NCBI GenBank assembly: GCA_005778835.1
Contig: SXMG01000128.1
Location: forward strand, 1 to 36,071
Length of the DNA: 36,071 bases
From: Actinomycetota bacterium
GTDB taxonomy: Bacteria > Actinomycetota > Actinomycetes > Actinomycetales > Microbacteriaceae
Direction of reading: 5' to 3'
Position 1 is the first letter of the stretch. Each line of letters opens with the position of its first letter. Under the pieces are notes generated by a model. It was not told the origin of the DNA. It saw only the letters and a program-made list of their open reading frames with translations, and made no database searches. Shown here in pieces: positions 1 to 36,071 of the stretch. A program made the position numbers and the translations under genes.

Positions 1-225
1 CGGCGTCTTCAAGATGAACGTGAACGAACGGTCTTCGTAGACGGAGATCTCGACGGGGAAGACGTTGCCGCGCTGCGACTCGGTCGCCGCGGGGTAGGCC
101 TTGCAGAACTCCATCATGTTGACGCCGGGCTGACCCAGCGCCGGCCCGCTGGGCGGGGCGGGGTTGGCGGCGCCGGCCTGGATCTGCAGCTTGATCAGAC
201 CCGTGACCTTCTTCTTCGGTGCCAT
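1..225 (-). CDS. rplK: 50S ribosomal protein L11 (partial, N-terminal 75 residues)
   Basis: This is the N-terminal part of ribosomal protein L11, which binds 23S rRNA at the GTPase-associated centre. The gene runs off the left edge, so roughly the second half of a usual ~143-residue protein is missing. It opens [15 protein letters not shown] and continues with the proline-rich loop [14 protein letters not shown] and the block [16 protein letters not shown], both typical of L11. The ATG is preceded by a purine-rich AAAGAAGAAG stretch. It lies 88 bp downstream of nusG in the classical secE-nusG-rplK order. Some positions that are usually conserved look altered: Pro after ALGQ, where His or Gln is usual, and Pro in AYPAAT. 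The family call is certain; those comparisons are from memory. Confidence 0.97.
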
Positions 226-246
226 ATTCTTCTTCTTTCGTGTCGA

Positions 247-268
247 GCAGCATCCGGGTGGATGCTGC
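247..268 (-). other. Intercistronic stem-loop between nusG and rplK
   Basis: A perfect 9-bp stem (GCAGCATCC / GGATGCTGC) closes a 4-nt loop. It lies between the nusG stop and the rplK start. No U-tract follows, so it reads better as a processing or stability element than as an intrinsic terminator. A weaker 6-bp stem (GCACGC / GCGTGC) lies at 279-295. Each arm contains one copy of the 7-mer AGCATCC/GGATGCT that is enriched across the window. Confidence 0.6.
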
Positions 269-313
269 GCTCCCGCCTGCACGCCCGTTGCGTGCCGCGG
301 TCATCTAGAGGTG

Positions 314-1258
314 TTACAGCTTGGTGACCTGGTCGAAGCTGAGCTCGACCGGGGTCTCGCGCTCGAAGAGCGAGACGAGCACGGTGAGCTTGCCGCTCTC
401 GGGCTTGATCTCGCTGATCGTGCCGGGGAGCCCGGCGAACGAGCCCTCCTTGATGGTGATGGTCTCGCCGACCTCGAAGTCGATCTCGGCGGGAATGACG
501 CGAGCCGCGAGGCCGCCGCCCTTCGAGCCGCCCGCCTTGGCCGGAGCCTCGGCGATCTGCACGGTCGACTTGAGCATCTGGAAGGCCTCGTCGAAGCGCA
601 GCGGGGTCGGGTTGTGGGCGTTGCCCACGAAGCCCGTGACGCCCGGCGTGTGCCGCACGACCGACCAGCTGTCTTCGTTGAGCTCCATGCGCACGAGCAC
701 GTAGCTGGGAATGCGCACGCGCGTGACGAGCTTGCGCTGACCGTTCTTGATCTCGACGACGTCTTCCATCGGAACCTGAACTTCGAAGATGCTCTCTTCC
801 ATGTTCATCGAGATGGTGCGGTTGTCGATGTTCTGCTTGACGCGCTTCTCGAAGCCCGCGTACGAGTGCACGACGTACCACTTGCCCGGCTTCATGCGCA
901 GTTCGAGCTTGAAGTCTTCGTAGGGGTCGACCTCGACCTCGTCGGCCTCGCTCGCCTCGTCATCGGCCTCGTCGTGCGTCGCCTCGGCGGCCGCATCGGC
1001 CTCGTCGGGCGAGTCGATGTCGAGGGCGTCGTCGACGATCGAATCGGCCTCGGGGTCGACGGCGGCCTCGAGCGCGTCGAGCAGGCCCTCGAAGTCGGGC
1101 TCGGCGTTGTCGTCGACGAGGTGCATCGCGTTGTGCTCGGCGGCGTCGGCCGAATGCAGCTGGGCGTCGATCACGTTGCCCTCTTGAGCCTCGTCCTCCT
1201 CAGACGACTGCTCGGCGGCAGTCGAGAGGTCGAGCTCGCTGGGCAGCTTCTCAGTCAC
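314..1258 (-). CDS. nusG: Transcription termination/antitermination protein NusG
   Basis: NusG binds RNA polymerase and modulates pausing, Rho termination and transcription-translation coupling. Residues 1-115 are a low-complexity region rich in Asp, Glu and Ala, as in actinobacterial NusG. The NGN domain follows from about residue 126 ([18 protein letters not shown]), with PSYVLVRM and [10 protein letters not shown] blocks. A KOW domain lies near 262-312 ([18 protein letters not shown]). Total length is 314 residues. The start is GTG, with an AGGAAAG ribosome-binding site just upstream. It lies 45 bp downstream of secE and is probably co-transcribed with tRNA-Trp, secE and rplK. Confidence 0.97.
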
Positions 1259-1303
1259 GGTTTCTCTTTCCTTGCAGTGCGGGTGGGCAGTCGGGGTGCC
1301 GGC

Positions 1304-1591
1304 CTACTGGCCGAGCACAGCCGATCCGTCTCCGAAGATGAATGACACGAGCCACCCGAAGACGATGTCGAGGCCCGACACGATCGCCATCATGATGATC
1401 ACGAACACGAGCACGACCAGCGTGTAGGTGATGAGCTCGCGGCGGGTGGGGGTGACCACCTTGCTGAGCTCGTTGAGCACCTGGCGGATGAACAGCGCGA
1501 AACGACCGAAGGGGCCGCGCTTCTCAGCACGGTCGCGCTTCGCCTTGGCGACGACATCTTCGCCGCCCTGGTCGTCGATCACACTGCTCAC
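1304..1591 (-). CDS. secE: Preprotein translocase subunit SecE
   Basis: SecE is the small subunit of the SecYEG protein-conducting channel. The 95-residue product has a basic cytoplasmic stretch ([19 protein letters not shown]), the amphipathic conserved region [20 protein letters not shown], and one transmembrane helix ([23 protein letters not shown]). The ORF track extends this frame to 173 residues by reading through tRNA-Trp, which is not credible. I chose the GTG at 1591, which gives [10 protein letters not shown] and has GAAGG about 11 nt upstream. A later GTG (VVAKAK) is the alternative. The order tRNA-Trp, secE, nusG is conserved in many bacteria. Confidence 0.93.
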
Positions 1592-1662
1592 GTGATGCTC
1601 TACCTTCGTCGCTCGCACGGTTTGCTCGGTCTGGTGGTGCACACCGCCTGACCCGGCGCACG

Positions 1663-1680
1663 CTCTCGATGAATCGAGAG
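1663..1680 (-). other. Inverted repeat between tRNA-Trp and secE
   Basis: Two 8-nt arms (CTCTCGAT and ATCGAGAG) are separated by 2 nt. It lies just after the 3' end of tRNA-Trp on the shared transcript. As RNA it would fold into a short hairpin, plausibly at the tRNA/mRNA processing junction. The function is inferred from position only. Confidence 0.45.
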
Positions 1681-1703
1681 AATGCACCGAGCCGGCGACT
1701 GTG

Positions 1704-1776
1704 CAGGGCGGACAGGACTCGAACCTGCAACCTGCGGTTTTGGAGACCGCTGCTCTACCAATTGAGCCACCGCCCT
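1704..1776 (-). tRNA. trpT: tRNA-Trp (anticodon CCA)
   Basis: The minus strand folds as a tRNA. The acceptor stem is AGGGCGG / CCGCCCT with discriminator G. The D-arm sequence is GGCTCAATTGGTAGAGCA. The anticodon stem is GCGGT / ACCGC with loop CTCCAAA, giving CCA, and the T-loop is TTCGAGT. The 3' CCA is not encoded. It is the first element of the secE-nusG unit. Confidence 0.96.
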
Positions 1777-1837
1777 CTGCGGTGGGCGGCTGATCCCGGG
1801 CATGCCAAAGCATGGCAGGAATCAACTACCGCCTCCC

Positions 1838-1866
1838 AGTGTAAGCGACACCGGATGCTCTGCAAA
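1838..1866 (-). promoter_or_regulatory. Predicted promoter of tRNA-Trp-secE-nusG
   Basis: Read on the minus strand, TTTGCA (-35) and TACACT (-10) are separated by exactly 17 nt. The -10 lies 61 bp upstream of the mature tRNA 5' end. It is divergent from the aminotransferase promoter at 1923. Based on consensus match only. Confidence 0.5.
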
Positions 1867-1922
1867 TCGGCGGGCGAGCATCCGCGCACCCCGGCACTCG
1901 CTCGCGACCTGCCCGGCCGCCG

Positions 1923-1928
1923 TAGAAT
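1923..1928 (+). promoter_or_regulatory. -10 box of a leaderless promoter for the aminotransferase
   Basis: TAGAAT ends 7 nt before the GTG at 1936. That places the expected transcription start at or next to the start codon. There is no Shine-Dalgarno sequence. Confidence 0.6.
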
Positions 1929-1935
1929 CGGGGCC

Positions 1936-3144
1936 GTGACCGCCGACTCAGCACGCATCGCCCGCCGCATCGCCGCCATCAGCGAATCTGCGACCCTCAA
2001 GGTCGACGCCAAGGCCAAGGCCCTCAAGGCCGCCGGACGCCCCGTCATCAGCTATGCCGCGGGCGAGCCCGACTTCGCGACGCCCGACCACGTGGTCGAG
2101 GCCGCCGTCGCTGCCGCGCGCGACCCGAAGAACCACCGTTACACCCCCGCCGCGGGCCTGCCCGAGCTGCGCGAGGCGGTCGCCGAGAAGACGGCGCGCG
2201 ACAGTGGGCTGGAGGTGTCCGCCGGGCGGGTCATCATCACCAACGGCGGCAAGCAGGCGGTCTTCCAGGCCTTCGCGACGATCGTCGACGAGGGCGACGA
2301 GGTGCTGCTGCCCGCGCCGTACTGGACCACCTACCCCGAGGTCGTGCGTCTCGCCGGCGGTGTTCCCGTCGAGGTCTTCGCCGGCGCCGACCAGAACTAC
2401 CTCGTCACGGTCGAGCAGCTCGAGGCCGCGCGCACCCCGCGCACCAAGGTGCTGCTGTTCGTGAGCCCCTCGAACCCGACCGGCTCGGTCTACAGCCCCG
2501 AGCAGACGAAGGCCATCGGCGAGTGGGCCCTGCAGCACGGCATCTGGGTCATCAGCGACGAGATCTACCAGGCGCTCACCTACGACGGCGTGCGCGCCGT
2601 GTCGATCGTCGAGGCCGTGCCCGAGCTCGCCGAGCAGTGCATTCTCGTCAACGGCGTCGCCAAGACCTACGCCATGACGGGCTGGCGCGTGGGGTGGATG
2701 GTCGGCCCTGCCGACGTCATCGCCGCGGCCTCGAACCTGCAGTCGCATCTCTCGAGCAATGTGGCCAACATCTCGCAGCGCGCCGCGATCGCTGCCCTCA
2801 CGGGGCCGCAAGATGCGGTCGCCACCATGCGCGAGGCCTTCGACCGGCGACGCACGGTCGCGGTCGCCGAGCTCAACCGCATCCCCGGCATGGTCACGCC
2901 GACGCCGACAGGCGCGTTCTACGTGTACCCCGACGTCACGGGGCTGCTGCACCGCGAGTGGAAGGGCTCGACTCCCGCGACCTCGCTCGAGCTGGCCGAC
3001 CTGATTCTCGAGCACGCCGAGGTCGCAGCCGTGCCCGGTGAGGCGTTCGGGCCCAGCGGCTACCTGCGCTTCAGCTACGCGCTCGGTGACGCGGACCTGC
3101 TCGAGGGCATCCAGCGCCTGCAGTCGCTCTTCGGCACGAACTAG
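1936..3144 (+). CDS. aspC: Pyridoxal-phosphate aminotransferase, aspartate aminotransferase type
   Basis: A class I/II fold-type-I aminotransferase that probably interconverts aspartate and oxaloacetate using 2-oxoglutarate/glutamate. Family motifs are present: [11 protein letters not shown] near the N-terminus, PYWTTYPE, the SNPTGSVY loop, [11 protein letters not shown], and the PLP-lysine block [16 protein letters not shown] with Lys243. Length is 402 residues, normal for the prokaryotic Ib subgroup. The ORF track begins at 1669, inside tRNA-Trp. The GTG at 1936 is preferred because a TAGAAT box lies 7 nt upstream and the protein then begins [16 protein letters not shown]. Substrate preference (Asp, or also Tyr/Phe or prephenate) cannot be read from sequence. 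lysE follows 25 bp downstream. Confidence 0.93.
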
Positions 3145-3169
3145 CCGTGCGGGGCGCTGTGACGGCGGC

Positions 3170-3829
3170 GTGCTCGTGAGCGTGCTGCTCGCGGGCATGG
3201 GCCTCGGCCTCTCGCTCATCATCGCCATCGGCGCGCAGAACGTCTTCGTGCTGCGCCAGGGCATCCGGCGCGAGCACGTGCTCGCCGTCGTCATCGTGTG
3301 CGCGGTCTCCGACGCCGTGCTCATCGCCGCGGGCATCGCCGGCATTGGCGCGGTGCTGTCGGCGATTCCCTGGCTCGTCGAGGTGGTGCGCTGGGTGGGT
3401 GCGGCCTTCCTCGTCGGGTACGGGATGCTCGCCGCGCGCCGCGCCTGGCGCCCCCGTGCCGCGCTCGTCGTCGATGAGTCGAGCACCACCGAGTCGGGCG
3501 CGACCACGGGTGCCGCGACTGCTGTCGCTCCCCCTCAGGCGCGGCTGCGCACTGTCGTGCTCACGGCGCTCGCGCTGACCTGGCTCAACCCGCACGTCGA
3601 CCTCGACACCGTCTTCCTGCTCGGGTCGATCGCCGGCACGCACGGCGATGCGCGCTGGCTGTTCGGCGCGGGCGCGATGGCGGCGAGCGTCGCGTGGTTC
3701 ACCGCGCTCGGCTTCGGTGCTCGCTACCTCTCGCGCTGGCTGTCGACCCCGCGCGCGTGGCGGTGGCTCGATGCGGGCATCGCCGTCGTCATGGTCGCGA
3801 TCGGCCTGTCGCTCGTGCTCGTACGCTAG
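3170..3829 (+). CDS. LysE/ArgO-family amino-acid exporter
   Basis: A small integral membrane exporter of the LysE superfamily, which typically expels lysine or arginine. The N-terminus carries the signature [19 protein letters not shown], and [13 protein letters not shown] is the second conserved block. About five to six hydrophobic helices are visible, with an Ala/Thr/Ser-rich cytoplasmic loop in the middle. Length is 219 residues from the GTG at 3170; the GTG at 3176 is equally possible. The ORF-track start at 3038 lies inside the upstream gene. No strong ribosome-binding site is seen, and coupling to the aminotransferase is likely. Its stop codon interlocks with that of lsr2 in the tetranucleotide CTAG. 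Substrate is not determinable. Confidence 0.88.
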
Positions 3830-4161
3830 CGCTGCGCGGCGGCGTAGGCCTCGCGGATCTCGGCCGGAATGCGGCCGCGGTCGCCCACCGTGTAGCCGTT
3901 GCGCTGCGCCCACTCGCGCACGGCGGCGGTGTCGCCGCTGGCCGTCGACCGCTTGCGCGGGGCAGCGCCAGAACGACGGCCGGTCGAGCGCGCCTTCGCG
4001 ATGAACGGCGCGAGAGCATCCCGCAACGCCTGCTGGTTCGCGCGGCCGAGGTCGATCTCGTAGCTCGCGCCGTCGAGGGCGAAGGTGACGGTGCCGCCGT
4101 CGGCCGGCCCGATGACGGTGCCGTCGAGGTCGTCGACGAGTTCAGTCGTAATGCGTTTCAT
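3826..4161 (-). CDS. lsr2: Lsr2-family nucleoid-associated protein
   Basis: Lsr2 is the actinobacterial H-NS-like protein that coats and silences AT-rich DNA. The 111-residue product has the N-terminal oligomerisation domain ([15 protein letters not shown] ... [14 protein letters not shown]), a basic linker ([15 protein letters not shown]), and the C-terminal DNA-binding domain with the AT-hook-like RGRIP inside [18 protein letters not shown]. The ORF track starts at 4179; I prefer the ATG at 4161 because GGGGGAG lies about 7 nt upstream and the protein then begins [11 protein letters not shown]. It converges on lysE with overlapping stops. The upstream region is unusually AT-rich for this window, which fits autoregulation (inference). 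Confidence 0.93.
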
Positions 4162-4303
4162 GGAATTTCTCCCCCTCATAGTGCGCGGCTTTATGCGCAG
4201 AGGGAGTTTATCGCGCTATGGCGTTCGCAATTCAGGCTGAAAGGAATTATGTGCGCGCGAAATACGGCACAGGTGTCATTTCTGACTGAGTTACGAGCAC
4301 GGG

Positions 4304-4321
4304 GTCCACCGATCGGTGGAC
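4304..4321. promoter_or_regulatory. 18-bp perfect palindrome upstream of the ABC exporter
   Basis: GTCCACCGA is followed directly by its reverse complement TCGGTGGAC. It lies 57 bp before the ATP-binding protein start, in the divergent lsr2/exporter region. The inner core ACCGATCGGT resembles the core of the palindrome at 6163-6177 before the sensor kinase. It is a good operator candidate for a dimeric regulator. Confidence 0.6.
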
Positions 4322-4378
4322 GCAGACTCGGGCCGACCGGCCGTTGTGACCGGCGGATCGAACGCGCAGAGTGGGGGC

Positions 4379-5278
4379 ATGACAATCACCGAAAACGTCG
4401 TCGAGGTGCGAGACCTGCGCAAGACGTACGGCGACTTCACCGCCGTCGACGGCATCAGCTTCGATATTCACCGCGGCGAGACCTTCGCCCTCCTCGGCCC
4501 CAACGGCGCCGGCAAGTCGACCACCATCGAGATTCTCGAGGGGTACCGCGACCGCACGAGCGGCGAGGCCCGCGTGCTCGGCACCGACCCCGGTCGAGGC
4601 GGTCTCGACTGGAAGGCCCGCATCGGCATCGTGCTGCAGTCGAGCGGCGAGAGCGGCAACGTCACCGTCGCCGAGCAGCTGCGGCACTTCGCGGCCCTCT
4701 ACCCGAACCCTCGCGACGTCGACGAGGTGATCGCCGCCGTCGGGCTCGAAGAGAAGGCTGGCTCGCTCATCCGCAAGCTGTCGGGCGGCCAGCGACGCCG
4801 CGTCGATGTGGCCGTCGGCATCGTCGGCGCGCCCGAGCTGCTCTTTCTCGATGAGCCGACGACGGGCTTCGACCCCGAGGCCCGCCGCAGCTTCTGGAAG
4901 CTGATCCGCACGCTGCAGAGCGAGGGCACGAGCATTCTGCTCACCACCCACTACCTCGACGAGGCCGCTCAGCTGGGCGACCGCGCCGGCATCATCGCGG
5001 GCGGCCGCATGGTCGACCTCGCGCCGATCGATGAGATCGGCGGGCGCGAGTCGCGCGTGCCGCTCGTGCGCTGGCTCGAGAACGGCGAGCGCCGCGAGCA
5101 GCGCACGACGACCCCGGCGACCCTGGTCACCGAGCTCGTGAGCCGCCTGGGCGCCGAGCCCGACTCGCTCGAGGTCATCCGACCCAGCCTCGAAGACGTC
5201 TACCTCGACCTGGTCGGGCACGAGCACGCGAGCGACCTGAGCGCTGAAGCGCTGAATGAGACGGAGGCAGCACGATGA
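4379..5278 (+). CDS. ABC transporter ATP-binding protein (DrrA-like exporter type)
   Basis: The cytoplasmic ATPase of an ABC-2 type exporter. Visible motifs are Walker A GPNGAGKST, a Q-loop (IGIVLQSSGE), signature LSGGQRRRVDVA, Walker B LLFLDEPTTGFD, and the switch His in LLTTHYLDEAAQLGDR. The C-terminal ~70 residues form the extension seen in DrrA/CcmA-type proteins and end RPSLEDVYLDLVGH. The product has 299 residues from the ATG at 4379; the track start at 4316 lies inside the palindrome and is unlikely. It overlaps the permease by 4 bp (ATGA) and belongs with the downstream two-component genes. The substrate is unknown: drug, lipid or peptide efflux are all compatible. Confidence 0.92.
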   Translation: MTITENVVEVRDLRKTYGDFTAVDGISFDIHRGETFALLGPNGAGKSTTIEILEGYRDRTSGEARVLGTDPGRGGLDWKARIGIVLQSSGESGNVTVAEQLRHFAALYPNPRDVDEVIAAVGLEEKAGSLIRKLSGGQRRRVDVAVGIVGAPELLFLDEPTTGFDPEARRSFWKLIRTLQSEGTSILLTTHYLDEAAQLGDRAGIIAGGRMVDLAPIDEIGGRESRVPLVRWLENGERREQRTTTPATLVTELVSRLGAEPDSLEVIRPSLEDVYLDLVGHEHASDLSAEALNETEAAR

Positions 5279-6132
5279 CGACAACGATCAGCCCGGCCCG
5301 GGCATCCCGCACAGAATCCTCGATCGGCCGCGCCGTGCGCCTGGGGCTGCTGCGCATCGGCTACGAGGTGCGCGCCTACTTCAGGCAGGGCGACACCGTG
5401 TTCTTCACCTTCCTCTTCCCGGTGGTGATGCTCACGATCTTCTCGGTCTCGTTCAGCGAGGCGAGCTTCGGCCAGACCGCCGACGGCGACGAGATCACGG
5501 CCGCCTGGTTCTTCCTTCCCGCCATGCTCGCCGCGGGCGTGCTGCTGAGCGGCCTGCAGAACCTCGCGATCGACATCGCGGTGGAGAAGAGCGACGGCAC
5601 GCTCAAGCGCCTGGCGGGCTCGCCCTTGCCGGTCGTGAGCTACTTCATCGGCAAGCTCGGCCAGTCGTTCACGACGGGCCTCCTGCAGGCCGGCGTGCTG
5701 CTGCTGCTCGGCTTCACGGTCTTCCAGGTGCCGCTGCCTGAGAACGCCGAGAACTGGGTGACGTTCGCGTGGGTCTTCACGCTCGGCGTGTTCTGCTCGG
5801 CCATTCTGGGCATCGCGCTCAGTGCCGTGCCGCGCAGCGGCAAGAGCGCGACGGCCGTCGTGATTCCGATCACGCTCGTGCTGCAGTTCATCTCGGGCGT
5901 GTACCTGCGCTTCAGCGACCTGCCCGAGTGGCTGCAGAATGTGGCCTCGGTGTTCCCTCTCAAGTGGATGGCGCAGGGCATGCGCAGCGTCTTCCTGCCC
6001 GACGAGCTCGTCGTGCTCGAGCAGAACGAGTCGTGGGATCTGCCGGGCATCGCCCTGGTGCTCGCGATCTGGCTCGTGGCGGGCCTCGTCATCACGAGCG
6101 TCACCTTCCGCTGGATCCGCAAGGACTCGTGA
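5275..6132 (+). CDS. ABC-2 type transporter permease
   Basis: The membrane partner of the preceding ATPase. The 285-residue protein has a cytoplasmic N-terminus, a first helix (TVFFTFLFPVVMLTIFSVSF), and about six predicted transmembrane segments. It also has the ABC-2 landmarks EKSDGTLKRLAGSPL and a C-terminal segment PEWLQNVASVFPLKWMAQGMR. The start overlaps the ATPase stop by 4 bp, so translation is probably coupled. Followed by 66 bp containing a palindrome and the promoter for the sensor kinase. ATPase and permease together make a two-gene exporter like DrrAB. Confidence 0.9.
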   Translation: MTTTISPARASRTESSIGRAVRLGLLRIGYEVRAYFRQGDTVFFTFLFPVVMLTIFSVSFSEASFGQTADGDEITAAWFFLPAMLAAGVLLSGLQNLAIDIAVEKSDGTLKRLAGSPLPVVSYFIGKLGQSFTTGLLQAGVLLLLGFTVFQVPLPENAENWVTFAWVFTLGVFCSAILGIALSAVPRSGKSATAVVIPITLVLQFISGVYLRFSDLPEWLQNVASVFPLKWMAQGMRSVFLPDELVVLEQNESWDLPGIALVLAIWLVAGLVITSVTFRWIRKDS

Positions 6133-6162
6133 GAGTCAGGATGCTGCGCCCGAGTCTGGCCC

Positions 6163-6177
6163 TGACCGAATCGGTCA
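6163..6177. promoter_or_regulatory. 15-bp palindrome overlapping the sensor-kinase -35 region
   Basis: TGACCGA-A-TCGGTCA is perfectly symmetrical around one base. TGACCG (6163-6168) sits where a -35 box would be, 17 bp before the -10 TAGGCT at 6186, so a protein bound here would affect initiation. Compare the ACCGATCGGT core at 4304-4321. Confidence 0.55.
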
Positions 6178-6185
6178 CCCGTGGC

Positions 6186-6191
6186 TAGGCT
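6186..6191 (+). promoter_or_regulatory. -10 box of a leaderless promoter for the sensor kinase
   Basis: TAGGCT ends 7 nt before the ATG at 6199. With TGACCG 17 bp upstream it makes a complete promoter, independent of the exporter operon. Confidence 0.6.
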
Positions 6192-6198
6192 CGGGCGC

Positions 6199-7347
6199 AT
6201 GACCGCCCGTCGAGTGTGGAGCGCCGCCGTGCTGGGCATGGCGGCGCTGCTCGGCGTGCTGCTCGTCATCACCGGCCGCGATGCCGTCGACGCCGTGCTG
6301 GGCACGGCCGGCATCGCGTTGCTCGTCACCGGATGGTTCAGCCTCGGCCTGCCGCGCCTCGATGACCCGCGCGGCGCTCCGGTCTTCGTCGGGGTCGTGG
6401 CTGTCGCCGTCACCCTCATGGTCTCCGCCTCGCCCACACTCGCGATCGTGCAGGGCATCGCCTACCCGATCGCGTGGGTGTTCTGCTCGTCGGTGCGCCG
6501 CGCGGTGGTGCAGAACATCGTCATCGCAGCGGGGGTCGCGATCGGGTTCATGGTGAGCCTCGGCACGACGCCCGACGCCCTGCTGCAGACCGCCTTCACG
6601 ATGGTCATCTCGCTCGGCTTCAGCCTCGCCATGGGCTTCTGGATCGCCCACATGACCGAGCTCGGCGACCGCAACGGCCGACTGCTCGCCGAACTGCAGG
6701 GCGCGCAGACCCAGATCGCGACTCTGCACCGCGAGGCGGGCGCGACCGCCGAGCGCGAGCATCTCGCCCGCGAGCTGCACGACACGATCGCGCAAGACCT
6801 CACCGGGCTCGTCATGCTCGCTCAGCGCGCCCGGCGAGAGATCGGCGAGAGCGAGACGCTGCGCCTCATCGAAGAGAACGCGCGGGCGACGCTCGCCGAG
6901 ACGCGCGCACTGGTCGCGTCGGGCGCTGCCCTCGGCGACGAGTCGACCGACCTCGCATCGGCCCTGCACCGACTGGCCGAGCGCTTCTCGCGCGAGACCG
7001 GCGTCGAGGTGACGTGCGATGTCGACGCCGAGCTCGAGCTCGACCGCGGCGCCGAGGTCGTGGTGCTGCGCTGCGTGCAGGAGGCGCTCGGCAATGCGCG
7101 CAAGCACGCGCGAGCATCCCGCATCGCGATCGCAGTCACCGCACCCGACGACGACACGCAGCGGGTGCGTGTCGAGATCACCGATGACGGCATCGGATTC
7201 GACCCCGCCTCGGCGCGCGACGGCTTCGGGCTCTCGGGAATGACTGATCGCCTGGCGCTCGTGCGCGGCACGCTCGAGGTGCGCAGCGCGGCGGGCGCGG
7301 GCACGACGCTCGTCGCCGAACTGCCTGCTGAGGGGGTGACGGCGTGA
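6199..7347 (+). CDS. Sensor histidine kinase, NarL/DesK-type (HisKA_3)
   Basis: The membrane sensor of a two-component system. About the first 155 residues form roughly six hydrophobic helices with no obvious extracellular sensor domain, so it may sense the membrane or the exporter. The HisKA_3 dimerisation box EREHLARELHDTIAQDLTGL carries phospho-accepting His194. The HATPase_c domain has the N-box VQEALGNARKHARA and G-boxes DDGIGFDP and GFGLSGMTDRL. The start at 6199 (382 residues) replaces the track start at 6181, because TAGGCT then sits 7 nt upstream. It overlaps the response-regulator start by 4 bp (GTGA). Confidence 0.92.
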   Translation: MTARRVWSAAVLGMAALLGVLLVITGRDAVDAVLGTAGIALLVTGWFSLGLPRLDDPRGAPVFVGVVAVAVTLMVSASPTLAIVQGIAYPIAWVFCSSVRRAVVQNIVIAAGVAIGFMVSLGTTPDALLQTAFTMVISLGFSLAMGFWIAHMTELGDRNGRLLAELQGAQTQIATLHREAGATAEREHLARELHDTIAQDLTGLVMLAQRARREIGESETLRLIEENARATLAETRALVASGAALGDESTDLASALHRLAERFSRETGVEVTCDVDAELELDRGAEVVVLRCVQEALGNARKHARASRIAIAVTAPDDDTQRVRVEITDDGIGFDPASARDGFGLSGMTDRLALVRGTLEVRSAAGAGTTLVAELPAEGVTA

Positions 7348-7970
7348 GCGAGGTGATCCGCGTTCTGGTGGCCGACGACCACGCCGTCGTGCGTGCCGGC
7401 ATCGTGGCGCTGCTGGCGGCAGAGCCCGGCATAGAGGTCGTGGGCGAGGCGGTCGACGGAGAGGACGCCGTCGAGCAGGCGCTCGCGCTCCGGCCCGACC
7501 TCGTCGTCATGGACGTGCGGATGCCCCGCCTCACGGGCGACGCCGCGACCGCCGCCATTCGCGCGCAGGCCGACGAGGTGCGCGTGCTCGTGCTCACGAC
7601 CTACGAGTCTGACGCGAGCATCCTCTCGGCGATCGAAGCGGGGGCGAGCGGCTACCTGCTGAAGGCTGCGCCGGCCGACGAGCTTATCGCCGGCGTGCGG
7701 TCGGTGGCCGCGGGCGAAGTGGCGCTGTCGCCCGCGATCGCTGCCCAGCTCGTCGCGCGCATGCGCGAGCCCTCGCCCGCCGCTCTCACACCGCGCGAGA
7801 CCGAGGTGCTGCGCCTCGTGGCGGAAGGGCTCTCGAACCGCGAGATCGGCGAACGCCTGTTTCTCGGCGAGTCGACCGTCAAGACCCACTTGCTGCGCAC
7901 GTTCGAGAAGCTGGGCGTCAACGATCGCACGCGGGCCGTGACCCTCGCGATGCAGCGCGGCCTGCTCTAG
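7344..7970 (+). CDS. Two-component response regulator, NarL/FixJ family
   Basis: A DNA-binding response regulator paired with the preceding kinase. The receiver domain has the acidic pair DD at 11-12, phospho-acceptor Asp57 in LVVMDVRMP, Thr near 85 and Lys107 in GYLLKAAP. The C-terminal LuxR-type helix-turn-helix runs from about residue 148 (LTPRETEVLRLVAEGLSNREIGERL ... STVKTHL). Length is 208 residues and the start is GTG. Its stop interlocks with the murB stop through CTAG. A likely target is the ACCGA-type palindrome near the kinase and exporter (inference). Confidence 0.95.
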   Translation: MSEVIRVLVADDHAVVRAGIVALLAAEPGIEVVGEAVDGEDAVEQALALRPDLVVMDVRMPRLTGDAATAAIRAQADEVRVLVLTTYESDASILSAIEAGASGYLLKAAPADELIAGVRSVAAGEVALSPAIAAQLVARMREPSPAALTPRETEVLRLVAEGLSNREIGERLFLGESTVKTHLLRTFEKLGVNDRTRAVTLAMQRGLL

Positions 7971-9079
7971 AGGGGCTGGTTCACGAAGACGGGCTCGGGG
8001 TGCAGCACGACCCCGAACTCGCTCATGACGCGGGTCTGGATGTAGCTCGCGAGTTGCGCGATCTCGGCAGCGGTCGCACGACCGCTCGCGTTGGTGAGGG
8101 CCAGGGTGTGCTTCTTCGAGACGGATGCGGCAGAACCGGGCAGGGCGAACCCGCGGGTGACGCCCGAGTGCTCGATGAGCCAGGCGGCGCTGAGCTTCAC
8201 GGTCGACTCGACGGGTGGCGGCGGGCTCGCGGGCTCGGCGCCCAGCGGCACGGCGAGGGCGGGCGGCTCAGGCTGCTGCGGCCAGCGAGGGGCCTCAACC
8301 GGCAGCGTGCGCGCGAAGCTCTCGCTGACGATCGGGTTCGTGAAGAACGAGCCGGCGCTCACCGAGTCGGGGTCGTTCTCGTCGAGAACCATGCCCTTGC
8401 TCGCCCGCAGCGCGAGCGTCGCAGCGCGCACGCCGACGAGCGGTGCGCGGTCGCCGATGTCGACACCGAGCGCATCGGCGAGCTGCGCGTAAGCGACCGG
8501 ACGGCTGCGCGCGCCGTCGACGCGCTCGAGCGCGAGGTCGACACTGAGCACGATGGCCGACCAGCCCTGCTTGATCGCACTCGTGCGGTAGCCGAGCCGC
8601 AGCTCGGGGGCCGGCACTCGGCGACGCTCGCCCGACGCGACGTCGAGCACCTCGACCGCCACGAGGCTCTCGGCGAGCTCTTGCCCGTAAGCGCCGATGT
8701 TCTGAATGGGTGCGGCGCCGGTCGACCCGGGCACCCCGCTCAGCGCCTCGATTCCCGCGAAGCCGTTCTCGACCGTGTAGGCCACGAGCTCATCCCACGG
8801 CTCGCCCGCCTGCACACGCAGGCGCACCGGGCGGCGCGAGCTCTCGACGTCGGGCAGGCGCTCGATACCGCGCGAGCGCACGAGCACGACCGTGCCGGGC
8901 ACGCCCTCGTCCCCGACGAGCACGTTCGAGCCGCCGCCGAGCACGATCCACTCGTGCCCCGCGGCATCGGCCTCGAGCACGGCGTCGACAATGCTCTCGG
9001 CCGTCGTCGCCTCGACGAGCCGGTCGGCGGGGCCGCCGACGCGCAAGGTGGTGAGCTCGGCGAGCTGCATGCCGGTCAC
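7967..9079 (-). CDS. murB: UDP-N-acetylmuramate dehydrogenase MurB
   Basis: MurB is the flavoenzyme that reduces UDP-GlcNAc-enolpyruvate to UDP-MurNAc with NADPH in peptidoglycan synthesis. The N-terminal FAD-binding part includes TTLRVGGPADRLVEA, LGGGSNVLVGDEG and GSTGAAPIQNIGAYGQE. The proton-donor Ser244 is in SAGSFFTNP, and the C-terminal Glu362 is in VVLHPEPVFV. The Tyr-containing GYRTSAIK block marks a type I enzyme. A Pro-rich insertion (about 260-293) lengthens it to 370 residues. The GTG start at 9079 overlaps the upstream stop by 4 bp (GTGA); an ATG three codons later is an alternative. Confidence 0.95.
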   Translation of the reverse strand: MTGMQLAELTTLRVGGPADRLVEATTAESIVDAVLEADAAGHEWIVLGGGSNVLVGDEGVPGTVVLVRSRGIERLPDVESSRRPVRLRVQAGEPWDELVAYTVENGFAGIEALSGVPGSTGAAPIQNIGAYGQELAESLVAVEVLDVASGERRRVPAPELRLGYRTSAIKQGWSAIVLSVDLALERVDGARSRPVAYAQLADALGVDIGDRAPLVGVRAATLALRASKGMVLDENDPDSVSAGSFFTNPIVSESFARTLPVEAPRWPQQPEPPALAVPLGAEPASPPPPVESTVKLSAAWLIEHSGVTRGFALPGSAASVSKKHTLALTNASGRATAAEIAQLASYIQTRVMSEFGVVLHPEPVFVNQPL

Positions 9080-9492
9080 GCCAGGGTCGTGACGCGCACC
9101 TGCGCCTTGCCGAGCACCGTCTGGTCGCCGTACGTCACCGTGAGGTCGATGCGCGCTGCGTCGTCATCGACCGCCGCCACCTTCGCGGTGATCGTGAGGT
9201 CGGCACCGAGCGCGGGATCGACCACGACCGGGCGCGTGAAGCGCACCTGGTAGTCGCTGACCCAGCCGCGAGCATCCGCCCAGTCGATGACCGGCTGCAC
9301 TGCCACACCCATCGTCAGCATGCCGTGAGCGAGAACGCCCGGCAGCCCGACCTGCGCAGCGACGTCGTCGCGGTAGTGAATGGGGTTGAAGTCGCCGCTC
9401 GCGCCCGCGTAACGCACCAGGCTGTCGCGCGTCAGGTGCACCGTGCGCTCGGCCACGATCTGGCCGATCTCGAGGCCGTCGAGCAGGCTCAT
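9076..9492 (-). CDS. MaoC-like dehydratase (HadB-type hot-dog protein)
   Basis: A single hot-dog domain enzyme of the R-specific hydratase/dehydratase family. The hydratase-2 motif is clear: Asp34 and His39 in ASGDFNPIHYRDD, followed by LPGVLAHGML. Length is 138 residues. It overlaps its partner upstream by 4 bp (ATGA) and murB downstream by 4 bp, so the three genes form one tightly coupled unit. Mycobacteria have hadA-hadB next to secE-nusG, and here the pair sits close to the same cluster. The substrate, presumably a 3-hydroxyacyl thioester, is inferred. Confidence 0.9.
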   Translation of the reverse strand: MSLLDGLEIGQIVAERTVHLTRDSLVRYAGASGDFNPIHYRDDVAAQVGLPGVLAHGMLTMGVAVQPVIDWADARGWVSDYQVRFTRPVVVDPALGADLTITAKVAAVDDDAARIDLTVTYGDQTVLGKAQVRVTTLA

Positions 9493-9938
9493 GACTCGTC
9501 TCCTCTGATGACGAGCGTCGAGATGCTCGTGACGACGTGCGCACCCGCAGCGTCGGTCATCGCCGACTCGCTCGTGACCATGCTGTTGCCGCCGAGCGTC
9601 TTGATGCTCGTGACCCGCAAGGTCGCGGTGAGCTCGTCGCCCGCGACGATCGGACGCGAGTAGCTGAAACGCTGATCGCCGTGCACGACACGGCTGAAAT
9701 CGATGCCGGCATCGGGCTCGGCCAGTAGCTGCTGCAGCGTCGCCTCGGCGATGACGATCGGAAAGGTGGGGGGCGCCACGACGTCGGCGAAGCCGGCCGC
9801 GCGGGCCGCCTCCGGGTCGTGGTGCAGGGGCGCGGTGGCGAGCACGGCGCGCGCGAACTCGCGCACCTTCTCGCGCCCCACCAGGTACGGCGCGGTCGGG
9901 GTGAACGCGCGCTCGGTCAGTTCAGGGTTCACGGGCAC
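9489..9938 (-). CDS. MaoC N-terminal-type dehydratase (HadA/HadC-like)
   Basis: The non-catalytic-type hot-dog partner (FAS1-like dehydratase domain) of the next gene. It has the family pattern of an N-terminal YLVGREKVREFARAV, then PPTFPIVIAEATLQQLL and VVHGDQRFSYSRPIVAGDEL. Length is 149 residues. In mycobacterial HadAB the HadA-type chain shapes the acyl pocket while HadB supplies Asp/His, and the same division is expected here. The GTG at 9938 was chosen because TAGACT lies 6 nt upstream; a second GTG two codons later is possible. It heads the had-like/had-like/murB operon. Confidence 0.87.
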   Translation of the reverse strand: MPVNPELTERAFTPTAPYLVGREKVREFARAVLATAPLHHDPEAARAAGFADVVAPPTFPIVIAEATLQQLLAEPDAGIDFSRVVHGDQRFSYSRPIVAGDELTATLRVTSIKTLGGNSMVTSESAMTDAAGAHVVTSISTLVIRGDES

Positions 9939-9944
9939 CCGCCC

Positions 9945-9950
9945 AGTCTA
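9945..9950 (-). promoter_or_regulatory. -10 box of a leaderless promoter for the dehydratase-murB operon
   Basis: TAGACT on the minus strand ends 6 nt before the GTG at 9938. It separates this operon from the kinase gene that ends at 9977. Confidence 0.6.
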
Positions 9951-9976
9951 GGCGCGGGGTCGCTGCCGCAGTCGGT

Positions 9977-10912
9977 CTAGAAGAGCGTCGCGCCGAGCAG
10001 CCGGTCGAGCATGCCGCGGCCGAGGGCGCGCTCGGCGGCGTGACCGCGCGCCTCGCCGCGCACGAGCAGCTCGAGGCCCCGCGTCGCCGCAATGGCGCGC
10101 AGCGCGAGCTCGTCTCGCTCGGTCGGAATGCGGCCGTAGCCGTGCAGGAAGGCCGCCCGCAGCCACGGCTCGTCGCGCCACGGCCCGTACTCGAGCCACA
10201 CCAGGTCGGTGATGCGCGGCTCGAAGCGCACCTGGCTGAAGTCGATAAGGCGCACGCGCCCACCGGGGTCGATGATCCAGTGGCGGGGCTCGAAGCGCCC
10301 GTGCACGGGCACGTGGTCGAACTCGCCGAGGTCCATGGCCGCGACGATGCACTCGCGTGCTCGGGCGCGCTCGTCGGCGAGCCGCTGGCCGCGCGCGTCC
10401 GCGGGGTCGCTGCCGTCGCCCCAGAGCTTCTCGGCCGCGACGCTCCAGCGCTCGAACTCGGCGGCGATCGACGGGCCGAAGAGCGCGTGCCGGCGGGGCG
10501 GCTCGGCATCGTGCAGCCGGCGCAGCAGGTCGCCCGCGCGCTGGTGGATGTCGGCGTCGCGCTCGTGCGGCGTGCCCGCGGCGGCCTCACCGAGTAGCCG
10601 CGACAGCGCGAGCAGGCGCAGTGCCGGGTCGCTGAGGGAGACGCGAGGGGCATCTCCGCCGAGCGCCACGGCGTACTGCTGCAGAGCTGTCGATTCGCGG
10701 TGGTGGGGCGCAGCATCCCGATGCCACTTGACGACCGCCTGCTCACCGCCCCGTGTCATGACGTGCAGCACGCGCGACGCGCGGTCGGCGCCCCAGTGCT
10801 CGTCGACCACGTCGACGGGGCCGAGGGTGCGATGCACGCGGTCGAGCACTTCGGCGTCGCTCGCCAGGCGCGCGCGGGCGTCGGCGGTCACGGCATCAGC
10901 GGCGATGCTCAT
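9977..10912 (-). CDS. APH-like phosphotransferase-family protein with altered catalytic loop
   Basis: A 311-residue protein of the aminoglycoside phosphotransferase/choline-kinase-like fold. The N-lobe Lys62 (AVVKWH) and helix-C Glu73 (HRESTAL) are present. The C-lobe metal-binding Asp224 is in VRLIDFSQVRF. The catalytic loop, usually HxD....N, reads HGRFEPRHW at 204-212, so the catalytic Asp is Arg and the usual Asn is His. This may be a pseudokinase or use a different chemistry. It lies 110 bp downstream of a 27-codon peptide gene, with a strong hairpin between them. It has its own excellent ribosome-binding site (AAGGAGG, 5 nt from ATG). APH-like proteins act in class V lanthipeptide and thioamitide pathways, so a peptide-modifying role is possible. 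Aminoglycoside resistance is not supported. Confidence 0.8.
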   Translation of the reverse strand: MSIAADAVTADARARLASDAEVLDRVHRTLGPVDVVDEHWGADRASRVLHVMTRGGEQAVVKWHRDAAPHHRESTALQQYAVALGGDAPRVSLSDPALRLLALSRLLGEAAAGTPHERDADIHQRAGDLLRRLHDAEPPRRHALFGPSIAAEFERWSVAAEKLWGDGSDPADARGQRLADERARARECIVAAMDLGEFDHVPVHGRFEPRHWIIDPGGRVRLIDFSQVRFEPRITDLVWLEYGPWRDEPWLRAAFLHGYGRIPTERDELALRAIAATRGLELLVRGEARGHAAERALGRGMLDRLLGATLF

Positions 10913-10945
10913 GAACCCTCCTTCGAGCCGGTGGCCCGGTCATGC

Positions 10946-10983
10946 GAAACCCCGGCCCGCCTTCATCGGCGGTCCGGGGTTTC
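10946..10983 (-). terminator. Strong hairpin between peptide gene and kinase gene
   Basis: Arms GAAACCCCGG and CCGGGGTTTC plus inner arms CCGCC and GGCGG give a 15-bp stem with one mismatch and a 6-nt loop. It lies between the peptide stop and the kinase ribosome-binding site. There is no U-tract on the minus strand. The likely role is a partial terminator or 3' stabiliser that makes peptide mRNA exceed kinase mRNA (inference). Confidence 0.65.
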
Positions 10984-11022
10984 GACTGAAGCTGGGTGAC
11001 CGCGGGTGCAGTCAGCGGGCTG

Positions 11023-11106
11023 CTACTGGCAGCTCTCGCACTGCAGCATGTCCATCGGGTCGACGGGCACGGCGTAGCCACCGATGGTCTCGTTGTCGTT
11101 GTCCAT
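11023..11106 (-). CDS. 27-residue Cys-x-x-Cys peptide, possible modified-peptide precursor
   Basis: This ORF is too short for the ORF track. It has one of the two best translation signals in the window: GGAGGT 5 nt before an ATG. The product has an acidic N-terminus (MDNDNETI) followed by GGYAVPVDPMDMLQCESCQ and a TAG stop. The Cys-Glu-Ser-Cys-Gln tail, double Gly and central PVDPMD look like a defined peptide rather than random sequence, and there is no signal peptide or hydrophobic helix. A near-consensus promoter with a 22-bp palindrome precedes it, and the APH-like gene follows. Possibilities are a RiPP precursor, a metal- or thiol-binding peptide, or a regulatory leader. I do not recognise the family. 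Confidence 0.7.
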   Translation of the reverse strand: MDNDNETIGGYAVPVDPMDMLQCESCQ

Positions 11107-11155
11107 GTCGGACCTCCTTCTACTGAATTCTCCGCCCCCGGCGGCTAGGGGTCTC

Positions 11156-11185
11156 ACTATATACATGGAATGACACCGATGTCAT
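11156..11185 (-). promoter_or_regulatory. Near-consensus promoter of the peptide-kinase operon
   Basis: On the minus strand, ATGACA (-35, five of six consensus bases) is followed after 18 bp by TATAGT (-10, five of six). This is the best sigma-70-type match I saw in the window. The expected start lies near 11149, giving a ~43-nt leader. The -35 lies inside the 22-bp palindrome. Confidence 0.65.
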
Positions 11186-11188
11186 TCC
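11167..11188. promoter_or_regulatory. 22-bp perfect palindrome (operator candidate)
   Basis: Nine-base arms GGAATGACA and TGTCATTCC are separated by 4 bp. The site covers the -35 and most of the spacer of the peptide promoter, where a bound dimer would block RNA polymerase. The arms resemble ArsR/SmtB- or TetR-type operators in layout, but the regulator is unknown and is not adjacent. Confidence 0.65.
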
Positions 11189-11303
11189 CCTAGATGTTGT
11201 GGTTTCGGCGTGTCGCGAACAATTCTGCGAGTGCCTGGTCGCGGCCTGCTCGCAGCAGCAGCGCTCTAGGCTGAGCACGCGCCTCGTGACGCAGAGAGAC
11301 CCC

Positions 11304-11894
11304 ATGCGATTCCTGCCTCCCTCCCCGGCCGCCGACGCCGCCGATGCTCAGATCTCGCGCGAGATTCTCGAGCAGCACGTGCGCGAAGGCGAGCTCGTCG
11401 TGCGCTCAGCGCTGCGTCTCGCGGTCAAGAACGGCGTCATCATGTCGGTGCTGCGGGATGCTCGCCCCTGGAGCACGGACGAGGTCACGGTGCTCGCCCG
11501 CGAGGCCGTCGACTCGCTCATCGCCGAGCTCAGCGCGACGGCTGAGCGTCTCGACGCCGAGGCCGAGGCTCGGCCCGCGCGCGGACGCGGCAAGAAGCGG
11601 CGCGACGCCGAGCTCGAGCTTTCACGACTCGAGCTGCGGGCACGCACGGCGCGCGGCGTCGTGCAGCGCCTCCGCCGGATGCGCGACGACGACCTCGCGA
11701 TCGCCCGGCTCGTCGAGACAGCGCGAGACGACACGCTCACCGAGCTCACGAAGGCGCGGCTGGTCGCCGAGCACGAGTTCGCGAACCAGTCGGACGACGA
11801 GCGTCGCCGGGCCATGGAGGGCGTCGCGGCCGACCTGCTCGAGCTGCGAGGGCGCCTCGACGCGATGCGCGAGCTCGGCGACAGCGGCTGGTAG
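11304..11894 (+). CDS. Conserved-looking helical protein of unknown function
   Basis: I do not recognise a family. The 196-residue product is predicted to be almost all helix, with heptad-like runs (ILEQHVREGELVVRSALRLAV; REAVDSLIAELSATAERLDAEAEA; LLELRGRLDAMREL), a basic patch RGRGKKRRD near the middle, and no signal peptide or membrane helix. Coiled-coil self-association is likely. I used the ATG at 11304; an in-frame GTG at 11286 is an alternative, with a TAGGCT box (11267-11272) upstream of both. The track start at 11199 is probably too early. It is divergent from the peptide-kinase operon, sharing about 200 bp of regulatory DNA, and converges on tRNA-Met. Codon use matches a real gene. 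Confidence 0.7.
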   Translation: MRFLPPSPAADAADAQISREILEQHVREGELVVRSALRLAVKNGVIMSVLRDARPWSTDEVTVLAREAVDSLIAELSATAERLDAEAEARPARGRGKKRRDAELELSRLELRARTARGVVQRLRRMRDDDLAIARLVETARDDTLTELTKARLVAEHEFANQSDDERRRAMEGVAADLLELRGRLDAMRELGDSGW

Positions 11895-11921
11895 AGGTGG
11901 GCTGCACCGTCTACGAAACGG

Positions 11922-11995
11922 TAGCGAGGGCGGGACTCGAACCCGCGACACCACGATTATGAGCCGTGTGCTCTAACCACCTGAGCTACCCCGCC
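11922..11995 (-). tRNA. tRNA-Met (anticodon CAT, elongator type)
   Basis: Acceptor arms GGCGGGG and CCTCGCT pair with two G-U wobbles, and the discriminator is A. D-arm is GCTCAGGTGGTTAGAGC. Anticodon arm is CACGG-CTCATAA-TCGTG, giving CAT. T-arm is GCGGG-TTCGAGT-CCCGC. The CCA end is not encoded. The paired first acceptor base and the fold resemble elongator rather than initiator tRNA. Ile2 (lysidine) cannot be excluded from the anticodon alone. Confidence 0.9.
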
Positions 11996-12030
11996 GGGCA
12001 GGACTACCGACCAGGAGCCGGTCGTACCAG

Positions 12031-12102
12031 AGCCCCGAGTCAGGATTGAACTGACGACCCCTTCCTGACCATGGAAGTGCTCTACCACTGAGCTATCGGG
12101 GC
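12031..12102 (-). tRNA. tRNA-Thr (anticodon GGT)
   Basis: Acceptor GCCCCGA / TCGGGGC, discriminator T, and anticodon stem CTTCC / GGAAG with loop ATGGTCA, giving GGT. The T-loop is TTCAATC. It lies 35 bp upstream of tRNA-Met on the same strand, so the two are probably one transcript. Confidence 0.92.
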
Positions 12103-12139
12103 GTTGCCGGGCGCGCGAACGCGATCGGCACCAGAGAAG

Positions 12140-12145
12140 ATTATC
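12140..12145 (-). promoter_or_regulatory. -10 element for the tRNA-Thr/tRNA-Met transcript
   Basis: GATAAT preceded by GT on the minus strand, 37 bp before the tRNA-Thr 5' end and just past the GH13 stop. No good -35 is visible (GGAGTG at 17 bp). Confidence 0.4.
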
Positions 12146-12147
12146 AC

Positions 12148-13983
12148 CTAGTCGAACGGCCTCACTCCCGGCAGTCGCCACGCGGTGAAGGCCATTCCGG
12201 TCGAGCGCACGCGCGTGCCGTCGAGGGTGCCGGTGCCGATCAGCCGCTCTCCCGCCCCCGCGATCGCGCCGATCGGCAGGGTCACGTCGACGTCGTCGCG
12301 AGCGGCGAGCACGAGCACGCTCTCGTCGGCCGCCTCGCGCACGAAGATCAGGCTGTCGTCATCGACGTGCAGCCAGCGCAGGCCGCCGTGGCTGAGTGCC
12401 GGATGCTCCCGCCGCACCCGCACGAGCGTGGCGTAGAGCTCGATCTGCTCGTTGTAGTCGCCGAGTCGATCCCACGGCATGGTGGTGCGCGAGTGCTCGC
12501 CATTCTCTCCGGTCGCGCCGAGCTCGTCGCCCGCGAAGACGACGGGGATTCCCGGCAGCGTCATCGACAGCCCCGCGGCGACGGGAACGGCCCCGGGCAG
12601 CGCGCGGTTGGCGAAGCGCGCCGTGTCGTGCGTGTCGAGAGCGTTCATGCCGTGGATGCGCGTGCGCCACGGCATCGCGGCGGTGAACCGGCGGTGCGCG
12701 TGATGCACCTGCCGCGCCGTGTACTGCGGCATCACGGGGTACGGCAGGCCGAAGAACCAGTCGGTCGGGCCGGGGCTGCTGAGCCACGCCCACACGGGCC
12801 GCGTGAAGTTGGCGTAGGTCATCGCCCCGTGCCAGCCGTCGCCCTGCAGGTCTTTCGCCGCGTCGTTCGTGTACTCGGCGAGCAGCAGGGTGTCGGGGTC
12901 GACCTCGATCATGGTCTGGCGAATCGTGCGGCGCACGGCCTCATTGAGGTCATCGTCGCCGAAGCGCCCCGTCATGTTGGCGACGTCGATGCGCCAGCCG
13001 TCGAGGTCGAACGGCGGCTTCATCCAGTGCGCGACCACCGAGTCGGGCCCCTCGATGAAGCGTCGACGCAGCTCGCGCGAGTTCCAGTTGAGCTTGGGCA
13101 GGCTCGGCACGCCGAGCCACGACTCGTAGGTCTGCTGCTCGTCGTCGAGCCAGTAGTAGAACTCGCTCTCGGGGGTGCCGGGCCGGCCGTGCGCGGCGCG
13201 GAACCACTCGTGGGCATCCCCCGAATGGTTGCTTGTGAGGTCGCCCATGACGCGGATTCCGCGCTCGTGCGCCGCGGCCGTCAATCGCGCGAGCGCCTCA
13301 TCGCCGCCCAGCAGCTCGTCGACCTGGTCGAAGCGATGGGCGTCGTAGCGGTGGTTCGAGCGCGCCGGGAAGAACGGGGTGAGGTAGAGCAGGTTCACGC
13401 CGAGCCGCTCGAGGTGGTCGAGGTGCTCGGTCACGCCGTCGAGGTCGCCGCCGTAGAACTGCAGCGGCGTCGAGGGGCCTTGGTAGATCGGCTCGTCATC
13501 CCACTCGGCGGGCTCAGCCCACTCGGGCAGCGCCCGCGCGTCGGCAGCGGCCGAGCGGGCGAAGCGGTCGGGAAACACCTGGTACATGACCGTCTCGGCG
13601 CCCCAGGCGGGCGCGGGCGGGTGGGTCACGAGTTTGAAGTCGTCATCGTCGCGCGTCTCGATGTCGCTCAGCCCCGCGTTGCAGAGCCAGACGACCCTCC
13701 CGTCGGCGTGCTCGATGACGAAGCGGTAGCCGTGCACAGGGTTGCCCACCTCGACCTCGGCCTGCCACCACTGGGCGCCGTCGCGCTCGCCCAGCAGGGT
13801 CGCGGTCGACCACCGCGGCTCGTGATCGGGGTTCGACCTCGTGCGCACGGCCGCGACCGCGCCGTAGGCGAGCGGGATGCGCACTCGCACCTGCACCGCG
13901 TCGCCGAGCGCTGGTGTCTGCGTCGAGACGTAGAGCGGCGAGCCGTCGTGGTGGGGTTCGAGGGCGAGGGCCGGCGTGCTCAC
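12148..13983 (-). CDS. GH13 alpha-amylase-family enzyme (neopullulanase/cyclomaltodextrinase-like)
   Basis: A cytoplasmic glycoside hydrolase that probably degrades imported maltodextrins or cyclodextrins. Residues about 15-120 form an N-terminal beta-sandwich domain like CBM34 (QVRVRIPLAYGAVAAVRTRS ... GYRFVIEH). The TIM barrel follows (VMYQVFPDRFA). Catalytic residues are in place: nucleophile Asp333 (DGWRIDVANM), acid/base Glu370 (LLLAEY), and Asp453 (ALDTHDTARF). Conserved SNHS and YDAHRFDQVDE regions support the family. Length is 611 residues and there is no signal peptide. The GTG start overlaps the upstream permease stop by 4 bp (GTGA), so it is the last gene of the ABC importer operon. 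Confidence 0.93.
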   Translation of the reverse strand: MSTPALALEPHHDGSPLYVSTQTPALGDAVQVRVRIPLAYGAVAAVRTRSNPDHEPRWSTATLLGERDGAQWWQAEVEVGNPVHGYRFVIEHADGRVVWLCNAGLSDIETRDDDDFKLVTHPPAPAWGAETVMYQVFPDRFARSAAADARALPEWAEPAEWDDEPIYQGPSTPLQFYGGDLDGVTEHLDHLERLGVNLLYLTPFFPARSNHRYDAHRFDQVDELLGGDEALARLTAAAHERGIRVMGDLTSNHSGDAHEWFRAAHGRPGTPESEFYYWLDDEQQTYESWLGVPSLPKLNWNSRELRRRFIEGPDSVVAHWMKPPFDLDGWRIDVANMTGRFGDDDLNEAVRRTIRQTMIEVDPDTLLLAEYTNDAAKDLQGDGWHGAMTYANFTRPVWAWLSSPGPTDWFFGLPYPVMPQYTARQVHHAHRRFTAAMPWRTRIHGMNALDTHDTARFANRALPGAVPVAAGLSMTLPGIPVVFAGDELGATGENGEHSRTTMPWDRLGDYNEQIELYATLVRVRREHPALSHGGLRWLHVDDDSLIFVREAADESVLVLAARDDVDVTLPIGAIAGAGERLIGTGTLDGTRVRSTGMAFTAWRLPGVRPFD

Positions 13984-14960
13984 TTGACCGACCCGGCGGT
14001 GAGGCCGCCGATGATGTACTTCTGCAGGTACAGGAAGAGCGCCATGACGGGGATCGCGGCGAGCACGGCTCCCGCCGAGAACAGCGTCCAGTTCGACGAG
14101 GTCTCCTGCGAGACGAACTGGTAGAGGCCTACCGCCAGGGTCTGCGTCTGCGGGTCGGTCAGCACGATCGAGGCGATGACGAACTCGCTCGTCGTTCCGA
14201 TGAACGAGAGCAGCCCGACGACCGCGAGAATCGGCGCGACCAGTCGCAAGATGATCGTGAAGAAGATGCGCGCATGGCTCGCACCGTCGATCTTGGCGGC
14301 CTCGTCGATCGACACCGGCACGGTGTTGAAGAACCCGTACAGGAGGTAGGTGTTCACGCCGAGAGCCCCGCCGAGGTACACGAGAATCAAGCCCGCCTGG
14401 GTGCCGATGCCGATCTGCGGAAACACTTCGCCGATGCCGCTCATGAGCAGGAAGATCGCGACGACACCAAGGAGCTGCGGGAACATCTGCACGAGCAGCA
14501 GGGTGAGGAGCCCGACGCGGCGCCCGCGGAACCGCATGCGAGAGAACGCGTATGCGGCCAGGGCCCCGAGGAAGACGGTGCCGGCCGCGGCGATGAGCCC
14601 GATGACCATGGTGTTGATGAACCAGGCGGCATAGGGCTGCTGCGGCAGCTGGAACAGCTCGATGTAGTTGCTGAAGTCGATCGTGCGGAAGAGCGTGTTC
14701 GACCCCACGAGCGTGCCCGTCGGATTGAGCGACGCCGACAGCACGTAGAGCAGCGGGAAGGCCGCGAAGACGAGCATCACCAGGCCGATGAAGTGGCGCC
14801 AGCCCGTGTCGCGGAACCAGAACCAGAGGCCACGACGGCGGCGCTCGGGAATGACGCGAGGCGCCGGGCTCTCACCGGGTGCGGTCTCAGCGCCCGCGAC
14901 CGCCGGGTTGAGCCGACTGCTGACCTCGGCGCCCTCGGCGGGGTTGAAGGGATTCGTCAT
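13980..14960 (-). CDS. Carbohydrate ABC transporter permease, MalG type
   Basis: The second membrane subunit of a maltose/maltodextrin-type ABC importer. After a ~60-residue cytoplasmic N-terminus come about six transmembrane helices. The EAA loop that contacts the ATPase reads IDEAAKIDGASHARIFFTIILRLVAP. The C-terminus ends in YLQKYIIGGLTAGSVK, characteristic of MalG proteins. Length is 326 residues. It starts 1 bp after the malF-type stop and overlaps the GH13 gene by 4 bp. No MalK-type ATPase gene is present in the window, so a shared ATPase elsewhere is likely. Confidence 0.94.
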   Translation of the reverse strand: MTNPFNPAEGAEVSSRLNPAVAGAETAPGESPAPRVIPERRRRGLWFWFRDTGWRHFIGLVMLVFAAFPLLYVLSASLNPTGTLVGSNTLFRTIDFSNYIELFQLPQQPYAAWFINTMVIGLIAAAGTVFLGALAAYAFSRMRFRGRRVGLLTLLLVQMFPQLLGVVAIFLLMSGIGEVFPQIGIGTQAGLILVYLGGALGVNTYLLYGFFNTVPVSIDEAAKIDGASHARIFFTIILRLVAPILAVVGLLSFIGTTSEFVIASIVLTDPQTQTLAVGLYQFVSQETSSNWTLFSAGAVLAAIPVMALFLYLQKYIIGGLTAGSVK

Positions 14961-14961
14961 G

Positions 14962-16575
14962 TCAGTTCAGCTCCTCGAGGGCCTTGGTCTGCCGGAAGCT
15001 GATGATCGACACCGTCGCGACGATGAAGAAGATCAAGATCGCGAAGGCACTAGCGAGCCCGTAGTCGCGCCCCGTGCCTTCACCGAAGGCCACCTTGTAC
15101 ACGAGCGTGATGAGAATGTCGGTCGCGCCGGCATCGACCCCGGCGCTGACGTCGCGCGGGCCGCCACCGGTGAGCATGTAGATGATGTTGAAGTTGTTGA
15201 AGTTGAAGGCGAACGACGAGATGAGCAGCGGCGCGACGGAGACCAGCAGCAGCGGGAACTTGATGAGTCGGAACACCGCCCACGGCTGCGCGCCATCGAC
15301 CGTGGCGGCCTCGGTGAGCTCTTCGGGAATCGACTGCAGGGCCCCCGTGCAGATGAGGAACATGTAGGGGAACCCGAGCCACAGGTTGACGAGCAGCACG
15401 CTGAACTTGGCCAGCCAGGGATCATTGAGCCAGGGGATCGATGCCCCGCCGAACAGCACCTGGTTGATGTAGCCGAAGTCTTCGTTGAAGAGACCGAGCC
15501 AGACGAGCCCCGAGAGGAACCCCGGAAAGGCGTAGGGCAGGATCATGATGAGCCGGTAGGCCTTCTTGCCCCGCATGTTCGGCTTGTTGAAGACGATGGC
15601 GAGGAAGAGCCCCAGGGCGAAGGTCGTCGCCACCGAGAGGATCGCGAAGGCGAAGGTCCAGATCGTGACGCTGATGAGCGGGCCGCGGATGTTCTCGGTC
15701 GTGAAGGCCTTGACGAAGTTGTCGAATCCGACCGTGATGGTCCAGCCGGGGATGAGCTCGCGACCGCTGTCATTGACGAAGGCACCGTCACCGCCGTCGC
15801 GGTAGACCGTGCCCTGCCGATCGACGAAGGTGTCGGTCGCGGCGTCGTAGCTGAGCGATGAGAGGTAGAGGTACGCGTTCGAGCCGTCGGGCGTGCGCAG
15901 CGCGCCGTCGTTCGGGTCGTCGCTGACCTGCACGGCGAGATCGGTGATCGCGCGCTGGTTGCCCAGGAGGTCGGCGAAGCCGAGTGTCGTGAAGCCCGGC
16001 ACCGAGTCGGCCCGGCCCGTGGAGTCGGTGCCGAAGTCGGTGACGCGCTCGAGGGGGCTGTCAGCGCTACCGAGAGAGACCTCGCCCTCGGGGTCGGTGA
16101 CGAGGAAGAAGTACTCGCCGAACTGCTCGAGCACCGTGACGCGATAAGTGGGCGAGTCGGGCACGCGCTCTTGCGCCGTCAGCAGAATGGTGCTGATCGC
16201 ATCGTCTTTCGTACCGTTGCGGCCGTCGCCGTAATTGGTGAACGCGATGTACCCGCTGTAGACCACGACGAAGATCTGGAAGACCGCAAGAAAGAGAAGA
16301 CCCGGGGTGAGGTACTTGGCCGGCAGCCAGCCGGGCGTCAGATAGATCCAATTGACGAGCACTGTGACGGCCAGGACGATCGCGAACGGAATCCACGACT
16401 CCTGCAGGAAGAGCATGAAGAGACCGAAGACCGCGATGGCATCGATGATGCTCAAGAGGGCGATCTTGATCAGGATGCCCCGCGTGCTGCTGCTCGACCG
16501 CGGCGGCTTCAGAGCGCCGGCAGGAGCGGGGGGCACGGGGGCGGCGAGCGGACTCGCCGGGCTGGGGTGGCTCAT
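14962..16575 (-). CDS. Carbohydrate ABC transporter permease, MalF type
   Basis: The first membrane subunit of the importer. The 537-residue protein has N-terminal helices (ILIKIALLSIIDAIAVFGLFML) and a large periplasm-facing domain (about 130-260), as in MalF. The conserved transport core includes EELTEAATVDGAQPWAVFRLIKFPLL, the EAA loop, followed by SSFAFNFNNFNIIYMLTGGGP. The ATG at 16575 has GGAG at a good distance. About 100 bp with a large hairpin separates it from the binding-protein gene. Confidence 0.94.
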   Translation of the reverse strand: MSHPSPASPLAAPVPPAPAGALKPPRSSSSTRGILIKIALLSIIDAIAVFGLFMLFLQESWIPFAIVLAVTVLVNWIYLTPGWLPAKYLTPGLLFLAVFQIFVVVYSGYIAFTNYGDGRNGTKDDAISTILLTAQERVPDSPTYRVTVLEQFGEYFFLVTDPEGEVSLGSADSPLERVTDFGTDSTGRADSVPGFTTLGFADLLGNQRAITDLAVQVSDDPNDGALRTPDGSNAYLYLSSLSYDAATDTFVDRQGTVYRDGGDGAFVNDSGRELIPGWTITVGFDNFVKAFTTENIRGPLISVTIWTFAFAILSVATTFALGLFLAIVFNKPNMRGKKAYRLIMILPYAFPGFLSGLVWLGLFNEDFGYINQVLFGGASIPWLNDPWLAKFSVLLVNLWLGFPYMFLICTGALQSIPEELTEAATVDGAQPWAVFRLIKFPLLLVSVAPLLISSFAFNFNNFNIIYMLTGGGPRDVSAGVDAGATDILITLVYKVAFGEGTGRDYGLASAFAILIFFIVATVSIISFRQTKALEELN

Positions 16576-16609
16576 GGTTCTCCGAACATCGTCGTCGCGG
16601 CACCGTGGC

Positions 16610-16659
16610 GGTGCCGGGAGCCTACCGGGGCGCTGAGCGCTCCGGCAGGTCCCGGCACC
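16610..16659 (-). terminator. Long hairpin between binding-protein and permease genes
   Basis: Arms beginning GGTGCCGGGA and ending TCCCGGCACC extend to a ~24-bp stem with a bulge and two imperfect pairs. A hairpin here, without a U-tract, is typical of sugar ABC operons. It usually leaves binding-protein mRNA more abundant than permease mRNA (inference from position). Confidence 0.65.
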
Positions 16660-16677
16660 AACTGTTGCGAGAGGCTG

Positions 16678-17904
16678 CTAGCCGTCGATCTTCGACTGGA
16701 TGCTCTCGACCATCGCGCGCCACAGCTCGACCGGGTCGCCCTGGCCGTTGATGATCGCGACCTCGGTCGAACCCCAGTCAGACCACACGACGTCCATCGC
16801 GGGCACGTTCGGCATCGGGTTGCCATTGGCACCCACCTCGCCGAAGGCGGCGACGTCGGCGTTCGACTTCGCGGCCTCGAAAGCGGTCAGCAGTGCGGGT
16901 GCACGGCCGCCGACCTCGTAGAGCGCGGTCTGCACGGCCTCGGTGCCGATGTAGTTCACGAGGAACTCGTTGGCGGCAAGGGTGTTCTCGCTGCGCGAGC
17001 TGATGAAGAAGCCCTGCACGCCGACGAACGGCGATGCGGTCTCGCCACCGGCCGAGGGGATCGGGTCGATCGAGTAGTTGATGCCCGCCTCCTGGATGGC
17101 CGGCAGGTTCCACGGGCCGGTCAGGAAGAACGGCGACTTTCCTGCGACGAACTCTTCACGAGCGATGTCGCCCGAGATGTTCGTGTTCAGAATGCCGGCA
17201 GCGCCCCACTCGGCGAGCTGGATGGCGAAAGCCTCGCCGCCCTCGTTGCCGAGCGCCAGAGCGGTCGGGTCGTAGGTGCCGTCAGCGGTGATCTCGAAGA
17301 CGGGAGCACCGAACGACGCCTGCAGCGGGTACAGGTGGTAGGGGTCGGCAGCTGCCGGGTCGAGCCCGACGAGGAACGGGTACTCAGCGCCCGAGGCCTC
17401 GCCCGCGGCGATGAGGTCGTCGAACGTGGCGGGCTCGTCGGCCGCGAGGTCGACGTTGCGCAGCATGGCGATGTTCTCGACCGAGTAGGGCAGACCGTAG
17501 TTCTGGCCCTCGTAGCTCATGGCCGTGATCGCGACCTCTTGGAACTCGCCAGCCTTGTCGCCGAGCTCGAGCGGTGCGACGACGCCGTTCTGAACGAGCT
17601 TGCCGAGCCAGTCGTGCGCGCCCACGATGATGTCGGGGCCGTTGCCGGTCGGGGCCTGGGTGATGAAGTCGTCGCGGATCGCACCGAAGTCCTTCGTCAC
17701 GAGCTCGACGGTCACGCCGCGCTCCTCTTCGAACTGCGCGGCAATGTCTTCGAGCACGCCAGCGCGGTCGGCGTCGACCCAGACCGTGAGCGAACCTTCG
17801 AACATCGGAGCCTCGGGCTCAGCGGCCGCGCATCCGGAGAGAACGATCGCCGTTGCTGCGGCCATCGCTCCCGTCATCATCAAGCTGCGTGATGTCACCT
17901 TCAT
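16678..17904 (-). CDS. Maltodextrin-type solute-binding lipoprotein (MalE-like)
   Basis: The extracellular substrate-binding component of the sugar importer. The signal peptide ends in lipobox LSGC with Cys25, so it is membrane-anchored by lipid. The mature protein has the family-1 solute-binding-protein pattern: LTVWVDADRAGVLEDIAAQFEEERGVTVEL near the N-terminus, GPDIIVGAHDWLGKLVQNG, and FLTGPWNLPAIQEAGINY. Length is 408 residues. The start ATG has GAAAGGG upstream. It heads the leftward operon (binding protein, two permeases, GH13 enzyme). Expression is probably controlled by the two operators at 18023 and 18060. Maltose, maltodextrin or trehalose cannot be told apart by sequence. Confidence 0.94.
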   Translation of the reverse strand: MKVTSRSLMMTGAMAAATAIVLSGCAAAEPEAPMFEGSLTVWVDADRAGVLEDIAAQFEEERGVTVELVTKDFGAIRDDFITQAPTGNGPDIIVGAHDWLGKLVQNGVVAPLELGDKAGEFQEVAITAMSYEGQNYGLPYSVENIAMLRNVDLAADEPATFDDLIAAGEASGAEYPFLVGLDPAAADPYHLYPLQASFGAPVFEITADGTYDPTALALGNEGGEAFAIQLAEWGAAGILNTNISGDIAREEFVAGKSPFFLTGPWNLPAIQEAGINYSIDPIPSAGGETASPFVGVQGFFISSRSENTLAANEFLVNYIGTEAVQTALYEVGGRAPALLTAFEAAKSNADVAAFGEVGANGNPMPNVPAMDVVWSDWGSTEVAIINGQGDPVELWRAMVESIQSKIDG

Positions 17905-17961
17905 CGGTGGTCACCCTTTCGTGTGCGGACGGCCCCGACGGCGGCACTCGAACGCGACCCT

Positions 17962-17974
17962 GCACCGTCGGTGC
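17962..17974 (-). other. Small palindrome in the binding-protein leader
   Basis: GCACCG and CGGTGC flank one base in the ~125-nt 5' leader. As RNA it would form a minimal hairpin. The region 17905-18201 otherwise holds only the promoters and operators listed separately. Confidence 0.3.
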
Positions 17975-18022
17975 GTCGTCGCCCGAGAGTCGTGGAGCCG
18001 ATCTCTTGGTGTGCTCGCGGAG

Positions 18023-18036
18023 TGCAAGCGCTTCCA
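18023..18036. promoter_or_regulatory. LacI-family operator 2 (at the transcription start)
   Basis: TGCAAGCGCTTCCA fits the LacI/GalR-family operator pattern with central CG. It sits immediately downstream of the -10 CCTAAT of the binding-protein operon. An identical copy lies 37 bp away at 18060. Confidence 0.8.
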
Positions 18037-18064
18037 TTAGGCCACAGGGCGGGCTATTCTGCAA
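18036..18064 (-). promoter_or_regulatory. Promoter of the sugar ABC importer operon
   Basis: On the minus strand, TTGCAG (-35) and CCTAAT (-10) are separated by 17 bp. The -35 overlaps operator 1 and the -10 abuts operator 2, which suits repression by a LacI-family dimer or tetramer. Confidence 0.6.
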
Positions 18065-18073
18065 GCGCTTCCA
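18060..18073. promoter_or_regulatory. LacI-family operator 1 (over the -35 box)
   Basis: An exact second copy of TGCAAGCGCTTCCA, in the same orientation as operator 2. It overlaps the -35 of the leftward promoter and lies about 130 bp before the rightward alpha-glucosidase gene, so both directions could be controlled. Confidence 0.8.
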
Positions 18074-18188
18074 TAGTCGTCGTCACGAATTTGTTATGCA
18101 GAGAGCGAGATCGCCCATGAACAGGCCCAGAACGGCACAAAAATGCGCCCCGTGCATGGAACCGGTCTCACGCGACGGCTGGGTGTCA

Positions 18189-18194
18189 TAAAGT
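18189..18194 (+). promoter_or_regulatory. -10 box of a leaderless promoter for the alpha-glucosidase
   Basis: TAAAGT ends 7 nt before the ATG at 18202. A degenerate operator-like sequence (TGGAACCGGTCTCA, 18157-18170) overlaps the expected -35 position. Confidence 0.45.
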
Positions 18195-18201
18195 GGCGCA
18201 C

Positions 18202-19908
18202 ATGCCTCACGACACGACGATCCCTTCGGCGCGCGCCGTCGAGCACGACGAGACCTCGACCCCCGGAGCCGAATGGTGGCGCTCGGCGGTCATCTACCAG
18301 ATCTACCCTCGCTCGTTCGCCGACGCGAGCGGCGACGGCATCGGCGATCTCGCCGGCATCACGGAGCGGCTGCCCGCGCTCGCCGACCTCGGCGTCGACG
18401 CCGTCTGGCTCTCGCCGTTCTTCCGGTCGCCCCAGCGCGACGCGGGCTACGACGTGAGCGACTACTGCGATGTCGACCCCATCTTCGGCACTCTCGACGA
18501 CTTCGACGCGTTGCGCGATCGCGCGCACGAGCTCGGCCTGCGCGTGATCGTCGACCTCGTGCCCAACCACTGCTCGAGCGAGCATCCGTGGTTCCAGCAG
18601 GCTCTCGCCGCCGGGCCGGGCTCGGCCGAGCGCGATCGCTTCATGTTCCGCGAGGGCAAGGGTGAGAACGGCGAACTGCCGCCGAACAACTGGCAGTCGG
18701 TCTTCGGCGGCAACGCCTGGACCCGCATCACCGAGGCCGACGGCACGCCGGGCCCCTGGTACCTGCACATCTTCGACAGCTCGCAGCCCGACTTCAACTG
18801 GAAGAACCCCTGGGTGTGGGAGCAGTTCCGGCAGATTCTGCGCTTCTGGCTCGACCGAGGGGTCGACGGGTTCCGCGTCGACGTCGCGCACGGCCTGATG
18901 AAGAAGGAGGGCCTGCCCGACATCGTCGAGAAGGCTGAGGCCGGCGGGCTCGCCGACGCCATCTCGTCGCCCGACGACGTGCCCTACTGGGCGCAGCCCG
19001 AGGTGCACGAGGTCTACCGCGACTGGCATCAGGTGCTCGCCGAGTACAGCGGCGACCGCGTGCTCTGCGCCGAGGCGTGGGTCGAGCCGCTCGAGAAGGC
19101 GGCCCTCTGGGTGCGCCCGGACGAGATGCACCAGGCGTTCAACTTCAGCTACCTCGGCACCCCGTGGGAGGCCGAGCGACTGCGCTCGGTGATCGACGAG
19201 TCGATCGCGGCCTTCACGGGCGTCGGCGCACCGAGCACGTGGGTGCTCTCGAACCACGACGTCGTGCGCCACCCCAGCCGCTACGGCCTCTCGACCTACG
19301 GCGCGGCGCCCGCGAGCGGCATCGGCCCCAAGACCGAAGACAAGCCCGACGACGAGCTGGGCCTGCGCCGCGGCCGCGCCGCGACTGCGCTCATGCTCAG
19401 CCTGCCGGGCCGCGCCTACCTCTACCAGGGCGAAGAACTGGGCCTGCCCGAGGTCATCGAACTCGACGACCACGTGCGCGAAGACCCGACCTTCCACCGC
19501 ACGAACGGCGAAGTCTACGGACGCGACGGATGCCGAGTGCCGATTCCGTGGGAGTCGGCTGCACCGGCGTTCGGGTTCAACACCTCAGGCGACAGCTGGC
19601 TGCCGCAGCCCCCCCTGTTCGCGCACTACGCGCGCGACGTGCAGCAGGGCGTGCCCGGGTCGACGCTCGAGCTCTACCGCGCCGCGCTACGGCTGCGCGC
19701 CGAGCACGACCTCGGCATGGGCTCTGTGCAGTGGGTCGAGGGCTTCGATGCCGACGTCGTCGCCCTGCGCAACGGCTCGATCACCGTCATCGCCAACGTC
19801 GGCGCGGCGCCGGTCGAGCTGCCGGCCGGCGACATCGTGCTCGCGAGCGGAGCTCTCGACGGCCGCACCCTGCCGGTCGACACGACCGTGTGGATGCTCG
19901 TCGGCTAG
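18202..19908 (+). CDS. aglA: GH13 alpha-glucosidase (oligo-1,6-glucosidase/alpha-glucosidase group)
   Basis: A cytoplasmic exo-acting alpha-glucosidase that probably releases glucose from imported maltose, maltodextrin or related alpha-glucosides. The N-terminal barrel opens with the classic SAVIYQIYPRSFADASGDGIGDL. Catalytic residues are nucleophile Asp227 (GFRVDVAHG), acid/base Glu291 (LCAEAWV) and Asp353 (LSNHDVVR). VDLVPNHCS is the usual conserved region I. Length is 568 residues with no signal peptide. The GTG at 18193 is three codons upstream of the chosen ATG; the ATG is preferred because TAAAGT then sits 7 nt upstream. It is divergent from the importer operon and very probably under the same LacI-type control. 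Confidence 0.93.
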   Translation: MPHDTTIPSARAVEHDETSTPGAEWWRSAVIYQIYPRSFADASGDGIGDLAGITERLPALADLGVDAVWLSPFFRSPQRDAGYDVSDYCDVDPIFGTLDDFDALRDRAHELGLRVIVDLVPNHCSSEHPWFQQALAAGPGSAERDRFMFREGKGENGELPPNNWQSVFGGNAWTRITEADGTPGPWYLHIFDSSQPDFNWKNPWVWEQFRQILRFWLDRGVDGFRVDVAHGLMKKEGLPDIVEKAEAGGLADAISSPDDVPYWAQPEVHEVYRDWHQVLAEYSGDRVLCAEAWVEPLEKAALWVRPDEMHQAFNFSYLGTPWEAERLRSVIDESIAAFTGVGAPSTWVLSNHDVVRHPSRYGLSTYGAAPASGIGPKTEDKPDDELGLRRGRAATALMLSLPGRAYLYQGEELGLPEVIELDDHVREDPTFHRTNGEVYGRDGCRVPIPWESAAPAFGFNTSGDSWLPQPPLFAHYARDVQQGVPGSTLELYRAALRLRAEHDLGMGSVQWVEGFDADVVALRNGSITVIANVGAAPVELPAGDIVLASGALDGRTLPVDTTVWMLVG

Positions 19909-19915
19909 CGACCCG

Positions 19916-19932
19916 CAGGCCGCACCGGCCTG
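19916..19932. terminator. Hairpin after the alpha-glucosidase gene
   Basis: CAGGCCG and CGGCCTG form a perfect 7-bp stem with a 3-nt loop, 7 bp after the stop. There is no U-tract. Confidence 0.45.
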
Positions 19933-19943
19933 AGGAACGCGAC

Positions 19944-19971
19944 CCCGCTCGGCGCGCGAGCGCCGGGCGGG
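19944..19971. terminator. Hairpin after the M23 gene (convergent gap)
   Basis: CCCGCTCGGCGC and GCGCCGGGCGGG form a 12-bp stem with one wobble position. It lies immediately downstream of the M23 stop in the 64-bp gap between converging genes, so it could act on both transcripts. Confidence 0.5.
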
Positions 19972-19972
19972 T

Positions 19973-21115
19973 CTAGCTCGCGTTGGCCTGCAACCAGGCG
20001 AAGGGGTCGATCGCGATGTCGTCGATGCGAATCTCGAAGTGCAGGTGGGCACCGGTCGAGGTGCCCGTGCTGCCGACGGTGCCGACGAAGTCGCCGACGA
20101 GTATCTGCTGACCGACGACGAGCGGCGAGCTGGCCGTCGTCATGTGCGCATAGGTGCTCGTGACGCGCTGACCGTTGATGGTGTGCTCGATGATCGCGTG
20201 GTTGCCGAAGCCGCCGCTGTGCTCGGCCTTGATGACGACGCCGTCGGCGATCGCGAAGATCGGGGTGCCCGCACCCGGGTTGAAGTCGAGACCCTGGTGG
20301 TAGCTCGAGCAGTAACGGCAGGGCGCGACGCGCTCGCCGAAGCCCGAGCTGATCGGCACGGCGGCCGGGAACGGCCAGCGCACGGCGCCCGACCCGCTCG
20401 TCGAGTAGGAGAAGTCGCGACTGCCGTACTTGAGACGCAGCATCTCGGCGTACGAGGTCACGCTCCACTCGTCGCGCGAGGCGACGGCCGCGGTCAGATC
20501 GGCGCCCGCCTCGACCTCGACGACCTGCTCTTCGGTGAGCGCGGGATCGGCGGCGGCCTCGTCTGCGGTGGCGATCGACGCCATGACGGTGGATGCCGGA
20601 GGTGCGTCGGGGTCGAACAGCGCCGTCGCGGGCACCGATGTGCCGACGAGCAGGGCAGCCGCGGCGAGCATGACGACGGGCGGGAAAGTCTTCTGGGCGA
20701 TGCGCCGGCGCAGCGAGGGGCGCGGCGCGGAGGGGCGCGTCACCACGGGCCCGGCGGGCGGAGAGGCGACCGCGCGCGGCACGGGTGTCGCTGCGACAGT
20801 CTCGGTCGCACCGAACGTCTGCGTCGCTGCGACGGCGGGCTCGCTCTCGGCGGGGCGGCGACCGCGCCGGCTCGTCGGCCGCGAGCGCTCTGCCTCGCGC
20901 AGCGCGCGGCGGCTCAGGGGCACGAGGTCGGTCGAGTGACCCGAGGGCAGCTGCTCGAGTGCGGCGGTCGGCACGTCGGCGGAGTTCGACACGACGGGCG
21001 CCTGAGCAGAGGATTGCTCGGTGAAGGAGAAGCCGAGAGACTCGAGCGCGTCGTTCGCGGTCGCAGGGGAATTCTGGTCAGAACCCTCTGCGGCCCACGG
21101 GAACTCGTTCGTCAC
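19973..21115 (-). CDS. M23-family (LytM-type) metallopeptidase, membrane-anchored
   Basis: A cell-wall endopeptidase homologue. Residues 1-140 are a cytoplasmic, charged, low-complexity region with SRRALREAERSRPTSRRGRRP. A single transmembrane helix spans about 144-165 (TFPPVVMLAAAALLVGTSVPAT). A linker follows, then the M23 domain (about 254-375). The zinc-site residues expected for an active enzyme are seen: His273 and Asp277 in SYHQGLDF, and His358-Leu-His360 in GAHLHFEI. Cys266 and Cys269 (APCRYCSSY) could pair. The GTG start gives 380 residues. It probably cuts peptidoglycan cross-bridges; a purely structural role is unlikely with an intact site. The leader (21116-21258) shows no riboswitch I recognise. 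Confidence 0.9.
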   Translation of the reverse strand: MTNEFPWAAEGSDQNSPATANDALESLGFSFTEQSSAQAPVVSNSADVPTAALEQLPSGHSTDLVPLSRRALREAERSRPTSRRGRRPAESEPAVAATQTFGATETVAATPVPRAVASPPAGPVVTRPSAPRPSLRRRIAQKTFPPVVMLAAAALLVGTSVPATALFDPDAPPASTVMASIATADEAAADPALTEEQVVEVEAGADLTAAVASRDEWSVTSYAEMLRLKYGSRDFSYSTSGSGAVRWPFPAAVPISSGFGERVAPCRYCSSYHQGLDFNPGAGTPIFAIADGVVIKAEHSGGFGNHAIIEHTINGQRVTSTYAHMTTASSPLVVGQQILVGDFVGTVGSTGTSTGAHLHFEIRIDDIAIDPFAWLQANAS

Positions 21116-21258
21116 GGTCGTCGTCAGCCTCAGATGTCAGTTGCTCAGGTCAGTGGTCGTCTCGCAGAGCGCGATTATCACGGATTGGTAAAGACTACCG
21201 GCTGCGCGTCGACAGCGAAAGTCGGTGAACACAATTCGCAGTTCGTACCGAGGTGCGG

Positions 21259-22104
21259 TCACGGCGAGGCATCGGTCGTGTCGCGCGGCACGGCCTCGAC
21301 CTCGCCGAGCACGCGCTCGAGCGCGACCGCGAGCTCGGGATGCGCTGCGAGCAGGAACCGGTGGTCGGCGCGCAGACCCGGCAGGCCCGTCACCCGGGCG
21401 CCGGCCTCGGCGGCGATGAGGGCTCCGGCAGCGTGATCCCACGGGCTCAGAGTTCGCTCGAAGTAGGCGTCGACGCGACCGCTCGCCACCGCGCAGAGGT
21501 CGAGCGAGGCGGTGCCCATGCGCCGAACATCCCGCACCAGGGGCAGCAGGCGCGCGACGGCCGCACCCTGCTCGGCACGCGTCTGCGCCGCGTAGGCGAA
21601 GCCCGTCGCGACGAGCGCCTGCGACAGGTCGACCGGAGGATTCACCTGCAGCGCACGGTCGCCGAGAGAAGCGCCGCCCCCCGCGGTGGCCGAGAAGAGC
21701 TCGCCCGTCGCCGGGTTGACGACGACCCCGGCGAGCGCCCTCCAGCGCTGCGGGTCGGCCTCGCCCTCGACCACGGCGATGCTCACGGCGTAGTGCGGAA
21801 TGCCGTAGAGAAAGTTGACGGTGCCGTCGATGGGGTCGACGACCCAGGTGAGCCCGCTCGTGCCCGAGGCACCGCCGCTCTCCTCACCGAAGAAGCCGTC
21901 GTGGGGCCGCGCCTCGGCCAGGCGGCCGCGGATCAGCGCTTCGGCGTCGCGGTCGACCTGCGTGACGACATCGACCGACGACGACTTGCGGTCGGCGACC
22001 TCGACGACCCCGCGCCGCGCCTCGAGAACGAGTGCGCCGGCCTCGAGGGCGACAGCGCGCGCCAGCGAGAGCAGTTCGGTGGTCGAGCTCGAGGGAGGAG
22101 TCAT
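21259..22104 (-). CDS. suhB: Inositol monophosphatase-family phosphatase (SuhB-like)
   Basis: A magnesium-dependent, lithium-sensitive phosphatase family member. Candidate substrates are inositol-1-phosphate, histidinol phosphate or PAP. The metal-binding motifs are visible: FFGEESGG, WVVDPIDGTVNFLYGIP and the C-terminal SPWDHAAGALIAAEAGARVTG. Length is 281 residues. The ATG at 22104 is chosen because the protein then begins MTPPSSSTTELLSLARAVALEAG, aligning with family N-termini. The track start at 22290 would translate tRNA-Tyr. The start codon shares its A with the encoded CCA end of tRNA-Tyr, leaving no room for a leader, so the mRNA must be leaderless after tRNA processing or start within the tRNA gene. 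Confidence 0.92.
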   Translation of the reverse strand: MTPPSSSTTELLSLARAVALEAGALVLEARRGVVEVADRKSSSVDVVTQVDRDAEALIRGRLAEARPHDGFFGEESGGASGTSGLTWVVDPIDGTVNFLYGIPHYAVSIAVVEGEADPQRWRALAGVVVNPATGELFSATAGGGASLGDRALQVNPPVDLSQALVATGFAYAAQTRAEQGAAVARLLPLVRDVRRMGTASLDLCAVASGRVDAYFERTLSPWDHAAGALIAAEAGARVTGLPGLRADHRFLLAAHPELAVALERVLGEVEAVPRDTTDASP

Positions 22105-22188
22105 GGTGGCGAGTGAGGGATTCGAACCCCCGAATGCTGAGCAGTCTGATTTACAGTCAGATCCCTTTGGCCGCTTGGGTAACTCGCC
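22104..22188 (-). tRNA. tRNA-Tyr (anticodon GTA), CCA end encoded
   Basis: A class II tRNA with a long variable arm. Acceptor arms GGCGAGT and ACTCGCC, discriminator A, then encoded CCA. The anticodon loop within GATCTGACTGTAAATCAGA gives GTA. T-loop is TTCGAAT. The last A of CCA (22104) is also the A of the ATG of the downstream phosphatase gene. Confidence 0.94.
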
Positions 22189-22234
22189 AGGTGCGCGCCC
22201 GACCCGTGTGGTCACCGACCGGAGGCGCCCCACA

Positions 22235-22240
22235 AGAATA
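22235..22240 (-). promoter_or_regulatory. -10 element for tRNA-Tyr
   Basis: TATTCT on the minus strand, 46 bp before the tRNA 5' end. The corresponding -35 position (TACCGC) is weak. Confidence 0.35.
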
Positions 22241-22306
22241 CAAGAGCGGCGGGGTCGGCGGTACCACGCTCGCGGCGCCGCATCCGGCACCGGGGCCGCG
22301 TGCGGT

Positions 22307-22312
22307 TATTCT
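22307..22312 (+). promoter_or_regulatory. -10 element for the LacI-family gene
   Basis: TATTCT, 31 bp before the ATG at 22344. A purine-rich GGGGAGAGAGCGAGG lies between and may serve as the ribosome-binding region. Confidence 0.4.
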
Positions 22313-22343
22313 GGCCACAGGGGAGAGAGCGAGGCCACGACGC

Positions 22344-23381
22344 ATGGTCGGCATCGACGACGTCGCCCGTCGTGCGGGAGTCTCGACGGCGACCGTGTCG
22401 CGCGCTCTGAGTGGTCGCGGGCACGTTGCCGCCACCACCCGCGAGCGCGTCGAGGCCGCCGCCGCCGAGCTCGGCTACGTCGTCTCGGCGAGCGCCTCGA
22501 GCCTCGCGACAGGGCGCACGCGCAACATCGGCGTCGTCGTGCCCTTCCTCAACCGCTGGTTCTACACCTCGGTCATCGAAGGCGCGCAGCGGCGTCTCAT
22601 GCAATACGGCTACGACCTGACGCTCTACAACCTCTCGGGCGACGATCGCGAGCGGGAGAAGGTCTTCACCGATCACCTGCTGCGGCAGCGGGTGGATGCT
22701 GTGATCGCCGTGAGCCTCGAACTGACGGTCGCCGAGATCACCTCGCTGCATGCGCTGAGCAAACCCCTCGTCGGCGTGGGCGGGCCGCTGCGGGGGGTGC
22801 GCACCCTCAGCATCGACGACGTGGCGGTCACGAAGCTCGCGACCGAGCACCTGCTCTCCCTCGGGCACACGCGCATCGGGCACATCGGGGGCGACGTCGA
22901 TCGCGAGCTCGCGTTCCACCTGCCGACCAACCGGCGCCTCGGCTACGAGGCCGCGCTGCGGGGCGCCGGGCTCATTCCCGAGCGCGACCTCTACTTTCCC
23001 GCCGTCTTCACGATGGAGAGCGGCTACACCGCGGCCAAGCAGATGCTCGGCACGCCTCGCTTGCGCCCGACGGCCATCGTCGCGGCGAGCGACGAGATGG
23101 CCATCGGAGCGATTCTCGCGGCGCGCGACATGGGGCTCGACGTTCCGGGCGAGCTCTCGGTGATCGGCATCGACGACCATGAGCTCGCCGCGTTCTTCGG
23201 GCTCTCGACCGTGGCCCAGTACCCGGGCCTTCAGGGCGAGCGCGCGGTCGAACTGCTCATGGAAGAGCTGCAGCCGAGCGGCAGCGACGATCTCGATGAC
23301 GAGAACACTCCCCTGCCGTTCGAGCTCATTGTGAGATCGACGACCGCTCGGCCGCAGCGGCGTAGCCCTGCGAGGCGGTAG
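22344..23381 (+). CDS. LacI-family transcriptional regulator
   Basis: A 345-residue repressor-type regulator. The N-terminal helix-turn-helix and hinge are clear (IDDVARRAGVSTATVSRALSGRG, then AAELGYVVSASASSLATGRT). They are followed by a periplasmic-binding-protein-like sensor domain (NIGVVVPFLNRWFYTSVIEGAQ ... AIVAASDEMAIGAI ... SVIGIDDHELAAFF). The ATG at 22344 is used; the track start at 22032 runs back through tRNA-Tyr. It lies about 2.4 kb beyond the alpha-glucosidase and is the only LacI-type gene in the window, so it is the natural candidate to bind the TGCAAGCGCTTCCA operators. Its last 56 bp overlap the converging lytic transglycosylase gene. Confidence 0.94.
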   Translation: MVGIDDVARRAGVSTATVSRALSGRGHVAATTRERVEAAAAELGYVVSASASSLATGRTRNIGVVVPFLNRWFYTSVIEGAQRRLMQYGYDLTLYNLSGDDREREKVFTDHLLRQRVDAVIAVSLELTVAEITSLHALSKPLVGVGGPLRGVRTLSIDDVAVTKLATEHLLSLGHTRIGHIGGDVDRELAFHLPTNRRLGYEAALRGAGLIPERDLYFPAVFTMESGYTAAKQMLGTPRLRPTAIVAASDEMAIGAILAARDMGLDVPGELSVIGIDDHELAAFFGLSTVAQYPGLQGERAVELLMEELQPSGSDDLDDENTPLPFELIVRSTTARPQRRSPARR

Positions 23382-24111
23382 CCACGGCGTCGAGATAGCT
23401 GCCCGCGTCGTTGTACGCGGCGATGCCCGCACGCCACGACGCCTCGTCGCCGAGCGTCGGCACCGCCCGGCACAGGTAGTTGGCTGCGGCGAGCGACGCG
23501 TCGTCGATGTTGTGGGGGTCGGCGATGCCGTCGCCGCTCGCGTCGACGTACCAGTTCGCCCAGCTGCCCGGAATGAACTGCATCGGGCCGAGCGCCCGGT
23601 CGAACTCGGCGTCGCCGTCGAACTCGCCGCCGTCGGTGTCGGTGATGAGGTTGGTCGTCGAACCGTCGAGCGCGATGCCGATGATCGGCGGGCTGACGGT
23701 GCCGTCGTCGGCGACGGATGCTCCCCCGTAGCTGCCGTGGCGCGACTCGACCCAGCCGATGCCCGCGAGCGTGTTCCAGCCGAGGTCGCAGTCGGGGCGC
23801 TCGGCGTTCTTCGCGAGGGCGGCGCCCGCGTAGGCGGCTAGCACCCGCTCGGGAATGCCCGATTCCGCAGCGACGGCGGTGACCCAGGCCGGGCCGACCA
23901 GGCCCGAGACTCCAGGCCGGGTCGCGGTGGCTGCGGCGGGAGGGAGGGGCGCCGGCTCTGCCCAGCGCGGCGCGGGGGTCGCGGTCGGCTCGAGCGCAGC
24001 ATCCGGGATCGTTGTCGACGAGGGGCGCAGCAGCAGGAGCACCAGGGCGGCGACCACGAGAGTGCCGAGCGCGAGTCCGATGCTCAGTCGGGCGATCGCG
24101 GCGGGGCTCAT
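23326..24111 (-). CDS. Membrane-anchored lytic transglycosylase
   Basis: A peptidoglycan-cleaving enzyme with an N-terminal anchor helix (about 8-28, RLSIGLALGTLVVAALVLLLL), a Pro/Ala-rich linker and an SLT-like catalytic domain. The catalytic Glu122 lies in IGWVESRHGSYGG. RALGPMQFIPGSWANW and the C-terminal AAYNDAGSYLDAV are characteristic of the MltB/SLT_2 type. The stretch DASGDGIADPHNIDDAS is conserved in actinobacterial members. Length is 261 residues. It converges on and overlaps the LacI gene. Its ATG is only 15 bp from that of yajQ on the other strand. It acts outside the membrane. Confidence 0.92.
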   Translation of the reverse strand: MSPAAIARLSIGLALGTLVVAALVLLLLRPSSTTIPDAALEPTATPAPRWAEPAPLPPAAATATRPGVSGLVGPAWVTAVAAESGIPERVLAAYAGAALAKNAERPDCDLGWNTLAGIGWVESRHGSYGGASVADDGTVSPPIIGIALDGSTTNLITDTDGGEFDGDAEFDRALGPMQFIPGSWANWYVDASGDGIADPHNIDDASLAAANYLCRAVPTLGDEASWRAGIAAYNDAGSYLDAVATASQGYAAAAERSSISQ

Positions 24112-24114
24112 GGT

Positions 24115-24120
24115 TACGAT
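24115..24120 (+). promoter_or_regulatory. -10 box of a leaderless promoter for yajQ
   Basis: TACGAT ends 6 nt before the ATG at 24127. The matching -35 would fall inside the divergent lytic transglycosylase coding region. Confidence 0.5.
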
Positions 24121-24126
24121 GGTCGC

Positions 24127-24615
24127 ATGGCTGATGCATCGTTCGACATCGTGAGCAAGGTCGACAAGATGGAGGCGGAGAACGCCGTCAACCAGGCGCA
24201 GAAAGAAGTGGCGCAGCGCTACGACTTCAAGGGCGTCGGGGCGTCGATCGAGTGGAGCGGCGAGAAGCTGCTGCTCAAGGCCAGCGCCGAAGAGCGCGTC
24301 AAAGCCGTGCTCGAGGTGCTCGAGTCGAAGATGATCAAGCGCGGCATCGGCATCCGCAGCCTCGACACGGGCGAGCCCTATGCGAGCGGCAAGGAGTTCC
24401 GCATCGAGGTGGGGCTCAAGAACGGCATCTCGAGCGACGACGCGAAGAAGATCGCGAAGATCATCCGCGACGAGGGGCCGAAGAGCGTCAAGAGCCAGAT
24501 TCAGGGCGACGAGCTGCGGGTGCAGTCGAAGAGCCGTGACGACCTGCAGGCGACCATGGCGCTGCTCAAGGGCAAAGACCTCGACGTCGCGCTGCAGTTC
24601 GTGAACTTCCGCTGA
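24127..24615 (+). CDS. yajQ: YajQ-family nucleotide-binding protein
   Basis: A small cytoplasmic protein of the YajQ/UPF0234 family. Some members bind cyclic di-GMP and others tRNA or nucleotides. The 162-residue sequence has the family N-terminus ASFDIVSKVDKMEAENAVNQA, the RYDFKG block, IGIRSLDTGEPYASGKEFR, and the C-terminal block around VQSKSRDDLQATMALLKG. It ends LQFVNFR, as YajQ proteins usually do. Two ferredoxin-like domains are expected. Presumably a single-gene transcript from the TACGAT promoter. Its physiological role is not established here. Confidence 0.95.
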   Translation: MADASFDIVSKVDKMEAENAVNQAQKEVAQRYDFKGVGASIEWSGEKLLLKASAEERVKAVLEVLESKMIKRGIGIRSLDTGEPYASGKEFRIEVGLKNGISSDDAKKIAKIIRDEGPKSVKSQIQGDELRVQSKSRDDLQATMALLKGKDLDVALQFVNFR

Positions 24616-24649
24616 CGACCCCCGCCCCGCCGACGTGACCGCGCGTCAC

Positions 24650-24655
24650 TAGACT
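24650..24655 (+). promoter_or_regulatory. -10 box of a leaderless promoter for cardiolipin synthase
   Basis: TAGACT ends 6 nt before the ATG at 24662. Confidence 0.6.
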
Positions 24656-24661
24656 GCGGCC

Positions 24662-26152
24662 ATGTCGGAACCGAGCACGACGAGCGGCCTGGGCGCCCTG
24701 ATCGTGCTGATCGTGGCGATTCTGGTGCTCGCCACGGTCGTCATCATCGCGATCGTCTCGCTCGTGGTCGTGCCGCGCAATCGACGACCGCAGAGCGCGC
24801 TCGCGTGGCTGCTGCTCATCTACATCTTGCCGCTCATCGGGTTCTTGCTCTTCGTCACCTTCGGCTCGCGTCGGCTGCCGAAGCGCCGCCGAGACCAGCA
24901 GGACGAGATCAACACCTACATTCTCGAGACGACCGAGGGCATGGACAGGGTCGCGAAAGACCCGCCGTGGCCGCCGTGGCTCGAGCCGATCGTCGAGCTC
25001 AACCGCAATCTCGGCGCAATGCCTCTCGTCGGCGGCAACACGGCGCACCTGTACACCGACTACTCGTCGTCGATCGCGGCCATGACGAGCGCCGTGCAGA
25101 CCGCCACTCGCTCGGTGCATGCCGAGTTCTACATCATGTCGGTCGACGACGAGACCGAAGAGTTCTTCCAGGCCCTCGAAGCGGCGGTCGAGCGCGGGGT
25201 CGTCGTGCGCGTGCTCTACGACCACGTGGCCTCGCTGCGCGTGCCGGGCTACCGCCGTCTGCGTCGTCGGCTCACGGCGATGGGTGCTCAGCACCAGGCG
25301 ATGCTGCCGATTCGACCCTGGCGCGGTCAATGGCAGCGCCCTGACCTGCGCAACCACCGCAAGTTCTTGATCGTCGACGGGTCGACCGCTTTCACGGGGT
25401 CGCAGAACCTCATCGAGCGCGGCTACCATCGGCGCTCCCGCCGCGACGGCTCGCGACTCGAGTGGCGAGAGCTCATGGTGCGCTTCGACGGCCCGATCGC
25501 GGCGGGCATCGAAGCGCTGTTCGCGACCGACTGGTACAGCGAGACGAACGAGCTGCTGCTGCGCGAGGCCGTCATTCCTCCCGAGATCGATCCGGGTCAA
25601 GGCCTCGATGCTCAGGTGGTGCCGAGCGGCCCTGCGTTCGAGGGCGAGAACAACCTGCGCCTCTTCAACTCGCTCGTCTACGCGGCGCAGGAGCAGGTGC
25701 AGATCTGCTCGCCCTACTTCGTGCCCGACGAGTCGATGCTCTACGCGATCACCACGGCGGCGCAGAGCGGTCTCGACGTGCAGCTCTTCGTCTCCGAGGT
25801 GGGCGACCAGACGCTCGTCTTCCACGCGCAGCGCTCGTACTACGAAGAGCTGCTGCGCGCCGGGGTGCGCATCTGGCTCTACCGCTCGCCGACCGTGCTG
25901 CACGCCAAGCACTTCACGATCGACGACCAGGTGGCCATCATCGGCTCGAGCAACATGGACATGCGCTCGTTCAGCCTCAACCTCGAGGTGTCGGTCATGG
26001 TGCGGGGCGAGTCGATTCTTCGCGAACTGCGGGCCATCGAGCAGACCTACCGCGAGAACTCCCGCGAGCTGACGCTCGACGAGTGGCTGCGCCGCCCCGC
26101 CCACATGCGCGCCTTCGACGATCTGGCTCGCGTCACTGCCGCGCTGCAGTAG
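24662..26152 (+). CDS. cls: Cardiolipin synthase, phospholipase D superfamily
   Basis: A membrane enzyme that makes cardiolipin by condensing phosphatidylglycerol units. Two N-terminal transmembrane helices (about 10-37 and 46-67) form a PLDc_N region, followed by two phospholipase D domains. The two HKD motifs are complete: His232/Lys234 in NHRKFLIVDGSTAFTGSQN, and His414/Lys416 in HAKHFTIDDQVAIIGSSNMD. Length is 496 residues, typical for ClsA-type enzymes. The start is supported by TAGACT 6 nt upstream. A separate small PLDc_N protein is encoded at 33682. Confidence 0.95.
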   Translation: MSEPSTTSGLGALIVLIVAILVLATVVIIAIVSLVVVPRNRRPQSALAWLLLIYILPLIGFLLFVTFGSRRLPKRRRDQQDEINTYILETTEGMDRVAKDPPWPPWLEPIVELNRNLGAMPLVGGNTAHLYTDYSSSIAAMTSAVQTATRSVHAEFYIMSVDDETEEFFQALEAAVERGVVVRVLYDHVASLRVPGYRRLRRRLTAMGAQHQAMLPIRPWRGQWQRPDLRNHRKFLIVDGSTAFTGSQNLIERGYHRRSRRDGSRLEWRELMVRFDGPIAAGIEALFATDWYSETNELLLREAVIPPEIDPGQGLDAQVVPSGPAFEGENNLRLFNSLVYAAQEQVQICSPYFVPDESMLYAITTAAQSGLDVQLFVSEVGDQTLVFHAQRSYYEELLRAGVRIWLYRSPTVLHAKHFTIDDQVAIIGSSNMDMRSFSLNLEVSVMVRGESILRELRAIEQTYRENSRELTLDEWLRRPAHMRAFDDLARVTAALQ

Positions 26153-26173
26153 CGGCCGCACGCTCCGCGCGCG

Positions 26174-26179
26174 TACCGT
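26174..26179 (+). promoter_or_regulatory. -10 box of a leaderless promoter for the DUF1801 gene
   Basis: TACCGT ends 6 nt before the ATG at 26186. Confidence 0.5.
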
Positions 26180-26185
26180 TCTGGC

Positions 26186-26596
26186 ATGACGCAGAAGACG
26201 CTGCCGACCGACGTGCCCGTCGACGAGTTCCTGGCGACACTCGACCCGCGACGAGCGGCCGAAGGGGCGGAGCTCGTGCGCATCTACGCGTCGGCGACGG
26301 GAGCAGAGCCTGTCATGTGGGGCCCGTCGATCGTCGGATTCGGCACCTACGCATACCGCTACGCGAGCGGTCAGGAGGGCATCTGGCCGCGGACCGGCTT
26401 CTCGCCGCGCAAGGCGAAGCTCACGCTCTACGGCCTGACCGAGCATCCCGACGCGCCTGCCCTGCTCGCCCGGCTGGGGCCGCACTCGGCGACCGTCGCG
26501 TGCGTCTACGCGACCCGGCTCGACGCCCTCGACGAGAGCGTGCTGCGCGAACTCATCGCCCTGGGCTGGACGGTGACTGCCGACACCGCCGTGTGA
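26186..26596 (+). CDS. DUF1801-domain (YdhG-like) protein
   Basis: A 136-residue cytoplasmic protein with a DUF1801 core: EPVMWGPSIVGFGTYAYRYASG followed by WPRTGFSPRKAKLTLYGL. The family is related in fold to the frataxin/YdhG group, but its biochemical role is unknown. It appears to be a single-gene unit. It ends 33 bp before the converging fprA stop, and that gap has only a weak imperfect hairpin. Confidence 0.88.
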   Translation: MTQKTLPTDVPVDEFLATLDPRRAAEGAELVRIYASATGAEPVMWGPSIVGFGTYAYRYASGQEGIWPRTGFSPRKAKLTLYGLTEHPDAPALLARLGPHSATVACVYATRLDALDESVLRELIALGWTVTADTAV

Positions 26597-26629
26597 GCGT
26601 CACCGCCTGCCGATCACAGGGGCGGATGC

Positions 26630-27982
26630 TCAGTCGCGCGAGATGCGGATCATCTCGTCGCGCGGCACGACCTTGACGCGCTCGCGACCCTGCGGCTTGC
26701 CGAGGGCGACCTCGTGGGCGTCCAGGCGGTGCCAGCCGTCGAGGTTCGTGTAGAGCACGCCGCGCGAGTCGAGCAGGTCGACGACCGACTGCTCGTCGGG
26801 GTCGCTCGGGCTCCACCACGAGCCCTGGTCGACCACGAGATGCTGAATGGTCTCCATGGCGTCGCTCTTCGTGTGGCCGATGAGGCCGACCGGGCCGCGC
26901 TTGATCCAGCCCGTGGCGTAGACGCCGGGCAGTTGGCGGTTGTCGTCGCCGAGCACCTGGCCCTCGTGGTTCGGGATCACGCCGTGGCGCTCATCGAACG
27001 GGATGCCGTCGAGCGGCGACCCGAAGTAGCCGACTGCGCGGTACACGGCCTGCACCGCGACCTCGCGCAGCTCGCCCGTGCCGCGCACGCCACCGGCGCC
27101 GTCGGGCTCCGTGCGCTCGTAGCGGAAGCCGGAGACGCGACCCTCGTCGTCGGTCAGAACCTCGAGGGGCTTCGCGTAGAAGTGCAGGTGCAGCCGGCGC
27201 GACGCCGTGCCCGTCTCGCGCGCCCGCCACTGCGTGAAGATGCGATCGATGACCGTGATCTGCTTGTTCGAGGTGATCGCGTCGCGCGAGGCCTGGTCGT
27301 AGTCGAAGTCCTCGTCGTGCACGACGATGTCGACATCGCGCAGCTCGCCGAGCTCTCGCAGCTCGAGCGGCGTGAACTTCACCTGCATCGGGCCCCGGCG
27401 GCCGAAGACGTGCACGTCGGTGACCGGCGACGCCAGAAGGCCCTCGTAGACGTTGTCGGGCACCTCGGTCGGCAGCAGGTCTTCGGGGTGCTTCGCGAGC
27501 ATGCGGGCCACGTCGAGCGCGACATTGCCATTGCCGATCACCGCGACCGACTCGGCCTCGAGCGGCCACTCGCGCGGCACGTCGGGGTGGCCGTCGTACC
27601 AGCTGACGAAGTCAGCGGCACCGTAGCTGCCGAGCGCATCGATGCCGGGAATCTCGAGCGCAGCATCCCGAATCGCGCCCGTCGAGAAGATGACCGCGTG
27701 ATAGTGGCGCTTGAGGTCGTCGAGCGTGATGTCGGTGCCGTACTGCACGTTGCCGAAGATGCGGATGTCGCCCGAGTCGAGCACCTCGCGCAGAGCGTTG
27801 ATGATGCCTTTGATGCGCGGGTGGTCGGGCGCGACGCCGTAGCGCACGAGACCGTACGGGGCGGGCAGCTGCTCGAAGAGGTCGATCGAGACGTCGAACG
27901 AGCGCTCATGCTTGAGCAGGATGTCGGCGGCGTAAATGCCGGCTGGTCCGGCACCGACGATGGCGAGCCTGAGCTTGGTCAT
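26630..27982 (-). CDS. fprA: FAD-dependent ferredoxin/adrenodoxin-NADP+ reductase, FprA type
   Basis: A flavoprotein that transfers electrons between NADPH and ferredoxin. Dinucleotide-binding motifs are plain: N-terminal LAIVGAGPAGIYAADILLKH for FAD and SVAVIGNGNVALDVARML for NADP. Adrenodoxin-reductase-type blocks include PYGLVRYGVAPDHPRIKGI, HVFGRRGPMQVKFT and YATGWIKRGPVGLIGHTKSDA. Length is 450 residues, as in mycobacterial FprA. It lies 49 bp downstream of the polyprenyl synthase, probably as the third gene after menG. Its ferredoxin partner is not in the window. Confidence 0.95.
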   Translation of the reverse strand: MTKLRLAIVGAGPAGIYAADILLKHERSFDVSIDLFEQLPAPYGLVRYGVAPDHPRIKGIINALREVLDSGDIRIFGNVQYGTDITLDDLKRHYHAVIFSTGAIRDAALEIPGIDALGSYGAADFVSWYDGHPDVPREWPLEAESVAVIGNGNVALDVARMLAKHPEDLLPTEVPDNVYEGLLASPVTDVHVFGRRGPMQVKFTPLELRELGELRDVDIVVHDEDFDYDQASRDAITSNKQITVIDRIFTQWRARETGTASRRLHLHFYAKPLEVLTDDEGRVSGFRYERTEPDGAGGVRGTGELREVAVQAVYRAVGYFGSPLDGIPFDERHGVIPNHEGQVLGDDNRQLPGVYATGWIKRGPVGLIGHTKSDAMETIQHLVVDQGSWWSPSDPDEQSVVDLLDSRGVLYTNLDGWHRLDAHEVALGKPQGRERVKVVPRDEMIRISRD

Positions 27983-28017
27983 GCGGGGTGGGGTGCTTTC
28001 TGTGCGGGGAGTCGGTC

Positions 28018-28053
28018 GCGGTCGACCACGATCACGTGCTGCGGTCGACCACG
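28018..28053. repeat. Two copies of a 13-bp direct repeat
   Basis: GCGGTCGACCACG occurs at 28018-28030 and 28041-28053. The second copy is inside the 3' end of the polyprenyl synthase gene. It is too small to interpret. Confidence 0.4.
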
Positions 28054-29096
28054 GCCTCGGCGAACTTGGTCAGGGCGAGCTTGACCGGACCATCGGGCAG
28101 CGGCGCGAGCGCGGCGACGGCCTCGTCAGACCAGCGGCGGGCCTCGTCGAGAGTCTCGATCGTGACGTCGTGGGAGCGGAGCTCGGCGATCGCCGCGGCG
28201 AGTTCCGACTCGTCGCCGTCGATCTCGACGTGCAGCTCGATGCGGGCGAGCAGGGCAGCGGCGTCGGCGTCGGTGAGGGCGGCGCGGCGCAGGAACAGCA
28301 GCGGCAGGGTGGCGACCCCGCTGCGCAGATCGGTGCCCTGCGGCTTGCCGGTGTCAGACTCGGGCTCGGCGAGGTCGATGACGTCGTCGATGAGCTGGAA
28401 GGCCACACCGATCTTCTCGCCGAACGCGACGACCGGGGCCGCGTACTCTTCAGGCGCGTTCGAGAAGATCACGCCCATCTGCGCCGCGGCGGCGATGAGC
28501 GACCCGGTCTTGTCGGCGAGCACGCCCAGGTAGTGCTCGATCGGGTCGTCATCGATGCGCGGACCGATGGTCTCGTGCAGCTGCCCGAGGCAGAGCCGCT
28601 CGAAGGTGTCGGCCTGCAGCTTGATCGCGCCCTCGCCGAGACTCGCGACGAGCTTGCTGGCGCGTGCGAAGAGCAGGTCGCCCGTGAGGATCGCGACCGA
28701 GTTGCCCCAGACGCTCTGCGCCGAGGGAACCCCGCGGCGCATCTCCGCTTCGTCCATGCCGTCGTCGTGATACAGCGAGGCGAGGTGGGTGATCTCGACG
28801 GCCTGAGCAGCCGTGATGACCGAGGGGTTGTTGCCCTCGCCGAGCTGCGCGGTGAGCAGCGTGAGCACGGGGCGGATGCGCTTGCCCCCCGCTTCGAGCA
28901 GGTAGCGCGACGTGACATCAGCCATGTCGTCGGCGAACGACACCTCGCGCAGCAGGCCCTCTTCGACCTCGACGAGGCCCGTCTCGATCGCGTCGGCAAA
29001 GCGACGTTCTTCGCTCGAGGCGAAGAGCTTCTCACCGAGGCCGAGCGACGCGCTGAGCGTCTTGCTGCGGCGGGCGAGCGGTGGAAGGCGGGTCAA
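28032..29096 (-). CDS. Polyprenyl diphosphate synthase (menaquinone side chain)
   Basis: A trans-isoprenyl diphosphate synthase that extends an allylic diphosphate with isopentenyl diphosphate. Genomic context suggests the menaquinone side chain. Aspartate-rich motifs are present: first DDGMD at 111-115 in LASLYHDDGMDEAEMRRG, second DDVID at 237-241 in FQLIDDVIDLAE. GGKRIRP is the substrate-binding block. The usual Val in DDxMD is Gly here, which leaves the Asp residues intact. Length is 354 residues. The start is TTG, overlapping the menG stop by 4 bp (TTGA), so translational coupling is likely. Chain length cannot be predicted reliably. Confidence 0.92.
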   Translation of the reverse strand: MTRLPPLARRSKTLSASLGLGEKLFASSEERRFADAIETGLVEVEEGLLREVSFADDMADVTSRYLLEAGGKRIRPVLTLLTAQLGEGNNPSVITAAQAVEITHLASLYHDDGMDEAEMRRGVPSAQSVWGNSVAILTGDLLFARASKLVASLGEGAIKLQADTFERLCLGQLHETIGPRIDDDPIEHYLGVLADKTGSLIAAAAQMGVIFSNAPEEYAAPVVAFGEKIGVAFQLIDDVIDLAEPESDTGKPQGTDLRSGVATLPLLFLRRAALTDADAAALLARIELHVEIDGDESELAAAIAELRSHDVTIETLDEARRWSDEAVAALAPLPDGPVKLALTKFAEAVVDRST

Positions 29097-29827
29097 CGTT
29101 TCGCCGATCTGTCAGAGAGTGAAGAGGCCGAATCGAGGGGCTTGCGGCCGCGGTGCAGGGCCACCACCCCGGCAGAGAAGTTGCGGTAGCCGACGCGCTC
29201 GAAGCCCGCGGAGCGCAGCCACTCGCTCAGCACGGGCTGCGCGGGCCAGGCCTCGATCGACTCGAAGAGGTAGCGGTAGGCGTCGGGGTTCGAGCTCGCC
29301 GCACCCGCGATGAGAGGCATGACGTGCTTGAGGTAGGCCTGATAGGCGGCGCGCAACGGAGCGAACGGGGGTCGCGAGAACTCGCAGATCACGACCCGGC
29401 CACCGGGCTTGAGCACGCGGTGCATTTCGGCGAGCGCCACCTCGGGGTGCTGCACGTTGCGCAGGCCGAAGCTGATCGTCACGGCGTCGAACTCGGCATC
29501 GCCGAACGGCAGCTTCTCGGCGTCGCCCTGCACGAACTGCAGGTCAGGGTGGCGTCGGCGGCCCTCGTCGACCATGCCAGCAGAGAAGTCGAGAGCGACA
29601 ACCTCGGCGCCGGTCTTCGCGAGGGCGACCGAACTCGTGCCCGTGCCCGCGGCGATGTCGAGAACGCGCTCGCCCGGCTTCGGGTCGACCGCCTTCACGG
29701 TCGCGATGCGCCACAACGCCGCATTGCCCACCGACAGCACGGCATTCGTGCGGTCGTAGCCGCGGGCGACGCCGTCGAACATCGCGGCGACGTCTCGCGG
29801 AGTCTTCGACAGATCGGCCCTCGTCAC
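29093..29827 (-). CDS. menG: Demethylmenaquinone methyltransferase MenG (UbiE family)
   Basis: The SAM-dependent methyltransferase of the last step of menaquinone synthesis. The 244-residue protein has VAAMFDGVARGYDRTNAVLS at the N-terminus, SAM motif I LDIAAGTGTSSVALA (about 56-70), DAEFDAVTISFGLRNVQHPEVAL, and EMHRVLKPGGRVVICEFSRP. All are typical of UbiE/MenG. The track ORF of 859 residues reads on into the antisense of menF and is not real. The GTG at 29827 is supported by TAGACT 7 nt upstream. First gene of menG, polyprenyl synthase and probably fprA; divergent from menF. Confidence 0.95.
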   Translation of the reverse strand: MTRADLSKTPRDVAAMFDGVARGYDRTNAVLSVGNAALWRIATVKAVDPKPGERVLDIAAGTGTSSVALAKTGAEVVALDFSAGMVDEGRRRHPDLQFVQGDAEKLPFGDAEFDAVTISFGLRNVQHPEVALAEMHRVLKPGGRVVICEFSRPPFAPLRAAYQAYLKHVMPLIAGAASSNPDAYRYLFESIEAWPAQPVLSEWLRSAGFERVGYRNFSAGVVALHRGRKPLDSASSLSDRSAKR

Positions 29828-29834
29828 AGGATCG

Positions 29835-29840
29835 AGTCTA
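29835..29840 (-). promoter_or_regulatory. -10 box of a leaderless promoter for menG
   Basis: TAGACT on the minus strand ends 7 nt before the GTG at 29827. Confidence 0.6.
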
Positions 29841-29896
29841 GTGAGCGTCGGCCCGGGGTTCGCCGTGAGCGACCTGGGGGACTGTCGGGCGCGGAG

Positions 29897-29902
29897 TACC
29901 CT
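29897..29902 (+). promoter_or_regulatory. -10 box of a leaderless promoter for menF
   Basis: TACCCT ends 6 nt before the GTG at 29909. It is divergent from the menG promoter 57 bp away. Confidence 0.5.
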
Positions 29903-29908
29903 GAGCAG

Positions 29909-31171
29909 GTGCCTGAATCCGCCGCGCCCGCGGTCGCTGTACCCGTCATGGCGGTGCGGGCGGTCACCGCGGCGGTGGCCTCCCACGATGTGCTGCTCGA
30001 GCACGCCGACGCGCGCCACCCGCTGGTTGCGCTGCGGCGGGACGACGGCATCATCGGCATCGGTGAACTGCTGCGGCTCGAGTTCACGGGCGCTGACCGC
30101 TTGACCGATGCCGCCGCCGCGTGGCGGCGCATCGCCGCTGCCGCCGAGGTGGTCGACGAGGTGCACCTCGCCGGTTGCGGCCTCGTCGCATTCGGCACCT
30201 TCGCTTTCGCCGACACTTCGACGGCGGCGAGCGTGCTCGTCATTCCGCGCTTGGTCGTCGGCCGCCGTGACGGCGTGAGCTGGGTCACCCGCATCACGCG
30301 GCTCGACGAACCCGATGCGACCGAAGTGGTCGAACCGCAGCCGATCGGCGAGCGCCCCCGCGCGACCCTCGCCGCGGCCTCGTTGAGCCGCGAAGGCTTC
30401 ACGGCGGTAGTCGGCAGTGCCGTGCAGGCGATCCGCGAGGGGCGAGTCGAGAAGGTGGTGATCGCGCGCGATGCCACAGCGAGCATCCCGCCCGATGCCG
30501 ACCGGCGCGCCCTGCTGAGCGAACTCGCCGATCGCTACCCCGACTGCCTGACCTTCGCGGTCGACGGCCTCATCGGCGCGAGCCCCGAGACGCTCGTGAG
30601 CGTGCACGCGCACGAGGCGAGCGCCCGAGTGCTCGCCGGCAGCACGGCCCGCGGCGCCGGATCGGCCGACGATGCGGCCGCGGCCGCCACGCTCGCGACG
30701 AGTCAGAAAGACCTCGACGAGCACGCCTTCGCCGTGCGCAGCGTGCTCGACGCCCTGCAGCCGCACGTGCGGGCGATCACGGCGAGCGAGCTGCCCTTCA
30801 CGCTCAAGCTGCCCAACCTGTGGCACCTCGCGACCGATATCGAGATGCAGCTCGGCGACGGGGCGAGCGCGCTCGATCTGGTCGCGGCGCTGCATCCGAC
30901 CGCGGCGGTCGCCGGTTCGCCTCGGGATGCTGCGCTCGAGCTCATCGCCGAGCTCGAGCCCTTCGATCGCGGGCGCTACGCCGGGCCGGTCGGCTGGATC
31001 GACCAGGACGGCGACGGCGAGTGGGTCATCGCGCTGCGGTGCGCGCGCATTGACGACGACGGGCTGCTCACCGCCTATGCCGGGGCAGGCATCGTGATCG
31101 ACTCGGACCCCGACTCGGAGCTCGCCGAGACCCGCATGAAGTTCCGGCCAATAGCAGACGCACTGCGCTAG
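29909..31171 (+). CDS. menF: Isochorismate synthase MenF
   Basis: A chorismate-utilising enzyme that converts chorismate to isochorismate, the entry step of menaquinone synthesis. The C-terminal chorismate-binding domain begins near FTAVVGSAVQAIREGRVEKVVIARD. It has LIGASPETLVSV, LAGSTARGAGSADD, SQKDLDEH, LHPTAAVAGSPRDAAL and YAGPVGWIDQDGDGEWVIALR, all characteristic of this family. Length is 420 residues from the GTG at 29909. The track start at 29153 lies antisense to menG. Its stop interlocks with that of ppk2 (CTAG). Neighbouring menG and menD support menaquinone rather than siderophore synthesis. Confidence 0.93.
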   Translation: MPESAAPAVAVPVMAVRAVTAAVASHDVLLEHADARHPLVALRRDDGIIGIGELLRLEFTGADRLTDAAAAWRRIAAAAEVVDEVHLAGCGLVAFGTFAFADTSTAASVLVIPRLVVGRRDGVSWVTRITRLDEPDATEVVEPQPIGERPRATLAAASLSREGFTAVVGSAVQAIREGRVEKVVIARDATASIPPDADRRALLSELADRYPDCLTFAVDGLIGASPETLVSVHAHEASARVLAGSTARGAGSADDAAAAATLATSQKDLDEHAFAVRSVLDALQPHVRAITASELPFTLKLPNLWHLATDIEMQLGDGASALDLVAALHPTAAVAGSPRDAALELIAELEPFDRGRYAGPVGWIDQDGDGEWVIALRCARIDDDGLLTAYAGAGIVIDSDPDSELAETRMKFRPIADALR

Positions 31172-31992
31172 GACGCGGCGAGGCGCTTCTTCTCGGCCTC
31201 GACGTCGAAGTCGGCCACGGGCCACTGCGGGTCGATGCGCTCGAGCGCGTCGAGCAGCAGCGTCTGCACCGCGAGACGCGCGTACCACTTGCGGTCGGCG
31301 GGCACGACGTACCAGGGGGCGTCGTCGTTGTCGGTGCGGGTGATCGCGAGCTCGTAGGCGCGCTGGTACTCGTTCCAGAGCATCCGTTCGTCGATGTCGC
31401 CCGGCCGGTACTTCCAGTGCTTGTCGGGTCGGTCGAGGCGCTCGGCCAGCCGCGCCTTCTGCTCGTCGGCGCTGAGGTGCAGCATGACCTTGATGACCGC
31501 GATGCCGCTGTCGACGACGCGGCGCTCGAACTGGAGGATGTCGTCGTAGCGCTGCTCGATCTCGTCGGCGGGAGCCAGCTGGCGCACGCGCCCGATGAGC
31601 ACGTCTTCGTAGTGCGAGCGGTCGAAGACGCCGATCTTGCCGGGCGCCGGCAGCTGCTTCTCGACCCGCCACAAGAAGTGGTGGGCGAGCTCTTCGGGCG
31701 TGGGCTTCTTGAACGCCGCGAGCTGCACGCCCTGCGGGTCGACCGCGCCGACAACGTGGCGCACGATGCCGCCCTTGCCCGCAGTATCCATGGCCTGGAT
31801 CACGAGCAGCACGCGCTCTGTGCCACCCGCCGTGCTGGCCGCGAACAGCCGCTCTTGCACCTCGCTGAGGCGCTCAGCACCCTCGGCGAGCGCCTTCTCT
31901 GCCTCGTCTTTGTCGCCCCCGAACCCCGGGGTCGACCTCGTGTCGATGTCGGCGAGGCTCAGGTCGGTCGTCGCTCTCAACAGTTCGCGCAT
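31168..31992 (-). CDS. ppk2: Polyphosphate kinase 2 (PPK2) family protein
   Basis: A nucleotide kinase-like enzyme that transfers phosphate between polyphosphate and nucleotides. Walker A reads MDTAGKGG (68-75), the second motif FDRSHYEDVLIGRV (123 onward), and HWKYRPGDIDERMLWNEY lies toward the C-terminus with WYVVPADRKWYARLAV. Length is 274 residues from the ATG at 31992, with TAGCAT 7 nt upstream. The track extends to 32526 by reading antisense through menD. Direction and nucleotide preference (AMP, ADP or GDP) cannot be assigned. It converges on menF with overlapping stops. Confidence 0.93.
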   Translation of the reverse strand: MRELLRATTDLSLADIDTRSTPGFGGDKDEAEKALAEGAERLSEVQERLFAASTAGGTERVLLVIQAMDTAGKGGIVRHVVGAVDPQGVQLAAFKKPTPEELAHHFLWRVEKQLPAPGKIGVFDRSHYEDVLIGRVRQLAPADEIEQRYDDILQFERRVVDSGIAVIKVMLHLSADEQKARLAERLDRPDKHWKYRPGDIDERMLWNEYQRAYELAITRTDNDDAPWYVVPADRKWYARLAVQTLLLDALERIDPQWPVADFDVEAEKKRLAAS

Positions 31993-31999
31993 GACTCGG

Positions 32000-32005
32000 A
32001 TGCTA
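32000..32005 (-). promoter_or_regulatory. -10 box of a leaderless promoter for ppk2
   Basis: TAGCAT on the minus strand ends 7 nt before the ATG at 31992, just after the menD stop. Confidence 0.5.
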
Positions 32006-32018
32006 CCCGGGGGGCCCG

Positions 32019-33710
32019 CTACGGCTCGAGCGGCACCTCGACGAGCAGCAACGGCTCGGGCGCAGTCATGGCGTCGTCGAGCTCGGCACGCGTGGCCGCG
32101 CGGCGGTACGCCCACCCACCGGCGGCGGCGAGCGCCGCGAAGTCGGCGCGGTGCGGTGTGCGCATGACCGTCGCGAAGTCGTCGGGCTCGGCCGTCTGCG
32201 CGACCTCGAGCGCGTCGAAGATCGTGCCCCCGCCGTCGTTGCCGACGATGACATGAAGCCGGATGCCCTCCGGCAGCGGCACGAGCAGCGCCCCCGCGTC
32301 GTGCAGCGCAGCGAGGTCGCCGACGAGCGCGCGGGTCGTGCCGGTCGAGCCGTCGCGCGCCGCCGCGAGCGCGATGCCTGTCGCGGTCGAGATGGTGCCG
32401 TCGATGCCCGCGAGGCCCCGGTTGGCGTGCACCGAGATGGCCTTGCCGGGCACGATCGCATCGGCGACCCGGATGAGGCGAGAGGCCGCCAGCACCAGGC
32501 GATCGTGCGGCCAGGTGGATGCCCACAGAGCCCGCGCGAGCATCCGCCGGTCGATCGGGGCGCGAAGCACGGCCAGCTCGGCCTGCGCGAAGGCGGCGCG
32601 CACGCCGCGGTCGCCCGGCACGGCGAGCGACAGGTCGGGAGCGGGGTCGTCGGGTGCCTCGCTCTCGAGCACGGCGCGCGACATGCTCACCCAGCCGCCG
32701 ACCCAGCGCCGCACGACCGCAGGGTCGGGGGTTCCCAGCACGCGCACGTCGTCGACGATGCGGGCGCGGCGGCCGGGGTTGTAGTCCTCCACCCCGGGGG
32801 TGCGCACGACGATGACCTCGACATCGCCGCGCTCGAGCAGTTGCGGCACCTCGCGGCTGAGCGTGGGGTGGCCGAGCACGACCGCGCGTCCGACGGCGTC
32901 ACCGTGCGGGCCGCGCAGCACGTCGCGGTAGGCGACGACGGCGTGACGGCCGAAGCGCGCGCCGCTCGACACCTCGGCGATGAGCGGGGCGCCGAGCTCG
33001 ACGGCGAGCTGCTCGGCGCGGGAGCCTGCGCCGTGGCCGGCGATGACGACCGTCGCGTCGTCCGGTCGCAGGTCGACGACGGCAGCGGCGGCCGCCTCGC
33101 GCACAGGAGGGTCGCCAGGCGTCAGGCCGGTATCGATCGTCAGCAGCCCGCTGAGCGGCTCGCGGAAAGCGAGATTGACGTGCACCGGCCCTTCCGTGCT
33201 CGCGCGCACGGCGAGCACGGCGAGCTCGCGGGCATCGTCGAGCTCGCCGGGCGCGCCCGTCGGGGCAGGAACATCCCAGTCGGCACGCACGAGGTCGCCG
33301 AAGATGCCCGGCTGCTGCGTGGTCTGGTTGGCGCCGATGCCGCGCAGCTCGGCCGGCCGGTCAGCACTCAGCACGATGATGCCGACACCGCTGTGGTGCG
33401 CCTCGAGCACCGCGGGGTGCAGATTGGCTACGGCCGTGCCCGAGGTGCAGATGATCGCGACCGGGCGCCCGCTCTCGACCGCGAGCCCGAGCGCCGTGAA
33501 CCCGGCGACGCGCTCGTCGATGCGCACGTGCAGCGTGACGGCGCCCGACCGGGCGAGCGCGGCGGCCGTGAGCGCGAGCGCCTGCGAGCGAGAGCCGGGG
33601 CTCAGCACGATGTCGGCGACACCGCGGCGCACGAGCTCGTCGAGCAGCGCGCCCGCCGCCGCACTGGCCGGCGAAGCGGTCTCAGCGCTCGGGGTCGGCG
33701 GGGGTGTCAT
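32019..33710 (-). CDS. menD: 2-succinyl-5-enolpyruvyl-6-hydroxy-3-cyclohexene-1-carboxylate synthase MenD
   Basis: A thiamine-diphosphate enzyme that joins 2-oxoglutarate and isochorismate, the second menaquinone step. LVRRGVADIVLSPGSRSQALAL is the MenD N-terminal signature, and Glu66 in RIDERVAGFTALGLA is the cofactor-activating residue. CTSGTAVANLHPAVLEAHHSG and SADRPAELRGIGANQTTQQ follow. The C-terminal cofactor motif runs from GDLAALHD to VGNDGGGTIF. I use the ATG at 33710 (563 residues) because the protein then begins like other MenD proteins. It overlaps the upstream PLDc_N gene by 29 bp, suggesting coupling. The track start at 33785 is possible but less likely. Confidence 0.94.
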   Translation of the reverse strand: MTPPPTPSAETASPASAAAGALLDELVRRGVADIVLSPGSRSQALALTAAALARSGAVTLHVRIDERVAGFTALGLAVESGRPVAIICTSGTAVANLHPAVLEAHHSGVGIIVLSADRPAELRGIGANQTTQQPGIFGDLVRADWDVPAPTGAPGELDDARELAVLAVRASTEGPVHVNLAFREPLSGLLTIDTGLTPGDPPVREAAAAAVVDLRPDDATVVIAGHGAGSRAEQLAVELGAPLIAEVSSGARFGRHAVVAYRDVLRGPHGDAVGRAVVLGHPTLSREVPQLLERGDVEVIVVRTPGVEDYNPGRRARIVDDVRVLGTPDPAVVRRWVGGWVSMSRAVLESEAPDDPAPDLSLAVPGDRGVRAAFAQAELAVLRAPIDRRMLARALWASTWPHDRLVLAASRLIRVADAIVPGKAISVHANRGLAGIDGTISTATGIALAAARDGSTGTTRALVGDLAALHDAGALLVPLPEGIRLHVIVGNDGGGTIFDALEVAQTAEPDDFATVMRTPHRADFAALAAAGGWAYRRAATRAELDDAMTAPEPLLLVEVPLEP

Positions 33711-34038
33711 CGTCGAGGTCGGCGAGCTCTTGCTCGAGCCGACGCAGTCGTTCGTCTTGCTCGGCGCGCTTCGCGATCTCGTCACGACTCAGCGTGCTGA
33801 GAAAGCCCGGGTCGTCATCGGGAGCGACCGGGCGGGCCATCGACGCGGCCGTGCGCCGCACCTTGCCGACGAAGAGCCAGAGCAGACCGCCGATGACGGG
33901 CAGCAGGATGACCACGAACGCCCACAGGGCTTTCGGGAAGGCGCGCACGCGCGAACGCTCGGTGAGCAGCACATCGACGAACGTGTAGATCGTGAACGCG
34001 ATGGCGATCACGAGAAGCACGATGAGCACCCTGGTCAT
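33682..34038 (-). CDS. PLDc_N-domain small membrane protein
   Basis: A 118-residue protein with two hydrophobic helices: VLIVLLVIAIAFTIYTFVDVL, and KALWAFVVILLPVIGGLLWLFVG, which resembles the N-terminal anchor of cardiolipin synthases. A charged C-terminal coiled-coil-like tail follows (LSRDEIAKRAEQDERLRRLEQELADLDDD). No catalytic HKD motif is present, so it is not an enzyme of that family. It is translationally overlapped with menD and starts 6 nt after a TAGACT box. Actinobacterial menaquinone clusters often carry such genes; its role is unknown. Confidence 0.88.
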   Translation of the reverse strand: MTRVLIVLLVIAIAFTIYTFVDVLLTERSRVRAFPKALWAFVVILLPVIGGLLWLFVGKVRRTAASMARPVAPDDDPGFLSTLSRDEIAKRAEQDERLRRLEQELADLDDDTPADPER

Positions 34039-34044
34039 GCCCGA

Positions 34045-34050
34045 AGTCTA
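34045..34050 (-). promoter_or_regulatory. -10 box of a leaderless promoter for the PLDc_N-menD unit
   Basis: TAGACT on the minus strand ends 6 nt before the ATG at 34038. It is back to back with the TAGACT at 34087 on the plus strand. Confidence 0.6.
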
Positions 34051-34086
34051 CGCCGGGGGTCTGGGCGGGCACCGAGAAGGCCCTCG

Positions 34087-34092
34087 TAGACT
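34087..34092 (+). promoter_or_regulatory. -10 box of a leaderless promoter for the DUF4229 gene
   Basis: TAGACT ends 6 nt before the GTG at 34099. Confidence 0.6.
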
Positions 34093-34098
34093 GCACTC

Positions 34099-34395
34099 GT
34101 GAGCCCCTGGATTCGATACACGCTGGTGCGCCTCGGCATCTTCGCTGCGGCCTTCACCGTGCTCTACCTCGTGCTGCCGGCCCCGCTCGCTTCGGTGGAT
34201 GTGTTCGGCTTCGCCGCCATCGTGGTCGTCACCCTGGTCGCCGCCATCATCGCGCTCACCCTGTCGTACATCTTCCTGGGGCCGCTGCGCGACGCCGTTG
34301 CGCTCGATCTGGCCTCGCGTCGCGCGCGACCCTCGATCGATCCGGATGCTGATGCCGAAGACGCGGCCGTGCGGGGCGACTCGACCGAGGGCTGA
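34099..34395 (+). CDS. DUF4229-like small membrane protein
   Basis: A 98-residue protein with two hydrophobic helices (LVRLGIFAAAFTVLYLVLP and VFGFAAIVVVTLVAAIIALTLSYIFL) separated by a short loop. An acidic soluble tail (DPDADAEDAAVRGDSTEG) follows. DUF4229 proteins are common beside menaquinone genes in actinobacteria, which fits the position next to the PLDc_N-menD unit. The function is unknown. The GTG start is supported by the TAGACT box. Confidence 0.82.
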   Translation: MSPWIRYTLVRLGIFAAAFTVLYLVLPAPLASVDVFGFAAIVVVTLVAAIIALTLSYIFLGPLRDAVALDLASRRARPSIDPDADAEDAAVRGDSTEG

Positions 34396-34398
34396 CGC

Positions 34399-34415
34399 TC
34401 TGTAAGGATCTGTAA
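34399..34415 (+). promoter_or_regulatory. Tandem TCTGTAA direct repeats (activator-site candidate)
   Basis: TCTGTAA occurs twice with a 10-bp period (TCTGTAAGGATCTGTAA), one helical turn apart, as favoured by OmpR/PhoB-type regulators. The pair ends 34 bp before the -10 TACAGT of the redox operon. Confidence 0.5.
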
Positions 34416-34449
34416 TCGTCTCGCCCTGTGCGCGGCGGTCGCCCGCACC

Positions 34450-34455
34450 TACAGT
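34450..34455 (+). promoter_or_regulatory. -10 element of the thioredoxin-like/ccdA operon
   Basis: TACAGT, 50 bp before the ATG at 34506. The -35 position (TGTGCG) is weak, which suits dependence on an activator. Confidence 0.45.
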
Positions 34456-34505
34456 CGACTCATCGGTCGGGCATCGTCGGCCAGAAACAACGAGAGGTGC
34501 GGGGA

Positions 34506-34982
34506 ATGCGCAACACGACACTCATCGCCGCGGTAGCGGTCACCATGCTGCTGGCGGGGTGCGCGACGGGTGGGGGCCCGGATGCAGCGCAGACACCTCC
34601 TGTTGTCTCCACGCCGACGACGCCCGACCCGACCCCGACCGACGAGGCGCCTGTCGAGGCCGAGCCGGCCGTGCAGCCGGGCGACTACGTCGAGTACTAC
34701 GACGGCGCGATCGCCGAGACAGCGGGCACCAAGGTGCTCTTCTTCCACGCCTCGTGGTGCCCCAAGTGCCGTGCGCTCGAAGAAGACATTCTCGCCAACA
34801 CGATTCCCGACAACTTCACCGTCTTCAAGGTCGACTTCGACACCGCGACCGAGCTGCGCCAGCGCTATGGCGTGACCCTGCAGACCACGATCGTCTACGT
34901 CGATGACGACGGCGACGCGCTCGCCAAGGGCGTGCTCTACGACGACACCACTCTCGACGCGCTGCTCGCCGCGGCGCCGTAG
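34506..34982 (+). CDS. Thioredoxin-fold lipoprotein
   Basis: An exported thiol-disulfide protein. The signal peptide MRNTTLIAAVAVTMLLAGC ends in a lipobox with Cys19, followed by a Pro/Thr-rich linker. The thioredoxin-like domain has the active site Cys85-Pro-Lys-Cys88 in FFHASWCPKCRALEED and a later cis-Pro region that is not obvious. Length is 158 residues. The ATG has GAGGTG upstream; the track start at 34428 is too early. It lies 9 bp before a CcdA-like gene, so it probably receives electrons from that membrane protein and reduces extracytoplasmic disulfides. Confidence 0.9.
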   Translation: MRNTTLIAAVAVTMLLAGCATGGGPDAAQTPPVVSTPTTPDPTPTDEAPVEAEPAVQPGDYVEYYDGAIAETAGTKVLFFHASWCPKCRALEEDILANTIPDNFTVFKVDFDTATELRQRYGVTLQTTIVYVDDDGDALAKGVLYDDTTLDALLAAAP

Positions 34983-34991
34983 GCCGACGCG

Positions 34992-35735
34992 ATGGAAGGC
35001 TTGATCTTCGTCAGCCTCGCCGCGGGTGTGCTCACGGTCGCCGCCCCGTGCGTGCTGCCTCTGCTGCCGGTCATCGTCGGCGGCTCGATCGTGGCCGACG
35101 GGGCCGATTCGCGTCGCGCACGCTGGCGCCCTTACGTCATCGCCGCCTCGCTCGCGGTGAGTGTCATCGCCTTCACCCTGCTGCTCAAGGCGACGACAGC
35201 GCTGCTCGGAGTGCCACCGCAGGTCTGGCAGATCGTCTCGGGCGTCATCGTCATCCTGCTCGGCATCAATCTGCTGTTCCCGGCGCTGTGGGAGTCGCTC
35301 TCGACGCGCCTCGGGCTGGGCAACCGCAGCAACAGGGTGCTCGACTCGTCGGTGCAGCGGCAGTCGGTCTGGGGCGACGTGCTCACGGGGGCCGCGCTCG
35401 GGCCGGTGTTCAGCAGCTGCAGCCCCACCTACGCCCTCATCGTCGCCACCGTGCTGCCCGTGTCGTTCGGCGAGGGGCTGCTCTACGTCACGCTCTACGC
35501 GATCGGCCTCGCCGTGCCGCTGCTGCTCATCGCACTCGCGGGGCGCACGGCCGCCCGGCGTCTCGGCTGGCTCGCCGACCCGCGCGGATGGTTCCGTCGA
35601 ACGATGGGCGTGCTGTTCATCATCGTCGGCATCGTCGTGATCATCGGCGCCGACAAGGCGCTGCAGACGCTCATTCTCGACCTGGGCTGGTACGACCCGA
35701 TCGCCGACCTCGAAGGCGTGCTGCGCGGTGGCTGA
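34992..35735 (+). CDS. ccdA: CcdA/DsbD-type thiol-disulfide transport membrane protein
   Basis: A polytopic membrane protein that passes reducing equivalents from cytoplasmic thioredoxin to extracytoplasmic partners. About six transmembrane helices are visible. The two redox cysteines expected for CcdA are Cys20 (TVAAPCVLPLLPVIVGG) and Cys143 (GPVFSSCSPTYALI). Length is 247 residues. It follows the thioredoxin-fold lipoprotein by 9 bp and overlaps the response-regulator start by 8 bp. The three form one operon. Cytochrome c maturation or general disulfide reduction are both possible. Confidence 0.91.
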   Translation: MEGLIFVSLAAGVLTVAAPCVLPLLPVIVGGSIVADGADSRRARWRPYVIAASLAVSVIAFTLLLKATTALLGVPPQVWQIVSGVIVILLGINLLFPALWESLSTRLGLGNRSNRVLDSSVQRQSVWGDVLTGAALGPVFSSCSPTYALIVATVLPVSFGEGLLYVTLYAIGLAVPLLLIALAGRTAARRLGWLADPRGWFRRTMGVLFIIVGIVVIIGADKALQTLILDLGWYDPIADLEGVLRGG

Positions 35736-36071
35736 CGCGTCGCACACGGGTGCTGCTGATCGACCGCTCGACGGTCGACGGGTGCTCGTGGTCGACGACG
35801 ACCCGACGCTGCTCGAGATCGCGGCGGCCTACCTCACCGCCGCGGGCAGCGTCGTCGACGTGGCGCCCGACTCCGTGACGGCCCTCGAGCTCGCGAGTGC
35901 GCGGCCGCCCGACCTCGTGGTGCTCGACCGCATGATTCCCGGCGTCGACGGCCTGACGGTGGCGCGTCGGCTGCGCGAAACCTCGGCCGTGCCGATCATC
36001 ATGCTCACGGCGCTCGGCGAGCCCGAACACCGCATCGAAGGTCTCGAGGCGGGCGCCGACGACTATCTCAC
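35728..36071 (+). CDS. Response regulator receiver domain (partial, OmpR-like)
   Basis: The right edge cuts this gene after 114 codons. The receiver domain is clear: RRVLVVDDDPTLLEIAAAYL, phospho-acceptor Asp67 in PDLVVLDRMIPGVDGL, Thr in IIMLTALGE, and GLEAGADDYL at the cut end. The DDYL ending and spacing suggest the OmpR/PhoB type, but the DNA-binding domain is not in the window. The GTG at 35728 overlaps ccdA by 8 bp. It is absent from the ORF track because it has no stop. It may bind the TCTGTAA repeats at 34399 (inference). Confidence 0.88.
   Translation, partial: MADASHTGAADRPLDGRRVLVVDDDPTLLEIAAAYLTAAGSVVDVAPDSVTALELASARPPDLVVLDRMIPGVDGLTVARRLRETSAVPIIMLTALGEPEHRIEGLEAGADDYL

Follow-up and report, generated by a model that had tools for sequence, protein, structure and literature searches.

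In a 36,071-nucleotide stretch of DNA from a bacterium of the actinobacterial family Microbacteriaceae (contig SXMG01000128.1, hereafter the window), the final A of the CCA end encoded by a tRNA-Tyr gene also opens the start codon of an inositol-monophosphatase (IMPase)-family gene. This arrangement probably represents a bacterial form of tRNA punctuation, in which one promoter would serve both genes, a cut within the CCA would give rise to a near-leaderless mRNA, and CCA repair would restore the tRNA. Our confidence is very high that the overlap is real and the start codon correct, and high that the arrangement is conserved and recurrent.

The tRNA-Tyr gene (anticodon GTA) was called by ARAGORN at 22188..22104 on the minus strand with the CCA inside the call, while the Rfam model RF00005 matched 22188..22107. 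Read on the minus strand, the 3' border of the tRNA is ...CTCACTCGCC-A-C-C-A-T-G-ACT..., consisting of the discriminator A (22107), the encoded CCA (C 22106, C 22105 and A 22104) and then T 22103 and G 22102. Position 22104 is therefore both the last base of the tRNA and the first base of the ATG (22104-22102) of a minus-strand open reading frame of 281 amino acids (21259..22104, stop included). The one-base overlap described in an earlier note on this DNA is thus borne out. The encoded protein matched the Pfam family PF00459 (Inositol_P) from residue 9 (E 1.2e-62), scoring 212.3 bits against a gathering score of 27, which places it in the IMPase family. It fell well short of two NCBIfam equivalog thresholds, that of histidinol-phosphatase/HisN (TIGR02067, 160.9 of 275.15) and that of SuhB/IMPase (NF008027, 155.5 of 332). 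For this reason the gene name in the earlier note, suhB, is insecure and is used here as a label of convenience.

We propose that the tRNA-Tyr and IMPase-family genes would form one transcription unit read from the tRNA promoter, from which the tRNA would be excised by RNase P together with a 3' endonuclease. The 3' cut would fall inside the encoded CCA (AC|CAUG, between 22106 and 22105) and might be made by a C-preferring actinobacterial RNase E. The downstream product would then start C-AUG, with its AUG intact, and would be translated as a leaderless or nearly leaderless mRNA; the shortened tRNA would regain its CA through the CCA-adding enzyme. Because the cut would lie within the CCA and be followed by repair, both products would survive despite their common base. 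Judged from the sequence, co-transcription with a processing-made 5' end is a likely component of this scheme. By analogy with published cuts, the odds on the C|C bond being the main site appear about even, and those on RNase E being the enzyme somewhat lower than that. The earlier note had reasoned that 3' processing of the tRNA would either create a leaderless suhB mRNA or remove its A. The idea of a (nearly) leaderless mRNA is retained in our proposal, whereas the either/or choice is not, since a C|C cut with repair would provide a third route. The note's further suggestion, that enzyme expression could be coupled to tRNA maturation, is in a regulatory sense conjectural.

Cuts at the bond predicted for the window junction have been mapped in two other actinobacteria. 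In Propionibacterium acnes, cuts within encoded CCA ends were reported to lie always between the Cs, in a species with no obvious RNase Z (PMC3848588), and a 5'-end map of Streptomyces coelicolor includes C|C cuts of CCA-encoding tRNAs (PMC4681348). Both reports propose repair by tRNA nucleotidyltransferase. As far as the cited passages of these reports go, mapped C|C ends within CCA are known from these two species only, the cut is not linked to a downstream gene, and the enzyme is left open. The authors of the 2013 report doubted a role for RNase E on the grounds that the E. coli enzyme prefers A/U (PMC3848588). Mycobacterial RNase E cuts 5' of cytidines, with RN|CNU at four sites mapped in vitro (PMC10641625), and this preference makes RNase E a candidate for the C|C cuts. 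The window junction, ACCAU (22103..22107, minus strand), fits the motif as A-C|C-A-U, with the U supplied by the middle position of the start codon. This fit is a matter of consistency, not independent proof, because any tRNA with discriminator A that is joined to an ATG will show it. At three other overlaps described below (L208, L213 and L224) the discriminators are pyrimidines, which counts against the motif there.

The components of such processing were sought by enzyme profile searches covering 13 genomes of the two genera in which the tRNA-Tyr overlap was found. What a C|C cut calls for is present here, in that the CCA is encoded and the CCA-adding enzyme (TIGR02692) was above cut-off in all 13. 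RNase E/G was likewise detected in 13 of 13 genomes and exceeded the cut-off in 12, with a fragment only in the incomplete window genome. RNase Z (TIGR02651) was above cut-off in none of the 13, with a best score of 21.8 bits against 292.95 and with controls responding. Its position below threshold in both genera resembles the report for P. acnes (PMC3848588, in the passage cited).

The rival that survives best, though we regard it as unlikely, is read-through from the tRNA promoter followed by a cut downstream of the CCA and exonuclease trimming, with suhB expressed from a minority of molecules, so that each transcript would yield a tRNA or an mRNA and not both. Further cuts a few nucleotides downstream of some CCA-encoding tRNAs are indeed reported for P. 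acnes (PMC3848588); cuts there would remove the AUG, which counts against our route, and under such processing the common base would make the two products exclusive. However, the C|C cuts described in the cited passages avoid this conflict (PMC3848588, PMC4681348), and the exact placement of the start codon on the CCA recurs in unrelated tRNA/gene pairs, which would be unexpected if the junction were harmful or indifferent. For the proposed C-AUG product itself, the C may lower leaderless initiation, because in mycobacteria an RTG at the very 5' end was found to be necessary and sufficient for it (PMC4633059).

Conservation of the overlap among relatives, a check that the earlier note had proposed, was examined first within the genus of the window (named relatives include Microcella), for which 26 genomes were available and the IMPase-family gene was found in 23. 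The exact overlap (offset -1) was present in 10 of these 23, the window counted, while the remaining 13 comprised one genome with ACCACATG, two with ACCCATG and ten with a spacer. In a second genus, three genomes had the exact overlap, two had ACCAAATG and two had a spacer. Wherever the gene abutted tRNA-Tyr, the offset was -1, 0 or +1. In the SuhB protein tree the overlap rows of the window genus formed one group (90/87 support), except for one near-miss inside it, and those of the second genus formed a separate starred clade; the overlap required 3 changes on the tree against a shuffled mean of 10.8. These data support, with high confidence, the idea that the overlap evolved separately in the second genus and so had more than one origin. 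Among six overlap genomes compared, differences at four-fold sites were 0.42-0.52 for all but the closest pair (0.21), indicating that the junction has persisted while silent sites came close to saturation.

By chance, roughly one CCA in 16 would have TG as its next two bases. Across 400 genomes of the family, tRNA-Tyr ended GCCACCATG (CCATG) in 14, and in eight of these 14 no gene was present at that place, so that a single CCATG is weak evidence. It is the conservation of the overlap in two genera, and not a lone CCATG, that lies beyond chance. The overlap is absent from the majority of genomes in the family, and the arrangement is accordingly not required.

Overlaps involving other tRNAs were sought in two surveys. 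In the class, 118 genomes scanned for T-arm..CCATG gave 34 true tRNAs and one convincing unrelated case, tRNA-Lys followed by yaaA. At this locus (L200, L201-L203) the final A of the CCA opens the yaaA start codon in each of the three gene-holding genomes of the genus of G419, which belongs to another family; protein identity was 71%, and the Pfam domain PF03883 begins at residue 1. In the family (170 genomes), overlaps were found for tRNA-His/Zincin_1 (L208), tRNA-Gly/DUF2470 (L213) and tRNA-Gly/DUF3465 (L224), the protein of the last having a signal-peptide-like start, and, less surely, for tRNA-Val and a DksA-TraR-like gene (L220). Most CCATG-ending tRNAs in both surveys were chance occurrences. 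Further apparent overlaps, L161/L087 (tRNA-Tyr/suhB of another genus) and L195 (tRNA-Ala with an adenylyltransferase-like gene), were left uncounted because a hairpin immediately follows the tRNA and a better start codon lies beyond it.

As a control, ATGs lying 0 to +9 after an encoded CCA were considered in the same genomes. Among the matches listed, none of 136 was a convincing start, compared with five loci among 50 at offset -1; real and chance cases were told apart partly by eye, and at least one known +1 case (G138 suhB) lies outside this set. Two candidates in the control, L386 (+1) and L373 (+9), were rejected as abutting starts since they have better internal starts. The comparison favours, without proving, a preference for the exact -1 overlap. 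It also bears on the possibility of a neutral coincidence, a chance CCA-TG frozen after the intergenic region was lost. The eight family tRNA-Tyr genes that end in CCATG with no gene behind them fit such a history, and a fusion could be inherited without being used. Nevertheless, we consider coincidence improbable in view of the separate origins in two genera, the unrelated tRNA/gene pairs and the contrast, among the matches listed, between 0 of 136 and five loci among 50. By extension, in actinobacteria generally an RNase E C|C cut with CCA repair might turn any open reading frame whose ATG begins on the A of a CCA end into a source of processing-born leaderless mRNA, with the overlap selected repeatedly; this wider reading is put forward tentatively and is rather doubtful at present. 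Under it, such genes would be tied to tRNA supply and 3'-end maturation.

To return to the window, a common transcript for tRNA-Tyr and the IMPase-family gene is suggested by the elements found around them and by those that were sought between them. TTGTAT[TC]CT or a close variant was aligned upstream of tRNA-Tyr in most of the genus genomes shown, and the promoter box TTGTATTCT is well conserved about 50 nt upstream of the tRNA. The window counterpart, TATTCT at 22235..22240 (minus strand), is the probable -10 box of tRNA-Tyr and the proposed sole promoter for both genes. Between tRNA-Tyr and the open reading frame no terminator was recognisable. The sequence upstream of the ATG, which is the tRNA acceptor strand, contained no GGAGG ribosome-binding site. 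In 24 of the 26 genomes of the genus a single tRNA-Tyr match was found. Given the conserved tRNA promoter, the single-copy tRNA and the absence of any detected element in between, every tRNA-Tyr precursor should have the mRNA attached as its 3' trailer.

Relatives in which the gene does not abut the tRNA suggest how the junction may have arisen. Here the gene starts at least 19 nt past tRNA-Tyr, and most spacers contain a stable hairpin. Many of these relatives have TAGCGT, GACAAT or GAGACT 6-7 nt before the start, a leaderless promoter pattern (e.g. TAGCGT-N6-ATG), and a few have a GGAGG-like site in place of this box. Ancestrally, the gene was probably transcribed from a promoter of its own, downstream of a tRNA terminator, and both elements were lost in this lineage as the open reading frame became joined to the tRNA end. 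These same leaderless-type promoters are what might favour an internal suhB promoter within the tRNA gene, in which case the mRNA would be leaderless by transcription initiation and the overlap would reflect genome compaction only. We consider this very unlikely. Positions -12 to -7 relative to the ATG read TCACTC, a hexamer that is fixed by the tRNA and lacks both A2 and T6 of TANNNT, in agreement with the earlier note, which had seen no -10-like box there. A promoter inside the tRNA gene, named in that note as an observation that would overturn its reading, was looked for and rejected, no promoter-like match being found in 20900-22400.

The pre-tRNA-Tyr leader is about 45-50 nt long (22193-22240 on the minus strand in the window; also L101-L130) and carries a hairpin-like element that recurs, reading CCGGTCGGTGAYCACACCGGTCGGG in the window genus and CTCCGGTCAGATGAATACATGTGGCCGGAG in another genus. 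In the window a hairpin is predicted at 22193..22228 (minus strand). The fold of leader plus tRNA was no more stable than that of shuffled sequences (z 0.70).

The ATG at 22104 is almost certainly the start codon in use, because in the window genome the next in-frame ATG, GTG or TTG occurs only at codon 107, inside the Pfam domain. A later start, which the earlier note had also named as contrary evidence, was rejected for the window genome on this basis, as none is plausible by sequence. Among nine overlap genomes compared, the nearest alternative starts were occasional TTG or GTG codons at codons 11-14 or later. In the alignment of overlap genomes, the single insertion near the N-terminus was exactly three codons long, and third positions varied more than first and second positions from codon 14 onwards. 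Upstream, the reading frame is open across the tRNA to a GTG at 22290, an openness that comes with the invariant tRNA sequence. Initiation elsewhere, whether upstream through that open frame or downstream at the TTG or GTG of codons 11-14 seen in some overlap genomes, is scarcely credible, since upstream translation would have to cross a folded tRNA, the next start in the window is codon 107, and in the yaaA case the Pfam domain begins with the first residue.

In animal mitochondria, tRNA punctuation means that excision of a tRNA sets the 5' end of an mRNA whose start codon lies within a few nucleotides and which has no Shine-Dalgarno sequence. In that system the tRNA genes do not specify a CCA, cleavage by RNase Z follows the discriminator, and processing acts on a polycistronic genome. 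The window resembles this system in that a start codon lies at a tRNA 3' end where neither a promoter nor a ribosome-binding site was found. It differs in that the CCA is encoded and its A shared with the start codon, in that single tRNA-gene pairs are concerned, and in that RNase Z was not above threshold in any of the 13 genomes. Bacterial tRNA-mRNA co-transcripts also begin as one precursor from which RNases separate tRNA and mRNA. In the textbook examples a separate ribosome-binding site serves the mRNA; at the window junction there is no room for one. The punctuation model is cited in PMC4633059 and bacterial co-transcripts are mentioned in PMC10673834. The predicted suhB mRNA is also like the actinobacterial leaderless mRNAs of PMC3848588, PMC4681348 and PMC4633059, in the passages cited, in lacking a leader and a Shine-Dalgarno sequence, and several relatives' versions of the gene carry a leaderless-type promoter as those mRNAs do. 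However, those mRNAs start by initiation at TANNNT, whereas tRNA processing would produce the 5' end of the suhB mRNA.

A search of the open literature, made in one library, yielded mitochondrial punctuation, actinobacterial leaderless mRNAs and the C|C cuts, but found no description of a tRNA-born leaderless bacterial mRNA or of a start-codon/CCA overlap, which does not in itself prove novelty. If the proposal is right, mitochondria-style tRNA punctuation would occur in free-living bacteria, and a single nucleotide would belong to a start codon as well as to the acceptor end of a tRNA by way of an in-CCA cut and repair. The proposal would also explain what the C|C cuts reported in 2013-2014 are for, indicate RNase E as their maker and provide natural reporters for tRNA 3' processing. 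For annotation, the junction is a warning that an open reading frame beginning on the last base of a tRNA can be genuine.

Several other features were seen in passing. The tRNA-Tyr of MAG 32-70-13 (L104 and L007) is without seven T-arm bases (GGGGTTC) and was missed by ARAGORN; it was the only tRNA-Tyr match found in this genome, which is incomplete, and it retains the ACC-ATG overlap. The T-arm gap is probably an assembly error. In many unrelated actinobacterial tRNAs the CCA is followed directly by TGTGATGAGTCG[GC]GACAT or a close variant (L133, L152, L172, L204, L222, L260, L294, L309 and L330), which is sometimes repeated and often near contig ends, with an integrase-like open reading frame downstream in L222. 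This motif resembles the terminus of an insertion sequence targeting tRNA 3' ends. Finally, a LacI-family regulator lies divergent from tRNA-Tyr on the plus strand of the window (22032-23381). The open reading frame as listed crosses the tRNA antisense; because the LacI domain begins at residue 108, its true start is probably near 22340-22350.
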